DNA from: Paraflavitalea soli
Lineage (GTDB): Bacteria; Bacteroidota; Bacteroidia; Chitinophagales; Chitinophagaceae
Direction: 5' to 3'
Length of the DNA: 64,000 nucleotides
Assembly: GCF_003555545.1 (NCBI RefSeq)
Contig: NZ_CP032157.1
Coordinates: 7,010,546-7,074,545 of the forward strand
The notes below the pieces were generated by a model. That model did not search any database. It was not told the origin of the DNA and worked only from the letters and a program-made list of their open reading frames with translations. Position 1 is the stretch's first letter, and every line of letters begins with the position of its first letter. A program made the position numbers and the translations under genes. This document shows, one piece after another, positions 1 through 64,000 of this stretch.

Positions 1-340
1 CGGGACAGTTGAAGTCGGCTACCGTAAGTACTGGTTCTTTGGAAGAGCCAAAGAGGTTGCCAGATGATCTGTCTTCCAATAATGTTTCATCCCACCACAC
101 CACATCATTGGTCTGTCCGTCAAAATAGCCCCGCACCGCATAGCGGCGATAATGTGTTTTGGAAGTATAATAATAAGCTGTACCCAACAGGCTGTCGCCC
201 TTCTTCACCAGTTTCAGTTCAGTACGCACATTGCCCGTCTTCCCTTTCCACGCCCCGGTAATGGTTTGTGACAGAGCAGCTGGCCTGGTCAGCAGGAAGG
301 TTGCCAGCAGGCAACACAGCGGAATAGCGATCGTTTTCAA
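1..340 (-). CDS. Secreted protein of unknown function, C-terminus cut by window edge
   Basis: The reading frame is open from the left edge to about 340 on the minus strand. The chosen start is TTG at 338-340, because it gives a classic signal peptide: LKT, a hydrophobic stretch rich in Leu and Ala, then a cleavage-like ALSQ. A GTG further upstream would also be in frame. The visible mature part (about 85 residues) begins TITGAWKG and contains alternating charged and aromatic residues, as in small secreted beta-sandwich proteins. I do not recognise a family. Only the N-terminal part is present, so length and function cannot be judged. Confidence 0.6.
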   Translation of the reverse strand, partial: MKTIAIPLCCLLATFLLTRPAALSQTITGAWKGKTGNVRTELKLVKKGDSLLGTAYYYTSKTHYRRYAVRGYFDGQTNDVVWWDETLLEDRSSGNLFGSSKEPVLTVADFNCP

Positions 341-456
341 ATGGTTATTGTTGGATGATACCCCTAAAAACGCCCTGCACACATTATTATTTTGTGTTAA
401 GTTTCTTTTAACGAATGGGGCTGATGGGAAATACCAATGTAGCCTTTTAAAAGCAA

Positions 457-489
457 ACGGTGAGCCGCCTTTGTAAGGCGACCCACCGT
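457..489 (-). terminator. Dispersed palindrome copy 1, probable terminator of the tricorn gene
   Basis: A 13-bp inverted repeat with a 7-bp loop. On the minus strand it reads ACGGTGGGTCGCC, loop, then GGCGGCTCACCGT, so the RNA would pair fully using two G-U wobbles. On the plus strand these become A-C mismatches. It lies downstream of the tricorn stop codon and is followed on the minus strand by a T-rich stretch (TTTGCTTTT), which fits an intrinsic terminator. The core is shared with copies at 3999, 13894, 15600 and 53198. Confidence 0.7.
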
Positions 490-568
490 TTCTTTATACA
501 AATCTTACCATCCGTATTTATCAGTGTCATCTCAGAGGAGGTTGGCCCAGGCAGTTCCCGTATTGCTC

Positions 569-608
569 TCGTTGCCTGGCTGCCTTGATGCCTCGTTGCC
601 TCTCCTCC
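569..608. repeat. Degenerate 8-bp tandem array
   Basis: Five successive 8-bp units, the first and fourth being TCGTTGCC with variants TGGCTGCC and TTGATGCC, ending against the tricorn stop codon at 608-610. It is one of many short-period arrays in the intergenic DNA of this window. Confidence 0.65.
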
Positions 609-3600
609 TAAAACCCTTTCTTCGGTCCCTTCTTGATCTCTTCCAGCATTTCCTTCACCGCCCTTTCCAGTTGCTGGTCATAGCCTTTCAGGATCGCCTT
701 GTAGTCATTGGTTAATTTAATATCCGGTTCCAGTTGCAGGTTCTCTGTAGGGCGATTTTCCTTACCAATAGTGGCAACCATGGGAATACCGAATACCAGG
801 GTAGGGTCGATCTGTGTTTCCCACCATACCGCTGTACCCGTACCAGGCACGGGCATACCAATCAGCTTGCCCAGTTCGAGACTCTTGTAAGCATAAGGGA
901 ATAGGAAGGCATCGGAATAGTTACTTTCACTCATCAGTACGCAGGAAGGATTACTCCACTTATTGCGTGGCTCACCTGATGTAGGTGTTGCCCCCTGTGG
1001 TGAAAAGTTCATGTACTTTTTACCACCCAGGAAGGTTACCAGGTCATCGTGCAGCCAGCCGCCACCATTGAAGCGCGTGTCTACGATCAATGCTTCCTTA
1101 TTGGCATTTTTACCCAATACTTCTTCATACACCGTGCGGTAACTGCCATCATTCATGCCCTGTATATGCACATAACCTACTTTGCCACCGGAAAGCTCAT
1201 CTACTTTCTGCCGCATGATCTTCGTCCAGCGGTTATACATCAACCCCTGCTCTTCACCCTGTGATATAGGTTTCAGCGTTTCTTCCCAGCGTTCCTTGGT
1301 GACAGGATTGTACAGGCTCAGCAATACATTCTTGCCGGCCTTGCGGTTCAAAAGCTTATTCCAGTCCATGTTCTCCGCAATCTGCTCACCATCTATCTTT
1401 TCGATCACTGTGCCTTTTACGATCTTTGTTTTGGCATTGAGCAAGGGACCGCCATCTATTACTTCCATCACTTTTACACCATCGCCATCAAAGGTTTCAT
1501 CGTACAGCAATCCCAGGCTGGCCGTAGCATCTGTATTCACCTGTGGCGGTGCATAGCGGCCGCCGGTATGAGAAGCATTCAGTTCACCCAGCAGCTCGCT
1601 CAGCAGTTCCTGGTAATCATAATTGTTATTGATATAAGGCAGGAATTTCTCGTAGGCTGTTTTATACAGCTTCCAATCCGTGCCTTGTAATTTGGGGTCA
1701 TAGAACTTCTTCACCACCTGCCGCCAGGCATGCTCAAAGATGTATTCCCTTTCTGCCGCTGCATTCAGGTTCATTTCACCATTCACGATCACCGGTGATA
1801 CCCTGCCCGCTTCCGCATCTACTTTCATAATGCGTCCATCACTCACTACAAACAGGCTCTTGCCATCTTTGGACACATCCAGTCCGGCAGGACCGCCATC
1901 CAGCTTTGTCAATATCTTCGTTTCCCGCGTGCGTGTATTGGTAAGCCACAGATCATATCCCTTTTCTACCCGCGCCAGGTAATACAACTTCTCCCCATCG
2001 GCTGATAATACATAATCAGAGATATTGCCTGAGTTGATGGTGAGCCTCTCTTTACGGTTGTCGAGATTCTCAAACAGGGGCTGCCAGTCTTTCTCCTTTT
2101 TAGCAGCGAGCGCCTGCAAAGCAGAGTCCTTCTTATCTTTTTTATCGTTGTCCTCTTTCTCTTTCAGCAGTGCATAATCATCTTTGTTCAGTTTAAAACG
2201 ATCATACAATTCCTGGTCGAAGAACATGGCATAAATATCCACTTCCCTTGCTCCCTGGAAAGCCAATGGTTTCTTACCATCACGGTCTGTCAGCCACAAT
2301 AGCGCTTTTCCATTGAATGCCCATTTGGCCGTACCATCTGCGAATCCGCTTTCCGTTACATTTATTCTTTCACCGGTGCCGTCAGCTTTCATCAGGTCTA
2401 TTTCTGCCGTGCCCCATTTGCCTTCGGCCGAATTGAAAGCTATCCATTTACCATCAGGTGACCACTTGAAACTCTGGTCTCCGTCTGAATAAGAGAAATT
2501 GATGCCTTTAGGTACAATGGTGCGGCTCTTTTTAGCAGCGATATTGTACACCTTGATAATATTTCTTTCTTCGAGGTAGGCAATTTCTTTTCCATCGGGT
2601 GATACTACCGGTTGAAACTCCTCGGCTTCTGTAGCCACCAGGGGTTCTTCCTTCAATACCGTGGAAGCATAGAAATAAGGTTCTTCTTTGCGCTCGATGG
2701 TAGTACGGTAGATATCCCAGCTATTGCCACGCTCTGCCGCATAGATGAGCGAACGGCCATCAGGTGAAAATTGTAAAGTACGTTCCTGCTGGGGCGTATT
2801 CGTAATCCGTTTTGTGATGCCGCCTTCTACGGAAGTGACAAATACTTCACCGCGTACAATGAAGGCGATCTCTTTGCCATTGGGCGATAGCGCCGTTTGC
2901 GTTACACCTGTATTGATGGGGATGATCTTTTCTGTATTGGTGCGTCCATCTGTATTGATGCGGATAGCCACCTTCTTAGGCTGATCACCTTCTTTCATCG
3001 TATAGATCTCGCCATCATAGGTAAAGCAAAGGGTATTATCGTTTGAGCGGGAGAGGTGACGCACAGGGTGATCCTTGAACTTTGTGAGCTGCTGCTCCGC
3101 GATCTTTGTTTTTACCGGGGCCTTATAGATATTCTGGCTATTGCCATTCTTTTCACTCAGGTAATAGAAGTATTGATCATCAGCAGAGAAGATCGGTTCA
3201 CGGTCCTCGCCGGCAAAACCCGATACCTGCTGGTAATCATCTTTCTTCACATCATAGATCCAGATATCACGGGTTACCGCCGAAGTATGGTGCTTGCGCG
3301 CAGCATCTTCATAACCTTTCCGGTCCTGGAATATTAGTTGATCGCCCTTGCTGCTGAAGTGGGCGAATTCTGAACCTGCCGACAGGAACATGACAGAACG
3401 GCCGCCGGTAACGGGCACCTCATACAATTTCTGGAACAGGCCTTTTTGTGGGAACCGTACACTGGTGTAGATATCATTGCGGTTGGTGCCAAAGACCACT
3501 TTTTTACCATCCGGGGTAAAATCATAAGGATAATCGTTGGCAGAATGATAAGTGAGGCGGGTAGCTTCGCCACCTGCCGCCGGCATTACAAATACATCAA

Positions 3601-3862
3601 AATTGCCGTAACGGTCGCTGGCAAAAGCGATAAACTGACCATCGCGGCTCCATACCGGCATAAAGTCATGCGCTTCATGCAGGGTCAGCGGAATAGCGTC
3701 ACCGCCTGCCGAAGACACTTTATACAGATCGCCTTTGTAACTGAATACAATCGTTTTACCGTCTGGCGAAAGGGCAGGGTACCGCAGCCATAACGGTGTT
3801 TGCTGAGCTGCTGCTATCTTGACCATGATCACCAGCAGGAACAGAAAAAGGTATTTATTCAT
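608..3862 (-). CDS. Tricorn-type serine protease (S41 family), secreted
   Basis: A 1084-residue protein in the range of tricorn proteases. The start is ATG at 3862: an in-frame start 25 codons upstream would put a polar stretch before the signal peptide MNKYLFLFLLVIM. The first 650 or so residues hold repeated PD40/WD40-like blades with SPDGK motifs (a beta-propeller that gates peptide access). A PDZ-like segment follows, then an S41 catalytic core. Candidate catalytic residues are Ser764-His765 (ASHTGG), nucleophile Ser983 (SNYSDAF) and Glu1040 (PTENLQLEPD), matching the tricorn tetrad. Location is probably the periplasm, with a role in degrading oligopeptides. It is transcribed alone, with a palindromic terminator downstream. 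Confidence 0.93.
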   Translation of the reverse strand: MNKYLFLFLLVIMVKIAAAQQTPLWLRYPALSPDGKTIVFSYKGDLYKVSSAGGDAIPLTLHEAHDFMPVWSRDGQFIAFASDRYGNFDVFVMPAAGGEATRLTYHSANDYPYDFTPDGKKVVFGTNRNDIYTSVRFPQKGLFQKLYEVPVTGGRSVMFLSAGSEFAHFSSKGDQLIFQDRKGYEDAARKHHTSAVTRDIWIYDVKKDDYQQVSGFAGEDREPIFSADDQYFYYLSEKNGNSQNIYKAPVKTKIAEQQLTKFKDHPVRHLSRSNDNTLCFTYDGEIYTMKEGDQPKKVAIRINTDGRTNTEKIIPINTGVTQTALSPNGKEIAFIVRGEVFVTSVEGGITKRITNTPQQERTLQFSPDGRSLIYAAERGNSWDIYRTTIERKEEPYFYASTVLKEEPLVATEAEEFQPVVSPDGKEIAYLEERNIIKVYNIAAKKSRTIVPKGINFSYSDGDQSFKWSPDGKWIAFNSAEGKWGTAEIDLMKADGTGERINVTESGFADGTAKWAFNGKALLWLTDRDGKKPLAFQGAREVDIYAMFFDQELYDRFKLNKDDYALLKEKEDNDKKDKKDSALQALAAKKEKDWQPLFENLDNRKERLTINSGNISDYVLSADGEKLYYLARVEKGYDLWLTNTRTRETKILTKLDGGPAGLDVSKDGKSLFVVSDGRIMKVDAEAGRVSPVIVNGEMNLNAAAEREYIFEHAWRQVVKKFYDPKLQGTDWKLYKTAYEKFLPYINNNYDYQELLSELLGELNASHTGGRYAPPQVNTDATASLGLLYDETFDGDGVKVMEVIDGGPLLNAKTKIVKGTVIEKIDGEQIAENMDWNKLLNRKAGKNVLLSLYNPVTKERWEETLKPISQGEEQGLMYNRWTKIMRQKVDELSGGKVGYVHIQGMNDGSYRTVYEEVLGKNANKEALIVDTRFNGGGWLHDDLVTFLGGKKYMNFSPQGATPTSGEPRNKWSNPSCVLMSESNYSDAFLFPYAYKSLELGKLIGMPVPGTGTAVWWETQIDPTLVFGIPMVATIGKENRPTENLQLEPDIKLTNDYKAILKGYDQQLERAVKEMLEEIKKGPKKGF

Positions 3863-3998
3863 AAAACAGGGTGTTTTTGTAATTCGAATTGATTTAAAGG
3901 TAACAAACCGGGATATTTGCAAGAGATCGGAATGCATAAAAGCAGCAAATTGCTTACGAGCGGCAGTATTCTTTGTCAGCTAGTCGAAGACGTCTAAA

Positions 3999-4029
3999 GG
4001 GTGGGTCGCCCTCAAAGCGCGGCTCACCC
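3999..4029 (+). repeat. Dispersed palindrome copy 2
   Basis: GGGTGGGTCGC, a 9-bp loop, then GCGGCTCACCC, with two positions that pair as G-U on the plus strand. It lies between divergent genes (tricorn start at 3862, M23 peptidase start at 4118), so it cannot be a terminator for either neighbour unless there is an unannotated transcript. A small palindrome GCCTCCCGGAGGC follows at about 4042-4054. Confidence 0.7.
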
Positions 4030-4117
4030 TGAACTAAAGAAGCCTCCCGGAGGCGCCCTTGTAACGGAAAGCCGCTATTCCCGACCAATGTATAGACAAT
4101 CATGACAATCCCTGCAT

Positions 4118-4828
4118 ATGCCCTCTGTTTTTGAAAATACCATACGTAAATACCAGCCTACCTTTCACCAGGTAGTGAAAGTGGATCCCGCACAGGATAA
4201 GTTATTGCACCTCGACTTTACAGAAAACAACAAGGAGCTTACTGCAGACATCATAGGTAGTACCACCCGGTTTTCAGCCTGGATCGACCATAAGCTGCAG
4301 GCTACCCACAGCCGTTATGGCATTGGAGGGTATGATGAACACAGAACGGTGTACAACCGCAGCCATTTGTTTGATGCGCCCGGCCAGGGTGATGAACCCC
4401 GCCGATTACACATTGCTGTAGATATATGGGGGCCAGCTGGTACACCCGTATATGCATTTATGGGAGGCATGGTCCATAGCTTTGCTTTTAATGATCAGGA
4501 TGGTGATTATGGCGCTACCATTATCCTGCTGCACCAGCTCGACGGATTGCCTTTCTATACCTTATATGGCCATCTTAGTTTGCCGGATATACAAAAGTTA
4601 TCCAGGGGACAGTATGTCTCCATTGGCCAGCAGATCGCTCATTTTGGCCCCCCTTCCGAAAACGGCCATTGGCCTCCCCACCTTCATTTCCAGGTGATAT
4701 TGGACATGGAACTAAAAGAAGGTGATTATCCCGGCGTATGCAAATACTCCGAAAGAGACAAGTACCTGGCCAATTGCCCTGATCCCGACCTGATACTCCA
4801 GTTAATGCGTTACGCGAAAAGCGCATAA
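4118..4828 (+). CDS. M23 (LytM-type) peptidase family protein, no signal peptide
   Basis: A 236-residue protein carrying M23 metallopeptidase motifs: HIAVDIW (the HxxxD zinc motif, near residue 107) and PPHLHFQV (HxH, near residue 184). The segment YDEHRTVYNRSHLF before the first zinc motif resembles the M23 domains that are fused to kinase-aminotransferase proteins in other organisms, but here the domain stands alone. Neither a signal peptide nor a membrane segment is visible, so it may act in the cytoplasm or on a substrate other than peptidoglycan. The start ATG is 4118. The gene is monocistronic, with about 190 bp to the next gene. Confidence 0.85.
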   Translation: MPSVFENTIRKYQPTFHQVVKVDPAQDKLLHLDFTENNKELTADIIGSTTRFSAWIDHKLQATHSRYGIGGYDEHRTVYNRSHLFDAPGQGDEPRRLHIAVDIWGPAGTPVYAFMGGMVHSFAFNDQDGDYGATIILLHQLDGLPFYTLYGHLSLPDIQKLSRGQYVSIGQQIAHFGPPSENGHWPPHLHFQVILDMELKEGDYPGVCKYSERDKYLANCPDPDLILQLMRYAKSA

Positions 4829-5021
4829 GTCTCCCCTTAAAGTTCAACAAAAGAGCTCATATATTAGTCTTTTTCCTATATTTCCTCTAGCGGATACTGT
4901 TCCTCTATTGTCCCCGCTCACCCCATAACCTCCCGTCATTATACTGCCTACCCTCTGCCGTCCGCATACCTGCGGTTACCGGTATAAGTCAATTTTTTAT
5001 TCATCTAAAAAAGCATTGCTT

Positions 5022-6266
5022 ATGTCATTCAATCTTCTTGATTCGGTGCAAGGCCTTTTCTCCAAAGATTTAACCTCTGGTATGGCTTCTTCTTTTGGCG
5101 AGAGTGAAGGCGGTATACAAAAAGCCGTCAGTGGCGCTATCCCTGCTGTGCTGGCAGGACTGCTTAATAAAGCCGGTACTTCTGATGGCGCTTCAAGCAT
5201 CCTAAACCTGTCAAAAGAAGCAGCTGGCAGCGGACTGCTCAGCAACCTGTCTGCATTTACCGGCGGCAGCAACCTCGTTGGTAAAGGGCTGGAATGGCTT
5301 AAGAAAATTTTTGGAGATAAAGCAGATGGTATCATTAGTATGATTGCAGGATATGCAGGTATCCGCGATTCATCGGCGGCATCGGTACTTAGCGTGGCGG
5401 CGCCCGCGGCCCTGGGTACATTGGGCAAACAGGTAACACAAAATAACCTGAGCGCCTCCGGCCTTACCTCCCTGCTGGCCAGTCAGAAAGATTCCATCCT
5501 CAATGCACTCCCCTCCGGCCTTAACCTGGCCGGCGCCCTGGGCCTCGGAAGCCTGGGTGATATTGGCAGTAAACTCTCCGGCGCTTTCAGTGGAGCTACC
5601 AGCACGGCCAGGGCTACTGCAGCCAAAGCAACCAGCACAGGCAACAAATGGTTATTGCCCCTGATACTCGCCCTCATCGTGATCGGAGCCCTGTGGTATT
5701 TTATGAAGGGCTGTAATAAGACGGCAGATGATACAGCCGTAACACCTGCCGATACTACTACCCAAACAGTGCCGGCACAGGAAACGCCAGCCGAGCCTTC
5801 CCTCGCCTCTATCAAAGTGAAATTGCCCGATGGGGTAGAGCTGGATGCCTACAAAGGCGGTATTGAAGATAAGTTGGTGGCTTTCCTCAATGATCCTGCT
5901 TCCAAAGGTGGCAAGGATGTATGGTTTGACTTCGATAACCTCAATTTCCAGACAGGTAGTGCAGAGTTGACCACCGAGAGCATGAAGCAGGTCAATAACA
6001 TTGCTGCTATCCTGAAAGCCTATCCCAAACTAAAGATCAAGATTGGCGGTTATACAGATAAAAGCGGTGATGCTTCCATCAATAAAAAACTGTCGCAGGA
6101 AAGGGCCGATGCTGTACTGGCAGCTTTAAAGAATACCGGTGCCAACAAAGACCAGCTGGTAGGGGCAGAAGGCTATGGGGCCGAATTTGCCAAAGCAGCT
6201 GCCGATGCGCCAGACGCAGAGCGCAAACTTGACCGCAGGATAGCGATCGGCGTAAGAGAGAAATAA
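5022..6266 (+). CDS. DUF937 and OmpA C-terminal domain protein
   Basis: A 414-residue protein from ATG 5022 (a TTG six bases earlier is less likely). The N-terminal 150 residues are Gly/Ala/Ser-rich helices of the DUF937 type (SFNLLDSVQGLF, AIPAVLAGLLNKAG). One transmembrane helix lies near residues 210-230 (LLPLILALIVIGALWYFM). A short Thr/Pro linker follows, then an OmpA-like peptidoglycan-binding domain with GGYTDKSGD, LSQERADAVLAAL and the C-terminal ERKLDRRIAI. The OmpA domain should sit in the periplasm and bind diaminopimelate in the cell wall, with the DUF937 part facing the cytoplasm. The role is unknown. A strong hairpin follows the stop. Confidence 0.9.
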   Translation: MSFNLLDSVQGLFSKDLTSGMASSFGESEGGIQKAVSGAIPAVLAGLLNKAGTSDGASSILNLSKEAAGSGLLSNLSAFTGGSNLVGKGLEWLKKIFGDKADGIISMIAGYAGIRDSSAASVLSVAAPAALGTLGKQVTQNNLSASGLTSLLASQKDSILNALPSGLNLAGALGLGSLGDIGSKLSGAFSGATSTARATAAKATSTGNKWLLPLILALIVIGALWYFMKGCNKTADDTAVTPADTTTQTVPAQETPAEPSLASIKVKLPDGVELDAYKGGIEDKLVAFLNDPASKGGKDVWFDFDNLNFQTGSAELTTESMKQVNNIAAILKAYPKLKIKIGGYTDKSGDASINKKLSQERADAVLAALKNTGANKDQLVGAEGYGAEFAKAAADAPDAERKLDRRIAIGVREK

Positions 6267-6333
6267 GAAATTAAAATACATAGCAGGCAGCTCTCCGGTT
6301 GAGCAGGTATCAACCAATACTGGTTGCTCAACT

Positions 6334-6368
6334 AAAAAAAGCATGAAGACGTTTCTTCATGCTTTTTT
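6334..6368. terminator. Bidirectional intrinsic terminator between convergent genes
   Basis: A run of A, the stem GCATGAAGA, a 4-base loop, the stem TCTTCATGC and a run of six T. The A and T runs on both sides allow termination from both directions: the OmpA-domain gene from the left and the secreted-protein gene ending at 6395 from the right. A second inverted repeat (GTTGAGCA at 6298-6305 with TGCTCAAC at 6325-6332) lies just before it. Confidence 0.9.
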
Positions 6369-6394
6369 ATTAAGTGAACTTACTGTTACTTGTA

Positions 6395-7180
6395 TCAGAT
6401 ACTATAACCCAGTTTTATCTTGTACCTGTAGCGGCCTCCGAATTCCTGTTCCAGCTTCAGTACTTCCTGTGTTTTCTTACTGATCCAGAATGTTTCTTCG
6501 TTATTGGTGCCGCTGTGTGTCAACAACCAGCAATCGATTTTTTGGTTGTTATATCCTTCCAGTTGTCCGCTTCCGGTCACCGTATAGGCCTGCATTTTGG
6601 GGGCAGGAAAACCGGGATCGTAAAAATTGATCATAAAGGTTACGTTTTCCCGGTAGGGAAGGATTGGGAAGGTCTCCAGGTCGAGGTGCCAGTTCAATAC
6701 GTATTGATCCAGTGCCGTATTGAATGCCTGTAACATATTCTTCTTGCTGGTAGCGGTGTCTTCGCTTGTCAGCAAGGTATCGCGCAGCAAAAATTGTTTG
6801 TTGATAAAATCAGCTTTGGCGGCGCCCCTGCCTGTCCACCAGCTTTCATGATAAAGAGGGGCAAATGTTTTCTTATCACATACAGAATACACTTTGTGTA
6901 CGACAGTTTGGTTGTCTTCCCATTCCTGCGTAATGCTGATCGCATCACGGCCCTGATAAGAAAGAAAGTCCACCTTCCTCGACCAGAGCTGGTATTTGGT
7001 GCGGCTGCTATCTTTACCCATTTTAAAATAAACGAGGTAGCGGTTCATGCCCGGTTTCAGGTAACCGGTCTTTACTTTCGAACCATCGATGATAATAGTG
7101 TCTTTTTTCTGTGCAAAACTGTATTGCAGTTGGCCTGCGAGGAATATCCCCAACAGCGCCAGCAGGCGGAGTCGTTTCAT
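6395..7180 (-). CDS. Secreted protein, DUF3108-like
   Basis: 261 residues. The signal peptide is MKRLRLLALLGIFLAG with a cleavage site after SFAQ. The mature part is beta-rich, with GRDAISITQEW and a C-terminal block in which substrate-like terms (KIDCWLLTH, ETFWISKKTQEVLKLEQEFG) follow the pattern of DUF3108 and outer-membrane lipoprotein-sorting-like proteins, where a beta-sheet half-barrel could hold a lipid. This is a resemblance only. The start ATG is 7180. The gene stands alone between convergent and same-strand neighbours. Confidence 0.7.
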   Translation of the reverse strand: MKRLRLLALLGIFLAGQLQYSFAQKKDTIIIDGSKVKTGYLKPGMNRYLVYFKMGKDSSRTKYQLWSRKVDFLSYQGRDAISITQEWEDNQTVVHKVYSVCDKKTFAPLYHESWWTGRGAAKADFINKQFLLRDTLLTSEDTATSKKNMLQAFNTALDQYVLNWHLDLETFPILPYRENVTFMINFYDPGFPAPKMQAYTVTGSGQLEGYNNQKIDCWLLTHSGTNNEETFWISKKTQEVLKLEQEFGGRYRYKIKLGYSI

Positions 7181-7318
7181 GGCTTTATGAATTTAACTAT
7201 GAGGATTAAATGTATAAAGCCATCAGGCAATTCGTCGGGGGAAAGGGAATAAAGGAGTCAGGTGGTGATAAATGGCAACGCCGAATATCCTTATCATGAC
7301 TGTTTTTAAGTCAGTCTG

Positions 7319-7603
7319 CTAGAGTAAGGCTTTTACAATTTCTTCCCATTCCTGTTCCAGGGAATAACCGGGCATCCGTTTATCTGCTTTGTTGTACCAG
7401 TAATTGGCATTGAATACATCCCCTTCTTTGCGGTGCAGGTAGGCATGTATCCAGGAAGCTGTTTTATCCGGTACATCCTGGATGGTGTTGTGCGAAGCAT
7501 CCCAATCGCCTTTGGCATCGTACCACAATGATCTCAGGTAAACGCTAAGGCCGGGTGGAGGAACAGCTTGTGTGATGCTGGCATAGAATTGATCGTATTG
7601 CAT
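7319..7603 (-). CDS. Conserved hypothetical protein, 94 residues
   Basis: A small soluble helical protein. The pattern PPGLSVYLRSLWYDAKGDWDAS and WIHAYLHRKEGDVFNANYWY matches a widely conserved family of about 90-110 residues whose biochemical role is unknown to me. It resembles half of a TPR or Sel1 repeat pair. A possible -7 box (TATCTTTG on the minus strand, plus coordinates 7611-7618) lies 8 bp before the start ATG at 7603. The leader would therefore be very short. Confidence 0.75.
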   Translation of the reverse strand: MQYDQFYASITQAVPPPGLSVYLRSLWYDAKGDWDASHNTIQDVPDKTASWIHAYLHRKEGDVFNANYWYNKADKRMPGYSLEQEWEEIVKALL

Positions 7604-7618
7604 AGTGCTTCAAAGATA

Positions 7619-7672
7619 CAAAAGAGGTGATACCTTTTGTTTGCGACGCAAGCGAAAGGTATCACCTCTTTG
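7619..7672. terminator. Long perfect inverted repeat between two minus-strand genes
   Basis: The arms GAGGTGATACCTTT and AAAGGTATCACCTC (14 bp, perfect) flank a second small inverted repeat TTGCG-ACG-CAA. On the minus strand the hairpin follows the stop of the reductase gene (7691) and is trailed by TTTTGTATC, so it may terminate that transcript. The right arm also abuts the -7 box of the next gene, so it could instead regulate it. Confidence 0.65.
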
Positions 7673-7690
7673 ATGTATTTCTTCGATGTT

Positions 7691-8578
7691 TTATGCATTG
7701 TAGGCTGCTGCGAATGCTTTTGCAAAATCAGCCAGCTTTACTTTACCCAATACAGGGCGGTTCTTCCAATATTCTTCAAAGGCTTTACCGGAACCCATCG
7801 AATGGCCCATTTCGATATAGTTGTCGGCAAGGTCTTCGGTGAGGCCGGCTTGTACCATGCCTGCTTTTGCCTGATCATCGGGAAAGGTAACCCAGGGCAA
7901 TCCAGGTTTGCCCAGTGCTTTAGCTACTGCGGCGGCAATATCATCGGTTCCTACTTCATCACTTGCTATATACCGTACGCTACTGCCTTTGAAGTCCAGC
8001 TTCAACAAGGCTGCTGCTGCTACGGCCGCAATATCCGTGGGGTCAACTATGGGAAATTTATTAGCGGGGATACTAAAATTGCTGCCCATGATACCAGCCT
8101 GTTTGATCAGGCCGAGATTGGCATACAGGTTATAATAGAAATAGGCGGGGCGCAGGTGGAGCACGTTGATGCCGGGGATGGCATCCAGGAATGCTTCTGC
8201 GCGGTGCAGGCCGGTGATGGGGCCTGTACCATCTGGCAAGTGGGCGCCAATGCTGCTCAGGTTCACCACGTTTTTAACGCCTGCAGCTTTCACAGCTGCT
8301 GCATAATTTTTACCCACCTGTTCCAGCGTGGCCTTCACATTGGTAGAGGTATAATTGGGAGGGTTCATCAGGTAGATGGCATCCGCTCCGGTAAAAGCTG
8401 CCGTTAAGAAAGCAATATCCTCCACCGTGCCAATAGCTGTTTTAGCGCCTTTGTTGACCAGCTCCTGCAGGTTGGCAGCATTGCGCCCGATAACGGTTAC
8501 CTGATGGCCGGCTGCCAATAAGGTTTCTGCCAGGGGCTTTGAAATGTGGCCTGCGCCACCTGTGATAACGTAATTCAT
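7691..8578 (-). CDS. NmrA-like NAD(P)-binding oxidoreductase/sensor
   Basis: 295 residues with a Rossmann fold. The N-terminus MNYVITGGAGHIS carries the glycine-rich nucleotide motif (GGAGHIS, residues 7-13), followed by VIGRNAANL at the end of beta-2, typical of binding to NADP phosphate through the Arg. A full Tyr-xxx-Lys catalytic pair of classical short-chain reductases is not evident, so it belongs to the atypical NmrA/NAD(P)H-binding group, which act as quinone reductases or redox sensors. It shares a palindromic operator with the adjacent marR gene, so it is probably the regulator's target. Confidence 0.87.
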   Translation of the reverse strand: MNYVITGGAGHISKPLAETLLAAGHQVTVIGRNAANLQELVNKGAKTAIGTVEDIAFLTAAFTGADAIYLMNPPNYTSTNVKATLEQVGKNYAAAVKAAGVKNVVNLSSIGAHLPDGTGPITGLHRAEAFLDAIPGINVLHLRPAYFYYNLYANLGLIKQAGIMGSNFSIPANKFPIVDPTDIAAVAAAALLKLDFKGSSVRYIASDEVGTDDIAAAVAKALGKPGLPWVTFPDDQAKAGMVQAGLTEDLADNYIEMGHSMGSGKAFEEYWKNRPVLGKVKLADFAKAFAAAYNA

Positions 8579-8610
8579 AATAGTTGATTTAAATAATTGA
8601 GTTGATATGT

Positions 8611-8622
8611 TTGTATATACAA
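8611..8622. promoter_or_regulatory. Palindromic operator upstream of the reductase gene
   Basis: TTGTATATACAA is a perfect 12-bp palindrome 33 bp upstream of the reductase start and close to the marR stop. The same sequence with one mismatch (TTTGTATATGCAAA) lies in the marR promoter at 9097-9112. Two related palindromes in front of the regulator and its neighbour strongly suggest MarR binding sites. Confidence 0.75.
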
Positions 8623-8641
8623 GTATTAGGGTAAAAAAAAA

Positions 8642-9070
8642 TTAGTCTCCCAGTTTATCGGCCAGGCAGGCCATATTGCCTACCATACGCATGCTCTCTT
8701 CCTTGCCCAGTATATTGGAATAATTTTCAATAAAATGGGTGAGGCATTCCTGTAAGGCAGGATACATTTCTTTGGCTTTTTGGGTGGGGTACACCTTCGT
8801 GAGTTTGCCCTCATTATCACGTGATACCAGGCCCTTATCTTCCAGTTTCTCGATCAGCCGGGTGATGGTGGAGGGTGTCAGGATCAGTTGTTCACTGAGG
8901 CCCGTAGGCTGAATGCCCGGCTCTTCAATGGCCAGCATCAGCAAATAAGCATGGCTTGGGGACAGATCTACCTTCTTCCAGCTTTCTATGGCCAGCTTCT
9001 CTATCCTGCGGCCAAGTGCATTGGCCACAAAATACATACAGTGGCGGTATTTGCTTTCGGAGGGTTTCAT
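8642..9070 (-). CDS. MarR family transcriptional regulator
   Basis: 142 residues, the usual MarR length. It has a central winged helix-turn-helix: PTGLSEQLILTPSTITRLIEKLEDKGLVSRD (helix 3 and recognition helix 4) followed by a wing with NEGKLTKVYPT. Helices at both ends provide the dimer interface. The start ATG is 9070. It sits upstream of the NmrA-like reductase on the same strand (63 bp gap) but with a separate operator before the reductase. It probably represses itself and the reductase and responds to a small electrophile or phenolic ligand (inferred from the family). Confidence 0.92.
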   Translation of the reverse strand: MKPSESKYRHCMYFVANALGRRIEKLAIESWKKVDLSPSHAYLLMLAIEEPGIQPTGLSEQLILTPSTITRLIEKLEDKGLVSRDNEGKLTKVYPTQKAKEMYPALQECLTHFIENYSNILGKEESMRMVGNMACLADKLGD

Positions 9071-9078
9071 TGTAAGAA

Positions 9079-9112
9079 CAAAGGTAAGGGCTTTTTATTT
9101 GTATATGCAAAT
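9079..9112 (-). promoter_or_regulatory. marR promoter with overlapping operator
   Basis: On the minus strand a -33 TTTG (9108-9111) is followed after 21 bp by the -7 box TACCTTTG (9079-9086), the Bacteroidota sigma-factor pattern. The near-palindrome ATTTGTATATGCAAAT at 9097-9112 covers the -33 box, so bound MarR would block the polymerase. The start codon is 9 bp after the -7 box. Confidence 0.7.
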
Positions 9113-9278
9113 ATGGGTGAAGAAATATTTTGCCTCTCGTGGGAAACCCAGTTCAATGTATTGACAGTCATATCAATTTATTTAATGAATGCGGGCACTC
9201 TTGGTCCTCGCTTCGCCCAAAGGCCTGTTCATGTTCACCAATAACTTGCTAATAAAATGCATACAAAAGGCATTTAAA

Positions 9279-9360
9279 CCGTAGATAAGCCGTCTCTTTA
9301 AAGGACAGCTTATCTACGGCTTATATACAGCTTATATACGGCTTATCTACGGTTTATCCC
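9279..9360. repeat. 11-bp tandem array with an inverted unit
   Basis: Four 11-bp units GCTTATCTACG/GCTTATATACG at 9308-9351, followed by a partial unit. An inverted copy, CCGTAGATAAGC at 9279-9290, pairs perfectly with the first unit (12 bp, 17-bp loop). It lies in the 440-bp gap between the glutamine amidotransferase stop and the marR promoter. The rest of that gap (about 9120-9278 and 9361-9509) shows only G-rich stretches and no ORF or RNA gene that I can support. Confidence 0.8.
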
Positions 9361-9509
9361 ATGACGTGGAGATAATCTGGACAGAAGCGTTTGCCCAGGA
9401 AACCCAGGGAATAGCGGGATTCCGGGGGAGAAAGTCCAGGAGGTGTCCGGGCGATCCGGGGGAATGCCGGAGTGATTATTCTAATTGAAATGAGTGAAAT
9501 AAAGGGATA

Positions 9510-10205
9510 TCAGAGGTCCAGGAAGGCGGAAATAAAGGCTTCCAGGTGCTTTTGCTGGCTGGCAGCGTGCAGGGTGCTTTGTTCCTCCATTTGCTGTCCT
9601 GGCTGGATAAAGGAGGCCTTGACCAGTTCATCCTGTCCATGGTGCACCATTTGAGTTACCAGGGCAGGGGTGGCTTCCAGGTGGAATTGTAAGCCTGCTA
9701 CCTGGTTATGGAGGAGGTAGCCCTGGTGCGGACAGGCAGGGGTAGCAAATAAATGTATTGCGCCGGGTGGCAGATCGAAGGTATCGCCATGCCAATGGAA
9801 GGTGATAAACTCAGCGGGCAGGGAGGCGGTGAGTGGGTGAGTATGATCGTTGATGATCTTGTGCATGGGCCACCAGCCAATTTCTTTTTCCTTGTTGGGA
9901 TAAACTTTGGCGCCGGCTACTTCGGCTATCAGTTGAGCCCCGAGGCAGATACCCAGCACTTTTGTACCGGCTGCGATCACAGCACTGATAAATGCTTTCT
10001 CTGCACTAAGCCAGGCATATTTATCTTCTTCATATACGCCCATAGGACCGCCCATGATCACCAGCAGGTCGATGGTGTTCACTGCAGGAAAGGAAACGGA
10101 TTCATATATCTTAGTAAAGCTGATATGGTGTTGCTGTGCAATAGCCCATTCCAATAAATAACCGGGCGTTTCGAAATGTACGTGTTGTATAAAATGAATG
10201 CGCAT
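9510..10205 (-). CDS. Class I glutamine amidotransferase-like protein
   Basis: 231 residues. It has the class I triad: the nucleophile elbow GICLGAQ (Cys87), His175 in LQFHLEAT and Glu177. The oxyanion segment is MGGPMGVYEED. These stand-alone proteins resemble GMP synthase glutaminase domains and often carry out amidation of unknown acceptors or gamma-glutamyl hydrolysis. No synthetase partner is adjacent, so the substrate cannot be inferred. The C-terminal tail after residue 200 (QQMEEQSTLHAAS) is helical. The start ATG is 10205, divergent from ruvB with a 49-bp gap. Confidence 0.87.
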   Translation of the reverse strand: MRIHFIQHVHFETPGYLLEWAIAQQHHISFTKIYESVSFPAVNTIDLLVIMGGPMGVYEEDKYAWLSAEKAFISAVIAAGTKVLGICLGAQLIAEVAGAKVYPNKEKEIGWWPMHKIINDHTHPLTASLPAEFITFHWHGDTFDLPPGAIHLFATPACPHQGYLLHNQVAGLQFHLEATPALVTQMVHHGQDELVKASFIQPGQQMEEQSTLHAASQQKHLEAFISAFLDL

Positions 10206-10218
10206 GGGATTACTGACT

Positions 10219-10226
10219 TACTTTTG
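10219..10226 (+). promoter_or_regulatory. Candidate -7 box for ruvB
   Basis: TACTTTTG matches the TAnnTTTG consensus 28 bp before the ruvB ATG. No good -33 TTTG is seen at 19-21 bp upstream, so this is only a half-supported promoter. Confidence 0.4.
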
Positions 10227-10254
10227 TGTAGTTTTACAAAGTTGACCGAAAAGC

Positions 10255-11283
10255 ATGGCCAATCCAAACTTACATACAGAAAAGGGTTCCTTATCTGCCG
10301 CTGATAAAGAGTTCGAAAATAATATCCGTCCCACAGAGATCGAAGACTTTGCGGGGCAGGGACAGATCATTGAGAACCTCAAAATATTTATCAAAGCTGC
10401 CAAGCTGCGCGGCGAGGCATTGGACCATGTGCTTTTTCACGGCCCTCCGGGATTGGGCAAAACCACACTGAGCCGTATTGTAGCCAACGAAATGGGGGTG
10501 AACATCAAAGAAACTTCCGGGCCCGTGATCGAGAAGCCAGGCGACCTGGCAGGCTTGCTTACCAACCTGGAGCCGCATGATGTATTGTTCATTGACGAAA
10601 TTCACCGGTTGAGTACAGTGGTGGAAGAATACCTGTATGCGGCCATGGAAGATTACCGGCTGGATATCATGATCGACAGTGGTCCCAATGCGCGGAGCAT
10701 ACAGATCAACCTGAATCCCTTTACGCTGGTAGGCGCTACTACGCGCAGTGGTTTACTCACCGCGCCGCTCTTGTCGCGGTTTGCGATAAAATCAAGACTG
10801 GAATATTATAATGCCGAAGTGCTGCAGAAAATCATTAACCGGGCCGCAGGTATACTCAATACAAAGATCACTTCGGATGCGGCCAATGAAATAGCCCGTC
10901 GCAGTCGTGGTACACCCCGTATCGGTAATGGCCTGTTGCGTCGTGTGCGCGATTTTGCACAGGTATTGAGCAATGGTATCATAGATCTGGCTATTACGCA
11001 ACATGCGCTGCGGGCCTTGAATGTGGATGAATACGGCCTGGATGAAATGGACAATCGCATCTTACTTACGATCATTGATAAATTCAAAGGTGGCCCGGTA
11101 GGCATCACTACCATTGCTACGGCAGTGGGGGAAGAGACGGGCACGCTGGAAGAAGTATATGAACCTTTCTTAATACAGGAAGGATTCATCAAGCGTACAC
11201 CCCGTGGCCGGGAAGTAACGCCCAAGGCTTATGAACACCTGGGCCGCAAACACGGCGGCAGTGGAGAACACCTGCTGTTCTGA
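10255..11283 (+). CDS. ruvB: Holliday junction branch migration helicase RuvB
   Basis: 342 residues, normal RuvB length. Walker A GPPGLGKT is at 63-70, Walker B is LFIDEIHRL, sensor 1 is GATTRSG, and the arginine-finger region is [12 protein letters not shown]. Sensor 2 is [13 protein letters not shown], where most homologues have IAN; a small Gly replaces Ala. The C-terminal winged helix ends with [20 protein letters not shown]. It forms hexameric rings that drive branch migration with RuvA (not in the window). The start ATG is 10255. Confidence 0.98.
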
Positions 11284-11554
11284 TCTGCTTGCTGGTCTGC
11301 TGATCTGCCACACTTACATCCGATCATATTACCGCTGTAAAGTTTTTTGTATTACCTGATGCAGGGCCGGTTCCTCTGCCTTTCACTGTCTTATCGATAT
11401 TGCCTGGAATATTTTTCTCGAAAGTGTAAAACTAAACGGGGAGTTTTATCGTAAGTGGTATTCTTTTTGATTAGTTCCTAAACCTGTTTGGTAGCCTTCA
11501 CGCGACCCCTTCCCTGATTGTTAGCTTATTTTATTGTACTTATTGTTTATTGCT

Positions 11555-12484
11555 ATGAGATTATTGAAGTCCATTGTGATCCTATGGGTTATGACCCTGT
11601 GCGTCCATTCCTTATCTGCTCAATATTATTTTTATGATAATGAACGGCTGGAACCCGCTGTATTGTGGGAAGCGGGTGTATCGGTAGGAGCCATGAATTG
11701 TTTTACCGACCTCGGGGGAAAGAAAGGTGTTGGTAAAGGATTTATCAAGGACCTCAATGGTCAGCATTACAATTTTGCAGGAGGTTTCTATGTGGGTGCT
11801 TTGTATCATCAAACGATCGGAGGCAGGCTGGAAGCGACGTTTGGAAGGGTGAGTGCTTCTGATAATGTGCTGGAGGGAGATATGGGGGCGGCCAAAGGAA
11901 GATACATGCGTAACCTGCATTTCCGGAGCAAGATCGCTGAACTGGCATTGCTGGCGGAGTTTCATCCGCTCACGCTTTTTCAATCGATGGCTAAGGAACC
12001 TTCTTATTTTTCTCCTTATATAGTAGGGGGTATTGGGGTATTTCATTTTAATCCGGAAGCATTCAATGGATATACCTGGGTGGCGCTGCAGCCGCTGCGT
12101 ACAGAAGGGCAGGGGTTTCCTCAATACCCTGACCGCAGGCCTTACCGGCTTACACAGGTCAATTTTCCGTTGGGCATTGGCGTTAAGTATGAAGTGTCGG
12201 CTTTATTGAATGCCAGATTGGAAATCGTGCACCGGATACTAAACACGGATTACCTCGATGATGTGAGTAAACAGTATATCGATCCGACGCTGTTTTCGGA
12301 GAACCTTTCGCATGAAGCGGCAGCACAGGCGGTGAAGCTGGCGGACAGGAGGCAGGAGCTGGACCCCTCGGTAGTTACGACGGAAGGCAGTATCAGGGGT
12401 GATCCGAAACACAAGGATGCTTATTTCACGATACAGTTTAAGCTCAGCCTGTCGATTGGCAGAACAAGAAGGGTAAAGTTTTAA
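11555..12484 (+). CDS. Outer-membrane beta-barrel protein, DUF6089-like
   Basis: 309 residues from ATG 11555; an in-frame TTG seven codons upstream is less likely because the signal peptide MRLLKSIVILWVMTLCVHS begins here, with cleavage near LSAQYY. The mature chain has the Bacteroidota pattern WEAGVSVGAMNCFTDLGG, a repeated Gly/aromatic beta-strand rhythm, SPYIVGGIGVFHFNP, and an amphipathic last strand that ends in Phe (RRVKF). This fits a small outer-membrane barrel of the DUF6089 type. Function is unknown. The 270-bp gap before it shows no supportable gene. Confidence 0.8.
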   Translation: MRLLKSIVILWVMTLCVHSLSAQYYFYDNERLEPAVLWEAGVSVGAMNCFTDLGGKKGVGKGFIKDLNGQHYNFAGGFYVGALYHQTIGGRLEATFGRVSASDNVLEGDMGAAKGRYMRNLHFRSKIAELALLAEFHPLTLFQSMAKEPSYFSPYIVGGIGVFHFNPEAFNGYTWVALQPLRTEGQGFPQYPDRRPYRLTQVNFPLGIGVKYEVSALLNARLEIVHRILNTDYLDDVSKQYIDPTLFSENLSHEAAAQAVKLADRRQELDPSVVTTEGSIRGDPKHKDAYFTIQFKLSLSIGRTRRVKF

Positions 12485-12491
12485 AATAACA

Positions 12492-12515
12492 AGTCCCGCC
12501 ATGAATGACGGGACT
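12492..12515. terminator. Hairpin between convergent genes
   Basis: AGTCCCG and CGGGACT flank a partly paired 10-bp centre. It sits between the barrel-protein stop (12484) and the response-regulator stop (12553). The flanks are T/A-rich but lack a clean U-run, so termination is likely but not certain. Confidence 0.5.
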
Positions 12516-12552
12516 GAAGGTTTCATCTATTAACAAAATCGATAAGGCGTGT

Positions 12553-13254
12553 TTATACTACGGGAGCTACCAGACGGAAGCCGTTGCCGTGAATGTTCAC
12601 GATCTCGATCTTCTCATCTTCTTTCAGGTACTTGCGCAGTTTGGCAATGTATACATCCATACTCCGTCCGTTGAAATAGGTATCGCTGCCCCAAATTTTC
12701 TTCAATGCCTGTTCGCGTGGGAGCAGGTCGTTCATATGCTCAGACAGCATTTTCAGCAACTCATTTTCTTTGGGTGATAAGGTCTGCGTTTTGCCGGCAT
12801 GGCTCAATTCGCGGAGTTTGGGATTGAAGTGGTATCCGCCGAGATCGAATTCTTTGTTTTCGGCTTCTCGGGTGGTTTCTTCATTGCGCTTCAGGATGGC
12901 CTTGATCTTCATTAACAGCACTTCGCTATCGAATGGTTTGGTAATGTAATCATCGGCGCCCAGCTTATAGCCCTGAATGATATCTTCCTTCATGGTTTTG
13001 GCGCTGAGGAAGAATAAAGGAATATCGGGATCAATATCACGGATCTCTTCGGCCAGGGTAAATCCGTCCATGTGCGGCATCATGATGTCGAGCAGGCAAA
13101 GATCGAATTTCTCCCTTTGAAAGGCTGCCAGGCCTAAACGGCCATCGCGTTCCAGGGTCACATCAAAATCGTTTAACTCCAAATAATTCTTCAGTACACT
13201 GCCCAGGTTCTGATCGTCTTCACACAATAATATTTTCGGTTTCTTTCCGTCCAT
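12553..13254 (-). CDS. OmpR/PhoB-type response regulator (orphan)
   Basis: 233 residues. The receiver domain spans residues 1-125, with acidic pair EDD at 12-14, phospho-acceptor Asp56 (LLDIMMP), switch Ser/Thr in FFLSAK and Lys in ITKPFD. The C-terminal winged helix (about 140-230) has SPKENELLKML and RSMDVYIAKLRKYL, the recognition helix. No histidine kinase is adjacent. The sequence resembles the Bacteroides RprY group, so a kinase elsewhere in the genome is expected. It probably controls transcription of envelope genes (family-level inference). Confidence 0.93.
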   Translation of the reverse strand: MDGKKPKILLCEDDQNLGSVLKNYLELNDFDVTLERDGRLGLAAFQREKFDLCLLDIMMPHMDGFTLAEEIRDIDPDIPLFFLSAKTMKEDIIQGYKLGADDYITKPFDSEVLLMKIKAILKRNEETTREAENKEFDLGGYHFNPKLRELSHAGKTQTLSPKENELLKMLSEHMNDLLPREQALKKIWGSDTYFNGRSMDVYIAKLRKYLKEDEKIEIVNIHGNGFRLVAPVV

Positions 13255-13353
13255 TGTTAGGTAGATTTAGTTCGATAGTGTAAATAAAATTAATTCATTT
13301 GCTATATCCCACAAGTGGCGTGTAATATTTTGTTAATAAAAGGGGAAGAAAGG

Positions 13354-13424
13354 CAAGCTGTGAGCGACGAGCAGCGAGCTTCGAGCTGCCCGCTGCCCGG
13401 TTTTGGCTCGTAGCCCGTGGCTGG
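13354..13424. repeat. Heptad array, GAGC family
   Basis: Seven near-tandem 7-bp units such as CGAGCAG, CGAGCTT and CGAGCTG at 13354-13402, followed by a partly inverted block (GGCTCGTAGCCCGTGG). It occupies the 240-bp gap between the divergent response regulator and GroES-like genes. The same family appears at 26575 and 29667. Confidence 0.75.
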
Positions 13425-13497
13425 AAAGGTCGGTCAAATCTGCCCTGGTGGTGTATTTTGCGCCAATGATTTATTTTTGCTGTTTAAGCTCATTCAA

Positions 13498-13869
13498 ATG
13501 CGACTGACGAACGATAATACCTTTAAGAAGCTCATAGTGATCGGTGACCGTGTATTAATACGGCCCTCCAAGGCCCATGAACGTACGGATAGCGGCCTGT
13601 ACCTGCCTCCGGGTGTGCAGGAAAAAGAGAAAGTGCAACAGGGCTATGTGATCAAAACAGGACCTGGATATGCGATTCCCATGCCCGTGGAAGATGAATC
13701 CTGGAAAGGATCGGATGAACAGGTGAAATACATACCGCTGCAGGCTAAAGAAGGCGACCTGGCGGTATTTCTGCTGAGCGGCGCCACGGAAGTACTGTAT
13801 GAAAATGAAAGGTACTATATCGTGCCCCAGAGCGCTATCCTGATGCTGGAGCGTGAGGAAGACATGTAA
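13498..13869 (+). CDS. GroES-like co-chaperonin (Cpn10 fold), no GroEL partner nearby
   Basis: 123 residues from ATG 13498; a longer reading frame extends 27 codons upstream through promoter-like sequence and is rejected. Features of Cpn10: KLIVIGDRVLIRP, the mobile-loop-like DSGLYLPPGVQEKEKVQQG, YVIKTGPGY, and the end segment YYIVPQSAILM. It is longer than standard GroES (about 95) through insertions around PMPVEDESWKGSDE. The absence of groEL beside it suggests a second, divergent Cpn10 of the Bacteroidota rather than the main one. A TATTTTTG box at 13472-13479 lies 18 bp before the start. Confidence 0.85.
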   Translation: MRLTNDNTFKKLIVIGDRVLIRPSKAHERTDSGLYLPPGVQEKEKVQQGYVIKTGPGYAIPMPVEDESWKGSDEQVKYIPLQAKEGDLAVFLLSGATEVLYENERYYIVPQSAILMLEREEDM

Positions 13870-13893
13870 ATGCAAATAGTGCGTGTCAACGGA

Positions 13894-13942
13894 AATCGTA
13901 AAAGGTGAGCCGCCCTGAGAGGGCGACCCACCTTTTACGATT
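13894..13942. repeat. Dispersed palindrome copy 3 (longest)
   Basis: 22-bp arms (AATCGTAAAAGGTGAGCCGC... with its near-complement) around a 5-bp loop TGAGA, with two mismatches that become G-U pairs on the minus strand. It lies between two plus-strand genes, 25 bp after the GroES-like stop, and may end that transcript although it lacks a clean U-run. Confidence 0.75.
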
Positions 13943-14019
13943 CTAATTACATACAGATAACAAGTTTTTGTGATTGATGTTCTGTCAATCCTGTATCTTT
14001 CCTTCTATAATATTTCCTT

Positions 14020-15600
14020 ATGCCAAACACTGAAAAGTTCCTGCAATCGGTGCAGGAGGGATATACTTTCAAAGGAGAATTTGCTGTATTGGGAGTGGGT
14101 ATGCTGGACAAAGCAGCCGTTCCCGGCGCGTTGGTCAAGCTGCCACTGAAAACCATGAACCGCCATGGGCTGATAGCCGGCGCTACGGGTACAGGTAAGA
14201 CCAAAACATTACAGGTAATAGCGGAAGCACTCAGCGATGCAAGTGTGCCGGTGTTGCTGATGGATATCAAGGGGGACCTGAGTGGCATTGCCGCCGCAGG
14301 GGTAGAAAATGACAAGATCAAAGAAAGGTTGGCTATAATAGGCGAGACCTATAAACCAACAGGCTTCCCGGTAGAGCTGATGAGCCTGAGTAATGAAAAG
14401 GGAGTACGGTTAAGGGCTACGGTAAGTGAGTTTGGCCCCATTCTGCTCTCGAAAATATTAGACCTGAATGATACACAGCAAGGGCTGGTAGCTATGATCT
14501 TCAAATACTGTGATGACAACAAACTGCCTTTGCTTGACCTGAAGGATTTTGTGAAAGTGCTGCAATTTGTAAGCAATGAAGGCAAGGCAGAGATTGAAAA
14601 GGAATATGGCAAGATCGCTACTACCAGTACGGGTACTATCCTGCGTAAGGTGATCGAACTGCAACAACAAGGGGCAGATGTATTCTTTGGCGAACCCTCT
14701 TTTGAAGTGGACGACCTGATGCGCATTGCGGATGATGGCCGTGGTATGATCAGTGTACTGCGGGTAACAGATATGCAGAACAGACCAAAGCTGTTCTCAA
14801 CTTTCATGCTGCAACTACTGGCCGAATTGTATGCCACGCTGCCGGAAGCGGGTGACCTGGATAAGCCCAAGCTGGTGATGTTCATTGATGAAGCGCACCT
14901 GGTATTCCAGGAAGCTACTGAAGCGCTGTTGCAACAGATCGAAACGGTGATCAAGCTGATCCGTTCCAGGGGGGTTGGTATCTTCTTCTGTACGCAGAAC
15001 CCACAGGATGTGCCGGCCAGCGTGCTGAGTCAACTGGGATTGAAAGTACAACATGCACTGCGCGCCTTTACAGCTGTGGACCGGAAGACGATCAAGCAGG
15101 CGGCGCAGAACTACCCGGAGACGGAGTTCTATGAAACGGAGCAGTTGCTTACTGAACTGGGTATTGGGGAAGCGCTGGTAACGATGCTGAATGAGAAAGG
15201 TATTCCCACTCCGCTGGTGCATACCATGCTGGTATCGCCCCGCTCGAGGATGGATGTGCTGACGGATGGTGAAATTGACGGGCTGATCAATAAGTCGAAG
15301 CTGGTGAAGAAATATGCAGAAACAGCCGATACGGAAAGTGCATACGAGATACTGAACGCCAAACTGGAAGAAGCAGCGCAGAAGACTGCCGAAGAAAAAG
15401 CTGCCAAGGATGCAGAGAAGGAAGCGAAGAAAACTTCGGGTGGCAGGCAGGAAAAGTCTACGATCGAAAAGGTGCTGGATAATTCTGTTACGCGGCAGAT
15501 AGGCCGTACGGCCGCCAATGTGATCACGCGTAGTTTGCTGGGAGCGCTGGGTTTGGGTGGTAAGAGTTCTTCGAAGAAGAAGAGTAACAGCTGGTTCTAG
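14020..15600 (+). CDS. HerA-like ATPase (DUF853 / YjgR type)
   Basis: 526 residues. Walker A AGATGTGKT is at about 53-61, DUF853-type Walker B is KLVMFIDEAHLVFQ, and the arginine-finger/sensor stretch is IFFCTQNPQDVP. The C-terminal quarter is a Lys/Ala/Glu-rich coiled segment followed by basic GGKSSSKKKSNSWF. The family consists of cytosolic P-loop ATPases related to the HerA/FtsK hexameric DNA translocases, but the physiological role is unknown. No NurA nuclease partner is visible. The start ATG is 14020. Confidence 0.9.
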   Translation: MPNTEKFLQSVQEGYTFKGEFAVLGVGMLDKAAVPGALVKLPLKTMNRHGLIAGATGTGKTKTLQVIAEALSDASVPVLLMDIKGDLSGIAAAGVENDKIKERLAIIGETYKPTGFPVELMSLSNEKGVRLRATVSEFGPILLSKILDLNDTQQGLVAMIFKYCDDNKLPLLDLKDFVKVLQFVSNEGKAEIEKEYGKIATTSTGTILRKVIELQQQGADVFFGEPSFEVDDLMRIADDGRGMISVLRVTDMQNRPKLFSTFMLQLLAELYATLPEAGDLDKPKLVMFIDEAHLVFQEATEALLQQIETVIKLIRSRGVGIFFCTQNPQDVPASVLSQLGLKVQHALRAFTAVDRKTIKQAAQNYPETEFYETEQLLTELGIGEALVTMLNEKGIPTPLVHTMLVSPRSRMDVLTDGEIDGLINKSKLVKKYAETADTESAYEILNAKLEEAAQKTAEEKAAKDAEKEAKKTSGGRQEKSTIEKVLDNSVTRQIGRTAANVITRSLLGALGLGGKSSSKKKSNSWF

Positions 15601-15638
15601 TCAGGGTGAGCCGCCCCCGAAGGGCGACCCACCCTGAC
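15600..15638. terminator. Dispersed palindrome copy 4, between convergent genes
   Basis: 17-bp arms starting GTCAGGGTGAGCCGCCC, loop CCGAA, then the complementary arm with two A-C/G-U positions. It begins on the last base of the ATPase stop codon and precedes the recQ stop (15656) on the other strand, so it probably ends both transcripts. Confidence 0.7.
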
Positions 15639-15652
15639 AGCCGCCTCCGATA

Positions 15653-15666
15653 GGCTCAGGGTGACA
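15653..15666. repeat. REP-like motif overlapping the recQ stop codon
   Basis: GGCTCAGGGTGACA, preceded by CCTCCGATA, resembles the dispersed motif CTTCGACAGGCTCAGGGTGACA that I know from many bacterial genomes. It is placed so that its reverse strand encodes the last residues of RecQ (Ser-Pro-stop). Confidence 0.5.
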
Positions 15667-17563
15667 ATTTGATCAAGCCTTTTTCATCTACTGATATTAT
15701 TTGTTCAGCCTGGAGGTAATTGATGACCTGCCAGGCTTTTTCTTTTTTGATGCCATTGAGCTGGAGCAACAATGCATCTGCAGTAAAGCTGTCAGGCCCG
15801 ATGATGGTGAGGATGCGTTGGTGGATCTCCTTAAACTCTTCGGTTGTTAAAGGCTGTTGCTGCCGGTTGAGGCAGTTGTCGCAGATGCCGCAGGCACGGG
15901 TGGCCTTGTCGCCAAAATAAGCAGCTATATACTGGCTGCGGCACTGTTGTTTTTCCCTTATATAGCGCACCATGGTATCTATCCGGTGCTGGTATTGTTC
16001 CTTTCTCTTTTTGTAATTGACCATGTCGATCACCAGGTCTTCTGCTTTCACGCGGCGGCGCAGGAAATACAACTGGGGTTTGTCCTTTTGTGGTATGTAT
16101 TCAATGATGGCATTGGCATCGAGTATCTTTAATTGGTTTACAATGTCGGGCTGCTCTTTTCTGAGCAGGTAAGCCAGGTTCTTTTCCTGAATACCGACGG
16201 GGCCATCAAAAATACCTTCATAGGTTCTCAGGAGGGTTTTGATGAGTGGCTCGAGGGTAGGGCTGCTTTTTTCAAATTCATACAGCCAGTCTTTATTGGT
16301 TACAAACTGTACTTTGGAAGGCAGGAATACCTGTTCATTAAAACTGAGCCAGCCATCCTGCTCCAGGGCTTTGATCACATAGGTGGTGAGCCAGGCGTCG
16401 AGTTTGAACTTGCTTACAAAATCAGTTACTTCAAAATTATAATAGACACCTTCTCCCGAGCCGGTAGGTACCTGCAGGTAGTTTACGATAGCCTGGTACA
16501 CATGGCGTATATCTTCCAGGGAAGGGAAGCGAATATCGGGCAGTGATTCCAGGTCACCTACCTCTTTGTGATCATGCAAAAGAATAGCATAGGCTTTCTG
16601 GCCATCTCTGCCGGCGCGACCCGCTTCCTGGTAATAGTTTTCCAGGCAATCGGGCACATCGGCATGTATGACGGTGCGTACATTGGGCTTGTCAATGCCC
16701 ATTCCAAATGCATTGGTACAAACGATCACGCGGGTATCATTCTTTATCCAGGCATCTTGTTTTTTGGTGCGTTCTTCCTGGGAAAGGCCTGCATGGTAGA
16801 AGTCGGCTTTGATGCCCTGCATGTTCAGTTGGTCGCTGAAGGTTTTGGTACGCTTGCGGCTTTTGCAGTACACAATGCTGCTGCCGGGTACTTTCTGTAA
16901 TATATCAATGATCTTATTGATCCGTGCTTCCTGGGCAAACTGGCTATAGGACAGGTTGGGCCGCTCAAAAGACTGGCGGAAGATACTGGGTTGTTTAAAC
17001 TCCAGCTTATCGCAAATATCCTGTTGTACAATGGGTGTAGCCGATGCGGTGAGGGCCAGGATGGGGATGCCGGGCAGTTCGGCCCGCAGGGCTGCAATGC
17101 GCATATAGGGGGGCCTGAAATCATATCCCCATTGAGAAATACAATGGGCTTCATCCACTGCTACCAGGTTCACATCGAGGCCGGGCAGGTACTCTTTAAA
17201 GAGGGATGTTTCCAATCGCTCGGGTGATACATACAGGAACTTACAATTGCTTTCGGTAGCTACTTTGAGGGCATTGATCACATCCTTGCGGCCCATGCCG
17301 GCGTGGATGGCAAATGCGGTGATGCCTTTTCTTCGAAGATTCTCCACCTGGTCTTTCATCAGGGCTATCAGGGGACTAATGACGAGGCACAATCCATCTT
17401 TCGCCATGGCGGGCACCTGGAAACAAAGGGATTTGCCTCCGCCGGTGGGCAATAAAGCCAGGGTATCTTTACCGCTAAGTACAGCAGTAATGATCTCTTC
17501 CTGAAGTGGCCGAAAGGAATGGTAACCCCAGTATTCTTTTAGTATGGAATGGATGTTGGGCAT
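15656..17563 (-). CDS. recQ: ATP-dependent DNA helicase RecQ
   Basis: 635 residues from ATG 17563. A longer frame of 29 codons upstream runs through the heptad repeats and into the neighbouring gene, so it is rejected. Walker A LLPTGGGKS spans residues 37-45, DEAH is at 137-140 with the RecQ aromatic loop HCISQWGYDFRP, and motif VI is HADVPDCLENYYQEAGRAGRDG. The zinc-binding RQC region has four Cys (CRSQYIAAYFG... CGICDNC), then a winged-helix end. No HRDC domain is present, as in many Bacteroidota RecQ copies. The role is DNA repair and restart of stalled forks. Confidence 0.97.
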   Translation of the reverse strand: MPNIHSILKEYWGYHSFRPLQEEIITAVLSGKDTLALLPTGGGKSLCFQVPAMAKDGLCLVISPLIALMKDQVENLRRKGITAFAIHAGMGRKDVINALKVATESNCKFLYVSPERLETSLFKEYLPGLDVNLVAVDEAHCISQWGYDFRPPYMRIAALRAELPGIPILALTASATPIVQQDICDKLEFKQPSIFRQSFERPNLSYSQFAQEARINKIIDILQKVPGSSIVYCKSRKRTKTFSDQLNMQGIKADFYHAGLSQEERTKKQDAWIKNDTRVIVCTNAFGMGIDKPNVRTVIHADVPDCLENYYQEAGRAGRDGQKAYAILLHDHKEVGDLESLPDIRFPSLEDIRHVYQAIVNYLQVPTGSGEGVYYNFEVTDFVSKFKLDAWLTTYVIKALEQDGWLSFNEQVFLPSKVQFVTNKDWLYEFEKSSPTLEPLIKTLLRTYEGIFDGPVGIQEKNLAYLLRKEQPDIVNQLKILDANAIIEYIPQKDKPQLYFLRRRVKAEDLVIDMVNYKKRKEQYQHRIDTMVRYIREKQQCRSQYIAAYFGDKATRACGICDNCLNRQQQPLTTEEFKEIHQRILTIIGPDSFTADALLLQLNGIKKEKAWQVINYLQAEQIISVDEKGLIKLSP

Positions 17564-17570
17564 TGTGTGT

Positions 17571-18080
17571 CGGCAATCGGCAGTCGGCAATCGGCAATGT
17601 AAGTCGCTGATTACTGGCAGGCCACCATTTTTGTAAGCATCTGGAAACACCTGATCATAATGTTTCCTAATTCTTCTATTTCGTCTTTTGTAAAGTAACT
17701 TAATGACACTGCAATATCCATTGCTGTATCTATTTCAACAAGAGAACTTCTGGCAATCTCGTAAAATCTTCTTCTTTCTGCAGCTGATCTTCTGGCAGCG
17801 CTCTCTGCAATGTTCAACTGGACTGAAAGAGCAGCTCTTCTCACCTGTTGGGTCATGTTGAACTTCTCTTCCGGAGGGAATGTTTTACTTAGTTGGTAGC
17901 AGGAAATGACGAAAGTTCTGGCTAGCTTGTAAACGTCCATTTCCTTATGGGCAAGCTGTAAAAACATGGAAATTGAATTTCCTGCAATCTACTGCTAATA
18001 TAACAGATAAGAATTAAGCGATATTTGTTTTTGCTTTTAGTTAGGGTGCATTACTGCCGATTGTCGATTGCCGACTGCCG
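17571..18080. mobile_element. Candidate mobile cassette: four-helix-bundle gene between inverted heptad arrays
   Basis: Left end 17571-17598 holds four head-to-tail heptads of the CGGCAAT/CGGCAGT type on the plus strand. Right end 18053-18080 holds four of the same family on the minus strand (CGGCAGT, CGGCAAT, CGACAAT). The 454 bp between them contains a single gene on the minus strand and is visibly more AT-rich than recQ and copA. The unit lies 7 bp upstream of the recQ start and 12 bp past the copA stop. No target duplication is obvious. Mobility is inferred, not shown. Confidence 0.5.
17611..17967 (-). CDS. Four-helix-bundle protein, 23S rRNA intervening-sequence (S23) family
   Basis: 118 residues. 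The signature pattern is MDVYKLARTFVISCYQLSKTFPPEEKF, followed by MTQQVRRAALSVQLNIAES, FYEIARSSLVEIDTA and a final helix with IMIRCFQMLTKM. This is the family first seen in intervening sequences of 23S rRNA genes, also related in fold to the accessory protein Avd of diversity-generating retroelements. Members found outside rRNA have no assigned function. The chain is all-helical and basic in helix 2 (QQVRRA...RRSAAERRR), suggesting nucleic-acid binding. No reverse transcriptase or variable repeat is nearby. It is the sole gene of the heptad-flanked cassette. Confidence 0.92.
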   Translation of the reverse strand: MFLQLAHKEMDVYKLARTFVISCYQLSKTFPPEEKFNMTQQVRRAALSVQLNIAESAARRSAAERRRFYEIARSSLVEIDTAMDIAVSLSYFTKDEIEELGNIMIRCFQMLTKMVACQ

Positions 18081-18092
18081 GTTTGCGTTGAA

Positions 18093-20216
18093 TTAAGTCA
18101 CTTTCTTTACAAAAAGCCTCACAGAGTTGATCCCCAGTACCACATCACTAAGCCCCATTACCAACGCGCCGAAGGTGGGGGTGAGTAATCCGAAGGCGGC
18201 TACGGGAATAGCAATGATATTATAAAAGAATGCCCAGAACAGGTTTTGTTTGATGGTAAGAAAAGTATGTCTGCCCAATCCCAATGACAAGGGCAGGTTT
18301 TTGATGCCCTGGTTCATGAGCACTACGTCGGCTGTTTGTACAGCTATCTGTGATGCTTCACTCAGCGAAATACCTATGGTGGCTTTGGCCAGTGCCGGTG
18401 CATCATTGATGCCGTCTCCCACCATGGCTGTAGGTCCCTGCAGGGTGAGGTCTTCTATCACGGTCAATTTCTCTTCGGGAGTTTTTTCGGCTATCACTTC
18501 ATCAATGCCCAGGAAGGTGGCCAGTTGCTGGCATTTGGCATGCCGGTCGCCACTGAGCAGGATGGTACGTATATTTCTGTGCCGCAGGTATTGTACTATC
18601 TGTATGGCTTCGGGACGTATTTCATCTTTCACATCGATCCAGCCCAGCAGCTCCTCATTTTTCAGGATGTATACATTGTGGTTGTCCTCGCGGGTATGGG
18701 CCATGGCTATCCGGTATGAACCTGCCTGGTAGACATCACCTTCTTTGGTAGTGGCCTTCATACCCTGGCCTTTTATCTCATCAATTTGCTGCCAGCGGAT
18801 ATTATCGGGTTGCTTCCATTCGGCGGCAATGCTCTGGGCAATAGGGTGGTTGGAATATTTTTCCAGGGAGACAACTATTTGTTTGAATTCGGCGAGGCTA
18901 ATATTTTCAGACAGCAGTTTATAGTTAGCCACTACAAATTTGCCGGTGGTGAGGGTGCCTGTTTTATCAAATACTACCTGCCTGATATTCCTGAAGAGTT
19001 CCAGGCTTTTGGCATTGCGGAAAAGGATGCCATTTCGGGCAGCCCGGCCCAGGCCTACAGCGATGGCGGCAGGTGTGGCCAGTCCCATGGCGCAGGGGCA
19101 GGCAATGACCAGCACGGCGATGCTGCGCATGAGGGAGGCGGTGAAATTATGCAGTATAACAAAGTTCACAATGAAGGTCACAACGGCAATACCCAGCACA
19201 ACGGGAACAAAGATGGCGCTGATCTTATCGGCCATTTGTTGTACGGGAGGCTTCTCTCCCTGTGCTCTTTTCACCAGGTTGATGATATTGGCCAATACAG
19301 AATCCTTGGCTTCGCTGGTTACCTGGGCCCTGATGGTGCCATCTATCAAGAGGCTGCCACCAATAAGCATGTCCTTCGACTTTTTGTGGAGGGGCATGCT
19401 TTCACCGGTAAGGATGGCTTCATTTACGGTAGCTTCTCCGGCGAGTATCTTACAATCGGCGGGCACCTGCTCTCCGTTCCTGATGAGGATGAGGTCGCCG
19501 GAGCGGAGGGCGGTATTTTCTACGGGGAATACATTTTCCTGTCCTTCGTGGTAAGCGATCATATTGGCCATTACTTTTTGTGAGCGGGCCAGTTTATTCA
19601 AAGCGCGTTGGGTAGATTGTATGGAAGCATCTTCCAGGAAATTGCCCAGGAAAACGAGGGTGATGACGGAGGCGGCTGTTTCATAAAAGAGAAAACCTGT
19701 GCCCAGGTTGAAAACGGTGCCGATGAGGCTGTATACAAAGGCGGCGGTGGCGCCAATGGCGACCAGTACATTCATATTGGGCATACCATTGCGTATGCTT
19801 TTGATGGCGCTGCGCCCGAAAAAGTCCATGCCTACGATGAAGACAGGCAGGCAAAGGGCCAGCTGTATCCAGGGATTCATGAGCCAGTGGATATGGACCC
19901 ATTTGTCCAGCATATGGAGCATGAGGGGGGCGGTAAACAGGAGGCAGAATAAGAAACGTTGTTTGTGGTTGGACAGGAATTTCTTTTTAGCGGGGGGGAT
20001 GATACCCTCTTCATCATGAACGGTATAACCCAGGGATTCCAGTCCTTTTACGATCTGCTGGCTGGAAGTGTTGCCGCCGTTGATGCCAAAGCTTACGTCG
20101 CCACTGGCCAGGCTCACTTTCACATCGGCCATACCTTCTTTTTCAAGGTATTTGTGGATGGTGAGTGCGCAGTTAGAACAGGTCATGCCTTCAACTTTCC
20201 AATTCACTGTTTTCAT
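18093..20216 (-). CDS. copA: Heavy-metal P1B-type ATPase, copper-exporting type
   Basis: 707 residues. An N-terminal HMA metal-binding domain has GMTCSNC (Cys13, Cys16). Six to eight transmembrane helices follow, including GMPNMNVLVAIG. Other landmarks are the actuator motif TGES, the metal-site CPC in VIACPCAMGLATP, the phosphorylation motif DKTGTLT, the nucleotide-domain His-Pro in YSNHPIAQS, and GDGINDAPAL. The last helices carry FYNIIAIPVAAFG and MGLSDVVLGIN, the copper-type pattern with Asn and Met/Ser ligands. It exports Cu(I) from the cytoplasm. No CopZ or metal-responsive regulator lies beside it. The start ATG is 20216. Confidence 0.94.
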   Translation of the reverse strand: MKTVNWKVEGMTCSNCALTIHKYLEKEGMADVKVSLASGDVSFGINGGNTSSQQIVKGLESLGYTVHDEEGIIPPAKKKFLSNHKQRFLFCLLFTAPLMLHMLDKWVHIHWLMNPWIQLALCLPVFIVGMDFFGRSAIKSIRNGMPNMNVLVAIGATAAFVYSLIGTVFNLGTGFLFYETAASVITLVFLGNFLEDASIQSTQRALNKLARSQKVMANMIAYHEGQENVFPVENTALRSGDLILIRNGEQVPADCKILAGEATVNEAILTGESMPLHKKSKDMLIGGSLLIDGTIRAQVTSEAKDSVLANIINLVKRAQGEKPPVQQMADKISAIFVPVVLGIAVVTFIVNFVILHNFTASLMRSIAVLVIACPCAMGLATPAAIAVGLGRAARNGILFRNAKSLELFRNIRQVVFDKTGTLTTGKFVVANYKLLSENISLAEFKQIVVSLEKYSNHPIAQSIAAEWKQPDNIRWQQIDEIKGQGMKATTKEGDVYQAGSYRIAMAHTREDNHNVYILKNEELLGWIDVKDEIRPEAIQIVQYLRHRNIRTILLSGDRHAKCQQLATFLGIDEVIAEKTPEEKLTVIEDLTLQGPTAMVGDGINDAPALAKATIGISLSEASQIAVQTADVVLMNQGIKNLPLSLGLGRHTFLTIKQNLFWAFFYNIIAIPVAAFGLLTPTFGALVMGLSDVVLGINSVRLFVKKVT

Positions 20217-20463
20217 TTACTTAACCGGGTTTTGATCTCTCTATGAATATACTGCAGGATCATTTCCCCGATCATACAGTTCATAGTTAATGGGTGTTCT
20301 AAAAAGTTGGCTGGCAATTCATAGAATTTCTATGGTGGGTATTGCACCGGGGTCTCTGCAAATTTACCGCCTAATGGCGGCCGTTCGCCATGAATCTACG
20401 ATAAATATCTTTACGGGGTTGCAATTTCCCGCGGGCATTATTCCAAAAAGGATTACCCGGCCG

Positions 20464-20471
20464 TATCTTTG
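20464..20471 (+). promoter_or_regulatory. -7 box of tsaE
   Basis: TATCTTTG, an exact TAnnTTTG match, ends 6 bp before the tsaE ATG (20478). Transcription would start at or next to the start codon, suggesting a leaderless or nearly leaderless mRNA. No clear -33 TTTG is visible. Confidence 0.45.
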
Positions 20472-20477
20472 CGGCCT

Positions 20478-20891
20478 ATGGAAATACGGTTTATGCTGGA
20501 TGGTATTCAGGAGGCGGCCAGGCAGTTCTGGCAGGCCGGGGACGGCGCTAAAGTCTTTGCTTTCCATGGTGCTATGGGAGCCGGTAAAACTACTTTTATC
20601 CATGCGCTGTGTGCTGTAAAAGGGGTGACGAGTACGGTGGGCAGCCCTACTTTTTCCATCATTAATGAATATGTATGGCCCGGCGGATCGATGTTTCATA
20701 TTGATCTGTACCGCCTGAAAGGGGAGGAGGAAGCCATCCAGGCGGGTGTGGAAGACTGCCTGTATTCGGGCAATATCTGCCTGGTGGAATGGCCTGAAAG
20801 GGCTGAGGGTATTTTCCCGGATGGTACGGTACCTGTATTCATCAGTGCCATTGATCCTCAAACGCGTGTTCTGAGGATAGGGGATAAATGA
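20478..20891 (+). CDS. tsaE: tRNA threonylcarbamoyladenosine biosynthesis ATPase TsaE
   Basis: 137 residues from ATG 20478. Walker A GAMGAGKT spans 31-38, with the TsaE signatures TSTVGSPTFSIINEY and MFHIDLYRLKGEEE, then VEWPERAEG near the end. It assists TsaB and TsaD in making t6A37 on ANN-decoding tRNAs. The 64-bp gap to the alanine dehydrogenase gene suggests co-transcription, and these two genes are commonly neighbours in Bacteroidota. Confidence 0.95.
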   Translation: MEIRFMLDGIQEAARQFWQAGDGAKVFAFHGAMGAGKTTFIHALCAVKGVTSTVGSPTFSIINEYVWPGGSMFHIDLYRLKGEEEAIQAGVEDCLYSGNICLVEWPERAEGIFPDGTVPVFISAIDPQTRVLRIGDK

Positions 20892-20955
20892 GTATATTTG
20901 ATGGCTTTCTATTATAAGTTTTAATCAACAGCAACCTGAAAACTGAAAACGTTTC

Positions 20956-22170
20956 ATGTCTCAGCAAAAACCTCACATCAGCACCTCTTTCAGTTACGAA
21001 ACACTTGAAGAAAAACTTGATATAAAACCCAAGGGGGCTCAGTTACATATTGGTATTCCCAAAGAGACGGCTTTCCAGGAAAACCGGATTGCGCTGACTC
21101 CGGAAGCGGTGGGTGTATTGATCAGCAACGGGCATGATGTGGTCATTGAGCACAATGCGGGAGAAGCGGCGCATTACCGCGACCGGGATTATAGTGAGGC
21201 TGGCGCCCGGATAGTTTATGAGAAGGCTGAAGTATTCAAATCGCCCATATTGGTGAAGAGTGCTCCGGTGGTAGAAGAAGATCTTCCCTACCTGCAATTC
21301 AATCAGGTGATCATTTCTCCCATCCATGTTTCTGCTATGAAGGCGGAGCTGCTGCAGAAGATGATGGACAAGCGCATTACGGCTATTTCCTTCGAGACCT
21401 TAAAAGATGACAGTGATAGTCTGCCGATCGTACGCAGCATGAGTGAGATTGCGGGTAGTGCGGTAATGCTGATCGCAGCACAGTACCTGGGTTCGGCCAA
21501 TCATGGCAAGGGGGTGTTGCTCGGCGGTATATCGGGTATTCCGCCTACCAAGGTCATTATCCTGGGGGCTGGTATTGTAGGGGAGTTTGCTGCCCGTGCG
21601 GCGTTGGCGCTGGGCGCCTCGGTAAAAGTATTTGACAATAGTGTATACCGTTTGAAGCGGTTGCAGAACAATATTGGTCAGCGGATGTGGACCTCTGTAA
21701 TGGAGCCACGCATCCTGGCCAAGCAATTAAAGACCTGTGAAGTGGCGGTAGGAGCGCTGGCTTCTCAGAGTGGCCGTACACCGGTAGTGGTGACGGAAGA
21801 AATGGTGAGCAATATGCGTCCCGGCAGTGTGGTGATCGATGTGAGTATTGATCGCGGGGGGTGCTTTGAAACGTCGGAAATAACCAGTCATGAGCAGCCT
21901 ATCTTTATGAAGTATGGGGTTATTCATTACTGTGTGCCCAATATACCTTCGGGATTTGCGCGTACTGCCTCCCAGGCCATCAGCAATGTATTGATGCCGT
22001 TGTTGCTGGAAGCTGGTGAAGAAGGCGGATTTGAAAGTCTGGTATGGCATAAGGTGCACCTGCGCAGTGGTATCTATATCTTCAAGGGTGCGCTTACGAA
22101 TTTCCACCTCAGTCAGCGTTTTGATCTCAAGTATACAGATCTGAACTTGCTGATCGCGAGTCAGCGGTAA
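20956..22170 (+). CDS. ald: Alanine dehydrogenase / NAD(P) transhydrogenase alpha family
   Basis: 404 residues, about 30 longer at the N-terminus than classical alanine dehydrogenases. Conserved features are GIPKETAFQENRIALTPEAV (substrate pocket Arg and Lys), RSMSEIAG, the NAD-binding VIILGAGIVGEFAARAA, and DVSIDRGGCFETS. It should catalyse NAD-dependent deamination of L-alanine to pyruvate and ammonia in the cytosol. The family also includes transhydrogenase subunits, so the substrate is assigned by length and absence of a membrane part. The start ATG is 20956. Confidence 0.88.
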   Translation: MSQQKPHISTSFSYETLEEKLDIKPKGAQLHIGIPKETAFQENRIALTPEAVGVLISNGHDVVIEHNAGEAAHYRDRDYSEAGARIVYEKAEVFKSPILVKSAPVVEEDLPYLQFNQVIISPIHVSAMKAELLQKMMDKRITAISFETLKDDSDSLPIVRSMSEIAGSAVMLIAAQYLGSANHGKGVLLGGISGIPPTKVIILGAGIVGEFAARAALALGASVKVFDNSVYRLKRLQNNIGQRMWTSVMEPRILAKQLKTCEVAVGALASQSGRTPVVVTEEMVSNMRPGSVVIDVSIDRGGCFETSEITSHEQPIFMKYGVIHYCVPNIPSGFARTASQAISNVLMPLLLEAGEEGGFESLVWHKVHLRSGIYIFKGALTNFHLSQRFDLKYTDLNLLIASQR

Positions 22171-22172
22171 GG

Positions 22173-22820
22173 TTATTTGTAATCAAGTATGCTGATCTTC
22201 TCTTTGCAAAATCCATATTCCTGGATATCATTACTGCTTACAATAACGAGGCGATCGCTGCAATAATCGTTGATGAGTTGCTGGTAGAGGGCTACGCCTT
22301 CTGCATCGAGGTTGGTGCAGGGTTCGTCCAATAGGAGGCAGGGTACATCACTGAAGATGGCCTGTGCCAGTTTTACGCGTTGTTTCATACCACTGCTGTA
22401 GTGGCGGATCTGCTTGTGGGCTGCTTTGCCGAGGCCCACTACTTCAATAACCTTTGGAATGGTGATAGCCGGGAGGAATGGCTTGAACCTGGTGTGGAAT
22501 GTCAGTAGTTCGGTCACGGTCATTTCTTCTATGACCTCCAGGTAGGGGGCGGCGATGGCAATATGCTGATAAAGATTATCAGTGGATAGTTTTCCATTGC
22601 CGGTGATGGCTGGCTGTTGTCCTTTGCCGGGTACTTCATAGCCGAGACCGCCCTCACTCATCATGAGTGCGCCACCTATGACCTGCAGCAAAGTAGATTT
22701 ACCCGAACCATTGGGGCCGGTGATGGCATAGGCATTGCCAGTAGTAAATTCGTAAGTGACGTTACGGAATATCCAATCGCGGTTGAATCGTTTGCCGGCT
22801 TTAGTCAGCGATATCTTCAT
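22173..22820 (-). CDS. ABC transporter ATP-binding protein
   Basis: 215 residues from ATG 22820, overlapping the end of lpxA by 20 bp. Walker A GPNGSGKST spans 35-43, the signature is YSSGMKQRVKLAQA, and Walker B is CLLLDEPCTNLD. The switch position after Walker B reads VIVSSNDIQEY, with Ser-Asn where most ATPases have Thr/Ser-His, so the usual H-loop His appears missing. No permease is adjacent. Translational coupling to lpxA suggests a role linked to lipid A or the envelope, but the substrate is unknown. Confidence 0.87.
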   Translation of the reverse strand: MKISLTKAGKRFNRDWIFRNVTYEFTTGNAYAITGPNGSGKSTLLQVIGGALMMSEGGLGYEVPGKGQQPAITGNGKLSTDNLYQHIAIAAPYLEVIEEMTVTELLTFHTRFKPFLPAITIPKVIEVVGLGKAAHKQIRHYSSGMKQRVKLAQAIFSDVPCLLLDEPCTNLDAEGVALYQQLINDYCSDRLVIVSSNDIQEYGFCKEKISILDYK

Positions 22821-23607
22821 CCACACTACCTTTTGAATAGCGTTTAATGATACCACGACCACTTTCACGGATGAAGGTCACGATCTCATCGCGCTCGTCT
22901 GTTGCAGGGAATTCTTCTTCCAGGAATTCGAGGGCCTGGCTGGTATTCATTCCTTTGTTGTAGATAACACGATATATATCCAGGATGTGATTGATCTTGT
23001 CGATGGTAAAGCCCCTGCGTTTGAGACCTACAGAGTTGGCGCCGGAATAGCTCAAAGGCTGGCGGCCGGCTTTGATATAGGGTGGAACATCTTTACCTAC
23101 GAGTGAGCCACCGCTAACGAAGGCATGTTGTCCGATCTTGACAAACTGGTGAACGGCGCACATACCACCGAGAATAGCCCAGTCGCCCACTTCTACGTGG
23201 CCGGCCAATTGGGTATTGTTGCTCAGTACGCAATAGTTACCTACCACGCAATCGTGTGCCAGGTGACTGTAGGCCATGATGAGGCTATTGTGCCCAACTT
23301 TGGTCTTCCAGCTATCTTTTGTGCCCCTGTTGATGGTTACAAATTCACGGATGGTGGTGTTGTCGCCAATCTCAACAATGGTATCCTCGCCTTCAAATTT
23401 GAGATCCTGGGGCATGGCTGCAATTACAGCACCGGGAAATATGCGACAGTTTTTACCGATGCGGGCGCCTTCCATGATGGTTACGTTGCTGCCGATCCAG
23501 GTGCCTTCACCAATTTCAACATTCTGGTGAATGACAGTGAAAGGATCGATCTTAACGTTGGTAGCCAACCTGGCATTGGGATGAATGTAGGTATGAGGAT
23601 GGATCAT
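22801..23607 (-). CDS. lpxA: UDP-N-acetylglucosamine acyltransferase LpxA
   Basis: 268 residues from ATG 23607 (E. coli LpxA: 262). The frame is open for another 49 codons to a TTG, but that stretch lacks family features. Left-handed beta-helix hexapeptide repeats fill the first 190 residues, with the catalytic His118 in SHLAHDC and GLKRRGF at the start of the helical C-terminus. It transfers 3-hydroxyacyl from ACP to UDP-GlcNAc, the first step of lipid A synthesis. It is third in the lpxD, lpxC-fabZ, lpxA run. Confidence 0.97.
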   Translation of the reverse strand: MIHPHTYIHPNARLATNVKIDPFTVIHQNVEIGEGTWIGSNVTIMEGARIGKNCRIFPGAVIAAMPQDLKFEGEDTIVEIGDNTTIREFVTINRGTKDSWKTKVGHNSLIMAYSHLAHDCVVGNYCVLSNNTQLAGHVEVGDWAILGGMCAVHQFVKIGQHAFVSGGSLVGKDVPPYIKAGRQPLSYSGANSVGLKRRGFTIDKINHILDIYRVIYNKGMNTSQALEFLEEEFPATDERDEIVTFIRESGRGIIKRYSKGSVDEDIAD

Positions 23608-23829
23608 TGTATTGACGTTCTTAAGTGTAGCCTGGAATTGGCTCTTTGGAGCGACGGACAGTGGTTCCCCCTGGGAATCCGGCTGTTGTTCGCCTGGCGT
23701 ATACTTATGGATTGGTTGATGTTTGATATTAAAAGATTGTACTAAAATAGACAAAAGTCATGCAATTAACCCCTATAATCAAATATAATTTATTCTGATT
23801 AAGAGGGGTTATCCGCTCTAATCGCTTCG

Positions 23830-25236
23830 TTAGCCACGTTTTACCAGCTGTGCCATCAAATCTCCCTCTGTTGCGATCTTGTTGCCGATGTACACTTTTC
23901 CGCGCATTTCACAGATACCACGACGTATTGGAGCTAACAACTCCATTTTTAAGATCATAGTATCCCCTGGCACTACTTTTTGCTTGAACTTAACATTATC
24001 GATCTTTAGAAAATAAGTGTCGTATTCGCCGGGGGGCATGGCATTGATACAAAGAATACCGCCTGTTTGTGCGAGGGCTTCTACCTGTAATACACCTGGC
24101 ATTACGGGATTGCCTGGAAAGTGGCCCTGGAAAAATGGCTCATTAAAGGTGACATTTTTGATACCGACTATGTGACGGTCGCTCAATTCAATGATCTTAT
24201 CGACCAATAAGAATGGAAAACGATGAGGTAATGTCTTCTCTATTTGCTGTAACGTATAAACGGCAGGTTGGTTTGCATCGTATACAGGAATATCTTTAAC
24301 GTGCTTATTCTTTTTAATGTATTGCTTGATCTTGCGTGCAAAGTCAACGTTGGTGCTATGACCGGGACGGTTAGCGATGATATGTGCCTTGATGGGATAA
24401 CCGATCAGGGCCAGGTCACCTACTACATCCAGCAATTTGTGGCGTGCAGGCTCATTGGAAAAACGAAGTTCCAGGTTATTGAGGTAGCCTTCACTCTTTA
24501 CTTCCATTTTCTTGCGGCCAAACGCTTTTGCGAGGCGCTCCATTTCCCCGTCTGTAACAGGCTTGTCTACCACTACGATGGCATTGTTGATATCGCCACC
24601 CTTGATCAGGTTATGTTCCAATAGCATTTCCAGCTCGTGCAGGAATACGAAAGTACGGGAGGAGGCTATTTCGGTTTTGAATTCCTGCATAGACTTAAGA
24701 CCGGCGTGCTGGGTGCCCAACACGGGGCTATTAAAGTCTATGAGTGTGGTGATCTTATATTCCGTTGCAGGGAGGGCTGTCATTTCCACCCTTTTCTTTT
24801 CGTCGTAGTGGGTGATATTGGTATCGATGGTGTACCAGATCTTGGCAGCTTCCTGTTCTACTACGCCCGCTTCTTCGATGATCTCTACAAAGGGAGAGGA
24901 ACTACCGTCAATAATAGGAATTTCTGGTCCATTCAATTCGATGAGGCAGTTGTCGACGCCCATACCTACCAGGGCGGCGAGAATATGCTCTATGGTGCTT
25001 ACTTTGGCGCCATTGTCTTCGAGTGTAGTACCACGGGAAGTATCGGTAACCAGATCACAATCAGCCTTAATAACGGGCTGGCCGGGAAGGTCGATGCGCT
25101 GAAATTGGTAACCAAAGCCTGCATTGGCTGGTTTTAAGGTCATGTCGACATTAATGCCGGTGTGTAATCCGGTACCAGAAATGCTTACTGCAGCGCCTAA
25201 AGTATGTTGTTTGTCCGGATTGAAGGTAGCGTCCAT
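23830..25236 (-). CDS. lpxC-fabZ: Bifunctional LpxC deacetylase / FabZ dehydratase fusion
   Basis: 468 residues. Residues 1-310 are Lpx[18 protein letters not shown], zinc ligand His in [10 protein letters not shown], and His/Asp in [15 protein letters not shown]. Residues 320-468 are FabZ: the catalytic His in [11 protein letters not shown] and the acidic helix after [14 protein letters not shown]. The fusion is typical of Bacteroidota. It deacetylates UDP-3-acyl-GlcNAc and dehydrates 3-hydroxyacyl-ACP, placing the lipid A and fatty acid branches on one chain. The start ATG is 25236. Confidence 0.98.
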
Positions 25237-25258
25237 TCTTGTTTTTTAAAGGATGGCG

Positions 25259-25266
25259 CAAAGATA
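25259..25266 (-). promoter_or_regulatory. Candidate -7 box for lpxC-fabZ
   Basis: TATCTTTG on the minus strand, 22 bp before the lpxC ATG. No matching -33 TTTG is seen, so this is a weak call; transcription may also come from lpxD. Confidence 0.35.
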
Positions 25267-25444
25267 ACAGAAAGTTTGTTTGCGGGGTGAGGTTTGTATG
25301 ATTGTTTCCCCTAAATGCTTGTTAATGAATGTGTCTGTAATGGGCTTTGCCCAGGAACAGGCAGGCATGATCGCAGGATAGGAGATGGGTGGCCTACCTA
25401 TCTCCCACGGAGCATATACGGGGCTTCCCCGGAGGAGGGTCCCG

Positions 25445-25494
25445 GTAAAGTCCCGATAAGGTCTCGAAAAGGTCTCGATAAGGTCCCGATAAGG
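25445..25494. repeat. 11-bp tandem array
   Basis: Four to five units of 11 bp, ATAAGGTCTCG/ATAAGGTCCCG with variant AAAAGGTCTCG, between the lpxD stop (25508) and lpxC. The rest of the 270-bp gap has an imperfect inverted repeat GGAGAT...ATCTCC at about 25381-25405 and nothing else that I recognise. Confidence 0.8.
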
Positions 25495-25507
25495 GTGCTG
25501 GTAGCGG

Positions 25508-26560
25508 TTACAGGTTTACTTTTTCGGCCAGCAGTTGCTGTACGAGTTTTTCCAGTTCTTTGATCCGTTTTTCCATATCCGGGAGGTTGCGGCTGAGGGC
25601 CTGGCTGCGGAGGGTGCTGGTATAATCGAATGCGGGAGAACCAGTTACGGCAGTATTGGGTGTTTTGATGGATTTACTTACGCCGCTTTGTGCGTTGATA
25701 CGGGCGCCATCGGCTATAAAAAGGTGGCCTACAATACCTGCCTGGCCGCCGATCATGACGTTATTACCCAGTTTGGTGCTGCCGCTAACGCCTGCCTGTG
25801 CGGCAATAACGGTATTATTGCCTACTTCCACATTGTGGGCTATCTGGATCAGGTTGTCCAGTTTGGCGCCTGATTTAATGAGGGTAGAGCCCATGGTGGC
25901 GCGGTCGATGGTGGCATTGGCGCCTATTTCTACAAAGTCTTCCACGATCACATTGCCGATCTGGGGCACTTTTTTGAAGCTGCCGTCGGCCTGGGGGGCA
26001 AAGCCAAACCCATCACTGCCTACCACGGTACCGGCGTGAATGGTTACGTTCTTACCCACTATACAATCGTGGTACACCTTTACGCCGGGGTGGATGATGG
26101 TATTGTCGCCGATCCTTACGTTATCTCCGATGAAGGTATTGGGGAATATTTTTACGTTGTTGCCCAAGGTGACGTGTTCTCCGATATAACTAAATGCGCC
26201 CACGAATATGTTCTGCCCCAGTTTGGCGGTTTTGGCGATATAGCTCGGTTCCTGAATACCAGTCATTTGCTGGGTGGCCATTTCCTGGTATTTGGACAGG
26301 AGGGTGGCAAAGGCGGTATAGGCGTCGGGTACGCGGAGCAAGGTGGCGCTGACGGTTTGTTTCAGTTCCTGTGTGGCATTGATGATCACAATAGAAGCGC
26401 CGGTAGTATATAGGAAATCTTCGTATTTGGGATTGGCAAGGAATGCAAGCTGGCCTTTTTGGGCTTCTTCAATTTTGCCGAAAGACCCTACGGAGGCGTT
26501 GGCATCGCCTTCGATGGTTGCGTTGATGAGCATGGCTATTTGGGCGGCCGTAAATTGCAT
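25508..26560 (-). CDS. lpxD: UDP-3-O-(3-hydroxyacyl)glucosamine N-acyltransferase LpxD
   Basis: 350 residues. The N-terminal uridine-binding domain (1-100) includes KGQLAFLANPKYEDFL. A left-handed beta-helix of hexapeptide repeats follows (105-310), with catalytic His in IQIAHNVEVG and the SDGFGFAP loop. A C-terminal helix LPDMEKRIKELEKLVQQLLAEK supports the trimer. It adds the N-linked acyl chain in lipid A synthesis. The start ATG is 26560, first of the three lpx genes. Confidence 0.97.
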   Translation of the reverse strand: MQFTAAQIAMLINATIEGDANASVGSFGKIEEAQKGQLAFLANPKYEDFLYTTGASIVIINATQELKQTVSATLLRVPDAYTAFATLLSKYQEMATQQMTGIQEPSYIAKTAKLGQNIFVGAFSYIGEHVTLGNNVKIFPNTFIGDNVRIGDNTIIHPGVKVYHDCIVGKNVTIHAGTVVGSDGFGFAPQADGSFKKVPQIGNVIVEDFVEIGANATIDRATMGSTLIKSGAKLDNLIQIAHNVEVGNNTVIAAQAGVSGSTKLGNNVMIGGQAGIVGHLFIADGARINAQSGVSKSIKTPNTAVTGSPAFDYTSTLRSQALSRNLPDMEKRIKELEKLVQQLLAEKVNL

Positions 26561-26574
26561 GGTTATATTTTATT

Positions 26575-26609
26575 GAGCTGTGAGCTATGAGCTGCGAGCT
26601 ACGAGCAAA
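26575..26609. repeat. Heptad array, GAGC family
   Basis: Five units such as GAGCTGT, GAGCTAT and GAGCTAC between the HD protein stop (26655) and the lpxD start. It is followed to about 26655 by a block with GGCTCGCTGCCC and GCTCGTGGCC that resembles the tail of the array at 13354. Confidence 0.8.
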
Positions 26610-26654
26610 AACAGCAAGTTGTCTGGCTCGCTGCCCGAAGCTCGTGGCCGAAGG

Positions 26655-27872
26655 CTAATTCAAATAGCAAATGTAATATTTTTTTACAGGGCTTGCGAGT
26701 GCCTGATGGATCAGGGCATTGTCGACCTTTGAAATATCTTTTGCCGTACCGTCCTTGAACAGGATATTGATCCTTTCTTCCCGGGGATCGTAGGTGGTGT
26801 TTTCGGCCACGCCACTAAACAAAAAGTAATGGCAATCGCGCTCCTCTATTTGCATTTCGCGGCAAATCCTGTTCCGTTGTTCCTCCATCCAGGCAGGATT
26901 AACAGGTGTGGCGGTTAATTTAACTTTTAATAAGCGGCGGGTGACAAGACAGTCGCACAATTTGGCCAATACCCTATCCTCATGGAACATCCAGTTTTTG
27001 ATGGTGGCCAGTACATCGTAGTCGTCCAGGAGGCAAAATTGTTCCAGGTGGGCCTCAATGGAGGTAACGGTATGGTGGTTTTGTAAGAAGAAATCAAATA
27101 CGGGGGAGGTAGACCTAACGGTTATTCCCCTTGTAATAAGCTCCTGGGCCCTTTCAATGATCTTGACAAGCATTTTTTCGGCACAGAGTACGGTTTTATG
27201 AAGGTATACCTGCCAATACATAAGCCGGCGGGATACCAGGAACTTCTCAATGGAATAGATGGCTTTTTCTTCTACCATGAGCTCGTCATTCTGTACGGTC
27301 AGCATCTTCAGGATACGGTCGTAGCCGATCACGCCTTCGGATACACCGGTAAAGAAGCTATCACGGGTAAGGTAGTCCATGCGGTCTACATCCAACTGGC
27401 CTGAAATAAGCTGGTGGAGGAAGGGTTTGTGGTATTTATTGGTAAATATCTCAATGGCCAGGGTGAGGGCTCCATCCAGCTCATTGTTTAATATTTCCAT
27501 GATCCGGATGGAAATGGTCTCATGGTGTATGCCTTTCAGCAGTTTGTTTTCCAGGGCATGGGAGTAGGGACCATGGCCCACATCGTGGAGCAGAATGGCT
27601 ATTTTGGCGGCTACTTCCTCTTCGGGGGTGATAACTACACCCTTATTCTTTAGCTCATGGAGGGCATTGCACATGAGGTGATAAGCGCCCAGGGAGTGGT
27701 GCAGGCGGGTATGGACGGCGCCCGGATATACCAATTGGGCAAAAGCCATTTGGTGAATACGTCGTAAACGCTGGTACCAGGGATGGGCTATTACCTTAAA
27801 AACAAGGGGATGATCGAGGGTAATAAAGCCGTAAACAGGGTCATTAATGATCTTTCTGATGCCGGATGCCAT
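26655..27872 (-). CDS. HD-domain phosphohydrolase (dNTPase/SAMHD1-like)
   Basis: 405 residues from ATG 27872; an upstream in-frame start at 27920 lies inside the promoter box and is rejected. The HD motif set is complete: HTRLHHSLGAYHL, then ILLHDVGHGPYSHALE, and QLDVDRMDYLTRDSFFTG. This is the dGTPase/SAMHD1 subgroup of HD proteins, likely hydrolysing (d)NTPs, but the true substrate is unknown. It precedes lpxD on the same strand with a 94-bp gap, a neighbourhood often seen in Bacteroidota, and is divergent from porX. Confidence 0.9.
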   Translation of the reverse strand: MASGIRKIINDPVYGFITLDHPLVFKVIAHPWYQRLRRIHQMAFAQLVYPGAVHTRLHHSLGAYHLMCNALHELKNKGVVITPEEEVAAKIAILLHDVGHGPYSHALENKLLKGIHHETISIRIMEILNNELDGALTLAIEIFTNKYHKPFLHQLISGQLDVDRMDYLTRDSFFTGVSEGVIGYDRILKMLTVQNDELMVEEKAIYSIEKFLVSRRLMYWQVYLHKTVLCAEKMLVKIIERAQELITRGITVRSTSPVFDFFLQNHHTVTSIEAHLEQFCLLDDYDVLATIKNWMFHEDRVLAKLCDCLVTRRLLKVKLTATPVNPAWMEEQRNRICREMQIEERDCHYFLFSGVAENTTYDPREERINILFKDGTAKDISKVDNALIHQALASPVKKYYICYLN

Positions 27873-27917
27873 TTCGCTGCTTGCTGTTTTGTTAAAATTG
27901 CTGCTAAAAGGAGGTGA

Positions 27918-27925
27918 CAAAAGTA
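27918..27925 (-). promoter_or_regulatory. -7 box of the HD phosphohydrolase gene
   Basis: TACTTTTG on the minus strand matches TAnnTTTG, 45 bp before the chosen ATG. It overlaps an alternative upstream start codon, which argues for the shorter protein. The -33 box is not clear. Confidence 0.5.
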
Positions 27926-27965
27926 CAGATTAACTGATTGCACCGGGAATAATGTATTTTGGAGA

Positions 27966-28011
27966 AGAATACTGAAAGAATACAGAATTCAGAATACAGT
28001 ATACAGAAGCC
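27966..28011. repeat. Heptad array, AGAATAC family
   Basis: Units AGAATAC, AGAATTC and AGTATAC repeated at 7-bp intervals in the divergent gap between the HD gene and porX. The same family follows the TlpA-like gene at 60082. Confidence 0.8.
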
Positions 28012-28104
28012 TGGGTGCGGCCAGGGAAGGCAGAGGTGGGTGGCTTTTGAATTGCTGCTATTTGGACAAGTACCTAAATAAACAACAACTATTAAAAATT
28101 TTAC

Positions 28105-29661
28105 ATGGCATTAGGAAAGATACTTTGGGTGGATGATGAAATAGAAAGTTTACAATCGCAAATACTGTTCTTACAGAATAAAGGTTATGAAGTAAGTGCG
28201 CTGACGAATGGATTTGATGCGGTGGATTTTGTGCGTGATAATATTGTGGACGTAGTACTGCTGGATGAGACGATGCCGGGCATTACCGGACTGGAGACGA
28301 TTGCGAAGATAAAAGAGGTCAACCAACATGTTCCGATTGTCATGATCACCAAGAACGAAACGGAAAACCTGATGGATGAGGCCATTGGCAGCCAGATCAC
28401 AGATTACCTGATCAAGCCGGTCAATCCCAACCAGGTATTGTTGAGCCTGAAGAAGATCATTGACAATAAAAGGCTGGTGGCGGAAAAGACCACCACGGCC
28501 TACCAGCAACAGTTTCGCAACTTATTTATGGCGCTGAACAGCAGCCCGGACTATAACGAGTGGATGGAGATCTATAAAAAGCTGGTATACTGGGAACTGG
28601 AAATGGAGAAAAGTGACAGTCCGGAGATGCAGGAAGTGTTTCAGTCGCAGAAAAGTGAGGCCAACAATGAGTTCTTCAAGTTCATATCCAGGAATTACGC
28701 CAAGTGGGTGGGACCGAAATCGGTAGAAGGGCCGGTGATGTCGCATACCCTGTTTAAATACAAGGTTATGCCGCACGTGGAAAAAGGGGTACCTACATTT
28801 TTCCTGTTGATCGATAACCTGCGTTTTGACCAATGGAAGGCGATACAACCCATTTTTGCCGAGAGTTTCCGGATCCTGGAGGAGGAGAGTTTTTACAGCA
28901 TTCTGCCTACTGCCACGCAATATGCCCGGAATGCGATTTTCAGTGGATTACTTCCCATGGATATTGAGAAGGCCTACCCGCAACAATGGAAGAATGATGA
29001 TGAGGAAGGTGGGAAGAACCTGTTTGAGGAAGAGTTTTTCCGGGGCCAACTGAAAAGGATGAAGCGGGATGATGTGCGCTTTTCCTATACGAAGATATTG
29101 AATAACCAGGCTGGCCAGGACCTGGTGAATAACATACATAACCTGCTGAATAATGACCTGAACATCATTGTATACAACTTTGTGGACATGCTGAGCCATG
29201 CGCGTACGGAAATGGAGGTGCTGAAAGAGCTGGCGGGTGATGAGATCAGCTACCGATCTGTTACCAAAAGCTGGTTTGAGCATTCGCCGCTGCACCAGGC
29301 ATTGAAGAAGATAGCGGATAAGAAGATCAATATTGTATTGGCCACAGACCACGGCAGTGTGCGGGTGAAAACGCCGGCCAAAGTGATCGGAGATAAGCAA
29401 ACTACTACGAACCTGCGCTATAAGCACGGCCGTAACCTCAATTATGAGCAGAAGGAGGTATTGGCCTTCCGTGATCCTAAAGAGGCCGGATTGCCGGTGC
29501 CCACGGTGAACTCTTCTTTCATTTTTGCGAAGGAAGACCTGTTCCTGTGTTATCCGAATAATTACAACTATTATGTGAATTATTACCGTAATACTTTTCA
29601 GCATGGTGGGGTGAGCCTAGAGGAGATGATCGTGCCGGTGATCAAGATGACGAATAAGTAG
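28105..29661 (+). CDS. porX: Type IX secretion regulator PorX (response regulator with PglZ domain)
   Basis: 518 residues. The receiver domain (1-125) has acidic DDE at 10-12, phospho-acceptor Asp54 (LLDETMPG) and Lys104 (LIKPVNP). A helical linker leads to a PglZ/alkaline-phosphatase-superfamily domain (about 200-518) with LIDNLRFDQWK, SILPTATQYARNAIFSG, NFVDMLSHAR and ATDHGSVRV, the metal-site motifs. PorX works with the kinase PorY and sigma factor SigP to control type IX secretion genes; its PglZ domain is a zinc phosphodiesterase active on cyclic oligonucleotides. No porY is in the window. The start ATG is 28105. Confidence 0.96.
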   Translation: MALGKILWVDDEIESLQSQILFLQNKGYEVSALTNGFDAVDFVRDNIVDVVLLDETMPGITGLETIAKIKEVNQHVPIVMITKNETENLMDEAIGSQITDYLIKPVNPNQVLLSLKKIIDNKRLVAEKTTTAYQQQFRNLFMALNSSPDYNEWMEIYKKLVYWELEMEKSDSPEMQEVFQSQKSEANNEFFKFISRNYAKWVGPKSVEGPVMSHTLFKYKVMPHVEKGVPTFFLLIDNLRFDQWKAIQPIFAESFRILEEESFYSILPTATQYARNAIFSGLLPMDIEKAYPQQWKNDDEEGGKNLFEEEFFRGQLKRMKRDDVRFSYTKILNNQAGQDLVNNIHNLLNNDLNIIVYNFVDMLSHARTEMEVLKELAGDEISYRSVTKSWFEHSPLHQALKKIADKKINIVLATDHGSVRVKTPAKVIGDKQTTTNLRYKHGRNLNYEQKEVLAFRDPKEAGLPVPTVNSSFIFAKEDLFLCYPNNYNYYVNYYRNTFQHGGVSLEEMIVPVIKMTNK

Positions 29662-29666
29662 GGGAA

Positions 29667-29701
29667 GCAAGCTGCGAGCTATGAGCTTCGAGCTGCGAGC
29701 G
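29667..29701. repeat. Heptad array, GAGC family
   Basis: Five units (GCAAGCT, GCGAGCT, ATGAGCT, TCGAGCT) beginning 6 bp after the porX stop. It is the third member of the family also seen at 13354 and 26575. Confidence 0.8.
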
Positions 29702-29870
29702 AATACAACTGACTGGACAGGTGATTTAAGGTTGGATTCAGGTTTATTTCAGAAATATTGTGAGAAGTGGCTGATTTTCTGTCCACTGAGTGTGGAAAAC
29801 ATTAATAGCCCATAAACTGCTCACCGCAGACATTTGGCTAATTTTGGTAGTGAACTTTGGTAGTACGACT

Positions 29871-30146
29871 ATGAAATATACCCAGAACACATTAGATAAG
29901 ATTGAACGGATACTGGACGAGGTGGAATATGTGGTGCGCTATGAGCGGGGCAATTTCCAGAGCGGCTATTGTATCCTTGAGGCCAGAAAGGTGGTGGTGC
30001 TGAATAAGTTCCTTCAAATGGAGGGGCGTATTAATACGCTCATTGATCTTATCCCGCAACTGAATATTGATCCCGACATGTTGTCTGCAGAAGTGCGCAG
30101 AACGTATGAGGATGTACTGGCCAGGCATGCTGCTGCAGAGAAGTAA
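29871..30146 (+). CDS. Small conserved hypothetical protein
   Basis: 91 residues from ATG 29871; the frame continues 27 codons upstream, but the promoter-like TAATTTTG at 29839-29846 lies within that stretch. The protein is helical: TLDKIERILDEVEYVVRYERGNFQSGYC, then VVVLNKFLQMEGRINTLIDLIPQL. It contains LRYERGNFQSG-like charged/aromatic motifs that I associate with Bacteroidota-only hypothetical proteins. No signal peptide and no known domain. Function unknown. Confidence 0.75.
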   Translation: MKYTQNTLDKIERILDEVEYVVRYERGNFQSGYCILEARKVVVLNKFLQMEGRINTLIDLIPQLNIDPDMLSAEVRRTYEDVLARHAAAEK

Positions 30147-30153
30147 GAACAAG

Positions 30154-30188
30154 CTAGTCCTGAGTCTTTAGTTCTGAGTCGGGAGTCC
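30154..30188. repeat. Heptad array, GAGTC family
   Basis: Five 7-bp units such as TGAGTCT, TGAGTCG and GGAGTCC directly after the small hypothetical gene. Confidence 0.75.
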
Positions 30189-30277
30189 AGGAGGTTCATT
30201 TTTGTTACCCGCCTATTATTTCCTGTTTCTATCCTCTTACTTCATTTTTCATACCCCATACTTCGTATTTTTATTGC

Positions 30278-31054
30278 GTGAGTTATCCTTCATTAAAGAT
30301 CACTTTTTTAGGTACGGGTACCAGTAGTGGCGTACCCATGATAGCCTGCGATTGTCCTGTGTGTCAATCGCCGGATAAAAAAGACAAAAGACTAAGGTCC
30401 AGCATCCTGGTGCAGTCGGCCAATACCACGCTGGCGGTAGATGCCGGCCCCGACTTTCGTTACCAGATGTTGCGGGCGAATGTAAAGCACCTGGATGCCA
30501 TTGTGTTTACGCACCCTCATAAGGATCATGTGGCGGGCCTGGATGATGTACGGGCCTTTAATTTTTTCTCCCAACAGCCCATGAAGGTTTTTGCCAATGA
30601 GATGACCCAGGAAGTGATTATCCGGGAATTCCCCTATGCTTTTTATGAGACCAGGTATCCGGGTTTGCCGGAGATCCAGCTTACAACCATCGATCTGACG
30701 CCTTTTATGGTAGGAGATATACTGGTCACGCCGGTGCAGGTGTGGCATTTAAAGATGCCGGTAATGGGATTCCGCTTTGGGAAGTTTACCTATATCACGG
30801 ATGCCAATAATATTGAACCTGCCGAAAAAGATAAGATACGTGGAAGTGAAGTGCTGGTGTTAAATACCCTGCGGAAGGAAAAGCATATTTCCCATTATAG
30901 CCTTTCAGAAGGTATTGCTGTGGCACAGGAATTAGCCATCCCCCAAACCTATTTTACCCACCTCAGTCACCAGATGGGGAAGCACGCCGATGTAGAAACT
31001 GAACTGCCGGAAGGCATTAACCTCGGCTGGGATGGTCTGGTGCTAAATCTATAA
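30278..31054 (+). CDS. Metallo-beta-lactamase-fold hydrolase (PhnP-like)
   Basis: 258 residues with a GTG start at 30278; no ATG is available near the conserved N-terminus LKITFLGTGTSSGVP. The metal motif is THPHKDH (residues 78-84), with Asp in YITDANNI and the final His in YFTHLSHQMG. A Cys pair in CDCPVC binds a structural metal, as in PhnP. It is a cytosolic phosphodiesterase-like enzyme; candidates are cyclic ribosyl phosphates or lipoate/nucleotide esters. No phosphonate genes are nearby. Confidence 0.88.
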   Translation: MSYPSLKITFLGTGTSSGVPMIACDCPVCQSPDKKDKRLRSSILVQSANTTLAVDAGPDFRYQMLRANVKHLDAIVFTHPHKDHVAGLDDVRAFNFFSQQPMKVFANEMTQEVIIREFPYAFYETRYPGLPEIQLTTIDLTPFMVGDILVTPVQVWHLKMPVMGFRFGKFTYITDANNIEPAEKDKIRGSEVLVLNTLRKEKHISHYSLSEGIAVAQELAIPQTYFTHLSHQMGKHADVETELPEGINLGWDGLVLNL

Positions 31055-31118
31055 AATATTTTAACCGTATGTATATGTATGGCGGCAGCTGATCAGGCTG
31101 CCTGCTACCGCATATGCT

Positions 31119-32054
31119 ATGAAAAACAACTTCAGGGAGTATTTCAATTTCACCAAAAAAGAACGCACCGGAATCATTGTATTGCTGGTGCTGATATTAG
31201 CTACGATTATTATCCCTTATTTATTGCCTGCTCCAGCTGTACAAACCGACAAGGCGGCTTTTGAAAAACTGCGCCAGCGGGTGGCAGCTTTGGAAACCGG
31301 GGAGCCAGATGGAGAGAATGACCAGCCCGGGAATGACGTCCGCATTGCTGAAACACCAGCAAAGCAAACGACCTTTTATGTTTTTGACCCCAATACATTG
31401 CCAGTAGAAGGATGGATAAAAATGGGCATTAGGGAACGTACTGCCCAAACCATTCAACATTACCTGGCAAAGGGAGGGCGGTTTCGCCAGCCCGGCGACT
31501 TGTATAAGGTTTATGGCTTGAAAAAGGAGGAAGCAGAGCGGCTGGTGCCTTATGTGCGTATAAAAGAGGCAGCGCCAGTTGTGGAACGGGCGCCTGCTAT
31601 TTATGCGGCTGATTCTGCGGCCCGGAGGTATAAAAGGGAGGTGTATGCCAAACCAGCTGTCATTGATATCAATATGGCTGACACAACGGCTTTTATTGCT
31701 TTGCGGGGCATTGGTAGTAAACTGGCCCGGCGTATTGTTCATTTCAGGGAGAAACTGGGCGGTTTTTATGCAGTGGCACAGGTGGGCGAAACCTATGGTC
31801 TTCCGGACTCTACTTTTCAACAGATCAGGCAATATTTGCAATGCTCATCGCCCGCAGTGCGCACCCTCAATATTAATTCAGCTGATATTGACATGCTCAG
31901 ACAACATCCTTATATTAGATGGGCGCTGGCCAATGGTATTGTGCAATACAGGGCGCAACATGGGGCCTATCAATCTGTGGATCAGTTATTGCAGATCAAC
32001 ATTGTAAGTGCTGAAATACTGGAAAAAATAAGGCCTTACCTGGCCGTTGAGTGA
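31119..32054 (+). CDS. Membrane-anchored helix-hairpin-helix protein (ComEA-like repeats)
   Basis: 311 residues. A transmembrane helix at about 19-36 (GIIVLLVLILATIIIPYLL) follows the basic start MKNNFREYFNFTKKER. Three or more helix-hairpin-helix units follow: a degenerate one around residue 95-145, IDINMADTTAFIALRGIGSKLARRIVHFREKLGGF, and LNINSADIDMLRQHPYIRWALANGIVQYRAQHGAY. The pattern resembles ComEA-type DNA binding outside the membrane, possibly for DNA uptake. No competence genes lie beside it. The start ATG is 31119. Confidence 0.85.
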   Translation: MKNNFREYFNFTKKERTGIIVLLVLILATIIIPYLLPAPAVQTDKAAFEKLRQRVAALETGEPDGENDQPGNDVRIAETPAKQTTFYVFDPNTLPVEGWIKMGIRERTAQTIQHYLAKGGRFRQPGDLYKVYGLKKEEAERLVPYVRIKEAAPVVERAPAIYAADSAARRYKREVYAKPAVIDINMADTTAFIALRGIGSKLARRIVHFREKLGGFYAVAQVGETYGLPDSTFQQIRQYLQCSSPAVRTLNINSADIDMLRQHPYIRWALANGIVQYRAQHGAYQSVDQLLQINIVSAEILEKIRPYLAVE

Positions 32055-32156
32055 AGACAAAATATTTATTATATTTAGTGCTAACAATTGTTAGTTTTTC
32101 AAAAATAGTATTATCTTGCAGCAGCCTCTAAGGGTTCTTGCCAACGAATTTATCTT

Positions 32157-33299
32157 ATGAATTTCGAGACTTCTGAATTAACACAACAGGTAGCACAGAC
32201 TGCCCGGGATTTTGCGCAGCAACATATCAAACCCTATGTCATGAACTGGGATGAGACCCAGGAATTTCCACTCCAGGTATTCCGGGAGATGGGAAAGCTG
32301 GGGTTGATGGGGGTGCTGGTGCCTGAAAAGTATGAGGGTGCTGGTCTTAGCTATTTTGAGTATGTAGCCATTTTACAGGAGATAGGAAAGGTTTGCGGGT
32401 CTATTGCCCTGAGTGTAGCGGCCCATAATTCTCTTTGTACAGGTCATATTATGGCTTTTGGCAATGAGGAGCAGAAGCAAAAGTACCTTCCTAAACTGGC
32501 TACTGCCGAATGGCTTGGAGCCTGGGGTCTGACGGAGCCGAATACCGGTAGTGATGCCGGTAATATGAAAACGACTGCTGTGCGGGATGGTGATCATTGG
32601 GTGTTGAATGGCACTAAATGCTGGATCACACATGGTAAGAGTGGCGATGTAGCGGTGGTAATTGCCCGTACAGGCGAGCCACGATCAAAAGATAATGCTA
32701 CGGCATTTGTAGTAGAGCGCGGAACTCCTGGTTTTACGGGTGGTAAAAAAGAGAATAAGCTGGGTATGCGGGCCAGTGAAACAGCAGAAATGATCTTCGA
32801 TAATTGCCGGATACCGGATGCCAACCGACTTGGTGAGGTAGGAGCAGGATTTAAGCAATCGCTGAAAGTGCTGGATGGCGGACGTATTTCGATAGCGGCA
32901 TTATCACTGGGTATTGCCAAAGGGGCTTATGAAGCTTCTGTACAATATTCCAAAGAGCGCCACCAGTTTGACCAGCCGATCTCTAATTTTCAGGGTATCT
33001 CTTTTAAGCTGGCAGATATGGCTACGGAGATCATGGCGGCGGAATTACTTACGCTGCAAGCCTGCGATCTTAAGATAAGAGGACAGCAGATGACGAAAGA
33101 AGCGGCCATGGCAAAATATTATGCGAGTGAGGTAGCGGTGAAAGTGGCCAACGATGCAGTACAGATATTCGGGGGATACGGTTATACGAAGGATTTCCCG
33201 GTTGAAAAATATTACCGCGATAGTAAGTTATGTACTATCGGTGAAGGGACCTCTGAAATCCAGAAGCTGGTTATTTCGAGAGAAGTTTTGAGAGCCTAA
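32157..33299 (+). CDS. Acyl-CoA dehydrogenase
   Basis: 380 residues, normal length. It has the acyl-CoA dehydrogenase signature [17 protein letters not shown] and the FAD-binding [15 protein letters not shown]. Substrate-binding helices carry [25 protein letters not shown], and the C-terminal [33 protein letters not shown] holds the catalytic Glu in GEGTSE. It oxidises a short- or medium-chain acyl-CoA and passes electrons to ETF. It is a single gene with a strong terminator; the chain-length preference cannot be read from sequence. Confidence 0.95.
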
Positions 33300-33329
33300 A
33301 GGTTACGAAAGGTTGCTTGTCACGTCAAG

Positions 33330-33357
33330 AGGCCCCGTTGGTTGCGGGGCCTTTTTT
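33330..33357 (+). terminator. Terminator of the acyl-CoA dehydrogenase gene
   Basis: GGCCCCG stem, loop TTGGTTG, CGGGGCC stem, then six T. A textbook intrinsic terminator 30 bp after the stop codon. Confidence 0.95.
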
Positions 33358-33429
33358 ATTTGTGCCGGATGAACGGATTTATAAAACTATTCTTGCTTAT
33401 ATCAGATAAATAGATACTTTGATGATGGC

Positions 33430-33603
33430 CTATGGCATAAAGTCGTCATCATCCTTCTTTGCGTATTTATCGAATACTTTATCAATGGCGCCACCGAAGA
33501 TGGGGAACTTTTCTTTGGCAAAGTTCTTCACGATCTCCACGGCTTTATAAGCCTGCTTTTCTGTAAGTCCTTCGGCCATGAGTTTTTTGACAAGTTCATC
33601 CAT
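33430..33603 (-). CDS. Small helical protein, 57 residues
   Basis: A short gene: ATG at 33603, stop at 33430. The product begins MDELVKKLMAEGLTEKQAYK, has KNFAKEKFPIFGGAIDKVF in the middle and ends with an acidic KKDDDDFMP. The helix with G-x-x-x-x-QA-x-x-A and the FP turn resembles small DUF2267/DUF2780-type modules, but this is only a pattern. Codon use fits coding sequence, and the gene is followed on the plus strand by a convergent terminator. It lies downstream of clpX, separated by a terminator. Confidence 0.7.
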   Translation of the reverse strand: MDELVKKLMAEGLTEKQAYKAVEIVKNFAKEKFPIFGGAIDKVFDKYAKKDDDDFMP

Positions 33604-33629
33604 GATAAGTTATTATTTAAGTTGGCTAC

Positions 33630-33662
33630 TAAAAGAAACAGAGGCATACAATATGCCTCTGT
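33630..33662 (-). terminator. Terminator of the clpP-clpP-clpX run
   Basis: A perfect 11-bp stem (ACAGAGGCATA / TATGCCTCTGT) with 3-base loop, followed on the minus strand by TTTCTTTT. It lies 28 bp after the clpX stop. Confidence 0.92.
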
Positions 33663-33690
33663 AAATTAATGGAAATATATTTAATGAAGC

Positions 33691-34929
33691 CTAGGCTACT
33701 TTCAGCAGGCTCATTTTGCTCTTGTCGAATTTCTTCACGGCATATTCCAGGGTGAGGTGGAATACCTGTTGTTTGGAGGAAGGCATTTCAAACATGGCAT
33801 CGGTAAGGATGCTTTCGCAGATGCTGCGCAAACCTCTTGCTCCCAGCTTGTATTCAAGGGCTTTGTCGACCATGAAATCCAGCACATCTTCATCCACATT
33901 CAACTGGATATTTTCCAGCTCAAACAACCGCTTGTATTGCTTGATCAATGCGTTCTTAGGCTCTGTAAGAATAGAACGCAGGGTGGGTTTATCCAGTGGG
34001 TTGAGGTGGGTAACAACGGGCAAACGGCCCAGTAACTCAGGGATCAGGCCAAATGACTTGAGGTCAGTGGCGTTGATATACTGCAGCAGGTTCTTTTTCA
34101 TGTGCTCCTGCAGGTCCTTGTTTACGTTGAATCCGATGGCGTTGGTATTTACCCGGCGGGCGATCACCCTGTCGATACCGTCGAATGCGCCTCCGCAAAT
34201 GAAGAGGATATTCTGAGTATTGATCTTGATGAGCTTTTGTTCGGGGTGTTTACGGCCTCCCTGTGGTGGTACCAGTACATCGGTACCTTCCAACAGCTTT
34301 AACAGGCCTTGTTGCACACCTTCACCGCTTACATCGCGGGTGATGGAAGGATTATCGCCTTTGCGGGCGATCTTATCGATCTCATCGATGTATACGATGC
34401 CTCTTTCGGCAGCAGGTACATCGTAGTTACAAACCTGCAGCAGGCGGGTGAGGATGCTTTCCACATCTTCCCCTACATAACCAGCTTCTGTAAAGACGGT
34501 TGCATCTACAATGGCAAAAGGAACATTGAGTAATTTGGCAATGGTCTTAGCCAGCAGGGTTTTACCGGTACCGGTTTCGCCTACCATTACGATGTTGCTT
34601 TTTTCAATATCTACTTCACCTTCGGCTACTTTTTGCTGAAGACGTTTATAGTGATTGTACACTGCTACTGCCAATACTTTTTTAGCGTCATCCTGTCCGA
34701 TCACGTATTCATCGAGGAAGCGTTTTACTTCCACGGGTTTCTTTACGTTGAGCTTGAAAGAAGGAGATGCTGCGGGTGTTTCACTGCGGATCATGAGTTC
34801 CTGCTCAATGATCTCCCGGGCGTGCTCTACACAGTTCTCGCAAATATGCCCTTCCTGGCCGGCAATAAGGATCTTTACCTCATCGCGGCTGCGACCACAA
34901 AAAGAACAATGTAAGGTTGTCTTTGCCAT
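33691..34929 (-). CDS. clpX: ATP-dependent Clp protease ATPase subunit ClpX
   Basis: 412 residues. The N-terminal zinc domain has Cys8, Cys11, Cys30 and Cys33 ([14 protein letters not shown]). Walker A GETGTGKT spans 117-124, Walker B is [12 protein letters not shown], and the pore loop region follows [12 protein letters not shown]. Sensor 2 is [11 protein letters not shown]. The IGF loop needed for ClpP docking lies in the region [25 protein letters not shown]. It unfolds proteins for ClpP. Gene order on the minus strand is tig, [nuclease], clpP, clpP, clpX. Confidence 0.98.
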
Positions 34930-35054
34930 TAGTATATTAATCTCCGGCTACAAAGGTATTCAAAGGGACCTCGAAATCCAAGTAAATAGCCTGTGGCGGG
35001 GATATTGGGTGATTTAGAAGGGCCCAAAGAGGTTAGTCCCTGAGCCCTAATGTG

Positions 35055-35687
35055 TTATATTTTCTCTACAATCTTATCTACAATGCCGTATTCAATGGCT
35101 TCTTTGGCATCCATCCAGTAATCACGGTCAAAATCCTTCATGATCTGTTCGGGCTTTTTACCGCAATTCTCTGCCAGTATCTTAGCGCTGATCTCTTTAA
35201 CCCTTTTGGTTTGTTTGGCCTGTATCTCCAGATCGGCACTTACGCCCTGGATATGACCTCCCAGGCTTGGCTGGTGGATCATTACTTCGCCGTGGGGGTA
35301 AATATACCGGCTGCCTTTGGTACCGCCGCTGAGCAGGATGGATCCCATGGAGGCTGCCAGGCCCATACAAATGGTGCTTACGGGGCTTTTCAGCATTTTC
35401 ATGGTATCATAGATCACCATACCGCTGGTTACGATGCCACCGGGGCTATTGATGTAAAATTTGATCTCTGTTCCGGGCTTATCAGCATCCAGGAGCAGCA
35501 GTTTGGCTGTTACATCCCTGGCTGATTTGTCATCCACCACACCCCACAAGTAAACACTGCGGGTCTCAAAGAAGTATTGCTCCAATCTTTTGCTAAACAT
35601 CATGAGGTCGGACTTGGGCTGCTCTTCTTTTTCCTCTTCTTCATCGTCCATTCGATACGGATTCACTGAATATTTTGAGTAGTTCAT
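35055..35687 (-). CDS. clpP: ClpP-family protease, paralogue 1 (nearer clpX)
   Basis: 210 residues. Catalytic Ser113 (GLAASMGS), His138 (VMIHQPS) and Asp in FDRDYWMDAKEAIEYG form the triad. The N-terminus is longer than usual and very acidic (DDEEEEKEEQ). It is 21 bp downstream of the second clpP and shares less than full identity with it, so the two are ancient paralogues rather than a recent duplication. They could form homo- or hetero-oligomers with ClpX. The start ATG is 35687. Confidence 0.95.
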   Translation of the reverse strand: MNYSKYSVNPYRMDDEEEEKEEQPKSDLMMFSKRLEQYFFETRSVYLWGVVDDKSARDVTAKLLLLDADKPGTEIKFYINSPGGIVTSGMVIYDTMKMLKSPVSTICMGLAASMGSILLSGGTKGSRYIYPHGEVMIHQPSLGGHIQGVSADLEIQAKQTKRVKEISAKILAENCGKKPEQIMKDFDRDYWMDAKEAIEYGIVDKIVEKI

Positions 35688-35708
35688 ATGTTAATCTGTT
35701 GTTTGTGG

Positions 35709-36404
35709 TTAGTCTTCTTTTTTCTCTTTACGTGGGTTGATGAGCAACACTTCATCTACCAGGCCATATTCCTTGGCTTCCAGGGAAGTGAGCCAGTAAT
35801 CGCGTTCGCAATCCTTTTCTACCTGTTTGTTGGTCTTGCCGGTATGGTAAGAAATGATGTCATACAGGTTCTTCTTGATCTTCTTGATCTCATTGACAGT
35901 GATCTCGATATCGCTGGCCTGGCCACCGATGGCGCCACTGGGCTGGTGCAGCATTACGCGGCTGTGTTTTAAGGCAGTACGCTTGCCCTTGGTACCTGCG
36001 CAAAGCAGGATGGCTGACATAGAAGCTGCCATACCGATACAGATGGTAGATACGTCGGGGGTGATGTATTGCATGGTATCATATACGCCGAGACCGGAGT
36101 ACACGCTACCGCCGGGGGAGTTGATATACATCTGGATATCGCGGGTACGATCGGTACTTTCCAGGAATAATAACTGGGCTGTTACGATATTGGCTACTTC
36201 ATCATTAATGGGATAGCCAAGGAAGATGATCCTGTCCATCATCAGACGGCTGTATACGTCCATTACGGCCACATTCATAGGGCGTTCTTCAATGATATTG
36301 GGCGTAAGGTTGGTTACCTGGTATTTTTGGTAATCATTCAACGTATTGCTGGAGATACCCCTGTGCTTCACTGCATATTTTTCAAATTCTTTGCTGAGGT
36401 TCAT
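35709..36404 (-). CDS. clpP: ClpP-family protease, paralogue 2
   Basis: 231 residues from ATG 36404; a TTG ten codons upstream is less likely. The triad is Ser128 (GMAASMSA), His153 (VMLHQPSG) and Asp in CERDYWLTSLEAKEYG. The longer N-terminus (NLSKEFEKYAVKHRG) matches Bacteroidota ClpP. It is the first clpP after the foreign nuclease gene, so its promoter may have changed from read-through of tig to a local one. Confidence 0.96.
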   Translation of the reverse strand: MNLSKEFEKYAVKHRGISSNTLNDYQKYQVTNLTPNIIEERPMNVAVMDVYSRLMMDRIIFLGYPINDEVANIVTAQLLFLESTDRTRDIQMYINSPGGSVYSGLGVYDTMQYITPDVSTICIGMAASMSAILLCAGTKGKRTALKHSRVMLHQPSGAIGGQASDIEITVNEIKKIKKNLYDIISYHTGKTNKQVEKDCERDYWLTSLEAKEYGLVDEVLLINPRKEKKED

Positions 36405-36581
36405 AAGATTTTTCCTAATTGATTTAGTGAGCAATTTAAGTCATTTGGCAAATCAATTACCGTGCTATATAAAAAATCGGACATTTTGCCATAAAAGCAA
36501 GTCAGGACAAGTAAAATATGGGGCGCTGGCTGTTAATTATGGCAGGGCGGAAATTAAGGAAAGTGGAGGGTAGGGTGAGGA

Positions 36582-36612
36582 TTTGGTATTTAAAGAATAA
36601 GTTATATATTTG
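36582..36612 (+). promoter_or_regulatory. Canonical Bacteroidota promoter pointing away from clpP
   Basis: TTTG at 36582-36585, a 19-bp spacer, then TATATTTG at 36605-36612, an exact fit to the TTTG-N19-TAnnTTTG consensus. It faces right, with no ORF downstream on the plus strand, only a highly structured 70-bp stretch. Confidence 0.7.
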
Positions 36613-36617
36613 TGGTG

Positions 36618-36690
36618 CATCGGGCCACTGGCCTGGCGCCTAAGCAGCAGGGCGATCGCTCCATTCGGGGTGATCGCCCTGACTGTTTAC
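36618..36690 (+). ncRNA. Candidate small RNA or antisense RNA next to the nuclease gene
   Basis: Directly downstream of the canonical promoter. The predicted RNA has a small stem (GGCC-ACT-GGCC), a palindrome GGCGCC, then a 15-bp hairpin at 36648-36681 (arms CAGGGCGATCGCTCC and GGGGTGATCGCCCTG, loop ATTC; two G-U type pairs). The end overlaps the last codons of the minus-strand nuclease gene (stop 36687), so it could act as an antisense RNA. There is no strong U-run. I do not recognise a known RNA family. Confidence 0.4.
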
Positions 36691-37208
36691 AGGCAGTTTA
36701 AAACAGTATAGAATTTCTTAGTATTGATCATTTTTCTAGGAATGATCAGCAAGTTATTGTCATGAGTAATGATCCAGGCTTCCCTGATACTTCTGTTTCG
36801 GTCAGTTTGTAAAGTTGATAGCAGCGCTTCTTTGATGTGACTAAATGAATAAGTAGCCTGATACAAATTAATGATAACCATTTCCACTTTTTGTTGAGCA
36901 GCCCGGTATATAGCATCTTTTAAGGCAGTTTTTGTTACCTCTTTCTTTTGAGGTGTTTTTATGTCAGCAACCTTATTAGATATTCTTACATCTGGATTTT
37001 TGTTGCCAAATACATCTGGCAATAACATCTGTCTTAATACAGTTTCTTCCCGATCAAGGCAGGGTAATAGCTGAAGTCGGTATCCCTTTTGAGCGAGTAA
37101 TTTACATGCCTGCAAATTATCTTCTAATTCATCCTCTCCATGCAAAGGATGCAAATCTACCCAACCGCCAGATATGGATTCATAAACCCTTATGTACTGT
37201 AACTCCAT
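36687..37208 (-). CDS. Lone CdiA-CT-like nuclease (toxin-like) protein
   Basis: 173 residues. The central part GNKNPDVRISNKVADIKTP and QQKVEMVIINL follows the pattern of CdiA C-terminal tRNase-type nuclease domains (NPD...D-x-K-x-P, then A...Q...VIINL). The N-terminus LLAQKGYRLQLLPCLD is the leading segment usually seen in stand-alone Bacteroidota copies. No signal peptide, no adhesin part, and no adjacent antitoxin or immunity gene. The gene is clearly more AT-rich than its neighbours, suggesting transfer. It sits between tig and clpP, which are normally adjacent. Enzyme activity is unproven. Confidence 0.6.
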   Translation of the reverse strand: MELQYIRVYESISGGWVDLHPLHGEDELEDNLQACKLLAQKGYRLQLLPCLDREETVLRQMLLPDVFGNKNPDVRISNKVADIKTPQKKEVTKTALKDAIYRAAQQKVEMVIINLYQATYSFSHIKEALLSTLQTDRNRSIREAWIITHDNNLLIIPRKMINTKKFYTVLNCL

Positions 37209-37329
37209 GCGCTATAACTACAAGATGAGGAATGGTAGTTAAGCTTTGATCTGCATGGATATGTTGAAGGATGCCAAATATATCAATAATCGGGTATTCT
37301 TTTGTGTAATGTTTGGAGTGGAGGGCAAA

Positions 37330-37362
37330 CAAAAAAGCCATCCCGATTTCAGTCGGGATGGC
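37330..37362 (-). terminator. Terminator of tig
   Basis: GCCATCCCGA stem, loop TTTCAG, TCGGGATGGC stem, then TTTTTTGT on the minus strand, 28 bp after the tig stop. It separates tig from the downstream nuclease and clp genes. Confidence 0.93.
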
Positions 37363-37389
37363 TTGTATCTGATAAAGGCTTCTTATCTA

Positions 37390-38772
37390 TTAATGATGGT
37401 GATGCTGGTGCTTTTCCAGTTCTTTGGTAAACTCTTCAACAGTTACCGGTTTTTCGGTAGCGTTTACTTGGGTTTCGGCCCAGGCAAATACCTTCTCTGT
37501 CTGGATGCGATGGTAAGCATCTTCCACAAACTTCCTGTCCTGCATCATACGGTTGATGTAATCAGCCACCCAGGGTTGTTCTTCAGCACCGGCACCCATA
37601 TTGCCCATGTAGCTGAACAATTGATTTTTAGCAAAAGCCTGAAGGTCTTCGGGCTTCACTTCGATGTTGTTTTCGCGTACCAGCTTATCAATGATCAAAG
37701 TCCATTTCAACTGATTGGCAAATGTGGGGAATTCCTGTTCTGCTTCAGCTTCGGTTTTGAGCTGCTCGCCACCTTGCTGAATCCAGCGTTTCAGGAATGT
37801 TTCGGGGAAATCAATTTTGGTATGGTCCAGCAGCACGTGGTACAACTCATGTTGCAGGTGATTGCTGCCTTGCTTATCCCAGTATGATTGCATTTCTTCC
37901 TTCACTGTATTGCGGAACTCTTCTTCAGTCTTTACATTTTTGCCGGGGAAAGCTGCTTCAAAGAACTCCTCATTGAGATCGGCTTTTTCTACCATACCCA
38001 CTTTAGTGATGAGCATGTTGAAGAACTTGTCAGCTGCAGCAGCATCGTTCTTGTCGAGGCCAAGGTCGCCGAGGATCCACTCTCTTTCCTTTACATCAAA
38101 AGCCTTGCTCAATTGCACCTGTACGGCATCATCTTTCTTTCTTCCGAGGAGTGTCTTACGGAAATCTTCTGCAAAGTATTTTACCAGCAGGGAGTTGTCT
38201 TTTTTAATCCCACCTTCTACTTCATTGCCTTCTTCGTCTGTTTCTGTGAAGGTTACATTCAGCACATTGTCGTCGCCGGTTACAGTTTCGGGATCAGTCA
38301 TTTTACCATGACGTAAACGCAAGCGATCAACTTCCTCATTGATCATTTCTTCCGTAATGTTTACTTTATAGCGGGTAGTTTTTTCTTTGGCCAGGTCGGC
38401 TATTTTAAAGTCAGGCTTCAAACCTACTTCAAAAGCGAAGGCGTATTCTGTGGGCTCGTTTACGTTCAGTTGACGGGCATCATTTTCTGGCAAAGGCAGG
38501 GGCTGGGCAAAGATCTCCAGCTTTTCATTCTGCATGAAGTCGGTCAATTGCTTTTCTACTGTTCTCAGTACTTCGTCGGTGAAAACGGACTGGCCATGCA
38601 TTTTTTTGATCATGCCGGCGGGTACCATTCCTTTCCTAAAACCTGGTATATTGGCAGTTTTGCTATAATTCTTCAGGGCTTTTTCAAAAGAAGGCAGGTA
38701 ATCTTCTTTGGCCACTTTAACAGTGATCCTGTCATTAAGCAGGCCTATATTCTCTCTGGTAACTGTTGCCAT
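37390..38772 (-). CDS. tig: Trigger factor, ribosome-associated chaperone
   Basis: 460 residues from ATG 38772; eight further in-frame codons upstream begin at a weaker start. The ribosome-docking signature is IPGFRKGMVP (near residue 44). A degenerate PPIase region and a long helical C-terminal chaperone domain follow. The very end reads KHQHHHH, a natural His-rich tail that could bind metal. It works on nascent chains and in other bacteria is linked in operon with clpP and clpX; here it has its own terminator. Confidence 0.96.
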   Translation of the reverse strand: MATVTRENIGLLNDRITVKVAKEDYLPSFEKALKNYSKTANIPGFRKGMVPAGMIKKMHGQSVFTDEVLRTVEKQLTDFMQNEKLEIFAQPLPLPENDARQLNVNEPTEYAFAFEVGLKPDFKIADLAKEKTTRYKVNITEEMINEEVDRLRLRHGKMTDPETVTGDDNVLNVTFTETDEEGNEVEGGIKKDNSLLVKYFAEDFRKTLLGRKKDDAVQVQLSKAFDVKEREWILGDLGLDKNDAAAADKFFNMLITKVGMVEKADLNEEFFEAAFPGKNVKTEEEFRNTVKEEMQSYWDKQGSNHLQHELYHVLLDHTKIDFPETFLKRWIQQGGEQLKTEAEAEQEFPTFANQLKWTLIIDKLVRENNIEVKPEDLQAFAKNQLFSYMGNMGAGAEEQPWVADYINRMMQDRKFVEDAYHRIQTEKVFAWAETQVNATEKPVTVEEFTKELEKHQHHHH

Positions 38773-38812
38773 ATTGCTTTTTTTATTGGGGTGCAAAAGT
38801 ACGGGAAAAATC

Positions 38813-38850
38813 TGAAGTCAGAAGTCGGTAAGTCCGGAAGTCTGAAAGTC
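38813..38850. repeat. Heptad array, GAAGTC family
   Basis: Five units of 7-8 bp such as AGAAGTC, CGGAAGTC and TGAAAGTC upstream of tig, followed by the palindrome TCCCGATAGCCATCGGGA. It lies in the 190-bp gap between the universal stress protein stop and tig. Confidence 0.75.
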
Positions 38851-38963
38851 CGTCCCGATAGCCATCGGGAGGAAAACCTGGAATTCTGGGAGACTGGGGG
38901 CTGGAAATCAAAGGAAATATAACCCTTCAGTTTCTGGAGGAGGGGATGTAATTTATTGATTAC

Positions 38964-39779
38964 CTATTCTTTATCCTGCAGCACCAGCAAGGGTATCCTG
39001 GTTTCATAAGCCATGGCCGCAGTACGGCTTTTGGAGAAAATACGCTCAAAAAAGGTATGGGTATGGGCTACCATCACCAGCAATTCACTGGCATGGTGTT
39101 GCAGGTATTCATTGATGCCCTGGGTGACAGAATTATTGGTAACATTTACAAACTCGTGGTCATAACCGCTGAAAGTTCTTTCTGTACTTTTCCTACCTGC
39201 CAGTTCTTCTATTTTAACGGTGTCTTTTTGTACGTGCAATACATGTATCCGAGCGCCCAGTGTTTGGGCTATTTTCAACAAGGGCGTGAAAAGACTGCCG
39301 CTGGTTTTATAGGTGAAATCGCTGGCATACGTGATATGCTGTACAGGCTTGTAGCCTGCATCATGGGGAATAATGAGGACGGGTATTTTGACCTTCCGGA
39401 TCACATTGGTGGTGGTACTACCAATGATCTTATCCAGCCCGCCGGCCCCCTTCATACCCATTACAACCATGTCGATGGGTTGTTCTTTGGTAAGCTCTTT
39501 GATCTCATCGGATGCAATACCGATACGTACCAGTGATTCTACCTGTATTCCGTAGGTGGTATGGAGATGATCAGCTTCCTTTTTCAGAAGGGCCTCATTT
39601 TCCTGCTGCATTTCATCGGCGGTTACCATTACATAGGGCACTTCACTCACGGGGGTAGGCAACATATAGGCGTGGAACAGCAACAGGCGGCTATTGAAGA
39701 GCCTGGCCAACTCGGCAGCATACACCGAGGCATTGCGTGAAACAGCAGAAAAATCTACGGGAACGAGTATCGTTTGCAT
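38964..39779 (-). CDS. Universal stress protein, tandem USP domains
   Basis: 271 residues from ATG 39779 (MQTILVPVDFS); a longer frame upstream has no family features. The first UspA domain (1-145) has the ATP-binding pattern GMKGAGGLDKIIGSTTTNVIRK. The second domain (150-271) retains the fold (ITYASDF) but ends with VMVAHTHTFFERIFSKSRTAAMAYE, lacking the glycine-rich loop, so only the first is likely to bind ATP. It is a cytosolic stress protein without a specific assigned role. Confidence 0.9.
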   Translation of the reverse strand: MQTILVPVDFSAVSRNASVYAAELARLFNSRLLLFHAYMLPTPVSEVPYVMVTADEMQQENEALLKKEADHLHTTYGIQVESLVRIGIASDEIKELTKEQPIDMVVMGMKGAGGLDKIIGSTTTNVIRKVKIPVLIIPHDAGYKPVQHITYASDFTYKTSGSLFTPLLKIAQTLGARIHVLHVQKDTVKIEELAGRKSTERTFSGYDHEFVNVTNNSVTQGINEYLQHHASELLVMVAHTHTFFERIFSKSRTAAMAYETRIPLLVLQDKE

Positions 39780-39984
39780 ACTGGAAGGTTTGTATAAAGT
39801 TACCAAAGGTTGGCCGTAACGAATCACCAAAAAACGAATACCTGCAGGGGAGATACCAGGCTGGTACGATGCATGAATGCAATGGCAACAGGCTTCTGCG
39901 GGCACAGGACTATGTTAAGCTGCCTGGAAAACCTGGTATGGAGTGGGTAGATTATTGCCCAATCCGGGATGCGTACGGGAGGAG

Positions 39985-40704
39985 CTATATCATTTTCCCT
40001 TTTACAATTTTCATAAGCTCGGGTTTGTAATTCTCTCCGGCTACGATCTCGGCTGTAATGCCTTTTAGTAATACCCGGTTGCCTTCGATGCCGGTTATCC
40101 GGTCTATGGCAATGATAAAGGATTTATGTACGCGAATGAATTGCCTGGCGGGTAGCCTTTCTTCGATGTCTTTCATGGCAGAGTAAACAAGGATCTTTTT
40201 GCCTCCTGCGTATATGGCGATATAGTTCTTCATGCCTTCGATATAATCGATATCGGCCAGGTTTATTTTCAGGAGCTTGCCTTTGGATTCTGTTTTTACA
40301 AATATATAGTCATCGACTGGCTGTTCTTTGACGGGTTCTGCAGCAGCATTGTTCAGGGCGGTGGCCGCTTTCTGTACGGCTGCCAGGAATCGTGGCAGGC
40401 GGATGGGCTTCAATAAATAATCCACTACATCGAGATCATAACCTTCCAGGGCAAATTCACTGTAGGCGGTGGTAAGGATAACCTTCGATTTTCCGTTGAT
40501 GGACCGGACAAAGTCGATGCCGGATAGTTCGGGCATCTGGATATCTAAAAATATGAGGTCCACTTTTTGGGTGGCTACAATTTGCAATGCTTCCAGGGGA
40601 TTGGTGGTGGAGGCTACCAATTGCAGCAAGGGAGTTTGACCAATGTAATGGAGCAGGATGTCCAAAGCATGTTGTTCATCATCAACGATAAGGCAGCGTA
40701 TCAT
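39985..40704 (-). CDS. LytTR-family response regulator
   Basis: 239 residues. The receiver domain has VDDE at 7-10, phospho-acceptor Asp54 (IFLDIQMPEL) and Lys in LLKPIRL. The LytTR DNA-binding domain (about 135-239) has YIEGMKNYIAIY and RVHKSFIIAIDRI. It is the second gene of a two-gene unit: its ATG overlaps the TGA of the sensor kinase by 4 bp, indicating translational coupling. The target genes are unknown. Confidence 0.95.
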   Translation of the reverse strand: MIRCLIVDDEQHALDILLHYIGQTPLLQLVASTTNPLEALQIVATQKVDLIFLDIQMPELSGIDFVRSINGKSKVILTTAYSEFALEGYDLDVVDYLLKPIRLPRFLAAVQKAATALNNAAAEPVKEQPVDDYIFVKTESKGKLLKINLADIDYIEGMKNYIAIYAGGKKILVYSAMKDIEERLPARQFIRVHKSFIIAIDRITGIEGNRVLLKGITAEIVAGENYKPELMKIVKGKMI

Positions 40705-41834
40705 AGTGAATGGATGGTTAGTTGTGTGGTGTAAAGATCGTGTTCGTCTTTTATAAGCAGGGAATATTGGTCTTTATAGGCAAGATCGAGCCTTTTTTTG
40801 ATGTTGTCGAGACCAATGCCAGTGGAAAGTTCTTTGGGGCCTGTTTTCTTTTTGTTGCGACAAAAGAATTGCAGGTTGTTGTGCTCAATAGTGAGTTTTA
40901 TATCAATGGGATATTGGGTGCTTTTGAGATCGCCGTGTTTAAAGGCATTTTCTACAATGGTGATCAGCACAAAGGGAATGATGGTGATACCATTGACAAC
41001 GCCATTCACTTCAAAGTTTACCAGCAGGTTATTGCTAAACCTCAACTGATGTATCCTGATCACATTGCGCACATGCTCTATTTCGTCTTTCAGGGCTGCT
41101 TTGCCTGCTTTTATATTTTGCTCACTCAAAGCATACCGCATAATATCGCTCAAGGTGAGTATGCCCTCGGATAGTTCAGTAGAGTAGGGAAGGGATTTGG
41201 CATACAGAAAGTTGAGGGTATTGTGCAGGAAATGGGGGTTGATCTGCGCTTTCAGGAAATTTAGATTGGCATTGGACTTTTCTATTTCGAGCTGTAGTTT
41301 CTCTTCTTCCAGGAGTTTCCTTTGCTTTTTTTCATCCCGGAGGTGGGCTATAAACGCGATTACAATAGAAGGTGCTGCAGAAAGTAGAAATGACATGGCA
41401 TAAAGTAACAACGCAATGGCCGGGCTCCAGGCTCCATCCGTTGCATCTACCTTCAGGTAGCCGTCTATAATGTAAAAAGTGAAAAGTATTGATGTTACCA
41501 ACAGCGATGACAGCAGGAAGTGGAAAAAACCTTTCTTTTCGGCTATCAGGTGATAAAAATGGTTGAGGCTAAAATAGTAAAACGTGGTATAAAATACAAG
41601 ACCTATTACTATGCTGATTAAGGTCCAGGCATCCATGAGATGTTTCCAGTGATCCGGATTGTTCCTTTCGGGGATCAGGAAGATGGAAAGCTCTGCGATG
41701 GTCAATATTACAATATGGATGGTAAACACCATTCCAAAAACTCTCTTAAAGGAAAACCTCTTTTTATGGGGCAATATGCTGAACAAGGTGGAAACTATTT
41801 TATTGGCTGATGATGGCTTTAAGATAGCAAACAT
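40701..41834 (-). CDS. LytS/YpdA-type sensor histidine kinase
   Basis: 377 residues from ATG 41834; a GTG three codons upstream is possible. Four transmembrane helices lie in the first 155 residues, followed by a coiled linker (KKQRKLLEEEKLQLEIEKSN). The His_kinase region has the phospho-acceptor His in LKAQINPHFLHNTLNFL, and the ATP-binding part has VENAFKHGD and GIGLDNIKKRL. It phosphorylates the adjacent LytTR regulator. No periplasmic sensor domain is visible, so the signal is probably in the membrane. Confidence 0.94.
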   Translation of the reverse strand: MFAILKPSSANKIVSTLFSILPHKKRFSFKRVFGMVFTIHIVILTIAELSIFLIPERNNPDHWKHLMDAWTLISIVIGLVFYTTFYYFSLNHFYHLIAEKKGFFHFLLSSLLVTSILFTFYIIDGYLKVDATDGAWSPAIALLLYAMSFLLSAAPSIVIAFIAHLRDEKKQRKLLEEEKLQLEIEKSNANLNFLKAQINPHFLHNTLNFLYAKSLPYSTELSEGILTLSDIMRYALSEQNIKAGKAALKDEIEHVRNVIRIHQLRFSNNLLVNFEVNGVVNGITIIPFVLITIVENAFKHGDLKSTQYPIDIKLTIEHNNLQFFCRNKKKTGPKELSTGIGLDNIKKRLDLAYKDQYSLLIKDEHDLYTTQLTIHSL

Positions 41835-41875
41835 AATGCACACGGGATTTTATAGGTGTAAAAGGTAAGAGATGG

Positions 41876-42250
41876 TCATATTTTCCGGCCACGTGTTTTC
41901 AACATCAATTCAAGTGCATCTGTTCCGGCTCCCGGAGGGATTGCTTCGAGGTTGAAGCCGGCCTGGCCGGTAGTGTTGCTGTCTTTTTCGAAAGTACTGG
42001 TAGTATCGGCTACGATAAAAAAAGTGCTGACATGCTGCCGGCACACCATTTTCGAAGGAATAATGACCTTGATGGAATTGGTTGGCGCCATGATCTTAAG
42101 CGTGGGCCTTTGTTGACTGGTATCTGTTTGGTTCCATAGAGCGATCCGCCCGGCGGGAGCAGCTGACATGTGGAGGGCCAGGGCATTGTTGGTTTGACCG
42201 TAAGCGAAATTCTTAAACAGGATGATCAGGCAGAATAATAAGCGGTACAT
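41876..42250 (-). CDS. Small secreted protein of unknown function
   Basis: 124 residues from ATG 42250, where a signal peptide begins (MYRLLFCLIILFKNFAYGQ). A longer frame upstream is not typical of coding sequence. The mature part is short, with KIMAPTNSIKVIIPSKMVCRQ and one Cys, Thr/Ser-rich near its end and closing with KTRGRKI. I see no known domain. It lies upstream of the sensor-kinase gene with a 41-bp gap, so it may be part of that transcript, perhaps as a signal or target. Confidence 0.55.
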   Translation of the reverse strand: MYRLLFCLIILFKNFAYGQTNNALALHMSAAPAGRIALWNQTDTSQQRPTLKIMAPTNSIKVIIPSKMVCRQHVSTFFIVADTTSTFEKDSNTTGQAGFNLEAIPPGAGTDALELMLKTRGRKI

Positions 42251-42534
42251 AATGTGATTTTTTTGTTTGATAGAATAGGGTGACTTAATTGATGGATCAA
42301 ACTTATAACAGGGCGGGGGGAGGGTAAAAAACGTTACACCAATCCCTGTTTTGCCGGTATAAAACCAGTTTTTGGTAGGTTTTGGCTGCTGGGAGGGGGT
42401 AAAAGTGACAATAATGCAGGTGAAAATGCTCCTATCAGGATAAGCATAGTTTTTGATCAATAGAAGGCATGTATTAGTACAAAATGGCCCATACCGGGCG
42501 CATTACTTCCAATCACCCGGTGAGAACCGGGCAT
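42251..42534. other. Intergenic stretch between the small secreted protein and tRNA-Leu
   Basis: About 280 bp with no gene that I can support. It has a G-rich run (near 42312), a CCCGG...CCGGG hairpin at about 42517-42532, and no promoter that fits the TAnnTTTG pattern well. Confidence 0.5.
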
Positions 42535-42560
42535 AAAAAAACAGGTGCTGCAAACACCTG
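42535..42560 (-). terminator. Terminator of tRNA-Leu
   Basis: CAGGTG and CACCTG stem arms with loop CTGCAAA; on the minus strand it is followed by seven T. It lies 19 bp after the 3' end of the tRNA. Confidence 0.88.
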
Positions 42561-42578
42561 CTTTTCCCTGATTTTTAG

Positions 42579-42660
42579 TGCGGATGACAGGAATCGAACC
42601 TGCATGGGTCGCCCCGCTAGATCCTAAGTCTAGTGCGTCTGCCAGTTTCGCCACATCCGC
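42579..42660 (-). tRNA. tRNA-Leu (anticodon TAG)
   Basis: Acceptor arms GCGGATG and CATCCGC with discriminator A; anticodon arm CTAGA-CTTAGGA-TCTAG with anticodon TAG reading CTA and other CTN codons; variable arm GGG-CGA-CCC; T arm with GGTTCGATTCC. The length is 82 nt and CCA is not encoded. This is a complete class II tRNA. Confidence 0.97.
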
Positions 42661-42775
42661 AAGCGCTGAAATGCCTTTTTTACCTTGTAAAGGGTTAAAA
42701 GGAGTGCAAAAGTAGGAGATTTAAGAGAAAACAGAAAAACACTTTCTTTTACTGTAAATTCGTTTGTATAGAAAT

Positions 42776-45001
42776 ATGGATACTGTAGCTGCGATACCGA
42801 AATATAATTTGAACGAGGAGCAGGAGAAAAAGCTGATACTCCGCGAATACCGGGCATTATTGCGGGCATTGAAACCCAAATTAAAGCCCGGTGATAAGGA
42901 ATTGCTGCGTCGTGCCTTTGAAATGGCTGCGGATGCGCATAAAACGATGCGTCGCAAGAGCGGGGAACCCTATATCCTCCACCCATTGGCGGTGGCCCGG
43001 ATCGGGATTGAAGAGATCGGCCTGGGTGTGCGCTCTACGATTTGCGCGCTGCTACACGACACGGTAGAAGATACGGATATTACTCTCGAAGATATTGAGC
43101 GCGAGTTTGGTTCCGAGATCGCCCGGATCGTGGACGGGCTGACCAAGATCTCCAATGTGATCGATGTCAACGCCTCGCAGCAGGCAGAGAACTTCAAGAA
43201 GATATTGCTGACCCTTACGGATGACCCACGGGTGATCCTCATCAAACTGAGCGACCGGCTGCACAATATGCGCACGCTGGATAGCATGAAGCGGGAGAAA
43301 CAGTTAAAAATAGCTTCTGAAACGGTTTATGTGTATGGTCCGCTGGCGCACCGGATGGGCCTGTACAATATCAAGACGGAGATGGAGGACCTCTCCATGA
43401 AATACCTGGAGCCGGAGGCCTACCGTGAGATAGCCCGTAAACTGGCTGAAACGAAAAGGGAGCGGTCCAGGTATATCAATGAGTTTATACGGCCTATCCG
43501 TGAGACCTTAGAAAAGATCGATTTTGAATTTGAAATATATGGCCGCCCCAAGAGTATACACTCGATCTGGAACAAGATGAAGAAAAAGGGGGTGTCTTTT
43601 GAGGAGGTATATGACCTGTTTGCCATTAGGGTGATCCTCAATACTACACAGGAAAAAGAGAAAGAGGCCTGTTGGAAAGTATATTCGATTATTACAGACG
43701 AGTATACGCCATCGCCGGAGCGCCTGCGCGACTGGCTTAGCAATCCCAAATCCAATGGATATGAGGCGCTGCATACGACGGTAATGGGACCGCAGGGTAA
43801 ATGGGTGGAAGTGCAGATCCGCACGAAGCGGATGAATGAAATTGCCGAGAAGGGCCTGGCTGCTCACTGGAAGTACAAGGAAGGTACCAACGACGAAAGC
43901 CGTTTTGATAAATGGTTCCAGCAAATACGGGAAGTACTCAACAACCCGGATAATGATTCGATTGATTTTCTGCAGGATTTCAAAACAAGCTTCCTTGCCG
44001 AAGAGATCTATGTGTATACGCCCAAAGGTGATGTGAAAATGTTGCCTGTGGGGTCTACGGCACTTGATTTTGCATTCTCTATACACAGTGCGGTAGGGTC
44101 GCAATGTATTGGCGCGAAGGTGAACCATAAACTGGTGCCCATTAGCCATAAGCTGCGCAGCGGCGACCAGGTAGAGATCATTACTTCTGCCAAGCAAAAG
44201 CCTTCAGAGGACTGGATCAATATTGTCATAACGGCCAAGGCCAAGAGTAAGATCAAGGATGCGCTGAAAGAAGAAAAGCGTAAGGTGGCTGATGAAGGTA
44301 AGTACACCCTGCAACGCAAGGTGGAAGCGCTGGGTGCCGCTTTTAATCAGCACAATGTAGATGTGCTTACGGCCTTTTACAAGCTGCAATCGCCGCTTGA
44401 TCTTTACTACCAGATATCTATTAAGGCGCTTGACCTGAAGGAACTGAAAGACTTCCAGATATTGGGTGATAAGCTGGAGCCGCCAAAACCTGTTAAGCCG
44501 GTCATTGAACCCAAGCCCGATCATGCCATGCCCAAAAAGGATGCTGAGCTGATCATATTTGGTGAAAGTAGTGACAGGATCGTGTATACGCTGGCCAACT
44601 GTTGTAAGCCCATTCCGGGCGATGATGTGTTTGGGTTTGTTACCACGGGTAAGGGCCTTACTATCCATCGTACCAACTGTCCCAATGCCACCAAGCTATT
44701 GTCTAATTACGGTCACCGGGTGGTAAAAACCAAATGGGCGCGCAATAAAGAAATCTCCTTCCTGACAGGTCTGAAAATTGTGGGGATTGATGATGTGGGT
44801 GTGATCCATAAGATCACCAACCTGATCTCAGGTGAATTGAAGATCAATATCAATGCCATGACCATTGAAGCCAAGGACGGATTGTTCTATGGCAATGTAA
44901 AAGTATATGTGCATGATAAAGAGGAATTGGATGACCTGGTAGACCGGTTAAAACGTTTGCCGGGTATTGAAACGGTCGACAGGTATGATACAGAGGCCTA
45001 A
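42776..45001 (+). CDS. Bifunctional (p)ppGpp synthetase/hydrolase
   Basis: 741 residues from ATG 42776 (a TTG 12 bases upstream is less likely). The N-terminal HD hydrolase is intact (HDTVED at 94-99; DRLHNMRTLDSM). The synthetase domain has EIYGRPKSIHSIWNKM and YDLFAIRVI. A TGS domain with IYVYTPKGDVKMLPVGSTALDFAFSIH and a C-terminal ACT domain with ITNLISGELKININAMTIE complete the RelA/SpoT layout. With both active sites kept, it is the bifunctional Rel/SpoT type that sets (p)ppGpp levels. The gene starts 115 bp after the tRNA-Leu 5' end, in the opposite direction. Confidence 0.96.
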   Translation: MDTVAAIPKYNLNEEQEKKLILREYRALLRALKPKLKPGDKELLRRAFEMAADAHKTMRRKSGEPYILHPLAVARIGIEEIGLGVRSTICALLHDTVEDTDITLEDIEREFGSEIARIVDGLTKISNVIDVNASQQAENFKKILLTLTDDPRVILIKLSDRLHNMRTLDSMKREKQLKIASETVYVYGPLAHRMGLYNIKTEMEDLSMKYLEPEAYREIARKLAETKRERSRYINEFIRPIRETLEKIDFEFEIYGRPKSIHSIWNKMKKKGVSFEEVYDLFAIRVILNTTQEKEKEACWKVYSIITDEYTPSPERLRDWLSNPKSNGYEALHTTVMGPQGKWVEVQIRTKRMNEIAEKGLAAHWKYKEGTNDESRFDKWFQQIREVLNNPDNDSIDFLQDFKTSFLAEEIYVYTPKGDVKMLPVGSTALDFAFSIHSAVGSQCIGAKVNHKLVPISHKLRSGDQVEIITSAKQKPSEDWINIVITAKAKSKIKDALKEEKRKVADEGKYTLQRKVEALGAAFNQHNVDVLTAFYKLQSPLDLYYQISIKALDLKELKDFQILGDKLEPPKPVKPVIEPKPDHAMPKKDAELIIFGESSDRIVYTLANCCKPIPGDDVFGFVTTGKGLTIHRTNCPNATKLLSNYGHRVVKTKWARNKEISFLTGLKIVGIDDVGVIHKITNLISGELKININAMTIEAKDGLFYGNVKVYVHDKEELDDLVDRLKRLPGIETVDRYDTEA

Positions 45002-45490
45002 TAATCCAGACAATATATTTTTTCCTATCTTAGTATCTCGGTTATAGTTATACAGACACACCTATTAACACCCTCTCCCCGATCCGTATTTCTGTGCAGC
45101 TTATGGCAAAGTTCCTTTGTCTTGAGCTGAGACCCTTTTATAAAACCACATTTTAGAAACAACCAAAACTGCATCAACATGAGACAACACCATACAAGAT
45201 AACTTAAGCTTGGTATTTGCTCTCCGACGTGATAATTCTCCAACCTACTTTCAGACATTTCGTTCCATTCGTACCATGTCCGTATCGTTCCAGGTGCAGG
45301 ATTGTATGTTATTGCCAGCTCTGTACCTGGATCATGTGGCATGGTCATGTAGATTAGCAACTTTCCCCTACGACCCTCTTCTCTGATTAGCCGTACCGTG
45401 TTCGTATCTCAACAGGTACAGGGATGGCCATGCCATGCCTGCTCTGGTCCTTTCATAAACACATATTTATAACCCAAAAGCTACACCAGC
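45002..45490. other. Leader region of the susCD locus with an internal duplication
   Basis: A 489-bp gap with no convincing gene. Two imperfect copies of a leader of about 60-100 bp are visible. One ends at 45179 in a 7-codon reading frame (MRQHHTR), the other at 45491 in the true susC start (ATGAGACAA in both). Both carry a TTT-ATAAA-ACACAT-like stretch 30 bp before the ATG. The first copy looks like the remnant of a duplicated susC leader. It may carry a regulatory RNA. Confidence 0.5.
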
Positions 45491-48421
45491 ATGAGACAAT
45501 TTTTGAAACAAGCATTGCTTGTGTTCATGACCGCTGCACTACCTGTCCTATTATGGGCGCAGGTAGCGGTGACTGGCACCGTTACAGATGCTTCCGGAAA
45601 AACAATTCCGGGCGCTTCTATCAGACTCAAAAATTCCAACCTTGGAACATCCTCAGACGCCAATGGAAAATTCAGCTTCACGATCCCCGGTACGGGAGGA
45701 ACGTTGGAGATCTCGGCGATCAGTTTTAAATCGCAGACCCTACAGGTAAGTGCGGCCAACTCCAGTTTGTCCATTCAGTTGGCAGACGATGTGGGCAAGT
45801 TGGATGAGGTAATCGTAACGGGCCTTGCCACCAGCGTAAAAAGAAGGAACCTGGCCAATGCGGTAGCTACCATTTCCAGTAAAGAGCTGAGTGGTACTGC
45901 ACCGGCACAGACGTTTGATGCAGCGTTGAATGGTAAAATAACGGGTGCTTATATTAATGCCAACTCAGGCGCTCCCGGTGGTGGTATCTCTGTCAAGCTG
46001 CGGGGCGTTACGTCGGTCTTCGGCAATACACAGCCGCTTTATGTGGTGGATGGGGTATTCATCGATAATACAGCCACCTCGGCAGGGTTGACATTTGTAA
46101 CAGGCGCGGTCAGAAATGCAGCGACCAGCAACCAGGACAATCCATCCAGCCGTGTAGCCGACCTGCGGGCAGATGATATTGAGAATATTGAAATACTAAA
46201 AGGGGCATCAGCTGCTGCTATCTATGGGTCGAAGGCCGCTGCGGGTGTGGTGCTGATCACTACCAAGCGTGGCAAGCAAGGCAAAACAAAGATCAGCTTT
46301 GCGCAGGATATTGGTTTTGTGAAGGTCAGGAAACTGCTGGGCACGCGCTCACTCACTTCTAAAATAGTGGCCGACCAGGGATGGGATGTGGCCGAATACA
46401 ATGCAGCAGTGGCCGCAGGCAAGATATACGATTATGAAAAAGATATTTATGGGGAAACGGGACTTACCCGTAATACCAGTGTGAGTGTGACGGGTGGTAC
46501 AGATAAAACAAGTTTTTATTTTTCTGCCTCCCAAAAAAATGAAGATGGTATTGTAAAGAATACGGGCTTCCGGAGCAATAGCCTCCGGTTGAACGTAGAT
46601 CACCGGATCAGTGATAATATCAAGATCGGGATATCGACGAACTATATCAATTCATCGGCGGACCGTGGTATAACAAACAATGATAATAATTCTGTTTCCT
46701 ATGGCGTGGCCTTATCATCTACGCCCAGCTTTACAGAATTGCACCCCGATGCCAACGGCAACTTTCCACGTAATAAGTACGGAGCTTCCAATCCACTGGA
46801 AACAATCGCCCTGGCATCGAATAATGAAGGGGTAAACCGTTTTATCACCGGCATCAATATAGATGCTATTTTTCAAAAATCAGCCAGCTCAACTACCCGT
46901 TTTATTGGGCGTGGCGGTGTTGATTTTTATAATCTGAAAACCTTTGCTCTTTTCCCCAACACGTTGCAGTTTCAGGAGATCAATGAGGGTACGGTGGCAC
47001 AAGGGTTCGCCAAAAGTTTGAGCTCCAATTTAATCCTGTCGGTTGTAAATAATTTTACACCATCCACTAATCTAAGTTTAACTACTTCGGCAGGTATTAC
47101 CCAGGAGAACGGTAATTTCGATAACATACTGAACATTGCTACCCACCTGGTGGGCGGCCAGTCCAATGTAAATATGGCCGGCGCACTGACGGCTATACAG
47201 CTCCGCAACAAGAACCAGGACAATGGCATCTTTGTGCAGGAGGAGGCCAGCATAGCCGATGCGGTTATGCTTACAGCGGGCATTCGTTTTGACAGGTCGA
47301 CCAACAATGGTGATCCGGATAAATACTTTATTTATCCCAAAGCGGGCTTATCCTGGAACCTCACCCGCATGGGTTTCTGGAATGGCAATTTGTTTGATAA
47401 CCTGAAGATAAGAGCGGCTTATGGTCAGGCAGGTAATTTCCCCGTTTTTGGCAGTAAGTTCAATTCAATGGTCGTTGCCAATACCGGCGGTTTGCTCGGT
47501 ACACTGGTAAGCACCATACGGGGTAATACAGGCATTAAACCAGAAAGAACAGCTGAACTGGAAGCCGGACTTGACTTCAGCGTACTGAACAGCAGGCTCA
47601 ACTTTGAATTGACTTTTTACAACAAAACTATTACTGGCTTCCTGTTGCAACGTCCGGTGGCGGGCTCCAGCGGCTTCAGTACGCAATGGATCAATGCGGG
47701 CGACCTGCGTAACCGTGGTATAGAGATCAGTGTGAATGCGCAGCCTATAGCCACCAGGGATGTACGTTGGACAACCACGGTCAATTTCTGGATGAACCGT
47801 TCGAAGGTTACCAAGCTGGATGTTGATCCTGTGGAAGTGGGTGCTTTTTCTACGGGACTTGGTATATTCAGGATAGAAAAGGGGGCTACTGCTACGCAGA
47901 TCGTAGGAAAGGATGGCGCAAATGGCACGCATAAGCTGGGTGATACAGAGCCTAAGTTCCAGATGAATTTCTTCAATGAAGTGACGTTCCTCAAAAACTT
48001 CAGTCTTCGTTTCCTGCTGCACTGGAAGTATAAAGGCGATAACCTGAACCTGTCTGAGTTCCTGACAGATCTTGGGGGCACCAGTCCCGACTTCGACAAG
48101 GATGATGATGGGAATGGTGTAGTGAATGGTGTTCAGCGCGTTAATGATTACTTAGCGGGATCGGCCAGGAATTTTGTACAGGAAGCAGGTTACCTGCGGT
48201 TGAGAGAGGTTGGCTTGTATTACACTTTCATCAATATGCCGGCCAGTTTTATTAAGGGGCTTCGCCTGGGCATTTCTGCCAACAATTATTTTACTAAAAC
48301 CAATTACAGGAACTATGATCCGGAAGTATCCAACTTCGGAACTGGTTTCTCCAGCAATGTGGATGTAATGCCATTCCCGGCTTCCAAGCGGGCCACCTTC
48401 CACCTGGCAGTTGATTTTTAA
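45491..48421 (+). CDS. SusC/RagA-type TonB-dependent outer-membrane receptor
   Basis: 976 residues. The signal peptide is MRQFLKQALLVFMTAALPVLLWAQ. An N-terminal carboxypeptidase-regulatory-like domain follows (VTGTVTDASGKTIPGASI). The plug domain has LDEVIVTGLATSVKRRNLANAV and GGISVKLRGVTSV, with VVDGVFID and a SusC-type YGSKAAAGVVLITTKRG. The C-terminal barrel ends with KRATFHLAVDF. It imports a substrate captured by the SusD partner. No glycosidase or peptidase gene follows, so the substrate cannot be named. The start ATG is 45491. Confidence 0.95.
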   Translation: MRQFLKQALLVFMTAALPVLLWAQVAVTGTVTDASGKTIPGASIRLKNSNLGTSSDANGKFSFTIPGTGGTLEISAISFKSQTLQVSAANSSLSIQLADDVGKLDEVIVTGLATSVKRRNLANAVATISSKELSGTAPAQTFDAALNGKITGAYINANSGAPGGGISVKLRGVTSVFGNTQPLYVVDGVFIDNTATSAGLTFVTGAVRNAATSNQDNPSSRVADLRADDIENIEILKGASAAAIYGSKAAAGVVLITTKRGKQGKTKISFAQDIGFVKVRKLLGTRSLTSKIVADQGWDVAEYNAAVAAGKIYDYEKDIYGETGLTRNTSVSVTGGTDKTSFYFSASQKNEDGIVKNTGFRSNSLRLNVDHRISDNIKIGISTNYINSSADRGITNNDNNSVSYGVALSSTPSFTELHPDANGNFPRNKYGASNPLETIALASNNEGVNRFITGINIDAIFQKSASSTTRFIGRGGVDFYNLKTFALFPNTLQFQEINEGTVAQGFAKSLSSNLILSVVNNFTPSTNLSLTTSAGITQENGNFDNILNIATHLVGGQSNVNMAGALTAIQLRNKNQDNGIFVQEEASIADAVMLTAGIRFDRSTNNGDPDKYFIYPKAGLSWNLTRMGFWNGNLFDNLKIRAAYGQAGNFPVFGSKFNSMVVANTGGLLGTLVSTIRGNTGIKPERTAELEAGLDFSVLNSRLNFELTFYNKTITGFLLQRPVAGSSGFSTQWINAGDLRNRGIEISVNAQPIATRDVRWTTTVNFWMNRSKVTKLDVDPVEVGAFSTGLGIFRIEKGATATQIVGKDGANGTHKLGDTEPKFQMNFFNEVTFLKNFSLRFLLHWKYKGDNLNLSEFLTDLGGTSPDFDKDDDGNGVVNGVQRVNDYLAGSARNFVQEAGYLRLREVGLYYTFINMPASFIKGLRLGISANNYFTKTNYRNYDPEVSNFGTGFSSNVDVMPFPASKRATFHLAVDF

Positions 48422-48437
48422 TTACAAAAAAAGAAGT

Positions 48438-49745
48438 ATGAAAAAAATAGTCATCATTAATATCATGGTCTTTTTTTGTGGGCTGGTATTATTCACCTCC
48501 TGCAAAAAAGAGATCGGCAACCTGAATAACCCGATCATTGAGGATTATCTAAACAATGCCACCAAGCCACAATTGGATAACCTGGTAATAGGTACTGAAT
48601 CCGGTTTACGCAATAATATGGAACTGTACCTGGAGGTAGTAGGCATGATAGGGCGGGAGATGTACCGCTTTTCCAGTTCAGACCCCCGGTATGTAACGGA
48701 TCTGTTGGGGTCTGGAACCAATGTACTCGACAATAACGCTTTTTACCTGACCAATAACTGGAATGCCCGCTACCGGGTTGTGAAGAATTGTGATCTATTG
48801 ATCACCGCTACCAATACTACCACGGTAGCTATTCCGGCAACTACTAAAAAGGGATACCTGGGTTTTGCCAAGACGATCAAAGCTTATCAGTTGTTATTGA
48901 ACCTGAACCTGACCTATACCAACGGTGTACGATTGGATGTAGCAGATCCCGAAAATCCGGGCCCGTTTTTGGATTACCCCGCATCCTTGCAGGCGATTGC
49001 AGATTTGCTGGATGAAGCCAAAACGGATCTCACTGGCGCCACTGTGCAGTTTGCGCTGTCGAGTGGTTTTGCCGGATTTAATACGACTGCTGGGTTAATA
49101 AAATTCAACCGTGCTATAGCGGCGAGGGTAGCTGCTTACCGCCAGTTGTGGCCTGCTGTGCTGACAGCGCTGAATGAATCTTATTTTGATTTGAATGGTG
49201 CTTTTGATCTGGGGGTCAAAATGGTTTATTCAACCGGGCCGAATGATCAGGTAAATGCAGCCTATTTCCCTCAGAACAGGGGTGGAGAGGTAAGGTTGGC
49301 TCATCCCAGCTATGTTACTGATATTATAGGGGGAGATGACAGGATATCGAAAGCCACTTTGCGTACCAATTCGCTTTCCAGCAGTGGGTTGACCAGTAAC
49401 CGGGATGTGTGGGTGTTTAAAAGTGCTACTGATCCGATTGGTATTGTAAGGAATGAAGAGCTGATCCTGCTCTATGCAGAAGCCAAATTGCAGCTCAATC
49501 AGATCCCGGATGCTGTTGTGGCGTTGAACCGGATCAGATTAGGGCATAACCTGACACCTTATGCAGGGAGTATCACGCAGGCTGCCCTTATTACTGAAAT
49601 GTTGTTCCAACGCAGGTACTCCTTATTTTTTGAGGGGCATCGCTGGGTGGATATGCGGAGGTATAACCGCCTGAACCAACTGCCGATCGACAGGGTTGGC
49701 GATGATGTATGGGATAAGTTCCCGCGGCCATTGACAGAGAACTAA
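48438..49745 (+). CDS. SusD/RagB-type substrate-binding lipoprotein
   Basis: 435 residues from ATG 48438, 16 bp after the susC stop; a start nine codons upstream would overlap susC. The lipobox is LFTSC with Cys22 as the lipid-modified residue. SusD-like helical features follow: the N-terminal region PQLDNLVIGTESGLRNNMELYL, TPR-like helices and the C-terminal LFQRRYSLFFEGHRWVDMRRYNRLNQLP. It caps the SusC barrel on the cell surface. It is co-transcribed with susC and followed by a long terminator hairpin. Confidence 0.94.
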   Translation: MKKIVIINIMVFFCGLVLFTSCKKEIGNLNNPIIEDYLNNATKPQLDNLVIGTESGLRNNMELYLEVVGMIGREMYRFSSSDPRYVTDLLGSGTNVLDNNAFYLTNNWNARYRVVKNCDLLITATNTTTVAIPATTKKGYLGFAKTIKAYQLLLNLNLTYTNGVRLDVADPENPGPFLDYPASLQAIADLLDEAKTDLTGATVQFALSSGFAGFNTTAGLIKFNRAIAARVAAYRQLWPAVLTALNESYFDLNGAFDLGVKMVYSTGPNDQVNAAYFPQNRGGEVRLAHPSYVTDIIGGDDRISKATLRTNSLSSSGLTSNRDVWVFKSATDPIGIVRNEELILLYAEAKLQLNQIPDAVVALNRIRLGHNLTPYAGSITQAALITEMLFQRRYSLFFEGHRWVDMRRYNRLNQLPIDRVGDDVWDKFPRPLTEN

Positions 49746-49763
49746 GTAGTTGGTAATTAGAAG

Positions 49764-49828
49764 CCTGACAGGTTTAGACAGTTTGCAGAAATATAGCTTG
49801 TAACTGTCTTAAATCTGTCAGGTTTTTT
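49764..49828 (+). terminator. Terminator of susCD
   Basis: A long imperfect stem (CCTGACAGGTTTAGACAGTT with a matching AACTGTCTTAAATCTGTCAG arm) followed by six T. It ends the susCD transcript 18 bp after the susD stop. Confidence 0.9.
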
Positions 49829-49853
49829 ATTTCCCGCTTTTAACACATTCGCC

Positions 49854-49861
49854 TATTTTTG
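49854..49861 (+). promoter_or_regulatory. -7 box of purA
   Basis: TATTTTTG, an exact TAnnTTTG match 49 bp before the purA ATG. A -33 TTTG is not evident at the right distance. Confidence 0.45.
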
Positions 49862-49910
49862 CCCTCCCGTTGCTTAGCGGGTTCAGCAAATCATACAAAT
49901 ACTCAGATAG

Positions 49911-51173
49911 ATGGTTGATGTTTTATTAGGTCTTCAGTGGGGCGATGAAGGCAAAGGGAAAATTGTGGATTATTTTGCTCCTTTCTACGATGTAATAGCC
50001 CGCTTTCAGGGAGGTCCCAATGCGGGTCATACCCTGTATGTAAATGATAAGAAAGTAGTACTACACCAGATCCCTTCCGGGATATTCCATGAGAATACTA
50101 CCAACCTGATCGGGAATGGTGTTGTATTGGATGCAGTAACGCTGCGCAGGGAATGTGAGACAGTTAATTCCTTTGGTGTTGACTTTCGCAAGAACTTATA
50201 CATCTCTGAAAGAACGCACCTGATCCTGCCTACACACAGGGCGCTGGACAAGGCTTCAGAGTTACAGAAAGGCAATGAGAAGATCGGTTCTACCTTAAAA
50301 GGTATTGGACCGGCTTACATGGATAAAACAGGCCGTAATGGCCTGCGTGTGGGTGACCTGCTGGATAAAAGCTTTACTACCCAATACATTAAACTGCGCC
50401 TGAAGCACCAGAAACTGCTGGACAGCATGAATTTTCATGAAGATATTTCAGCCTGGGAAGAGGAGTTTTTTGATGCACTGGAGTTTATGCGCCAGTTCAA
50501 GATCGTAAATGGTGAGTATTTCATCAATGACAAGATAAGCCAGGGCAAGAAAGTGCTGGCAGAAGGTGCGCAGGGCAGTATGCTGGATGTAGATTTTGGC
50601 ACTTTCCCGTTTGTGACCTCCTCCAATACCATTTCTGCCGGCGTATGTACCGGTCTGGGTGTAGCTCCTCAAAAGATCAAGGATGTAATAGGTGTTACAA
50701 AGGCCTATTGTACCCGTGTAGGCAGTGGTCCTTTCCCTACTGAGCTGCATGATAACATGGGTGAAGAACTGCGCCGGATCGGCAACGAATTTGGTGCTAC
50801 TACCGGACGTCCACGCCGTTGTGGCTGGATTGACCTGGTAGCTTTGAATTTTGCCTGTATGGTGAATGGTGTTACCAAACTGGTGATGACCAAGGCGGAT
50901 GTACTGGATGCCTTTGATGAGTTAAAAGTGTGTACTTCCTACGTGGTTAACGGGGAAAAGACAAACCAGGTTCCTTTCCAGATGACCAGGGTAGCTATTG
51001 AGCCTGAATGGAAGTCCTTTAAAGGCTGGAAACAGGATGTTACAGCCATGAAATCGGCTGCCGAACTGCCAGGTGTAATGAAAGATTATGTATCTTTTAT
51101 CAATGATTACCTGGGCGTAAAAGTGGCTTATATTTCCAATGGACCTGGCCGGGATCAATTAATAGAAATTTAG
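49911..51173 (+). CDS. purA: Adenylosuccinate synthetase
   Basis: 420 residues, normal length. Signature motifs are LQWGDEGKGK (P-loop with catalytic Asp), GGPNAGHTLYV (catalytic His), QIPSGIFHE, the IMP-binding region GSTLKGIGPAYMDKTGRNGLR and the GTP-binding TSSNTISAG. It ligates IMP and aspartate with GTP in AMP synthesis. The start ATG is 49911. It is monocistronic and followed by an AT-rich gap of about 220 bp. Confidence 0.98.
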   Translation: MVDVLLGLQWGDEGKGKIVDYFAPFYDVIARFQGGPNAGHTLYVNDKKVVLHQIPSGIFHENTTNLIGNGVVLDAVTLRRECETVNSFGVDFRKNLYISERTHLILPTHRALDKASELQKGNEKIGSTLKGIGPAYMDKTGRNGLRVGDLLDKSFTTQYIKLRLKHQKLLDSMNFHEDISAWEEEFFDALEFMRQFKIVNGEYFINDKISQGKKVLAEGAQGSMLDVDFGTFPFVTSSNTISAGVCTGLGVAPQKIKDVIGVTKAYCTRVGSGPFPTELHDNMGEELRRIGNEFGATTGRPRRCGWIDLVALNFACMVNGVTKLVMTKADVLDAFDELKVCTSYVVNGEKTNQVPFQMTRVAIEPEWKSFKGWKQDVTAMKSAAELPGVMKDYVSFINDYLGVKVAYISNGPGRDQLIEI

Positions 51174-51392
51174 TATTTCTGGTGAAATATTTGTTTCTTA
51201 GAGAACGGGATGTATCTTACTTATGTATGGTAAAACCGGAAATAATAGTTGACACAAATCATAGTGGCGAGTTGAAGTTTGTGGTTTTATTATAAGTAAC
51301 TTGAGTAGTATTTTGATCAGTAAAATTTTTTAATAAAAAAGTTTGGCGAATTAAAAACTTCGCTGAAATTTACAGCATAATCTTACCAGACA

Positions 51393-51860
51393 ATGGCAGC
51401 AAAATCTGACAAAGAAAAAAAGACCGGCGGAAGCCCTGCACCAAAGTCTTCTAAGGAAACTCCTAAAAAAGCCTCATCTAAACCTAAGAAAGAGGAAGAT
51501 GAGGATGATGAAGACCTTGAGGATGATGATACAGAAACAACACCCAAAGCCTCTAAAAAGGGAGCTAAGGCATCCTCTAAAAAGAGTGACGAGGATGATG
51601 ACGATGATGATGACGAGGACGGGGAAGATGAGGTAGATGATTGGGATAAGCCTGAAGAAGAAGAGGAATGGGATCCTGATTTCGAAGAGTTTGACTTGCC
51701 CAAGTCAAAGACCAAGAAGGCTGGCTCCAGCAGTGGCAGTGGCTCAGGTGCCGGCAAAAAAGCCGGAAAAGATGAAGATGATCTTGGCCTTGATGACGAA
51801 TTCAAGGACATGGACCTCTTTAATGATCGTGGATTCGACGATGAAGAAGACGATTTTTAA
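51393..51860 (+). CDS. Very acidic disordered protein
   Basis: 155 residues made mostly of Lys, Ser, Asp and Glu. The first 55 residues are basic with Lys/Ser/Ala motifs, then an acidic run (DEDDDDDDDEDGEDEVDDWD) and a more ordered-looking stretch EEEEEWDPDFEEFDLPKSK. A Gly/Ser linker precedes an acidic end (DDEFKDMDLFNDRGFDDEED). The end resembles a C-terminal motif conserved in Bacteroidota proteins of similar composition. It may be a nucleic-acid or ribosome-associated disordered protein, but no function is known to me. The start ATG is 51393. Confidence 0.75.
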   Translation: MAAKSDKEKKTGGSPAPKSSKETPKKASSKPKKEEDEDDEDLEDDDTETTPKASKKGAKASSKKSDEDDDDDDDEDGEDEVDDWDKPEEEEEWDPDFEEFDLPKSKTKKAGSSSGSGSGAGKKAGKDEDDLGLDDEFKDMDLFNDRGFDDEEDDF

Positions 51861-51891
51861 TTAACAGCGATGCTGAGGCGCTAGTGCAGGT

Positions 51892-53184
51892 GTGAACAGA
51901 AGTTTTACTTCATTCCCGATAAAAGATTTTCAGCAAATCAAATTGCAAATGTTGAACTGGTGCAACCAGTTCAACATTTGTTGTTTCTTGGACAGCCAGC
52001 AATATCCCTCTTCTCTCCAACGCTTCGAATGCCTGCTGGCAGCAGGTTCTATCCATTCTCTACAATTACAGGCAGGCGCTGATGTATTTCCTCAGTTAAG
52101 GACTTTTTATGAAAAGCATGGCGATTGGTTGTTCGGTCATTTGGGGTATGACCTGAAAAATGGGCTGGAGCCATTGGTCAGTGAGCATTCCGATGGCATA
52201 GGGTTTCCCGACCTGTTTTTCTATGTACCGGAAGTGATCATCCAGTTGAGTGGGGATACTATAAGTATTGGTTCGCTGGGTGCTGACCATGACAAGGTAT
52301 ACCAGGAAATTATGGCGACCGCGGTACCGGTAGTAAAGACCAGGCAGGAAGGATTGGTTATTCATCCAAGGCTTGAGCGGGATGAATACCTGCAGGTGAT
52401 CCGTGATCTGCAACAACATATTTTACGGGGAGACTGTTACGAGATCAATTACTGCCAGGAGTTTTATGCTACTGATGCAGTGATCGATCCGTTATCGGTA
52501 TGCCTGTCCCTGGGTAAAGCTTCGCCCAATCCTTTTGCGGCTTATTATAAAATGAACAACCGTTACCTGGTATGTGCCAGCCCGGAACGCTACCTGAAAA
52601 AAGAGGGTGACCGGCTGTTCTCTCAACCGATCAAGGGTACCTGGCAAAGGGATACTGCCAACCAGGAGGCGGATGTGAGGAACAGGGAGCAGTTGTACCA
52701 CAGTGCCAAGGACCGGTCGGAGAATGTAATGGTGGTTGACCTGGTGCGCAATGACCTCTCCAAAGTGTGTACGGAAGGGAGTGTGCAGGTGGATGAACTG
52801 TTTGGCATTTATAGTTTTCCGCAGGTGCACCAGATGATCTCTACGGTGAGTGGCCAACTGCGGGAAGATGTTCATTTTATGGATGCCCTGCGGCATACTT
52901 TCCCGATGGGGTCTATGACGGGTGCCCCGAAGCGAAGGGTGATGGAATTGATTGAAAAGTATGAGAAAACAAGGCGGGGCATATTTTCCGGCTCTGTAGG
53001 ATACATAACCCCTGAAGAAGATTTTGATTTTAATGTGGTGATCCGCAGCATCCTCTACAATGGGGACACCGGATATCTTTCTTTCCAGGCGGGATCGGGC
53101 ATTACTTTTTACAGTGATCCGGAGGGGGAATATGAAGAATGCCTGTTGAAAGCTGCGGCGATCAAGAAAGTATTGGGTGCATAG
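51892..53184 (+). CDS. pabB: Aminodeoxychorismate synthase component I
   Basis: 430 residues with a GTG start at 51892, 31 bp after the acidic protein gene. Chorismate-binding domain features: FGHLGYDLKN, YEINYCQEF, the PabB-type PIKGTWQRD (Lys rather than the Ala of TrpE, the residue that forms the covalent intermediate), VMVVDLVRNDLSKVC and TFPMGSMTGAPKRRVMELI. It makes 4-amino-4-deoxychorismate for folate. No glutamine amidotransferase partner is fused or next to it, so ammonia must come from a pabA elsewhere. Confidence 0.93.
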   Translation: MNRSFTSFPIKDFQQIKLQMLNWCNQFNICCFLDSQQYPSSLQRFECLLAAGSIHSLQLQAGADVFPQLRTFYEKHGDWLFGHLGYDLKNGLEPLVSEHSDGIGFPDLFFYVPEVIIQLSGDTISIGSLGADHDKVYQEIMATAVPVVKTRQEGLVIHPRLERDEYLQVIRDLQQHILRGDCYEINYCQEFYATDAVIDPLSVCLSLGKASPNPFAAYYKMNNRYLVCASPERYLKKEGDRLFSQPIKGTWQRDTANQEADVRNREQLYHSAKDRSENVMVVDLVRNDLSKVCTEGSVQVDELFGIYSFPQVHQMISTVSGQLREDVHFMDALRHTFPMGSMTGAPKRRVMELIEKYEKTRRGIFSGSVGYITPEEDFDFNVVIRSILYNGDTGYLSFQAGSGITFYSDPEGEYEECLLKAAAIKKVLGA

Positions 53185-53197
53185 GCTATACGACATG

Positions 53198-53233
53198 AAA
53201 AAGGGTGGGCCACTTTATGGTGACCCACCCTTT
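53198..53233. terminator. Dispersed palindrome copy 5, between convergent genes
   Basis: AAAGGGTGGG...CCCACCCTTT with a short centre, between the pabB stop (53184) and the transglycosylase stop (53252). On the minus strand it ends in five T, so it terminates at least the transglycosylase transcript. Confidence 0.8.
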
Positions 53234-53251
53234 GGTCTATAAAGCGTTCTG

Positions 53252-54355
53252 TTATTTGCTTTCTTTGGCTGCTACGGTAGCACCGCTGAGCAGTAACTGA
53301 ACTGATTCGTTCAGGATGGTGTATTTGTTGGCCTGGAAAAGGTCCATTTTATCGGCAGGCAGTTTCAGCTCGTAAGCATTGTCTGCACTGGCCATCTTTT
53401 TATCAAAGTCAGGATTGTACCTGTTAAAAACAGCCGGATCCATAGAGATGTGACGGGCAATGACGGCTGACTGGTATTTGCCGGACACGGTTACACTTTT
53501 GGCTTCGCTGAGCTCCTGGGTGGTGATGTTCCTTTTCAGAAGGTAAGTAGCTGTTACACCCATTTGTTCAGTAGCTTCTGCTTTGGTTAAGGTAGTCACA
53601 CTACCCTGACCTTCAAATATATAATGCGTGCCAATAAACTTCTTAACGTGGGTCCGGGATTCGGCCGGCAGGTAATACTGCAGGTTCCAGAAGTTGCGGC
53701 TGCCGCTTTTGCGGATGGCGCTGTATACGTTGCCGGGACCACCATTATAGGCAGCGATCACCAGTAACCAGTCGCCAAACTCGGTATAGAGATCTTTCAG
53801 GTATTTGGCGGCTGCATGGGTACTTTTAAAGTAGTCGGTACGCTCATCGTGGCTACGGCTCACTTTTAATCCCAAAATACGGGCTGTGGCCGGCATTAAC
53901 TGCCAGGGGCCTACGGCGCCTGCCCAGGAAACAGCGGAACGCTTCAGTCTGGATTCAATAACGGCGAGGTATTTCAACTCGGTAGGCAGACCATACTTAT
54001 TCAGGATGTTTTCCATCATATTAAAGTACGGACGACCCCATTCTTTGATTTCCAGGAGGTCTTCAGTGTTCTTTTCCATGTAGTCCTGCACAAAAGTGAT
54101 GGCACGGGGATTCAACCGCACGTTCGAATTGGCTTCGAAGAGGGAGTTGAAACCCGGGTCGGCCAGGGAATCTGACTTTGCGGGAGACTGAATGGTGTCA
54201 TTAAGTACAATAGTAGCCTTTACTTTTGAGGCCCGTGTTGATTTGGCTGCCGGCTTTTGGTTGGAGGTAGCTTTTTTCTTACCACCTGTGTCAAATGCCA
54301 TTAGTAACCACACCAGACTAAAAATGCTGGCGAAAACTAGCTTTCTTTTCATCAT
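53252..54355 (-). CDS. Lytic transglycosylase, MltD/SLT type
   Basis: 367 residues. The signal-peptide-like N-terminus is MKRKLVFASIFSLVWLLMAF; a Lys/Thr-rich linker (25-65) follows. The SLT domain (about 105-255) has catalytic Glu134 in LAVIESRLKRSAVSWAGAVG and PWQLMPATARILGL, with IAAYNGGPGNV near the end. A C-terminal segment resembles LysM-like linkers but no clear LysM is seen. It cleaves peptidoglycan glycan strands with formation of anhydromuramic ends. The start is ATG 54355 or 54352. Confidence 0.93.
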   Translation of the reverse strand: MMKRKLVFASIFSLVWLLMAFDTGGKKKATSNQKPAAKSTRASKVKATIVLNDTIQSPAKSDSLADPGFNSLFEANSNVRLNPRAITFVQDYMEKNTEDLLEIKEWGRPYFNMMENILNKYGLPTELKYLAVIESRLKRSAVSWAGAVGPWQLMPATARILGLKVSRSHDERTDYFKSTHAAAKYLKDLYTEFGDWLLVIAAYNGGPGNVYSAIRKSGSRNFWNLQYYLPAESRTHVKKFIGTHYIFEGQGSVTTLTKAEATEQMGVTATYLLKRNITTQELSEAKSVTVSGKYQSAVIARHISMDPAVFNRYNPDFDKKMASADNAYELKLPADKMDLFQANKYTILNESVQLLLSGATVAAKESK

Positions 54356-54488
54356 CGTTTTTTTAGCACAACAATGCCGACTCTCAGGTATGGATTAAAC
54401 GGATGATGTTTTAAATAGGAACAGGATCGTCTTTGATAGGATAGAAGGAAAAGGGTGCAGTACAAATTATGACGCCGGGAGTCGCTTA

Positions 54489-55982
54489 TTAGGGTCTTTC
54501 TTGTGAACCGGCGAACCTATACTGCTTCATCCACTGATTGGATAGCTGGAGCAAATATAATTCGCGAAATCGGTTTGTCATAATCTGCAGCCCATAAGGC
54601 ATGCCATTACTGTGCCAAAAAAGCGGGATTGAGATGCCGGGAATGCCGGTTAGGTTGGAAAAAACTGTAAAAATGTCAGCCAGGTACATGGCGATGGGGT
54701 CATCCATTTTTTCGCCCAGCTTGAAGGCGGGGGAGGGGGCGGTGGGTAAAAGGAGGGCGTCGAACTGGTTGAATACCATATTCGTCTTTTCTACAAGTAG
54801 TTGTCTTACTTGTTGGGCCTTCGTAAAATAGGCATCGTAATAACCCGCGCTCAAAACGAAGGTGCCGAGCATTATACGACGCTTGACTTCCCAGCCAAAA
54901 CCGTCAGATCGGCTGGACTTATAAAAATCTGTTAACGCCAGGTTTTTATCCACATTAGGGGTCCGGAAGCCATATTTGACCCCATCGAAGCGGGCAAGGT
55001 TGGAGGAAGCTTCGGCGGTGGTGAGTACATAATAGGTAGGGACGATGTAGTCCAGGTACTCAAAATTGACGGGTTCTACGGTATGTCCGTCGGCCCTGAG
55101 CCTATCGATGAGGCTAAAGATATTGTCCCTTATTTCATTGTCCAGGGCCGGGCTTTCGAGTGCTTCTTTGAAATAAGCAATCTTTAAAGTGGCTGGTAGT
55201 GAATTGGTTGCAGTAGAATAAGCGGGTACTTCAACGTCAGCAACGGTGCTGTCGTAATCGTCAGGCCCGGCTATTACTTCGAGGGTAAGGGCTACATCGG
55301 GTACATTGGCGGCGAAAATACCGATCTGGTCGAAGGAGGAGGCGTAGGCTATCAGGCCATAGCGGGAGATGCGGCCGTAGGTAGGCTTAAAGCCTATGAT
55401 GCCGCAGAAATCGGCTGGCTGGCGTACAGAGCCGCCGGTCTCGCTTCCCAGGCTCACCATACAAAGGGCTGCCTGAACGGCTACTGCAGAACCTCCGGAG
55501 GAACCTCCGGGCACCCGGGTTTCATCCAGGGCATTCAATACCTTGCCATAGGCTGAATTTTCGTTGGTAGAACCCATGGCAAACTCATCGCAGTTGGTAT
55601 TGCCAATAATAATGGCTCCTTCTGCGAGGAGGCGCTCAACGGCGGTAGCATTGTAAACGGAGGTGAAGTTTTGCAGGATCCGGGAAGCTGCGGAAACGGG
55701 ATGGTCTTTGTAGCAGATAACATCTTTCAAGGCTATTACTACACCATGGAGCTTTCCCAGGGGTTTACCTGCTGCACGATCTTCATCCAACCTGGCTGCT
55801 AACTGCAAAGCCTCCTGGTCGTAGACCTGGAGGTAGGCATTCAGGTGGCGCTTCTGTTCGATATTATGCAAAAAATGCTGCACAGCGGCTACGCAAGTGG
55901 TAGCGCCATTCAGCAGATCAGCATGGTATTGGGTTATTGAAGAGAAGGTAAACAAATCCTGGTGCCGGCTTTGAGAGAACAA
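54489..55982 (-). CDS. gatA: Aspartyl/glutamyl-tRNA amidotransferase subunit A
   Basis: 497 residues. The amidase triad is present: Lys in GVVIALKDVI, cis-Ser in GSSGGSA, and nucleophile Ser in GSETGGSVRQPADFCG. Also typical is GNTNCDEFAMGSTNENSAYG. The only usable start at the N-terminus is TTG at 55982, because an in-frame stop lies seven codons upstream and no ATG occurs until well into the domain. With GatB and GatC (not in the window) it converts Glu-tRNA-Gln to Gln-tRNA-Gln. Confidence 0.94.
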   Translation of the reverse strand: MFSQSRHQDLFTFSSITQYHADLLNGATTCVAAVQHFLHNIEQKRHLNAYLQVYDQEALQLAARLDEDRAAGKPLGKLHGVVIALKDVICYKDHPVSAASRILQNFTSVYNATAVERLLAEGAIIIGNTNCDEFAMGSTNENSAYGKVLNALDETRVPGGSSGGSAVAVQAALCMVSLGSETGGSVRQPADFCGIIGFKPTYGRISRYGLIAYASSFDQIGIFAANVPDVALTLEVIAGPDDYDSTVADVEVPAYSTATNSLPATLKIAYFKEALESPALDNEIRDNIFSLIDRLRADGHTVEPVNFEYLDYIVPTYYVLTTAEASSNLARFDGVKYGFRTPNVDKNLALTDFYKSSRSDGFGWEVKRRIMLGTFVLSAGYYDAYFTKAQQVRQLLVEKTNMVFNQFDALLLPTAPSPAFKLGEKMDDPIAMYLADIFTVFSNLTGIPGISIPLFWHSNGMPYGLQIMTNRFRELYLLQLSNQWMKQYRFAGSQERP

Positions 55983-56013
55983 ATCGGTTTGAAATCCCCG
56001 TTAAGGAAGTGAG

Positions 56014-56244
56014 TTATTGAGCAGGGGAAGAAGGAGCTTTTTTATCCTTTTCTTGCATGCCTTCTTCGATCTCTTTCTTCACATTGCTTTTGGCATCATT
56101 GAATTCACGGATACCTTTACCGATACCTCTCATGAATTCAGGGATCTTACGGCCACCAAACAGGATCAGTACAGCCAAAATGATCAACACCCACTCCATA
56201 CCACCTGGCATCGAGATCATCAGGAAATTTTTAGCTACAAGCAT
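56014..56244 (-). CDS. tatA: Sec-independent translocase TatA/TatE subunit
   Basis: 76 residues. A transmembrane helix (WVLIILAVLILFGG) is followed by the amphipathic helix with FGGRKIPEFMRGIGKGIREF and a charged tail (KKEIEEGMQEKDKK). It forms the pore of the twin-arginine pathway. It is 31 bp upstream of gatA on the same strand, so co-transcription is likely. TatB/TatC are not in the window. Confidence 0.96.
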   Translation of the reverse strand: MLVAKNFLMISMPGGMEWVLIILAVLILFGGRKIPEFMRGIGKGIREFNDAKSNVKKEIEEGMQEKDKKAPSSPAQ

Positions 56245-56511
56245 GGTACTCTTTTATTTTAGATTGAAAAACGAAATTACATCTTTTCATAGGTAAAACG
56301 CATATTCGTCAATACAAATTACCTATAAGTACTGGCCAAATAAGGTATTTTACTTGCGGTTAACAAAGTGCCGGGGATTCCGGATTTAGCATGTAATTTC
56401 AGATTGCTGCCGCGATTTACAATTACTATTGAATGGTCCGTGCGTTACTTATTTCAGATAGTTTCCCCTGGTATATATTAATTATATACGTAGCTGACAG
56501 GGAAAAAGGAT
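56245..56511. other. Intergenic stretch upstream of tatA
   Basis: About 270 bp without a supportable gene. It contains the heptad array at 56375-56409 and several A/T-rich runs. No clear promoter for tatA is seen. Confidence 0.5.
56375..56409. repeat. Heptad array, GGATTTA family
   Basis: Units GGATTCC, GGATTTA, GCATGTA, ATTTCAG and ATTGCTG in strict 7-bp register. The first three units recur almost unchanged at 56975 and, more diverged, at 62161. Confidence 0.75.
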
Positions 56512-56548
56512 AAAAAAAGCGGAAACCAGTAAGGCTTCCGCTTTTTTT
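56512..56548. terminator. Terminator of rplS
   Basis: AAAAAAAGCGGAA and TTCCGCTTTTTTT arms around an 11-bp loop. On the minus strand it follows the rplS stop (56571) and ends in seven T. Confidence 0.93.
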
Positions 56549-56570
56549 ATAAGTTGTAATGAGCTGAATA

Positions 56571-56939
56571 CTAAGCTTTCGCTACAACGGCCTGGCGTTT
56601 TTCCTTGATACGTGCGCTCTTACCGCTACGTTCGCGTTGGAAGAACAGCTTGGCGCGGCGTACGCGACCGGACTTGTTCAGTTCGATTGATTCAATATTG
56701 GGAGAGAAAATGGGGAAGGTCCTTTCAACACCTACACCATCAGAGATCTTCCGTACAGTGAACGTAGCAGTACCACCAGTACCCTGACGCTTGATCACAT
56801 CTCCACGGAACCCCTGGATACGTTCTTTACCACCTTCAATAATCTTATAATTAACGGTAATGTTGTCACCCGCTTTAAATTTCGGGAACTCTTTTTTACC
56901 GATTAACTGCTCTTGTACGAATTGAACTGCTGCGTTCAT
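56571..56939 (-). CDS. rplS: 50S ribosomal protein L19
   Basis: 122 residues from ATG 56939; a TTG three codons earlier is rejected. L19 motifs: [58 protein letters not shown] and the end [17 protein letters not shown]. It sits at the 30S-50S interface. It is not next to rpsP, rimM or trmD here, unlike in many Proteobacteria. Confidence 0.98.
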
Positions 56940-56961
56940 GACATTCAAATTTTAAGGAGGG

Positions 56962-56969
56962 CAAAGGTA
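56962..56969 (-). promoter_or_regulatory. -7 box of rplS
   Basis: TACCTTTG on the minus strand, 22 bp before the rplS ATG. The -33 box is not clear. Confidence 0.5.
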
Positions 56970-56974
56970 ACAGA

Positions 56975-57009
56975 AAATTCCGGATTTAGCATTTAAGATT
57001 CCGAATTAT
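56975..57009. repeat. Heptad array, GGATTTA family
   Basis: AAATTCC, GGATTTA, GCATTTA, AGATTCC and GAATTAT in 7-bp register, nearly the same as the array at 56375. It lies between rny and the rplS promoter. Confidence 0.75.
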
Positions 57010-57108
57010 TTTGAATTTCGTACGTTTTGCGCTGATATCCTGTTTATAAAAAGATTCTAAATTCCTGTTTTTGAGCCTTCCTGACTACCGGCTCTGTGGT
57101 ATTGACTT

Positions 57109-58674
57109 TTACCTGGCTACGTTCACGGACCGTTTTTCGCGGATCACGGTTACCTTGATCTGGCCGGGGAAGGTCATTTCGGTTTGGATCTTTTGGGCAA
57201 TCTCGAAAGAAAGCTTGTCGGAATCCGCATCGGTTACCTTGTCAGCCTCTACAATCACGCGCAATTCGCGGCCAGCCTGAATAGCGTAGGCTTTTTCAAC
57301 ACCCTGATAGGCCAACGCGAGGTTTTCCAGGTCCTTGATACGCTGGAGGTATTGCTGCATGATCTCACGACGGGCACCGGGTCGTGCGCCGCTGATGGCG
57401 TCGCAGGCCTGCACGATGGGGGAGATCACGTATTGCATTTCCATTTCATCGTGGTGAGCGCCGATGGCATTCACTACGGCTGGATTTTCGCCATATTTTT
57501 CGGCCAGCTTGGCTCCGAGGAGGGCGTGGCTCAGTTCAGATTCTTCATCAGGCACTTTACCAATATCGTGGAGGAGACCGGCACGTTTGGCCAGTTTGGG
57601 ATTGAGGCCCAGTTCTGCAGCCATAATACCGCACAGGTTGGCTACTTCACGGCTGTGCATCAACAAGTTCTGGCCGTACGAGGAGCGGAAACGCATTTTA
57701 CCTACGATACGTACCAGTTCTTTGTGCAAGCCATGGATGCCGAGTTCGATAACGGTACGTTCTCCGATCTCCATTACCTGCTCTTCGATCTGGCGACGGG
57801 TCTTTTCCACGATCTCCTCGATACGGGCGGGGTGGATACGGCCGTCGGTAACGAGCCTGGTAAGGCTTAAACGGGCAATTTCACGACGCAGGGGGTCGAA
57901 AGAAGACAGGATGATGGCCTCGGGGGTGTCATCCACGATCAGGTCTACGCCGGTAGCGGCTTCGATGGCCCTGATATTACGACCTTCGCGGCCGATGATC
58001 TGTCCTTTGATCTCATCACTTTCGAGGTTGAATACGGTGATGGAGTTTTCGATCGCCTGTTCTGCGGCAGTACGTTGTATAGACTGGATGATGATCTTGC
58101 GGGCTTCTTTATTGGCCTTTTGCTTGGCATCGTCGATGATCTCCTGCTGGAGGGCCAGGGCCTGGGTGGTAGCTTCCTGTTTGAGGCTTTCTACCAATTG
58201 CTTTTTGGCTTCATCGGCGGTGAGACCGGCTATTTTTTCCAGGCGGCGGATATGTTCCTCCTGGTGTTTTTCCAGTTCATTGCGCTTGAGGTTAACGACT
58301 TCGATCTGGCGGTTCAGGTTTTCCTTGATGGCTTCGTTCTCCTTTACCTGTTTGTCCAGCTGGTCTACCTTCTGGTTGATGGTTTGTTCTTTCTGGCGAA
58401 CCCTGTTCTCTGAATCAACCAGTTTACGGTTGCGTTCTCCAACCTCTTTTTCGTGCTCACTTTTGAGTTGAAGGAATCGTTCTTTGGACTCTAATTGTTT
58501 TTGTTGTTTGACAGTTTCGGCCTGGGTTTGGGCGTCGGCGAGCAGTTTTTTGGCTTGTTGTTCTGCCTCGTCTATCTGTTTCTGGGTGTTTTTAGCAAAG
58601 ATGAACTTTCCTGCTATGATGCCTGCCAGTAGTCCAACTCCTCCAATTATATAGGTTAATGCGTTCGGATCCAT
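57109..58674 (-). CDS. rny: Ribonuclease Y
   Basis: 521 residues. N-terminal membrane anchor (residues 7-25), a long coiled coil (30-200), a KH domain with [26 protein letters not shown], then an HD domain with [13 protein letters not shown] and [14 protein letters not shown] plus [10 protein letters not shown]. This is the membrane-bound endoribonuclease that starts mRNA decay. Its coding strand reads so cleanly that long antisense frames occur in it; those are not genes. In Bacteroidota it often neighbours zapA and pheT, as here. Confidence 0.97.
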
Positions 58675-58946
58675 TGTGTTTTAAAAGTTTAGATTGTTCT
58701 ACCATATTATGCTTCCTCTCTATGTATAGTATATTGTCCATACGTGAGACGCTAATGTGCGAAAGTACGGAAATTAACCAAGCATTTTTTGGACGGTGAA
58801 CCTATTTGCATAATTTCTGTTCAGAACGCCGGTTGGATGAAAACTGTATAAAAAACTACGGCATTGTCATTTTGGATGATGGGTGGGAACAGAAAAAGCT
58901 ATTTATTCTTTAATATTGTGATGTTCACCACTCAAAACCTCTTACA

Positions 58947-60083
58947 ATGAAATATCTACTATTTGCAGGGGCCGGACTGCTGCTGGCCACCCAATCCTAT
59001 GCTCAGCAATTTACAATTAAAGGCAGTGTGGCCCAGGCGGGCGAACCGATTGAATGGGTCTATATCTCCTATGCGGTTAATGGGGATCGTAAATCTGACA
59101 GCGTGCAGGTAAAGGACGGTCAGTATACTTTTTCGGGCCAGCTGACTTCGGCTACAATGGCCAACCTCCGGGTAAAATACCCGGCGGGGTCGGAATCTGC
59201 CAAAAGAAGGCCCATGCAAAGGGATTTTGCGACAGTTTTTCTGCAAAGCGGTGATATAACTATTAATAGTGTGGACTCCTTTAGCAACCTGGTAGTAACA
59301 GGTTCCAAAGCCCATGAGGAATTTGTAAAGCTGGGCGACCAGACGAAGCCCTTTAATGACCGTCGCAGGGAATTGTCCAAAGCTTATAGTGAGGCCAATA
59401 AGGCCGGTAAGAAAGAAGAAGCTGCCAAACTGGATGCCGAGATAGATGCGGTATATGATGAGATGAACGACAAGGTGTATGGCAGCTATGTGAAGGCCAA
59501 TCCGAAGTCTCCGGTTGCTTTTTACGCCTTCCAGCAATTTGCCGGGTACGATATCAAGCCTGAAAAGGCGGAGCCTGTATTTAACCTGTTGCCGAAAGAG
59601 GTACAAGGTTCTAAGGCGGGCAAGGAGATGAAAGAGCGGATCGAGATTGCCAAGAAAACAGGTGTTGGCCGTTTTGCCATGGATTTCACGCAGAATGATA
59701 CGCTTGGTAACCCGGTACACCTTTCTTCTTTTAAGGGAAAGTATGTGCTGATCGATTTCTGGGCCAGCTGGTGCGGTCCCTGCCGCATGGAAAACCCCAA
59801 TGTGGTAGCTGCCTTTAATAAATATAAGGAGAAAGGCTTCCATGTACTGGGCGTTTCGCTGGATCAACCTACTGCCAAGGAAAAGTGGATCAAAGCGATC
59901 CATGACGATAAGCTCACCTGGACGCATGTATCGGACCTTCAGTTCTGGAAAAATGCGGTAGCTGTTCAGTATGGTATACAGGCCATTCCGCAGAATTTCC
60001 TGCTCGATCCTCAGGGTAAGATCATTGGCAAGAACCTGCGTGGGGAAGACCTGCAGAAGAAGCTGGCGGAGTTGTTTAATTAG
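58947..60083 (+). CDS. TlpA-like thiol-disulfide oxidoreductase with N-terminal DUF4369 domain
   Basis: 378 residues. Signal peptide MKYLLFAGAGLLLATQSYAQ. The N-terminal half (FTIKGSVAQAGEPIEWVYISY) is a DUF4369-type beta domain, followed by a helical linker (140-230). The thioredoxin-fold C-terminal third has WCGPC (Cys276, Cys279) and the cis-Pro region IPQNFLLDPQGKIIG. It reduces or isomerises disulfides in the periplasm. The start ATG is 58947, facing away from rny with a 272-bp gap that shows no other gene. Confidence 0.93.
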   Translation: MKYLLFAGAGLLLATQSYAQQFTIKGSVAQAGEPIEWVYISYAVNGDRKSDSVQVKDGQYTFSGQLTSATMANLRVKYPAGSESAKRRPMQRDFATVFLQSGDITINSVDSFSNLVVTGSKAHEEFVKLGDQTKPFNDRRRELSKAYSEANKAGKKEEAAKLDAEIDAVYDEMNDKVYGSYVKANPKSPVAFYAFQQFAGYDIKPEKAEPVFNLLPKEVQGSKAGKEMKERIEIAKKTGVGRFAMDFTQNDTLGNPVHLSSFKGKYVLIDFWASWCGPCRMENPNVVAAFNKYKEKGFHVLGVSLDQPTAKEKWIKAIHDDKLTWTHVSDLQFWKNAVAVQYGIQAIPQNFLLDPQGKIIGKNLRGEDLQKKLAELFN

Positions 60084-60140
60084 AATACAGAATATAGAAT
60101 CCAGAATACAGAAGTAGGAAGACCGGAAGACGGAAGTCGG
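60082..60140. repeat. Heptad array, AGAATAC family
   Basis: Eight or so units at 7-8-bp spacing, changing from CAGAATA types to AGGAAGA and CGGAAGT types, beginning at the stop codon of the TlpA-like gene. The first half matches the family at 27966. Confidence 0.8.
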
Positions 60141-60286
60141 GAGAAAAACAACCACGTAATTACTGGCTTTCGGCTATTTCTGAGGTTGGAAACAGGCGGC
60201 CAATGCAACTGTTCATATATAATTCACCGTCCGGTTGTAATATCGCAGCCAAATTGGCTACAAATACTTTATAATAATTGAGATTT

Positions 60287-61138
60287 ATGAAAAAACTGCT
60301 TTTTATTCCCTTGGCTTTATCTGTTGTTTTTGTGAATGGCCAGTCGCTGAGCCGTAAGGCTGTATTTGCAAAGGGTCAGCAACTGGAGCGGGTATCTACT
60401 ATCAAGATGACCTTTGCTATGGAAATGATGGGTCAGAGTATTGATATGAATAATAACAATACGATCACCTCGCTGGTAGAAGTAAAGAATGCAACGGATA
60501 AGGATTATGCTATTGCCAGCACCGTAAAACGGGTAGTAACCTCTATGAGCGGTATGGGACAGGAGATGAGCTATGATTCAGATAAGAAAGATGGGGCTCC
60601 CAATGAAATGGGGCAGAAGATGGCAGAAATGGTCGGTAAAACGAGCAATATCACGATCAATTCGAAGGGATTCATTACTACAAGTGATGATACTACCGGT
60701 GGTGGTCCTAAAGCAGGTGGTTTTATGGGTATGACGGGTGGTTTGACCAGTGCGAGTAACAAGCCCGGCAGCAGTTATGACCTGATCGCCAACCTGCCTG
60801 AAAAAGCCCTGAAAGTAGGTGATACCTGGATTGACTCTACTGTATCGAAAGAAGGCAAAGCGGTTACCAACTATAAAGTACTTGACATTAAAGGGGATGA
60901 AGCTACGGTGAGCATGGATGGAACGGTAACCCAAACAGGGGAAACTGAAAATAATGGTATGACGATTAACCTCAGTATTCAAGGTACTTCCAAAGGAACC
61001 TTTGCTATGGAAGTAGCAACCGGTATTATTAAGAAGCGCAATGTGTTGCTGGATGCTACAGGCACTATGGATGTAGCTGGTCAATCGGCTCCTTTTACCA
61101 TGAAGTTGAATATGGACGAAGGCGTGACGAAGAAGTAG
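60287..61138 (+). CDS. Secreted protein, DUF6263-like
   Basis: 283 residues from ATG 60287; a TTG three codons upstream is less likely. Signal peptide MKKLLFIPLALSVVFVNGQ. The mature part has many Met/Gly/Ser residues (MSGMGQEMSYDSDKKDGAP), GKTSNITINSKGFI, a Gly-rich hinge TTGGGPKAGGFMGMTGG and a beta-rich C-terminal half (LKVGDTWIDS, TGTMDVAGQSAPFTMKL). The layout matches the DUF6263 family of Bacteroidota. It is convergent with zapA, 7 bp between stops. Function unknown. Confidence 0.8.
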   Translation: MKKLLFIPLALSVVFVNGQSLSRKAVFAKGQQLERVSTIKMTFAMEMMGQSIDMNNNNTITSLVEVKNATDKDYAIASTVKRVVTSMSGMGQEMSYDSDKKDGAPNEMGQKMAEMVGKTSNITINSKGFITTSDDTTGGGPKAGGFMGMTGGLTSASNKPGSSYDLIANLPEKALKVGDTWIDSTVSKEGKAVTNYKVLDIKGDEATVSMDGTVTQTGETENNGMTINLSIQGTSKGTFAMEVATGIIKKRNVLLDATGTMDVAGQSAPFTMKLNMDEGVTKK

Positions 61139-61145
61139 GGGGGAG

Positions 61146-61436
61146 CTAGCCCTGGAGGATCCGGTCGAGGATCTTTTCCATGGATTGCAATTGTTTATCT
61201 GCTTCACTTATTATAAGCGGCTGGTCTCCGGCCGCTTTTTGTTGTGTGGCATACCAAAGAACCACCATGGCTACATAATCCTGCATGTCTTTGCCGGCAA
61301 ACTGGGTTTTGAACTCAATGATCTTGTCGTTGATGAGCTTAATGGTCTTTCGAACCACTTCTTCATCGGGGGGCGCGATGCGAATCCGGTAGGTTCTATC
61401 GCCAATCACTACATTTATCGGAATTAATTCTTCCAT
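61146..61436 (-). CDS. zapA: Cell division protein ZapA
   Basis: 96 residues from ATG 61436 (a longer frame extends 13 codons but lacks family features). It has the ZapA pattern: NVVIGDRTYRIRIAPPDEEVVRKTIKLINDKI followed by a helix with YVAMVVLWYATQQ and a coiled-coil tail. It bundles FtsZ filaments at the division site. In this window it lies between the coiled-coil/pheT cluster and rny, an order common in Bacteroidota but here interrupted by three plus-strand genes. Confidence 0.92.
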   Translation of the reverse strand: MEELIPINVVIGDRTYRIRIAPPDEEVVRKTIKLINDKIIEFKTQFAGKDMQDYVAMVVLWYATQQKAAGDQPLIISEADKQLQSMEKILDRILQG

Positions 61437-61588
61437 TGCTTGCAAATTTGAAAAGAGTATTCTATATTTATCCACACAGAATTAACAATTGGATATCTGG
61501 TACACTTTGGACACTAATGGATCGTTTTGGATGTTAAGGAAATTATGAGCCCGTATTCTATGATTACGTCACCAAAACCAAGCGAACT

Positions 61589-61843
61589 ATGTTTGCAAAA
61601 GTAAAGTCGTCCATCTTCATCGATGTCCTGACACTCGAATTAGTAGCACCGATCCGTTCCAGCCTAAGAGCCATTTTACGAGACGAAAAAGGCGATGAAT
61701 GCAGCCGCCTGGAGGCCAGTGTTCCCAAAGGGGACAATACCGTTACCTGGAAGGGCCTCAACGATCTACCATATGGCATCTACACTTTAGAGCTTTCACA
61801 AGGAGAAGATGAAATGAAAATGCGTTTAGTGAAACGCGTATAA
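61589..61843 (+). CDS. Small beta-fold protein resembling a type IX sorting domain
   Basis: 84 residues without signal peptide. The C-terminal half, NTVTWKGLNDLPYGIYTLELSQGED and a terminal MKMRLVKRV, follows the type IX C-terminal sorting-domain pattern (G-x-Y-x-L-x-L ... K-x-x-K), but there is no passenger and no export signal. It may be an Ig-like FlgD-fold protein kept in the cytoplasm, or an orphan CTD-like fragment. It lies on the opposite strand between zapA and the coiled-coil gene. Confidence 0.65.
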   Translation: MFAKVKSSIFIDVLTLELVAPIRSSLRAILRDEKGDECSRLEASVPKGDNTVTWKGLNDLPYGIYTLELSQGEDEMKMRLVKRV

Positions 61844-61853
61844 CTAATTGATC

Positions 61854-62141
61854 TTATTGACTCAGCATGGCAATACACCGGTCTATTTCCCGGATGTAGA
61901 GATGCAGGCGTTTGTCCAATTCTTTCCTGTCCGCTTCGTCAAGCTGGCCTGTCGCTGTTTTTAAAGCCGCCATCTTGATTTCCAGTTCTTCGATCTTTTT
62001 GGCCTGCAATGCATCCTTTGCTTTCAGTTCCTTCAACTCTTTTGACAGCCGGTCATTGTCCTTTTGCAGCACCTGGTATTGCTGCAGCACCTGCTGCAGT
62101 TTCTCATTGACGCGTTTCCATGGTTGCTGAGTATCTGACAT
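61854..62141 (-). CDS. Small coiled-coil protein between pheT and zapA (ZapB-like candidate)
   Basis: 95 residues from ATG 62141; an 18-codon upstream extension runs into a heptad repeat and is rejected. Apart from the first 12 residues the chain is one long heptad coiled coil (VLQQYQVLQKDNDRLSKELK), ending with a basic-amphipathic RLHLYIREIDRCIAMLS. The gene order pheT, coiled-coil, zapA suggests that it acts with ZapA in cell division, similar in shape to ZapB. This is inferred from position only. Confidence 0.75.
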   Translation of the reverse strand: MSDTQQPWKRVNEKLQQVLQQYQVLQKDNDRLSKELKELKAKDALQAKKIEELEIKMAALKTATGQLDEADRKELDKRLHLYIREIDRCIAMLSQ

Positions 62142-62160
62142 GCCTATTAATTTCGAATGT

Positions 62161-62188
62161 AGGATTCCGGGTTTAGGATTCTCTTGCT
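62161..62188. repeat. Diverged heptad array, GGATTTA family
   Basis: AGGATTC, CGGGTTT, AGGATTC and TCTTGCT in 7-bp register between pheT and the coiled-coil gene. It is related to the arrays at 56375 and 56975. Confidence 0.55.
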
Positions 62189-62212
62189 GCGGCAAAGAAG
62201 CTCCTTTACCGG

Positions 62213-64000
62213 TTACTTCCTTATTTCAGCCTGGAGGTCTTTTTCCAGTGCTGTCATGATCTTATTCATCATACCATCAATTTCCTTATCGGTGAGGGTC
62301 TTTTCTTCATCGAGGAAAGTAAAGCTGACGGCCAGTGATTTCTTGTCGGCACCAATTTTCCCGCTTTCAAAAATATCGAACAGCTGTACTTCCTGCAGTT
62401 TTGCGATCTGTGTTTTTCTTACCGTAGACTCTACCTCTGCAAAGGGTAAGGTTTTAGGTACGATCATGGCAAGGTCGCGGTGAACAGGTAATTGTTTGGG
62501 TAAGTCGGTAAATTTCAGTACGCCTTTGGCTACTTTCTTCAGCAATAATTCCCAGTCAATATCGGCAAAGAATACGGGCTGCTTGATGTCAAAACGCTTG
62601 AGTTCATGGGGGGCTACGGCGCCTAAAGTGGCGATTACTTCATTATTGATCCTTACTTCCAGACCGTCTGCCAACTTTTGAGTTGTGGTGGCCTGCCAGC
62701 TTGATTTAGTAATGCCGGAAAGCTGCAATATTCTTGCCACGATTCCTTTAAGATAGTAAAGATCAACAGTGTATCCCTTTGTTTTCCAGGAATCTTCTTT
62801 TACCTGGCCGGTAATGTACAGGCAAACATGTTCCTGCTCATTGTAGTTGCCGGGCGCCAGTTTATGGTATGTTTTACCAAACTCAAAGAATTGCAGGTTG
62901 TGGTTCTTTCTGTTGAGGTTGTGGGCAATGGCTTCCAGGCCTGTTTCGAGCATGGAAGGGCGCATGATATTGTGGTCGGCGCTGAGGTTATTCAGCAGCC
63001 GGACGGCTGTATCCAATTCTGCTTCATCGAAATAGGCAGCATTGGTGATGGAGTTGGTAAATATTTCATTGAAGCCCAATCCTACGAGGTAGTTGGCTGA
63101 TTTTTCCTTGTAGGTATGCTTGTAGCTGTCTGTTTCAATAGAAGGGGAGATCATGATGGAGGTCGGGATCTCTACATTGTCGAGGCCATCTATGCGCATG
63201 ATCTCTTCCACTACATCGGCGGGCAGGCTGATATCGGGCTTGCTGTAAGGAGCATTGACCCAGATATTGTCCATGCCTTCTTTGATGATCTCAAATCCGA
63301 GGGTGGTCAGGATCTTTTTTACGGTATCGGGGTGGTAGCTTTTACCGCTCAGTTTGCGGAGGTAGTGGTATTTGAGTACGACGGAGGCCTTTTCGCGTGG
63401 GTCGGGGTACACGTCCACTATGTCGGAGGCTATTTCGCCACCGGCCAGCTCTTTGATCATCATGGTGGCCCTCTTCAATACGTTGACGGTATTGCTGATG
63501 TCTACATTCTTTTCGAAGCGGGTGGCTGCATCGGTACGCAGGCCGTGGCGGAAAGATGTTTTACGGATATCAATGGGGTTGAACCAGGCGCTTTCCAGGA
63601 AGATGTTTTTGGTATCTGCCTTTACTCCGCTATGGAGGCCGCCAAATACGCCGGCAATACACATGGGCTCGCTGTCGCCATTGCAGATGATCAGGTCTTC
63701 GGCATTGAGCTTTCGGGTCTTTTCATCGAGGGATACGAAGGGTGTCCCTTCGGGCAGGTTCTTCACCAGTACTTTGCGGCCTTTGATAGCTTCTGCATTG
63801 AACGCATGCAGGGGCTGGCCGGTTTCGTGGAGTATGAAGTTGGTAATATCTACAATATTATTAATGGGGCGCTGGCCGATAGACCGGAGCCTGTCCTGCA
63901 GCCACTGGGGGCTTTCCTTTACCTGTACGTTGGTGATGCTTACGCCGCTGTAACGCTGGCAGGCATTGGTATTTTCAATTTCTACGGCTACAGGAAGGGT
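62213..64000 (-). CDS. pheT: Phenylalanyl-tRNA synthetase beta subunit (N-terminus beyond window)
   Basis: 595 residues are visible, and the frame continues to the right edge, so about 200 N-terminal residues (the tRNA-binding EMAP-like domain) are missing. Visible parts: the B3/B4 editing domain (RPINNIVDITNFILHETGQPLHAF; LDEKTRKLNAEDLIICNGDSEPMCIAGVFGG), B5 with DVVEEIMRIDGLDNVEIP, the B6-B7 catalytic-like core and the ferredoxin-like B8 domain ending with FTFLDEEKTLTDKEIDGMMNKI. It pairs with PheS to charge tRNA-Phe. An internal GTG at 63766 is not the true start. Confidence 0.97.
   Translation of the reverse strand, partial: TLPVAVEIENTNACQRYSGVSITNVQVKESPQWLQDRLRSIGQRPINNIVDITNFILHETGQPLHAFNAEAIKGRKVLVKNLPEGTPFVSLDEKTRKLNAEDLIICNGDSEPMCIAGVFGGLHSGVKADTKNIFLESAWFNPIDIRKTSFRHGLRTDAATRFEKNVDISNTVNVLKRATMMIKELAGGEIASDIVDVYPDPREKASVVLKYHYLRKLSGKSYHPDTVKKILTTLGFEIIKEGMDNIWVNAPYSKPDISLPADVVEEIMRIDGLDNVEIPTSIMISPSIETDSYKHTYKEKSANYLVGLGFNEIFTNSITNAAYFDEAELDTAVRLLNNLSADHNIMRPSMLETGLEAIAHNLNRKNHNLQFFEFGKTYHKLAPGNYNEQEHVCLYITGQVKEDSWKTKGYTVDLYYLKGIVARILQLSGITKSSWQATTTQKLADGLEVRINNEVIATLGAVAPHELKRFDIKQPVFFADIDWELLLKKVAKGVLKFTDLPKQLPVHRDLAMIVPKTLPFAEVESTVRKTQIAKLQEVQLFDIFESGKIGADKKSLAVSFTFLDEEKTLTDKEIDGMMNKIMTALEKDLQAEIRK

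Follow-up and report, generated by a model that had tools for sequence, protein, structure and literature searches.

Here we describe a gene of the S23 family that lies between two inverted arrays of heptad repeats, in a window of 64,000 nucleotides from Paraflavitalea soli (the whole stretch of DNA that was analysed). We conclude that this assembly, which sits between recQ and copA, is probably one copy of a mobile element in which two inverted heptad arms enclose a lone S23 gene. At the level of genome comparison, it can be said firmly that gene plus arms form a mobile unit that comes and goes, because the unit is present in some genomes and absent from others, occurs at unrelated sites, has near-identical empty counterparts and, in one case, is bordered by an exact 5-bp duplication of its target.

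Organization of the element between recQ and copA

The S23-family (PF05635/TIGR02436) four-helix-bundle gene occupies positions 17611–17967 on the minus strand, encodes 118 amino acids (open reading frame list and profile matches) and is the single open reading frame between the two arrays. The arm on its 3′ side, a CGGCAAT/CGGCAGT array of four units at 17570–17598 on the plus strand (TCGGCAATCGGCAGTCGGCAATCGGCAAT; TRF), has its G-rich strand reading inwards. The arm on its 5′ side, at about 18053–18082 on the minus strand (ACTGCCGATTGTCGATTGCCGACTGCCG; TRF), is an inverted array of the same CGGCAAT family; it also has four units, one of them altered to GTCGATT, and its orientation is opposite to that of the first. 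Inverted four-heptad arrays of the CGGCAAT type around the S23 gene had been proposed in an earlier, sequence-only reading of this DNA, and both are confirmed at these positions. The whole element, from arm to arm, has approximate edges at 17565 and 18085 (no strand assigned). Its neighbours are close: recQ (15656–17563, minus strand) starts 6 nt from one array and the gene for a copper-type P-ATPase, copA (18093–20216, minus strand), stops about 12 nt from the other, so that recQ, the S23 gene and copA are all on the minus strand.

Seven period-7 arrays were found in the 64-kb window at a threshold of at least 20 of 28 matches. Among 60 simulated first-order Markov sequences of 64 kb, 58 contained no such array and two contained one; the heptad arrays of the window are thus not due to chance. 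The description of the S23 gene as AT-rich is fair yet modest: its GC fraction is 0.406 (0.390 for the whole interval between the arrays) against 0.471 for the window, 0.486 for recQ and 0.503 for copA, but 6% of 357-nt windows are equally AT-rich. In the predicted RNA fold of the whole element, the two arms form the closing stem (z −4.57; 0 of 100 shuffles equal). An Rfam search of the window gave a tRNA at 42579–42660 as its sole match, and no rRNA gene around the element. By Pfam and NCBIfam, the sole gene of the element matches S23 families only; the element has no transposase gene of its own, and no Y1 transposase lies beside it.

Fold and conservation of the S23 protein

The S23 protein scores 103.3 bits against PF05635 (curated cut-off 33.8) and 92.8 bits against TIGR02436 (curated cut-off 24). 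Its AlphaFold2 model (pLDDT 96.9) was used for a Foldseek search, which returned 2gsc (X. campestris Xcc0516; TM 0.92) and 2rld (BT_0352; TM 0.82), as well as Avd (4dwl; TM 0.77, with an E value of 0.14 that falls short of the E 0.001 line) and the diversity-generating retroelement (DGR) particle 8ube (TM 0.77); sequence identity to Avd is 8–9%. Judged from this model, the S23 protein has the fold of Avd. It is devoid of a catalytic domain. Avd is a pentamer. A pentamer has been reported for X. campestris S23p as well, in a paper of 2016 that called the S23 family without known function (PMC4990558); an S23 structure (2gsc) has been public since 2006.

Comparison of the S23 gene with its orthologue in a congener (G149, see below) gave a dN/dS of 0.12. 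For the S23 genes that persist in the genus, dN/dS ranges from 0.02 to 0.12 at dS values of 0.65–2.4 (four of seven pairs computable), and by these ratios they are under purifying selection.

Filled and empty sites in the genus

Five genomes of the genus were compared: the present one (G000), G085, G147, G148 and G149. The S23 gene count is four in G000, two in G147, six in G149 and zero in both G148 and G085. The copA–recQ site is filled in two of the five (G000 and G149), both with CGGCAAT arms, and has neither element nor array in G085, G147 and G148 (L066, L067 and L069). An alignment of recQ–copA gaps from relatives, which had been put forward as a way to find empty sites, therefore finds them in three of five genomes, and the locus is not always filled. 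The site is too diverged between relatives for a target duplication to be read. At hisB the element is present in G000 and G149; the corresponding gap in G085 measures 10 nt, and G147 carries an array of the same family without the gene; G148, where the neighbour gene is different, was left out. At gltX the element is present in G000 and the site is empty in G085, G148 and G149; in G147 the gene is missing there but GAGCT heptads are found.

The three empty recQ–copA sites bear out the idea of the sequence-only reading that an S23 gene with inverted heptad ends, and little else inside, is a mobile cassette, and the exact empty sites with a 5-bp target duplication on plasmids (next section) do so too. 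The same reading had called it a new kind of minimal mobile unit. A mobile unit of gene and arms it is, but it is a copy of a common element and not unique.

Insertions on cyanobacterial plasmids

S23 relatives were found in 46 plasmid records, mostly cyanobacterial among the matches listed. Sites A to F on these plasmids are each present in a filled and an S23-free version. In Trichormus and Scytonema plasmids, the site-A element lies between ...AAAAAGTAAT and GTAATTAAC...; L327 and L335 have this insertion, and the L326 plasmid does not differ from L327 at this place. In L332, L333, L340 and L341 site A reads ...AAAAAGTAATTAAC..., with no element and no array, and these empty plasmids are 97.4–97.8% identical over the match. 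The pentanucleotide GTAAT, which lies over the stop codon, is an exact 5-bp target duplication, and site A is the only one to have such an exact duplication. At the same position, L334 has an insertion in which the S23 gene is truncated and a single array persists: a solo array in the making.

At site F, a duplication at a stop/start overlap (TAATG/TTATG) agrees in four of five letters; at site D, TTCTA is a candidate duplication that the arm itself could supply; and sites B, C and E have no clear target duplication. Two plasmids carry the element at site B and two others, both of one strain, have no insertion there; L336 has a gene-less element at this site, where the gap at 775–1034 contains some 200–250 bp with inverted arms of the GGGAACA type, a miniature form. 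Three members of the site-A family sit at three unrelated sites (L327, L330 and L342), and the resemblance among them extends from one arm to the other but not into the flanks. The number of units per arm varies between strains (L324 versus L325; L327 versus L335). For each of the 11 cyanobacterial plasmid loci scored, one side or both gave at least 17 of 21 at period 7 or 8.

Heptad arrays flank most S23 genes

We considered CGGCAAT heptads as a mark of the S23 gene in the window and rejected the idea: the corresponding pattern (TCGGCARTCGGCA) has 208 matches in G000 and borders only one of its four S23 genes. Since most of these matches lie elsewhere and the other three genes carry other heptads, CGGCAAT heptads are not special to the gene in the window. 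This result approaches the second outcome by which the sequence-only reading would have been refuted, namely heptads of this family that are equally frequent away from S23 genes. A broader rule is the right one: inverted arrays surround most S23 genes, each gene having its own heptad. All four S23 genes of G000 lie between inverted heptad arrays of one kind each (AGAATAC, GAGCTGC, GGATTCC and CGGCAAT), with period-7 scores of 20–23 of 28 on all eight sides.

A wider survey comprised 152 S23 loci, the best matches of a much longer list: four from G000, eight from the genus, 30 from the family, 30 from the phylum and 80 named loci from many phyla. Six of the 152 are truncated by contig ends, and a further eight of 146 have short or N-rich flanks; leaving these out gave 138 usable loci, 73 of them from many phyla. 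Among these best-match loci, 92 of 138 have period 7 at 17 or more of 28 on both sides, and both-side counts are 16 for period 8, three for period 9 and 0–2 for periods 5, 6, 10, 11 and 12. Control windows at least 1 kb away have both-side period 7 in one of 63 cases (Fisher 8e-21). At a stricter 19 of 28 on at least one side, 100 of the 138 best-match loci score, versus 7 of 63 control windows. When the best period was taken for each of the best 152 loci, it was 7 in 95, 8 in 20 and 9 in one, and arms were not called in 36.

Both-side arrays were seen at best-match loci from Gemmatimonadota, Acidobacteria, Ignavibacteriae, SAR324, Omnitrophota, Verrucomicrobia, planctomycetes, gammaproteobacteria and a Methanophagales archaeon. 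An array is confined to one flank at some S23 loci (for example L209, L241, L247 and L251), and also at those from Xanthomonas, Luteimonas, Elusimicrobia and Clostridia; a Nitrospirales locus has none on either side. One S23 query found no match among 50,697 phage records.

Some S23 elements have period-8 arms such as GGCAACAA (L039, L042, L045, L051, L057 and L232), and their S23 proteins have a (S/T)YRDL(I/L)VWQKSM-like start in common.

The two arms match each other and track the protein

Arm matching was assessed on a non-redundant set of 87 loci, from which 51 of the 138 had been removed as possibly homologous, including loci that merely share a unit. Period 7 is present on both sides in 57 of these 87 best-match loci. 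In 40 of the 57, the similarity of the two units in inverted orientation exceeds the 95th percentile of mismatched pairs (direct orientation, 8 of 57), and in 33 the locus's own right arm ranks first of all 57. Arms that look direct in orientation were found at L236, L268, L220 and L322. Among best-match loci, arms are mostly four to five units long, which is a lower-bounded reading because the method has a floor of four units. Read inwards, the arms are G-rich, G outnumbering C roughly threefold (977:310 and 998:371). Telomere-like ends were set aside, since here the G-rich strand runs 5′ to 3′ inwards, the opposite of its orientation in telomeres.

Unit similarity correlates with S23 protein similarity across best-match loci (Mantel r 0.31, n = 95, 0 of 1,000 permutations; r 0.24 without close pairs). 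On a quick S23 tree (115 rows and 117 columns, with 43 of 112 inner branches open, a long-branch warning and a contribution from near-copies), the period-8 label requires nine changes against a shuffled mean of 18.7, and 0 of 500 shuffles were as low. Unit and period thus follow the S23 protein tree: arms and protein evolve together. At an orthologous S23 site in three members of the genus, the gene is in place and both arms have changed together, with GGGTTTC-like units in G147 and G149 and GGATTCC/GGATTTA-like units in G000. Orthologous S23 proteins of the genus are 72–76% identical while both arm units differ.

Arrays without the gene

Gene-less copies, either inverted pairs or single arrays, accompany S23 genes in many genomes. 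The window itself contains several (no strand assigned). A GAGC-type heptad array at 13361–13403 has an inverted copy right after it, and a GAGCTGY array at 26570–26653, with an inverted copy 13 nt on, is a miniature form of the family found around S23 gene L002. An AGAATAC array at 27971–28014 belongs to the family seen on either side of S23 gene L001. Two arrays have no clear inverted partner: a GAGCTGC array of the L002-flanking family at 29664–29702 and an AGAATAC array at 60077–60121.

Across the genus, the CGGCAAT pattern has 31 matches in G147, 16 in G149, two in G148 (where the backward control also has two) and none in G085. At 20 of 28, arrays number 18 in 400 kb sampled from G000, in addition to the seven in the window, and in 200 kb each they number eight in G147, ten in G149 and none in G085 or G148. 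In other genera, represented by genomes picked mostly for few contigs, 20 arrays were found in 400 kb of 13 S23-bearing genomes (six with arrays, and 11 of the 20 arrays in one genome), and none at this threshold in 372 kb of ten S23-less genomes. Taken together, nine of 16 sampled genomes with S23 have at least one array, versus none of 12 without it (p 0.003); at a laxer 19 of 28, there are three arrays in 772 kb of S23-less genomes. Within the family, 35 of 111 genomes that have S23 contain TAAGT arrays, against one of 36 that lack it (p 0.0002); the control for this comparison was the pattern read backwards, itself a heptad family and so not neutral. The S23-less G033 has two TAAGT matches, and the S23-less G039 has seven in the backward-read control; either S23 was lost in these two or the gene was missed in a draft.

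The unit of a dispersed array recurs among the S23 arms of the genus for 25 of 32 arrays in G000 (null mean fraction 0.36) and 11 of 17 in G149 (null 0.30). The dispersed arrays of G147, of which only 3 of 11 match and which fall below the null of 0.50, go against a strict link between arrays and S23. In G000, 31 of 32 dispersed arrays are intergenic, and 11 of the 15 with a preceding gene on the same strand start within −7 to +5 nt of its stop codon. We also considered that dispersed arrays are always paired, and rejected it on two counts. Strict alignment gave no inverted partner for any of the 32 arrays of G000 or the 11 of G147; it gave one for 1 of 17 in G149 and, in other S23-bearing genomes, for 11 of 27 (all 11 in one genome). 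By unit profile, a partner on the inner side was found for 7 of 31 in G000 (outer side 5, null 2), 10 of 16 in G149 (outer 5, null 1) and 6 of 10 in G147 (outer 0, null 1).

Tandem arrays of period 11 are present in the window at 9308–9358 (GCTTATCTACG) and 25438–25494 (GGTCCCGATAA). They occur at 1.5–4.7 per 100 kb (20 of 28) in all five genomes of the genus and, being present also where S23 is absent, are another repeat class.

A proposed mechanism and its alternatives

We infer that the S23 protein recognises or moves the ends; the sequence-only reading had already suggested that it could recognise them. As a structural relative of Avd with a pentameric crystal relative, the protein would bind an arm, probably with one heptad per subunit and on a hairpin or single strand, an arrangement that would fit the four to five units of each arm. 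The S23 ring would then hold the two arms together as a hairpin. Because S23 has no catalytic domain, cutting and joining would require a host enzyme supplied in trans. Gene-less arrays would either be copies mobilized in trans or be what is left of decayed elements, and the likeness of the two arms would be kept by unit turnover and copying between arms.

A partner enzyme was sought by presence. Y1 transposases and reverse transcriptases occur in genus members with and without S23 alike: Y1_Tnp is found in all five genomes, arrays (20 of 28) in three of five, and reverse transcriptases again in all five. The two RVT_1 matches of the present genome lie at 2.89 and 2.96 Mb and the element at 7.03 Mb. 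Neither enzyme is supported as the partner by this approach, since both are in all five genomes. Several insertions are old and have been maintained by selection, and a role in the host would fit this as well.

The element might instead move through RNA, its transcript hairpin being excised in the manner of a 23S rRNA intervening sequence and reinserted by a reverse transcriptase, with S23 as the Avd-like partner. The closing stem formed by the arms in the RNA fold (z −4.57, none of 100 shuffles as good) and the structural kinship with Avd are in keeping with this, as are the reverse transcriptases of all five genus genomes and the Coxiella rRNA intervening sequence, which has the same parts (an S23 open reading frame, terminal inverted repeats and tandem heptads; PMC4990558). 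Yet reverse transcriptases are also found where S23 and arrays are absent, inverted arms give the same hairpin in single-stranded DNA, and a short target duplication suits a DNA integrase equally well or better. We regard the RNA route as unlikely.

The probability is rather low that S23 is a nucleic-acid-binding regulator, with flanking arrays that serve autoregulation, dispersed arrays as its targets and little or no mobility at present. Such a regulator would not account for presence and absence at near-identical sites, the 5-bp duplication or the transfer of gene and arms as a block, and a change of both arm units among orthologues of 72–76% protein identity would be odd for a fixed regulon. 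Strong purifying selection on S23 and the retention of elements at sites common to genus members speak for it. So does the position of the dispersed arrays of G000 (31 of 32 outside open reading frames, 11 of 15 within −7 to +5 nt of a stop), but placement at stop codons is also expected if only harmless insertions survive.

Very unlikely, in our judgement, is a scheme in which the arrays came first, made by the host through replication slippage, and S23 genes land or survive there, so that the arrays are targets and not ends. S23-free arrays do far outnumber S23 genes, and the unit number of arms does shift between strains (L324/L325; L327/L335). Empty sites, though, are without an array (L066, L067 and L069; L332, L333, L340 and L341); the exception is G147, whose gene-less heptads at gltX and hisB fit either decay or an older array. 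Sampled S23-less genomes are nearly free of arrays, the two arms match in inverted orientation and track the protein tree, and three family members at unrelated sites have gene and arms in common but no common flank. That ordinary repeats surround the S23 gene by chance is refuted, common as CGGCAAT arrays are in G000, by the both-side period-7 arrays of four different families at all four of its S23 genes, by the 92 of 138 best-match loci versus 1 of 63 controls and by the 60 simulations.

Relation to known systems

A mobile element of one S23 gene and two heptad arms has features of several known systems. In REP/RAYT systems, dispersed non-coding hairpin repeats accompany a rarer gene that is flanked by inverted copies of the same repeats, and RAYT is a Y1 HuH transposase. 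The likeness lies in dispersed hairpin repeats and a rarer gene between inverted copies; the difference is that S23 is without a catalytic domain and that Y1 genes do not track the arrays. MITEs and insertion sequences have inverted ends and gene-less copies, as S23 elements do, and a short target duplication, as seen at site A, but S23 elements end in family-specific tandem heptads and have no transposase gene. Avd of diversity-generating retroelements has the same fold (TM 0.77), but the S23 gene has no adjacent reverse transcriptase, no template or variable repeat was noticed next to it, and its neighbours are recQ and copA.

The intervening sequences of 23S rRNA in Coxiella and Leptospira also combine one S23 gene with inverted ends that pair in RNA. 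That of Coxiella has a 28-bp stem and, before the open reading frame, tandem GACAGAT heptads whose number varies between strains, and it is suspected to be selfish (PMC4990558). The known ones lie in rRNA genes and are excised by RNase III, whereas the element in the window lies between recQ and copA. None of four LSU rRNA motifs was found at the 152 best-match S23 loci within a reach of at most 1.5–3 kb from the gene.

G-rich heptad arrays of Xanthomonas and Nostoc, mostly of four units and intergenic, were described by Rehm et al. in 2015, with 70 and 75 convergent inverted pairs in two Xanthomonas genomes (PMC4692102). The accessible text of that paper treats them as simple repeats and G-quadruplexes, with no mention of S23 or a helix bundle. 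Inverted pairs among the dispersed arrays here resemble these convergent pairs (PMC4692102). Arms of GGGATTC/GGGAATC flank Rhodanobacter S23 genes on both sides and the sole Xanthomonas S23 gene on one side; because S23 genes of these two genera carry such arms, the Xanthomonas and Nostoc repeats are probably the gene-less side of the S23 system. TAACTGA heptads of Beggiatoaceae, Cyanobacteria and Bacteroidetes, patchy in distribution and intergenic near gene starts, were reported by MacGregor in 2015, who suspected a mobile origin and proposed a repeat-binding protein as the mobile part (PMC4679880); the difference is that the accessible text of that report makes no mention of an S23 gene.

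No description of S23 genes with heptad arrays as a mobile element was found in literature titles and abstract starts, in a search that mostly excluded subscription papers and bioRxiv preprints. We tentatively propose, as a possibility rather than an expectation, that S23 elements form a separate class of recombinase-free mobile DNA in which a five-fold ring reads heptads one per subunit and borrows a host enzyme, spread over many bacterial phyla and some archaea, and that both the S23 intervening sequences of 23S rRNA and the heptads seen in Xanthomonas, Nostoc, Beggiatoaceae and other genomes originate from these elements. For a long time heptad repeats have been tallied in bacterial genomes with no cause assigned to them, and S23 elements may explain those scattered through many of these genomes. 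To link S23 and heptads gives S23 a role, the arrays a source and the rRNA intervening sequences a family.

A warning for annotation also follows, as S23 genes within operons, for example CRISPR operons, can be passengers and not parts. In PMC10910872, a figure legend has a 23S rRNA IVP entry that may be such an operon passenger. S23 elements lie in CRISPR operons of cyanobacterial plasmids at L322, L323, L328 and L339, in the contexts cas6–S23–cas4 and cas10–S23–cmr3, and the cas10–cmr3 operon of PCC 7002 is found without S23.
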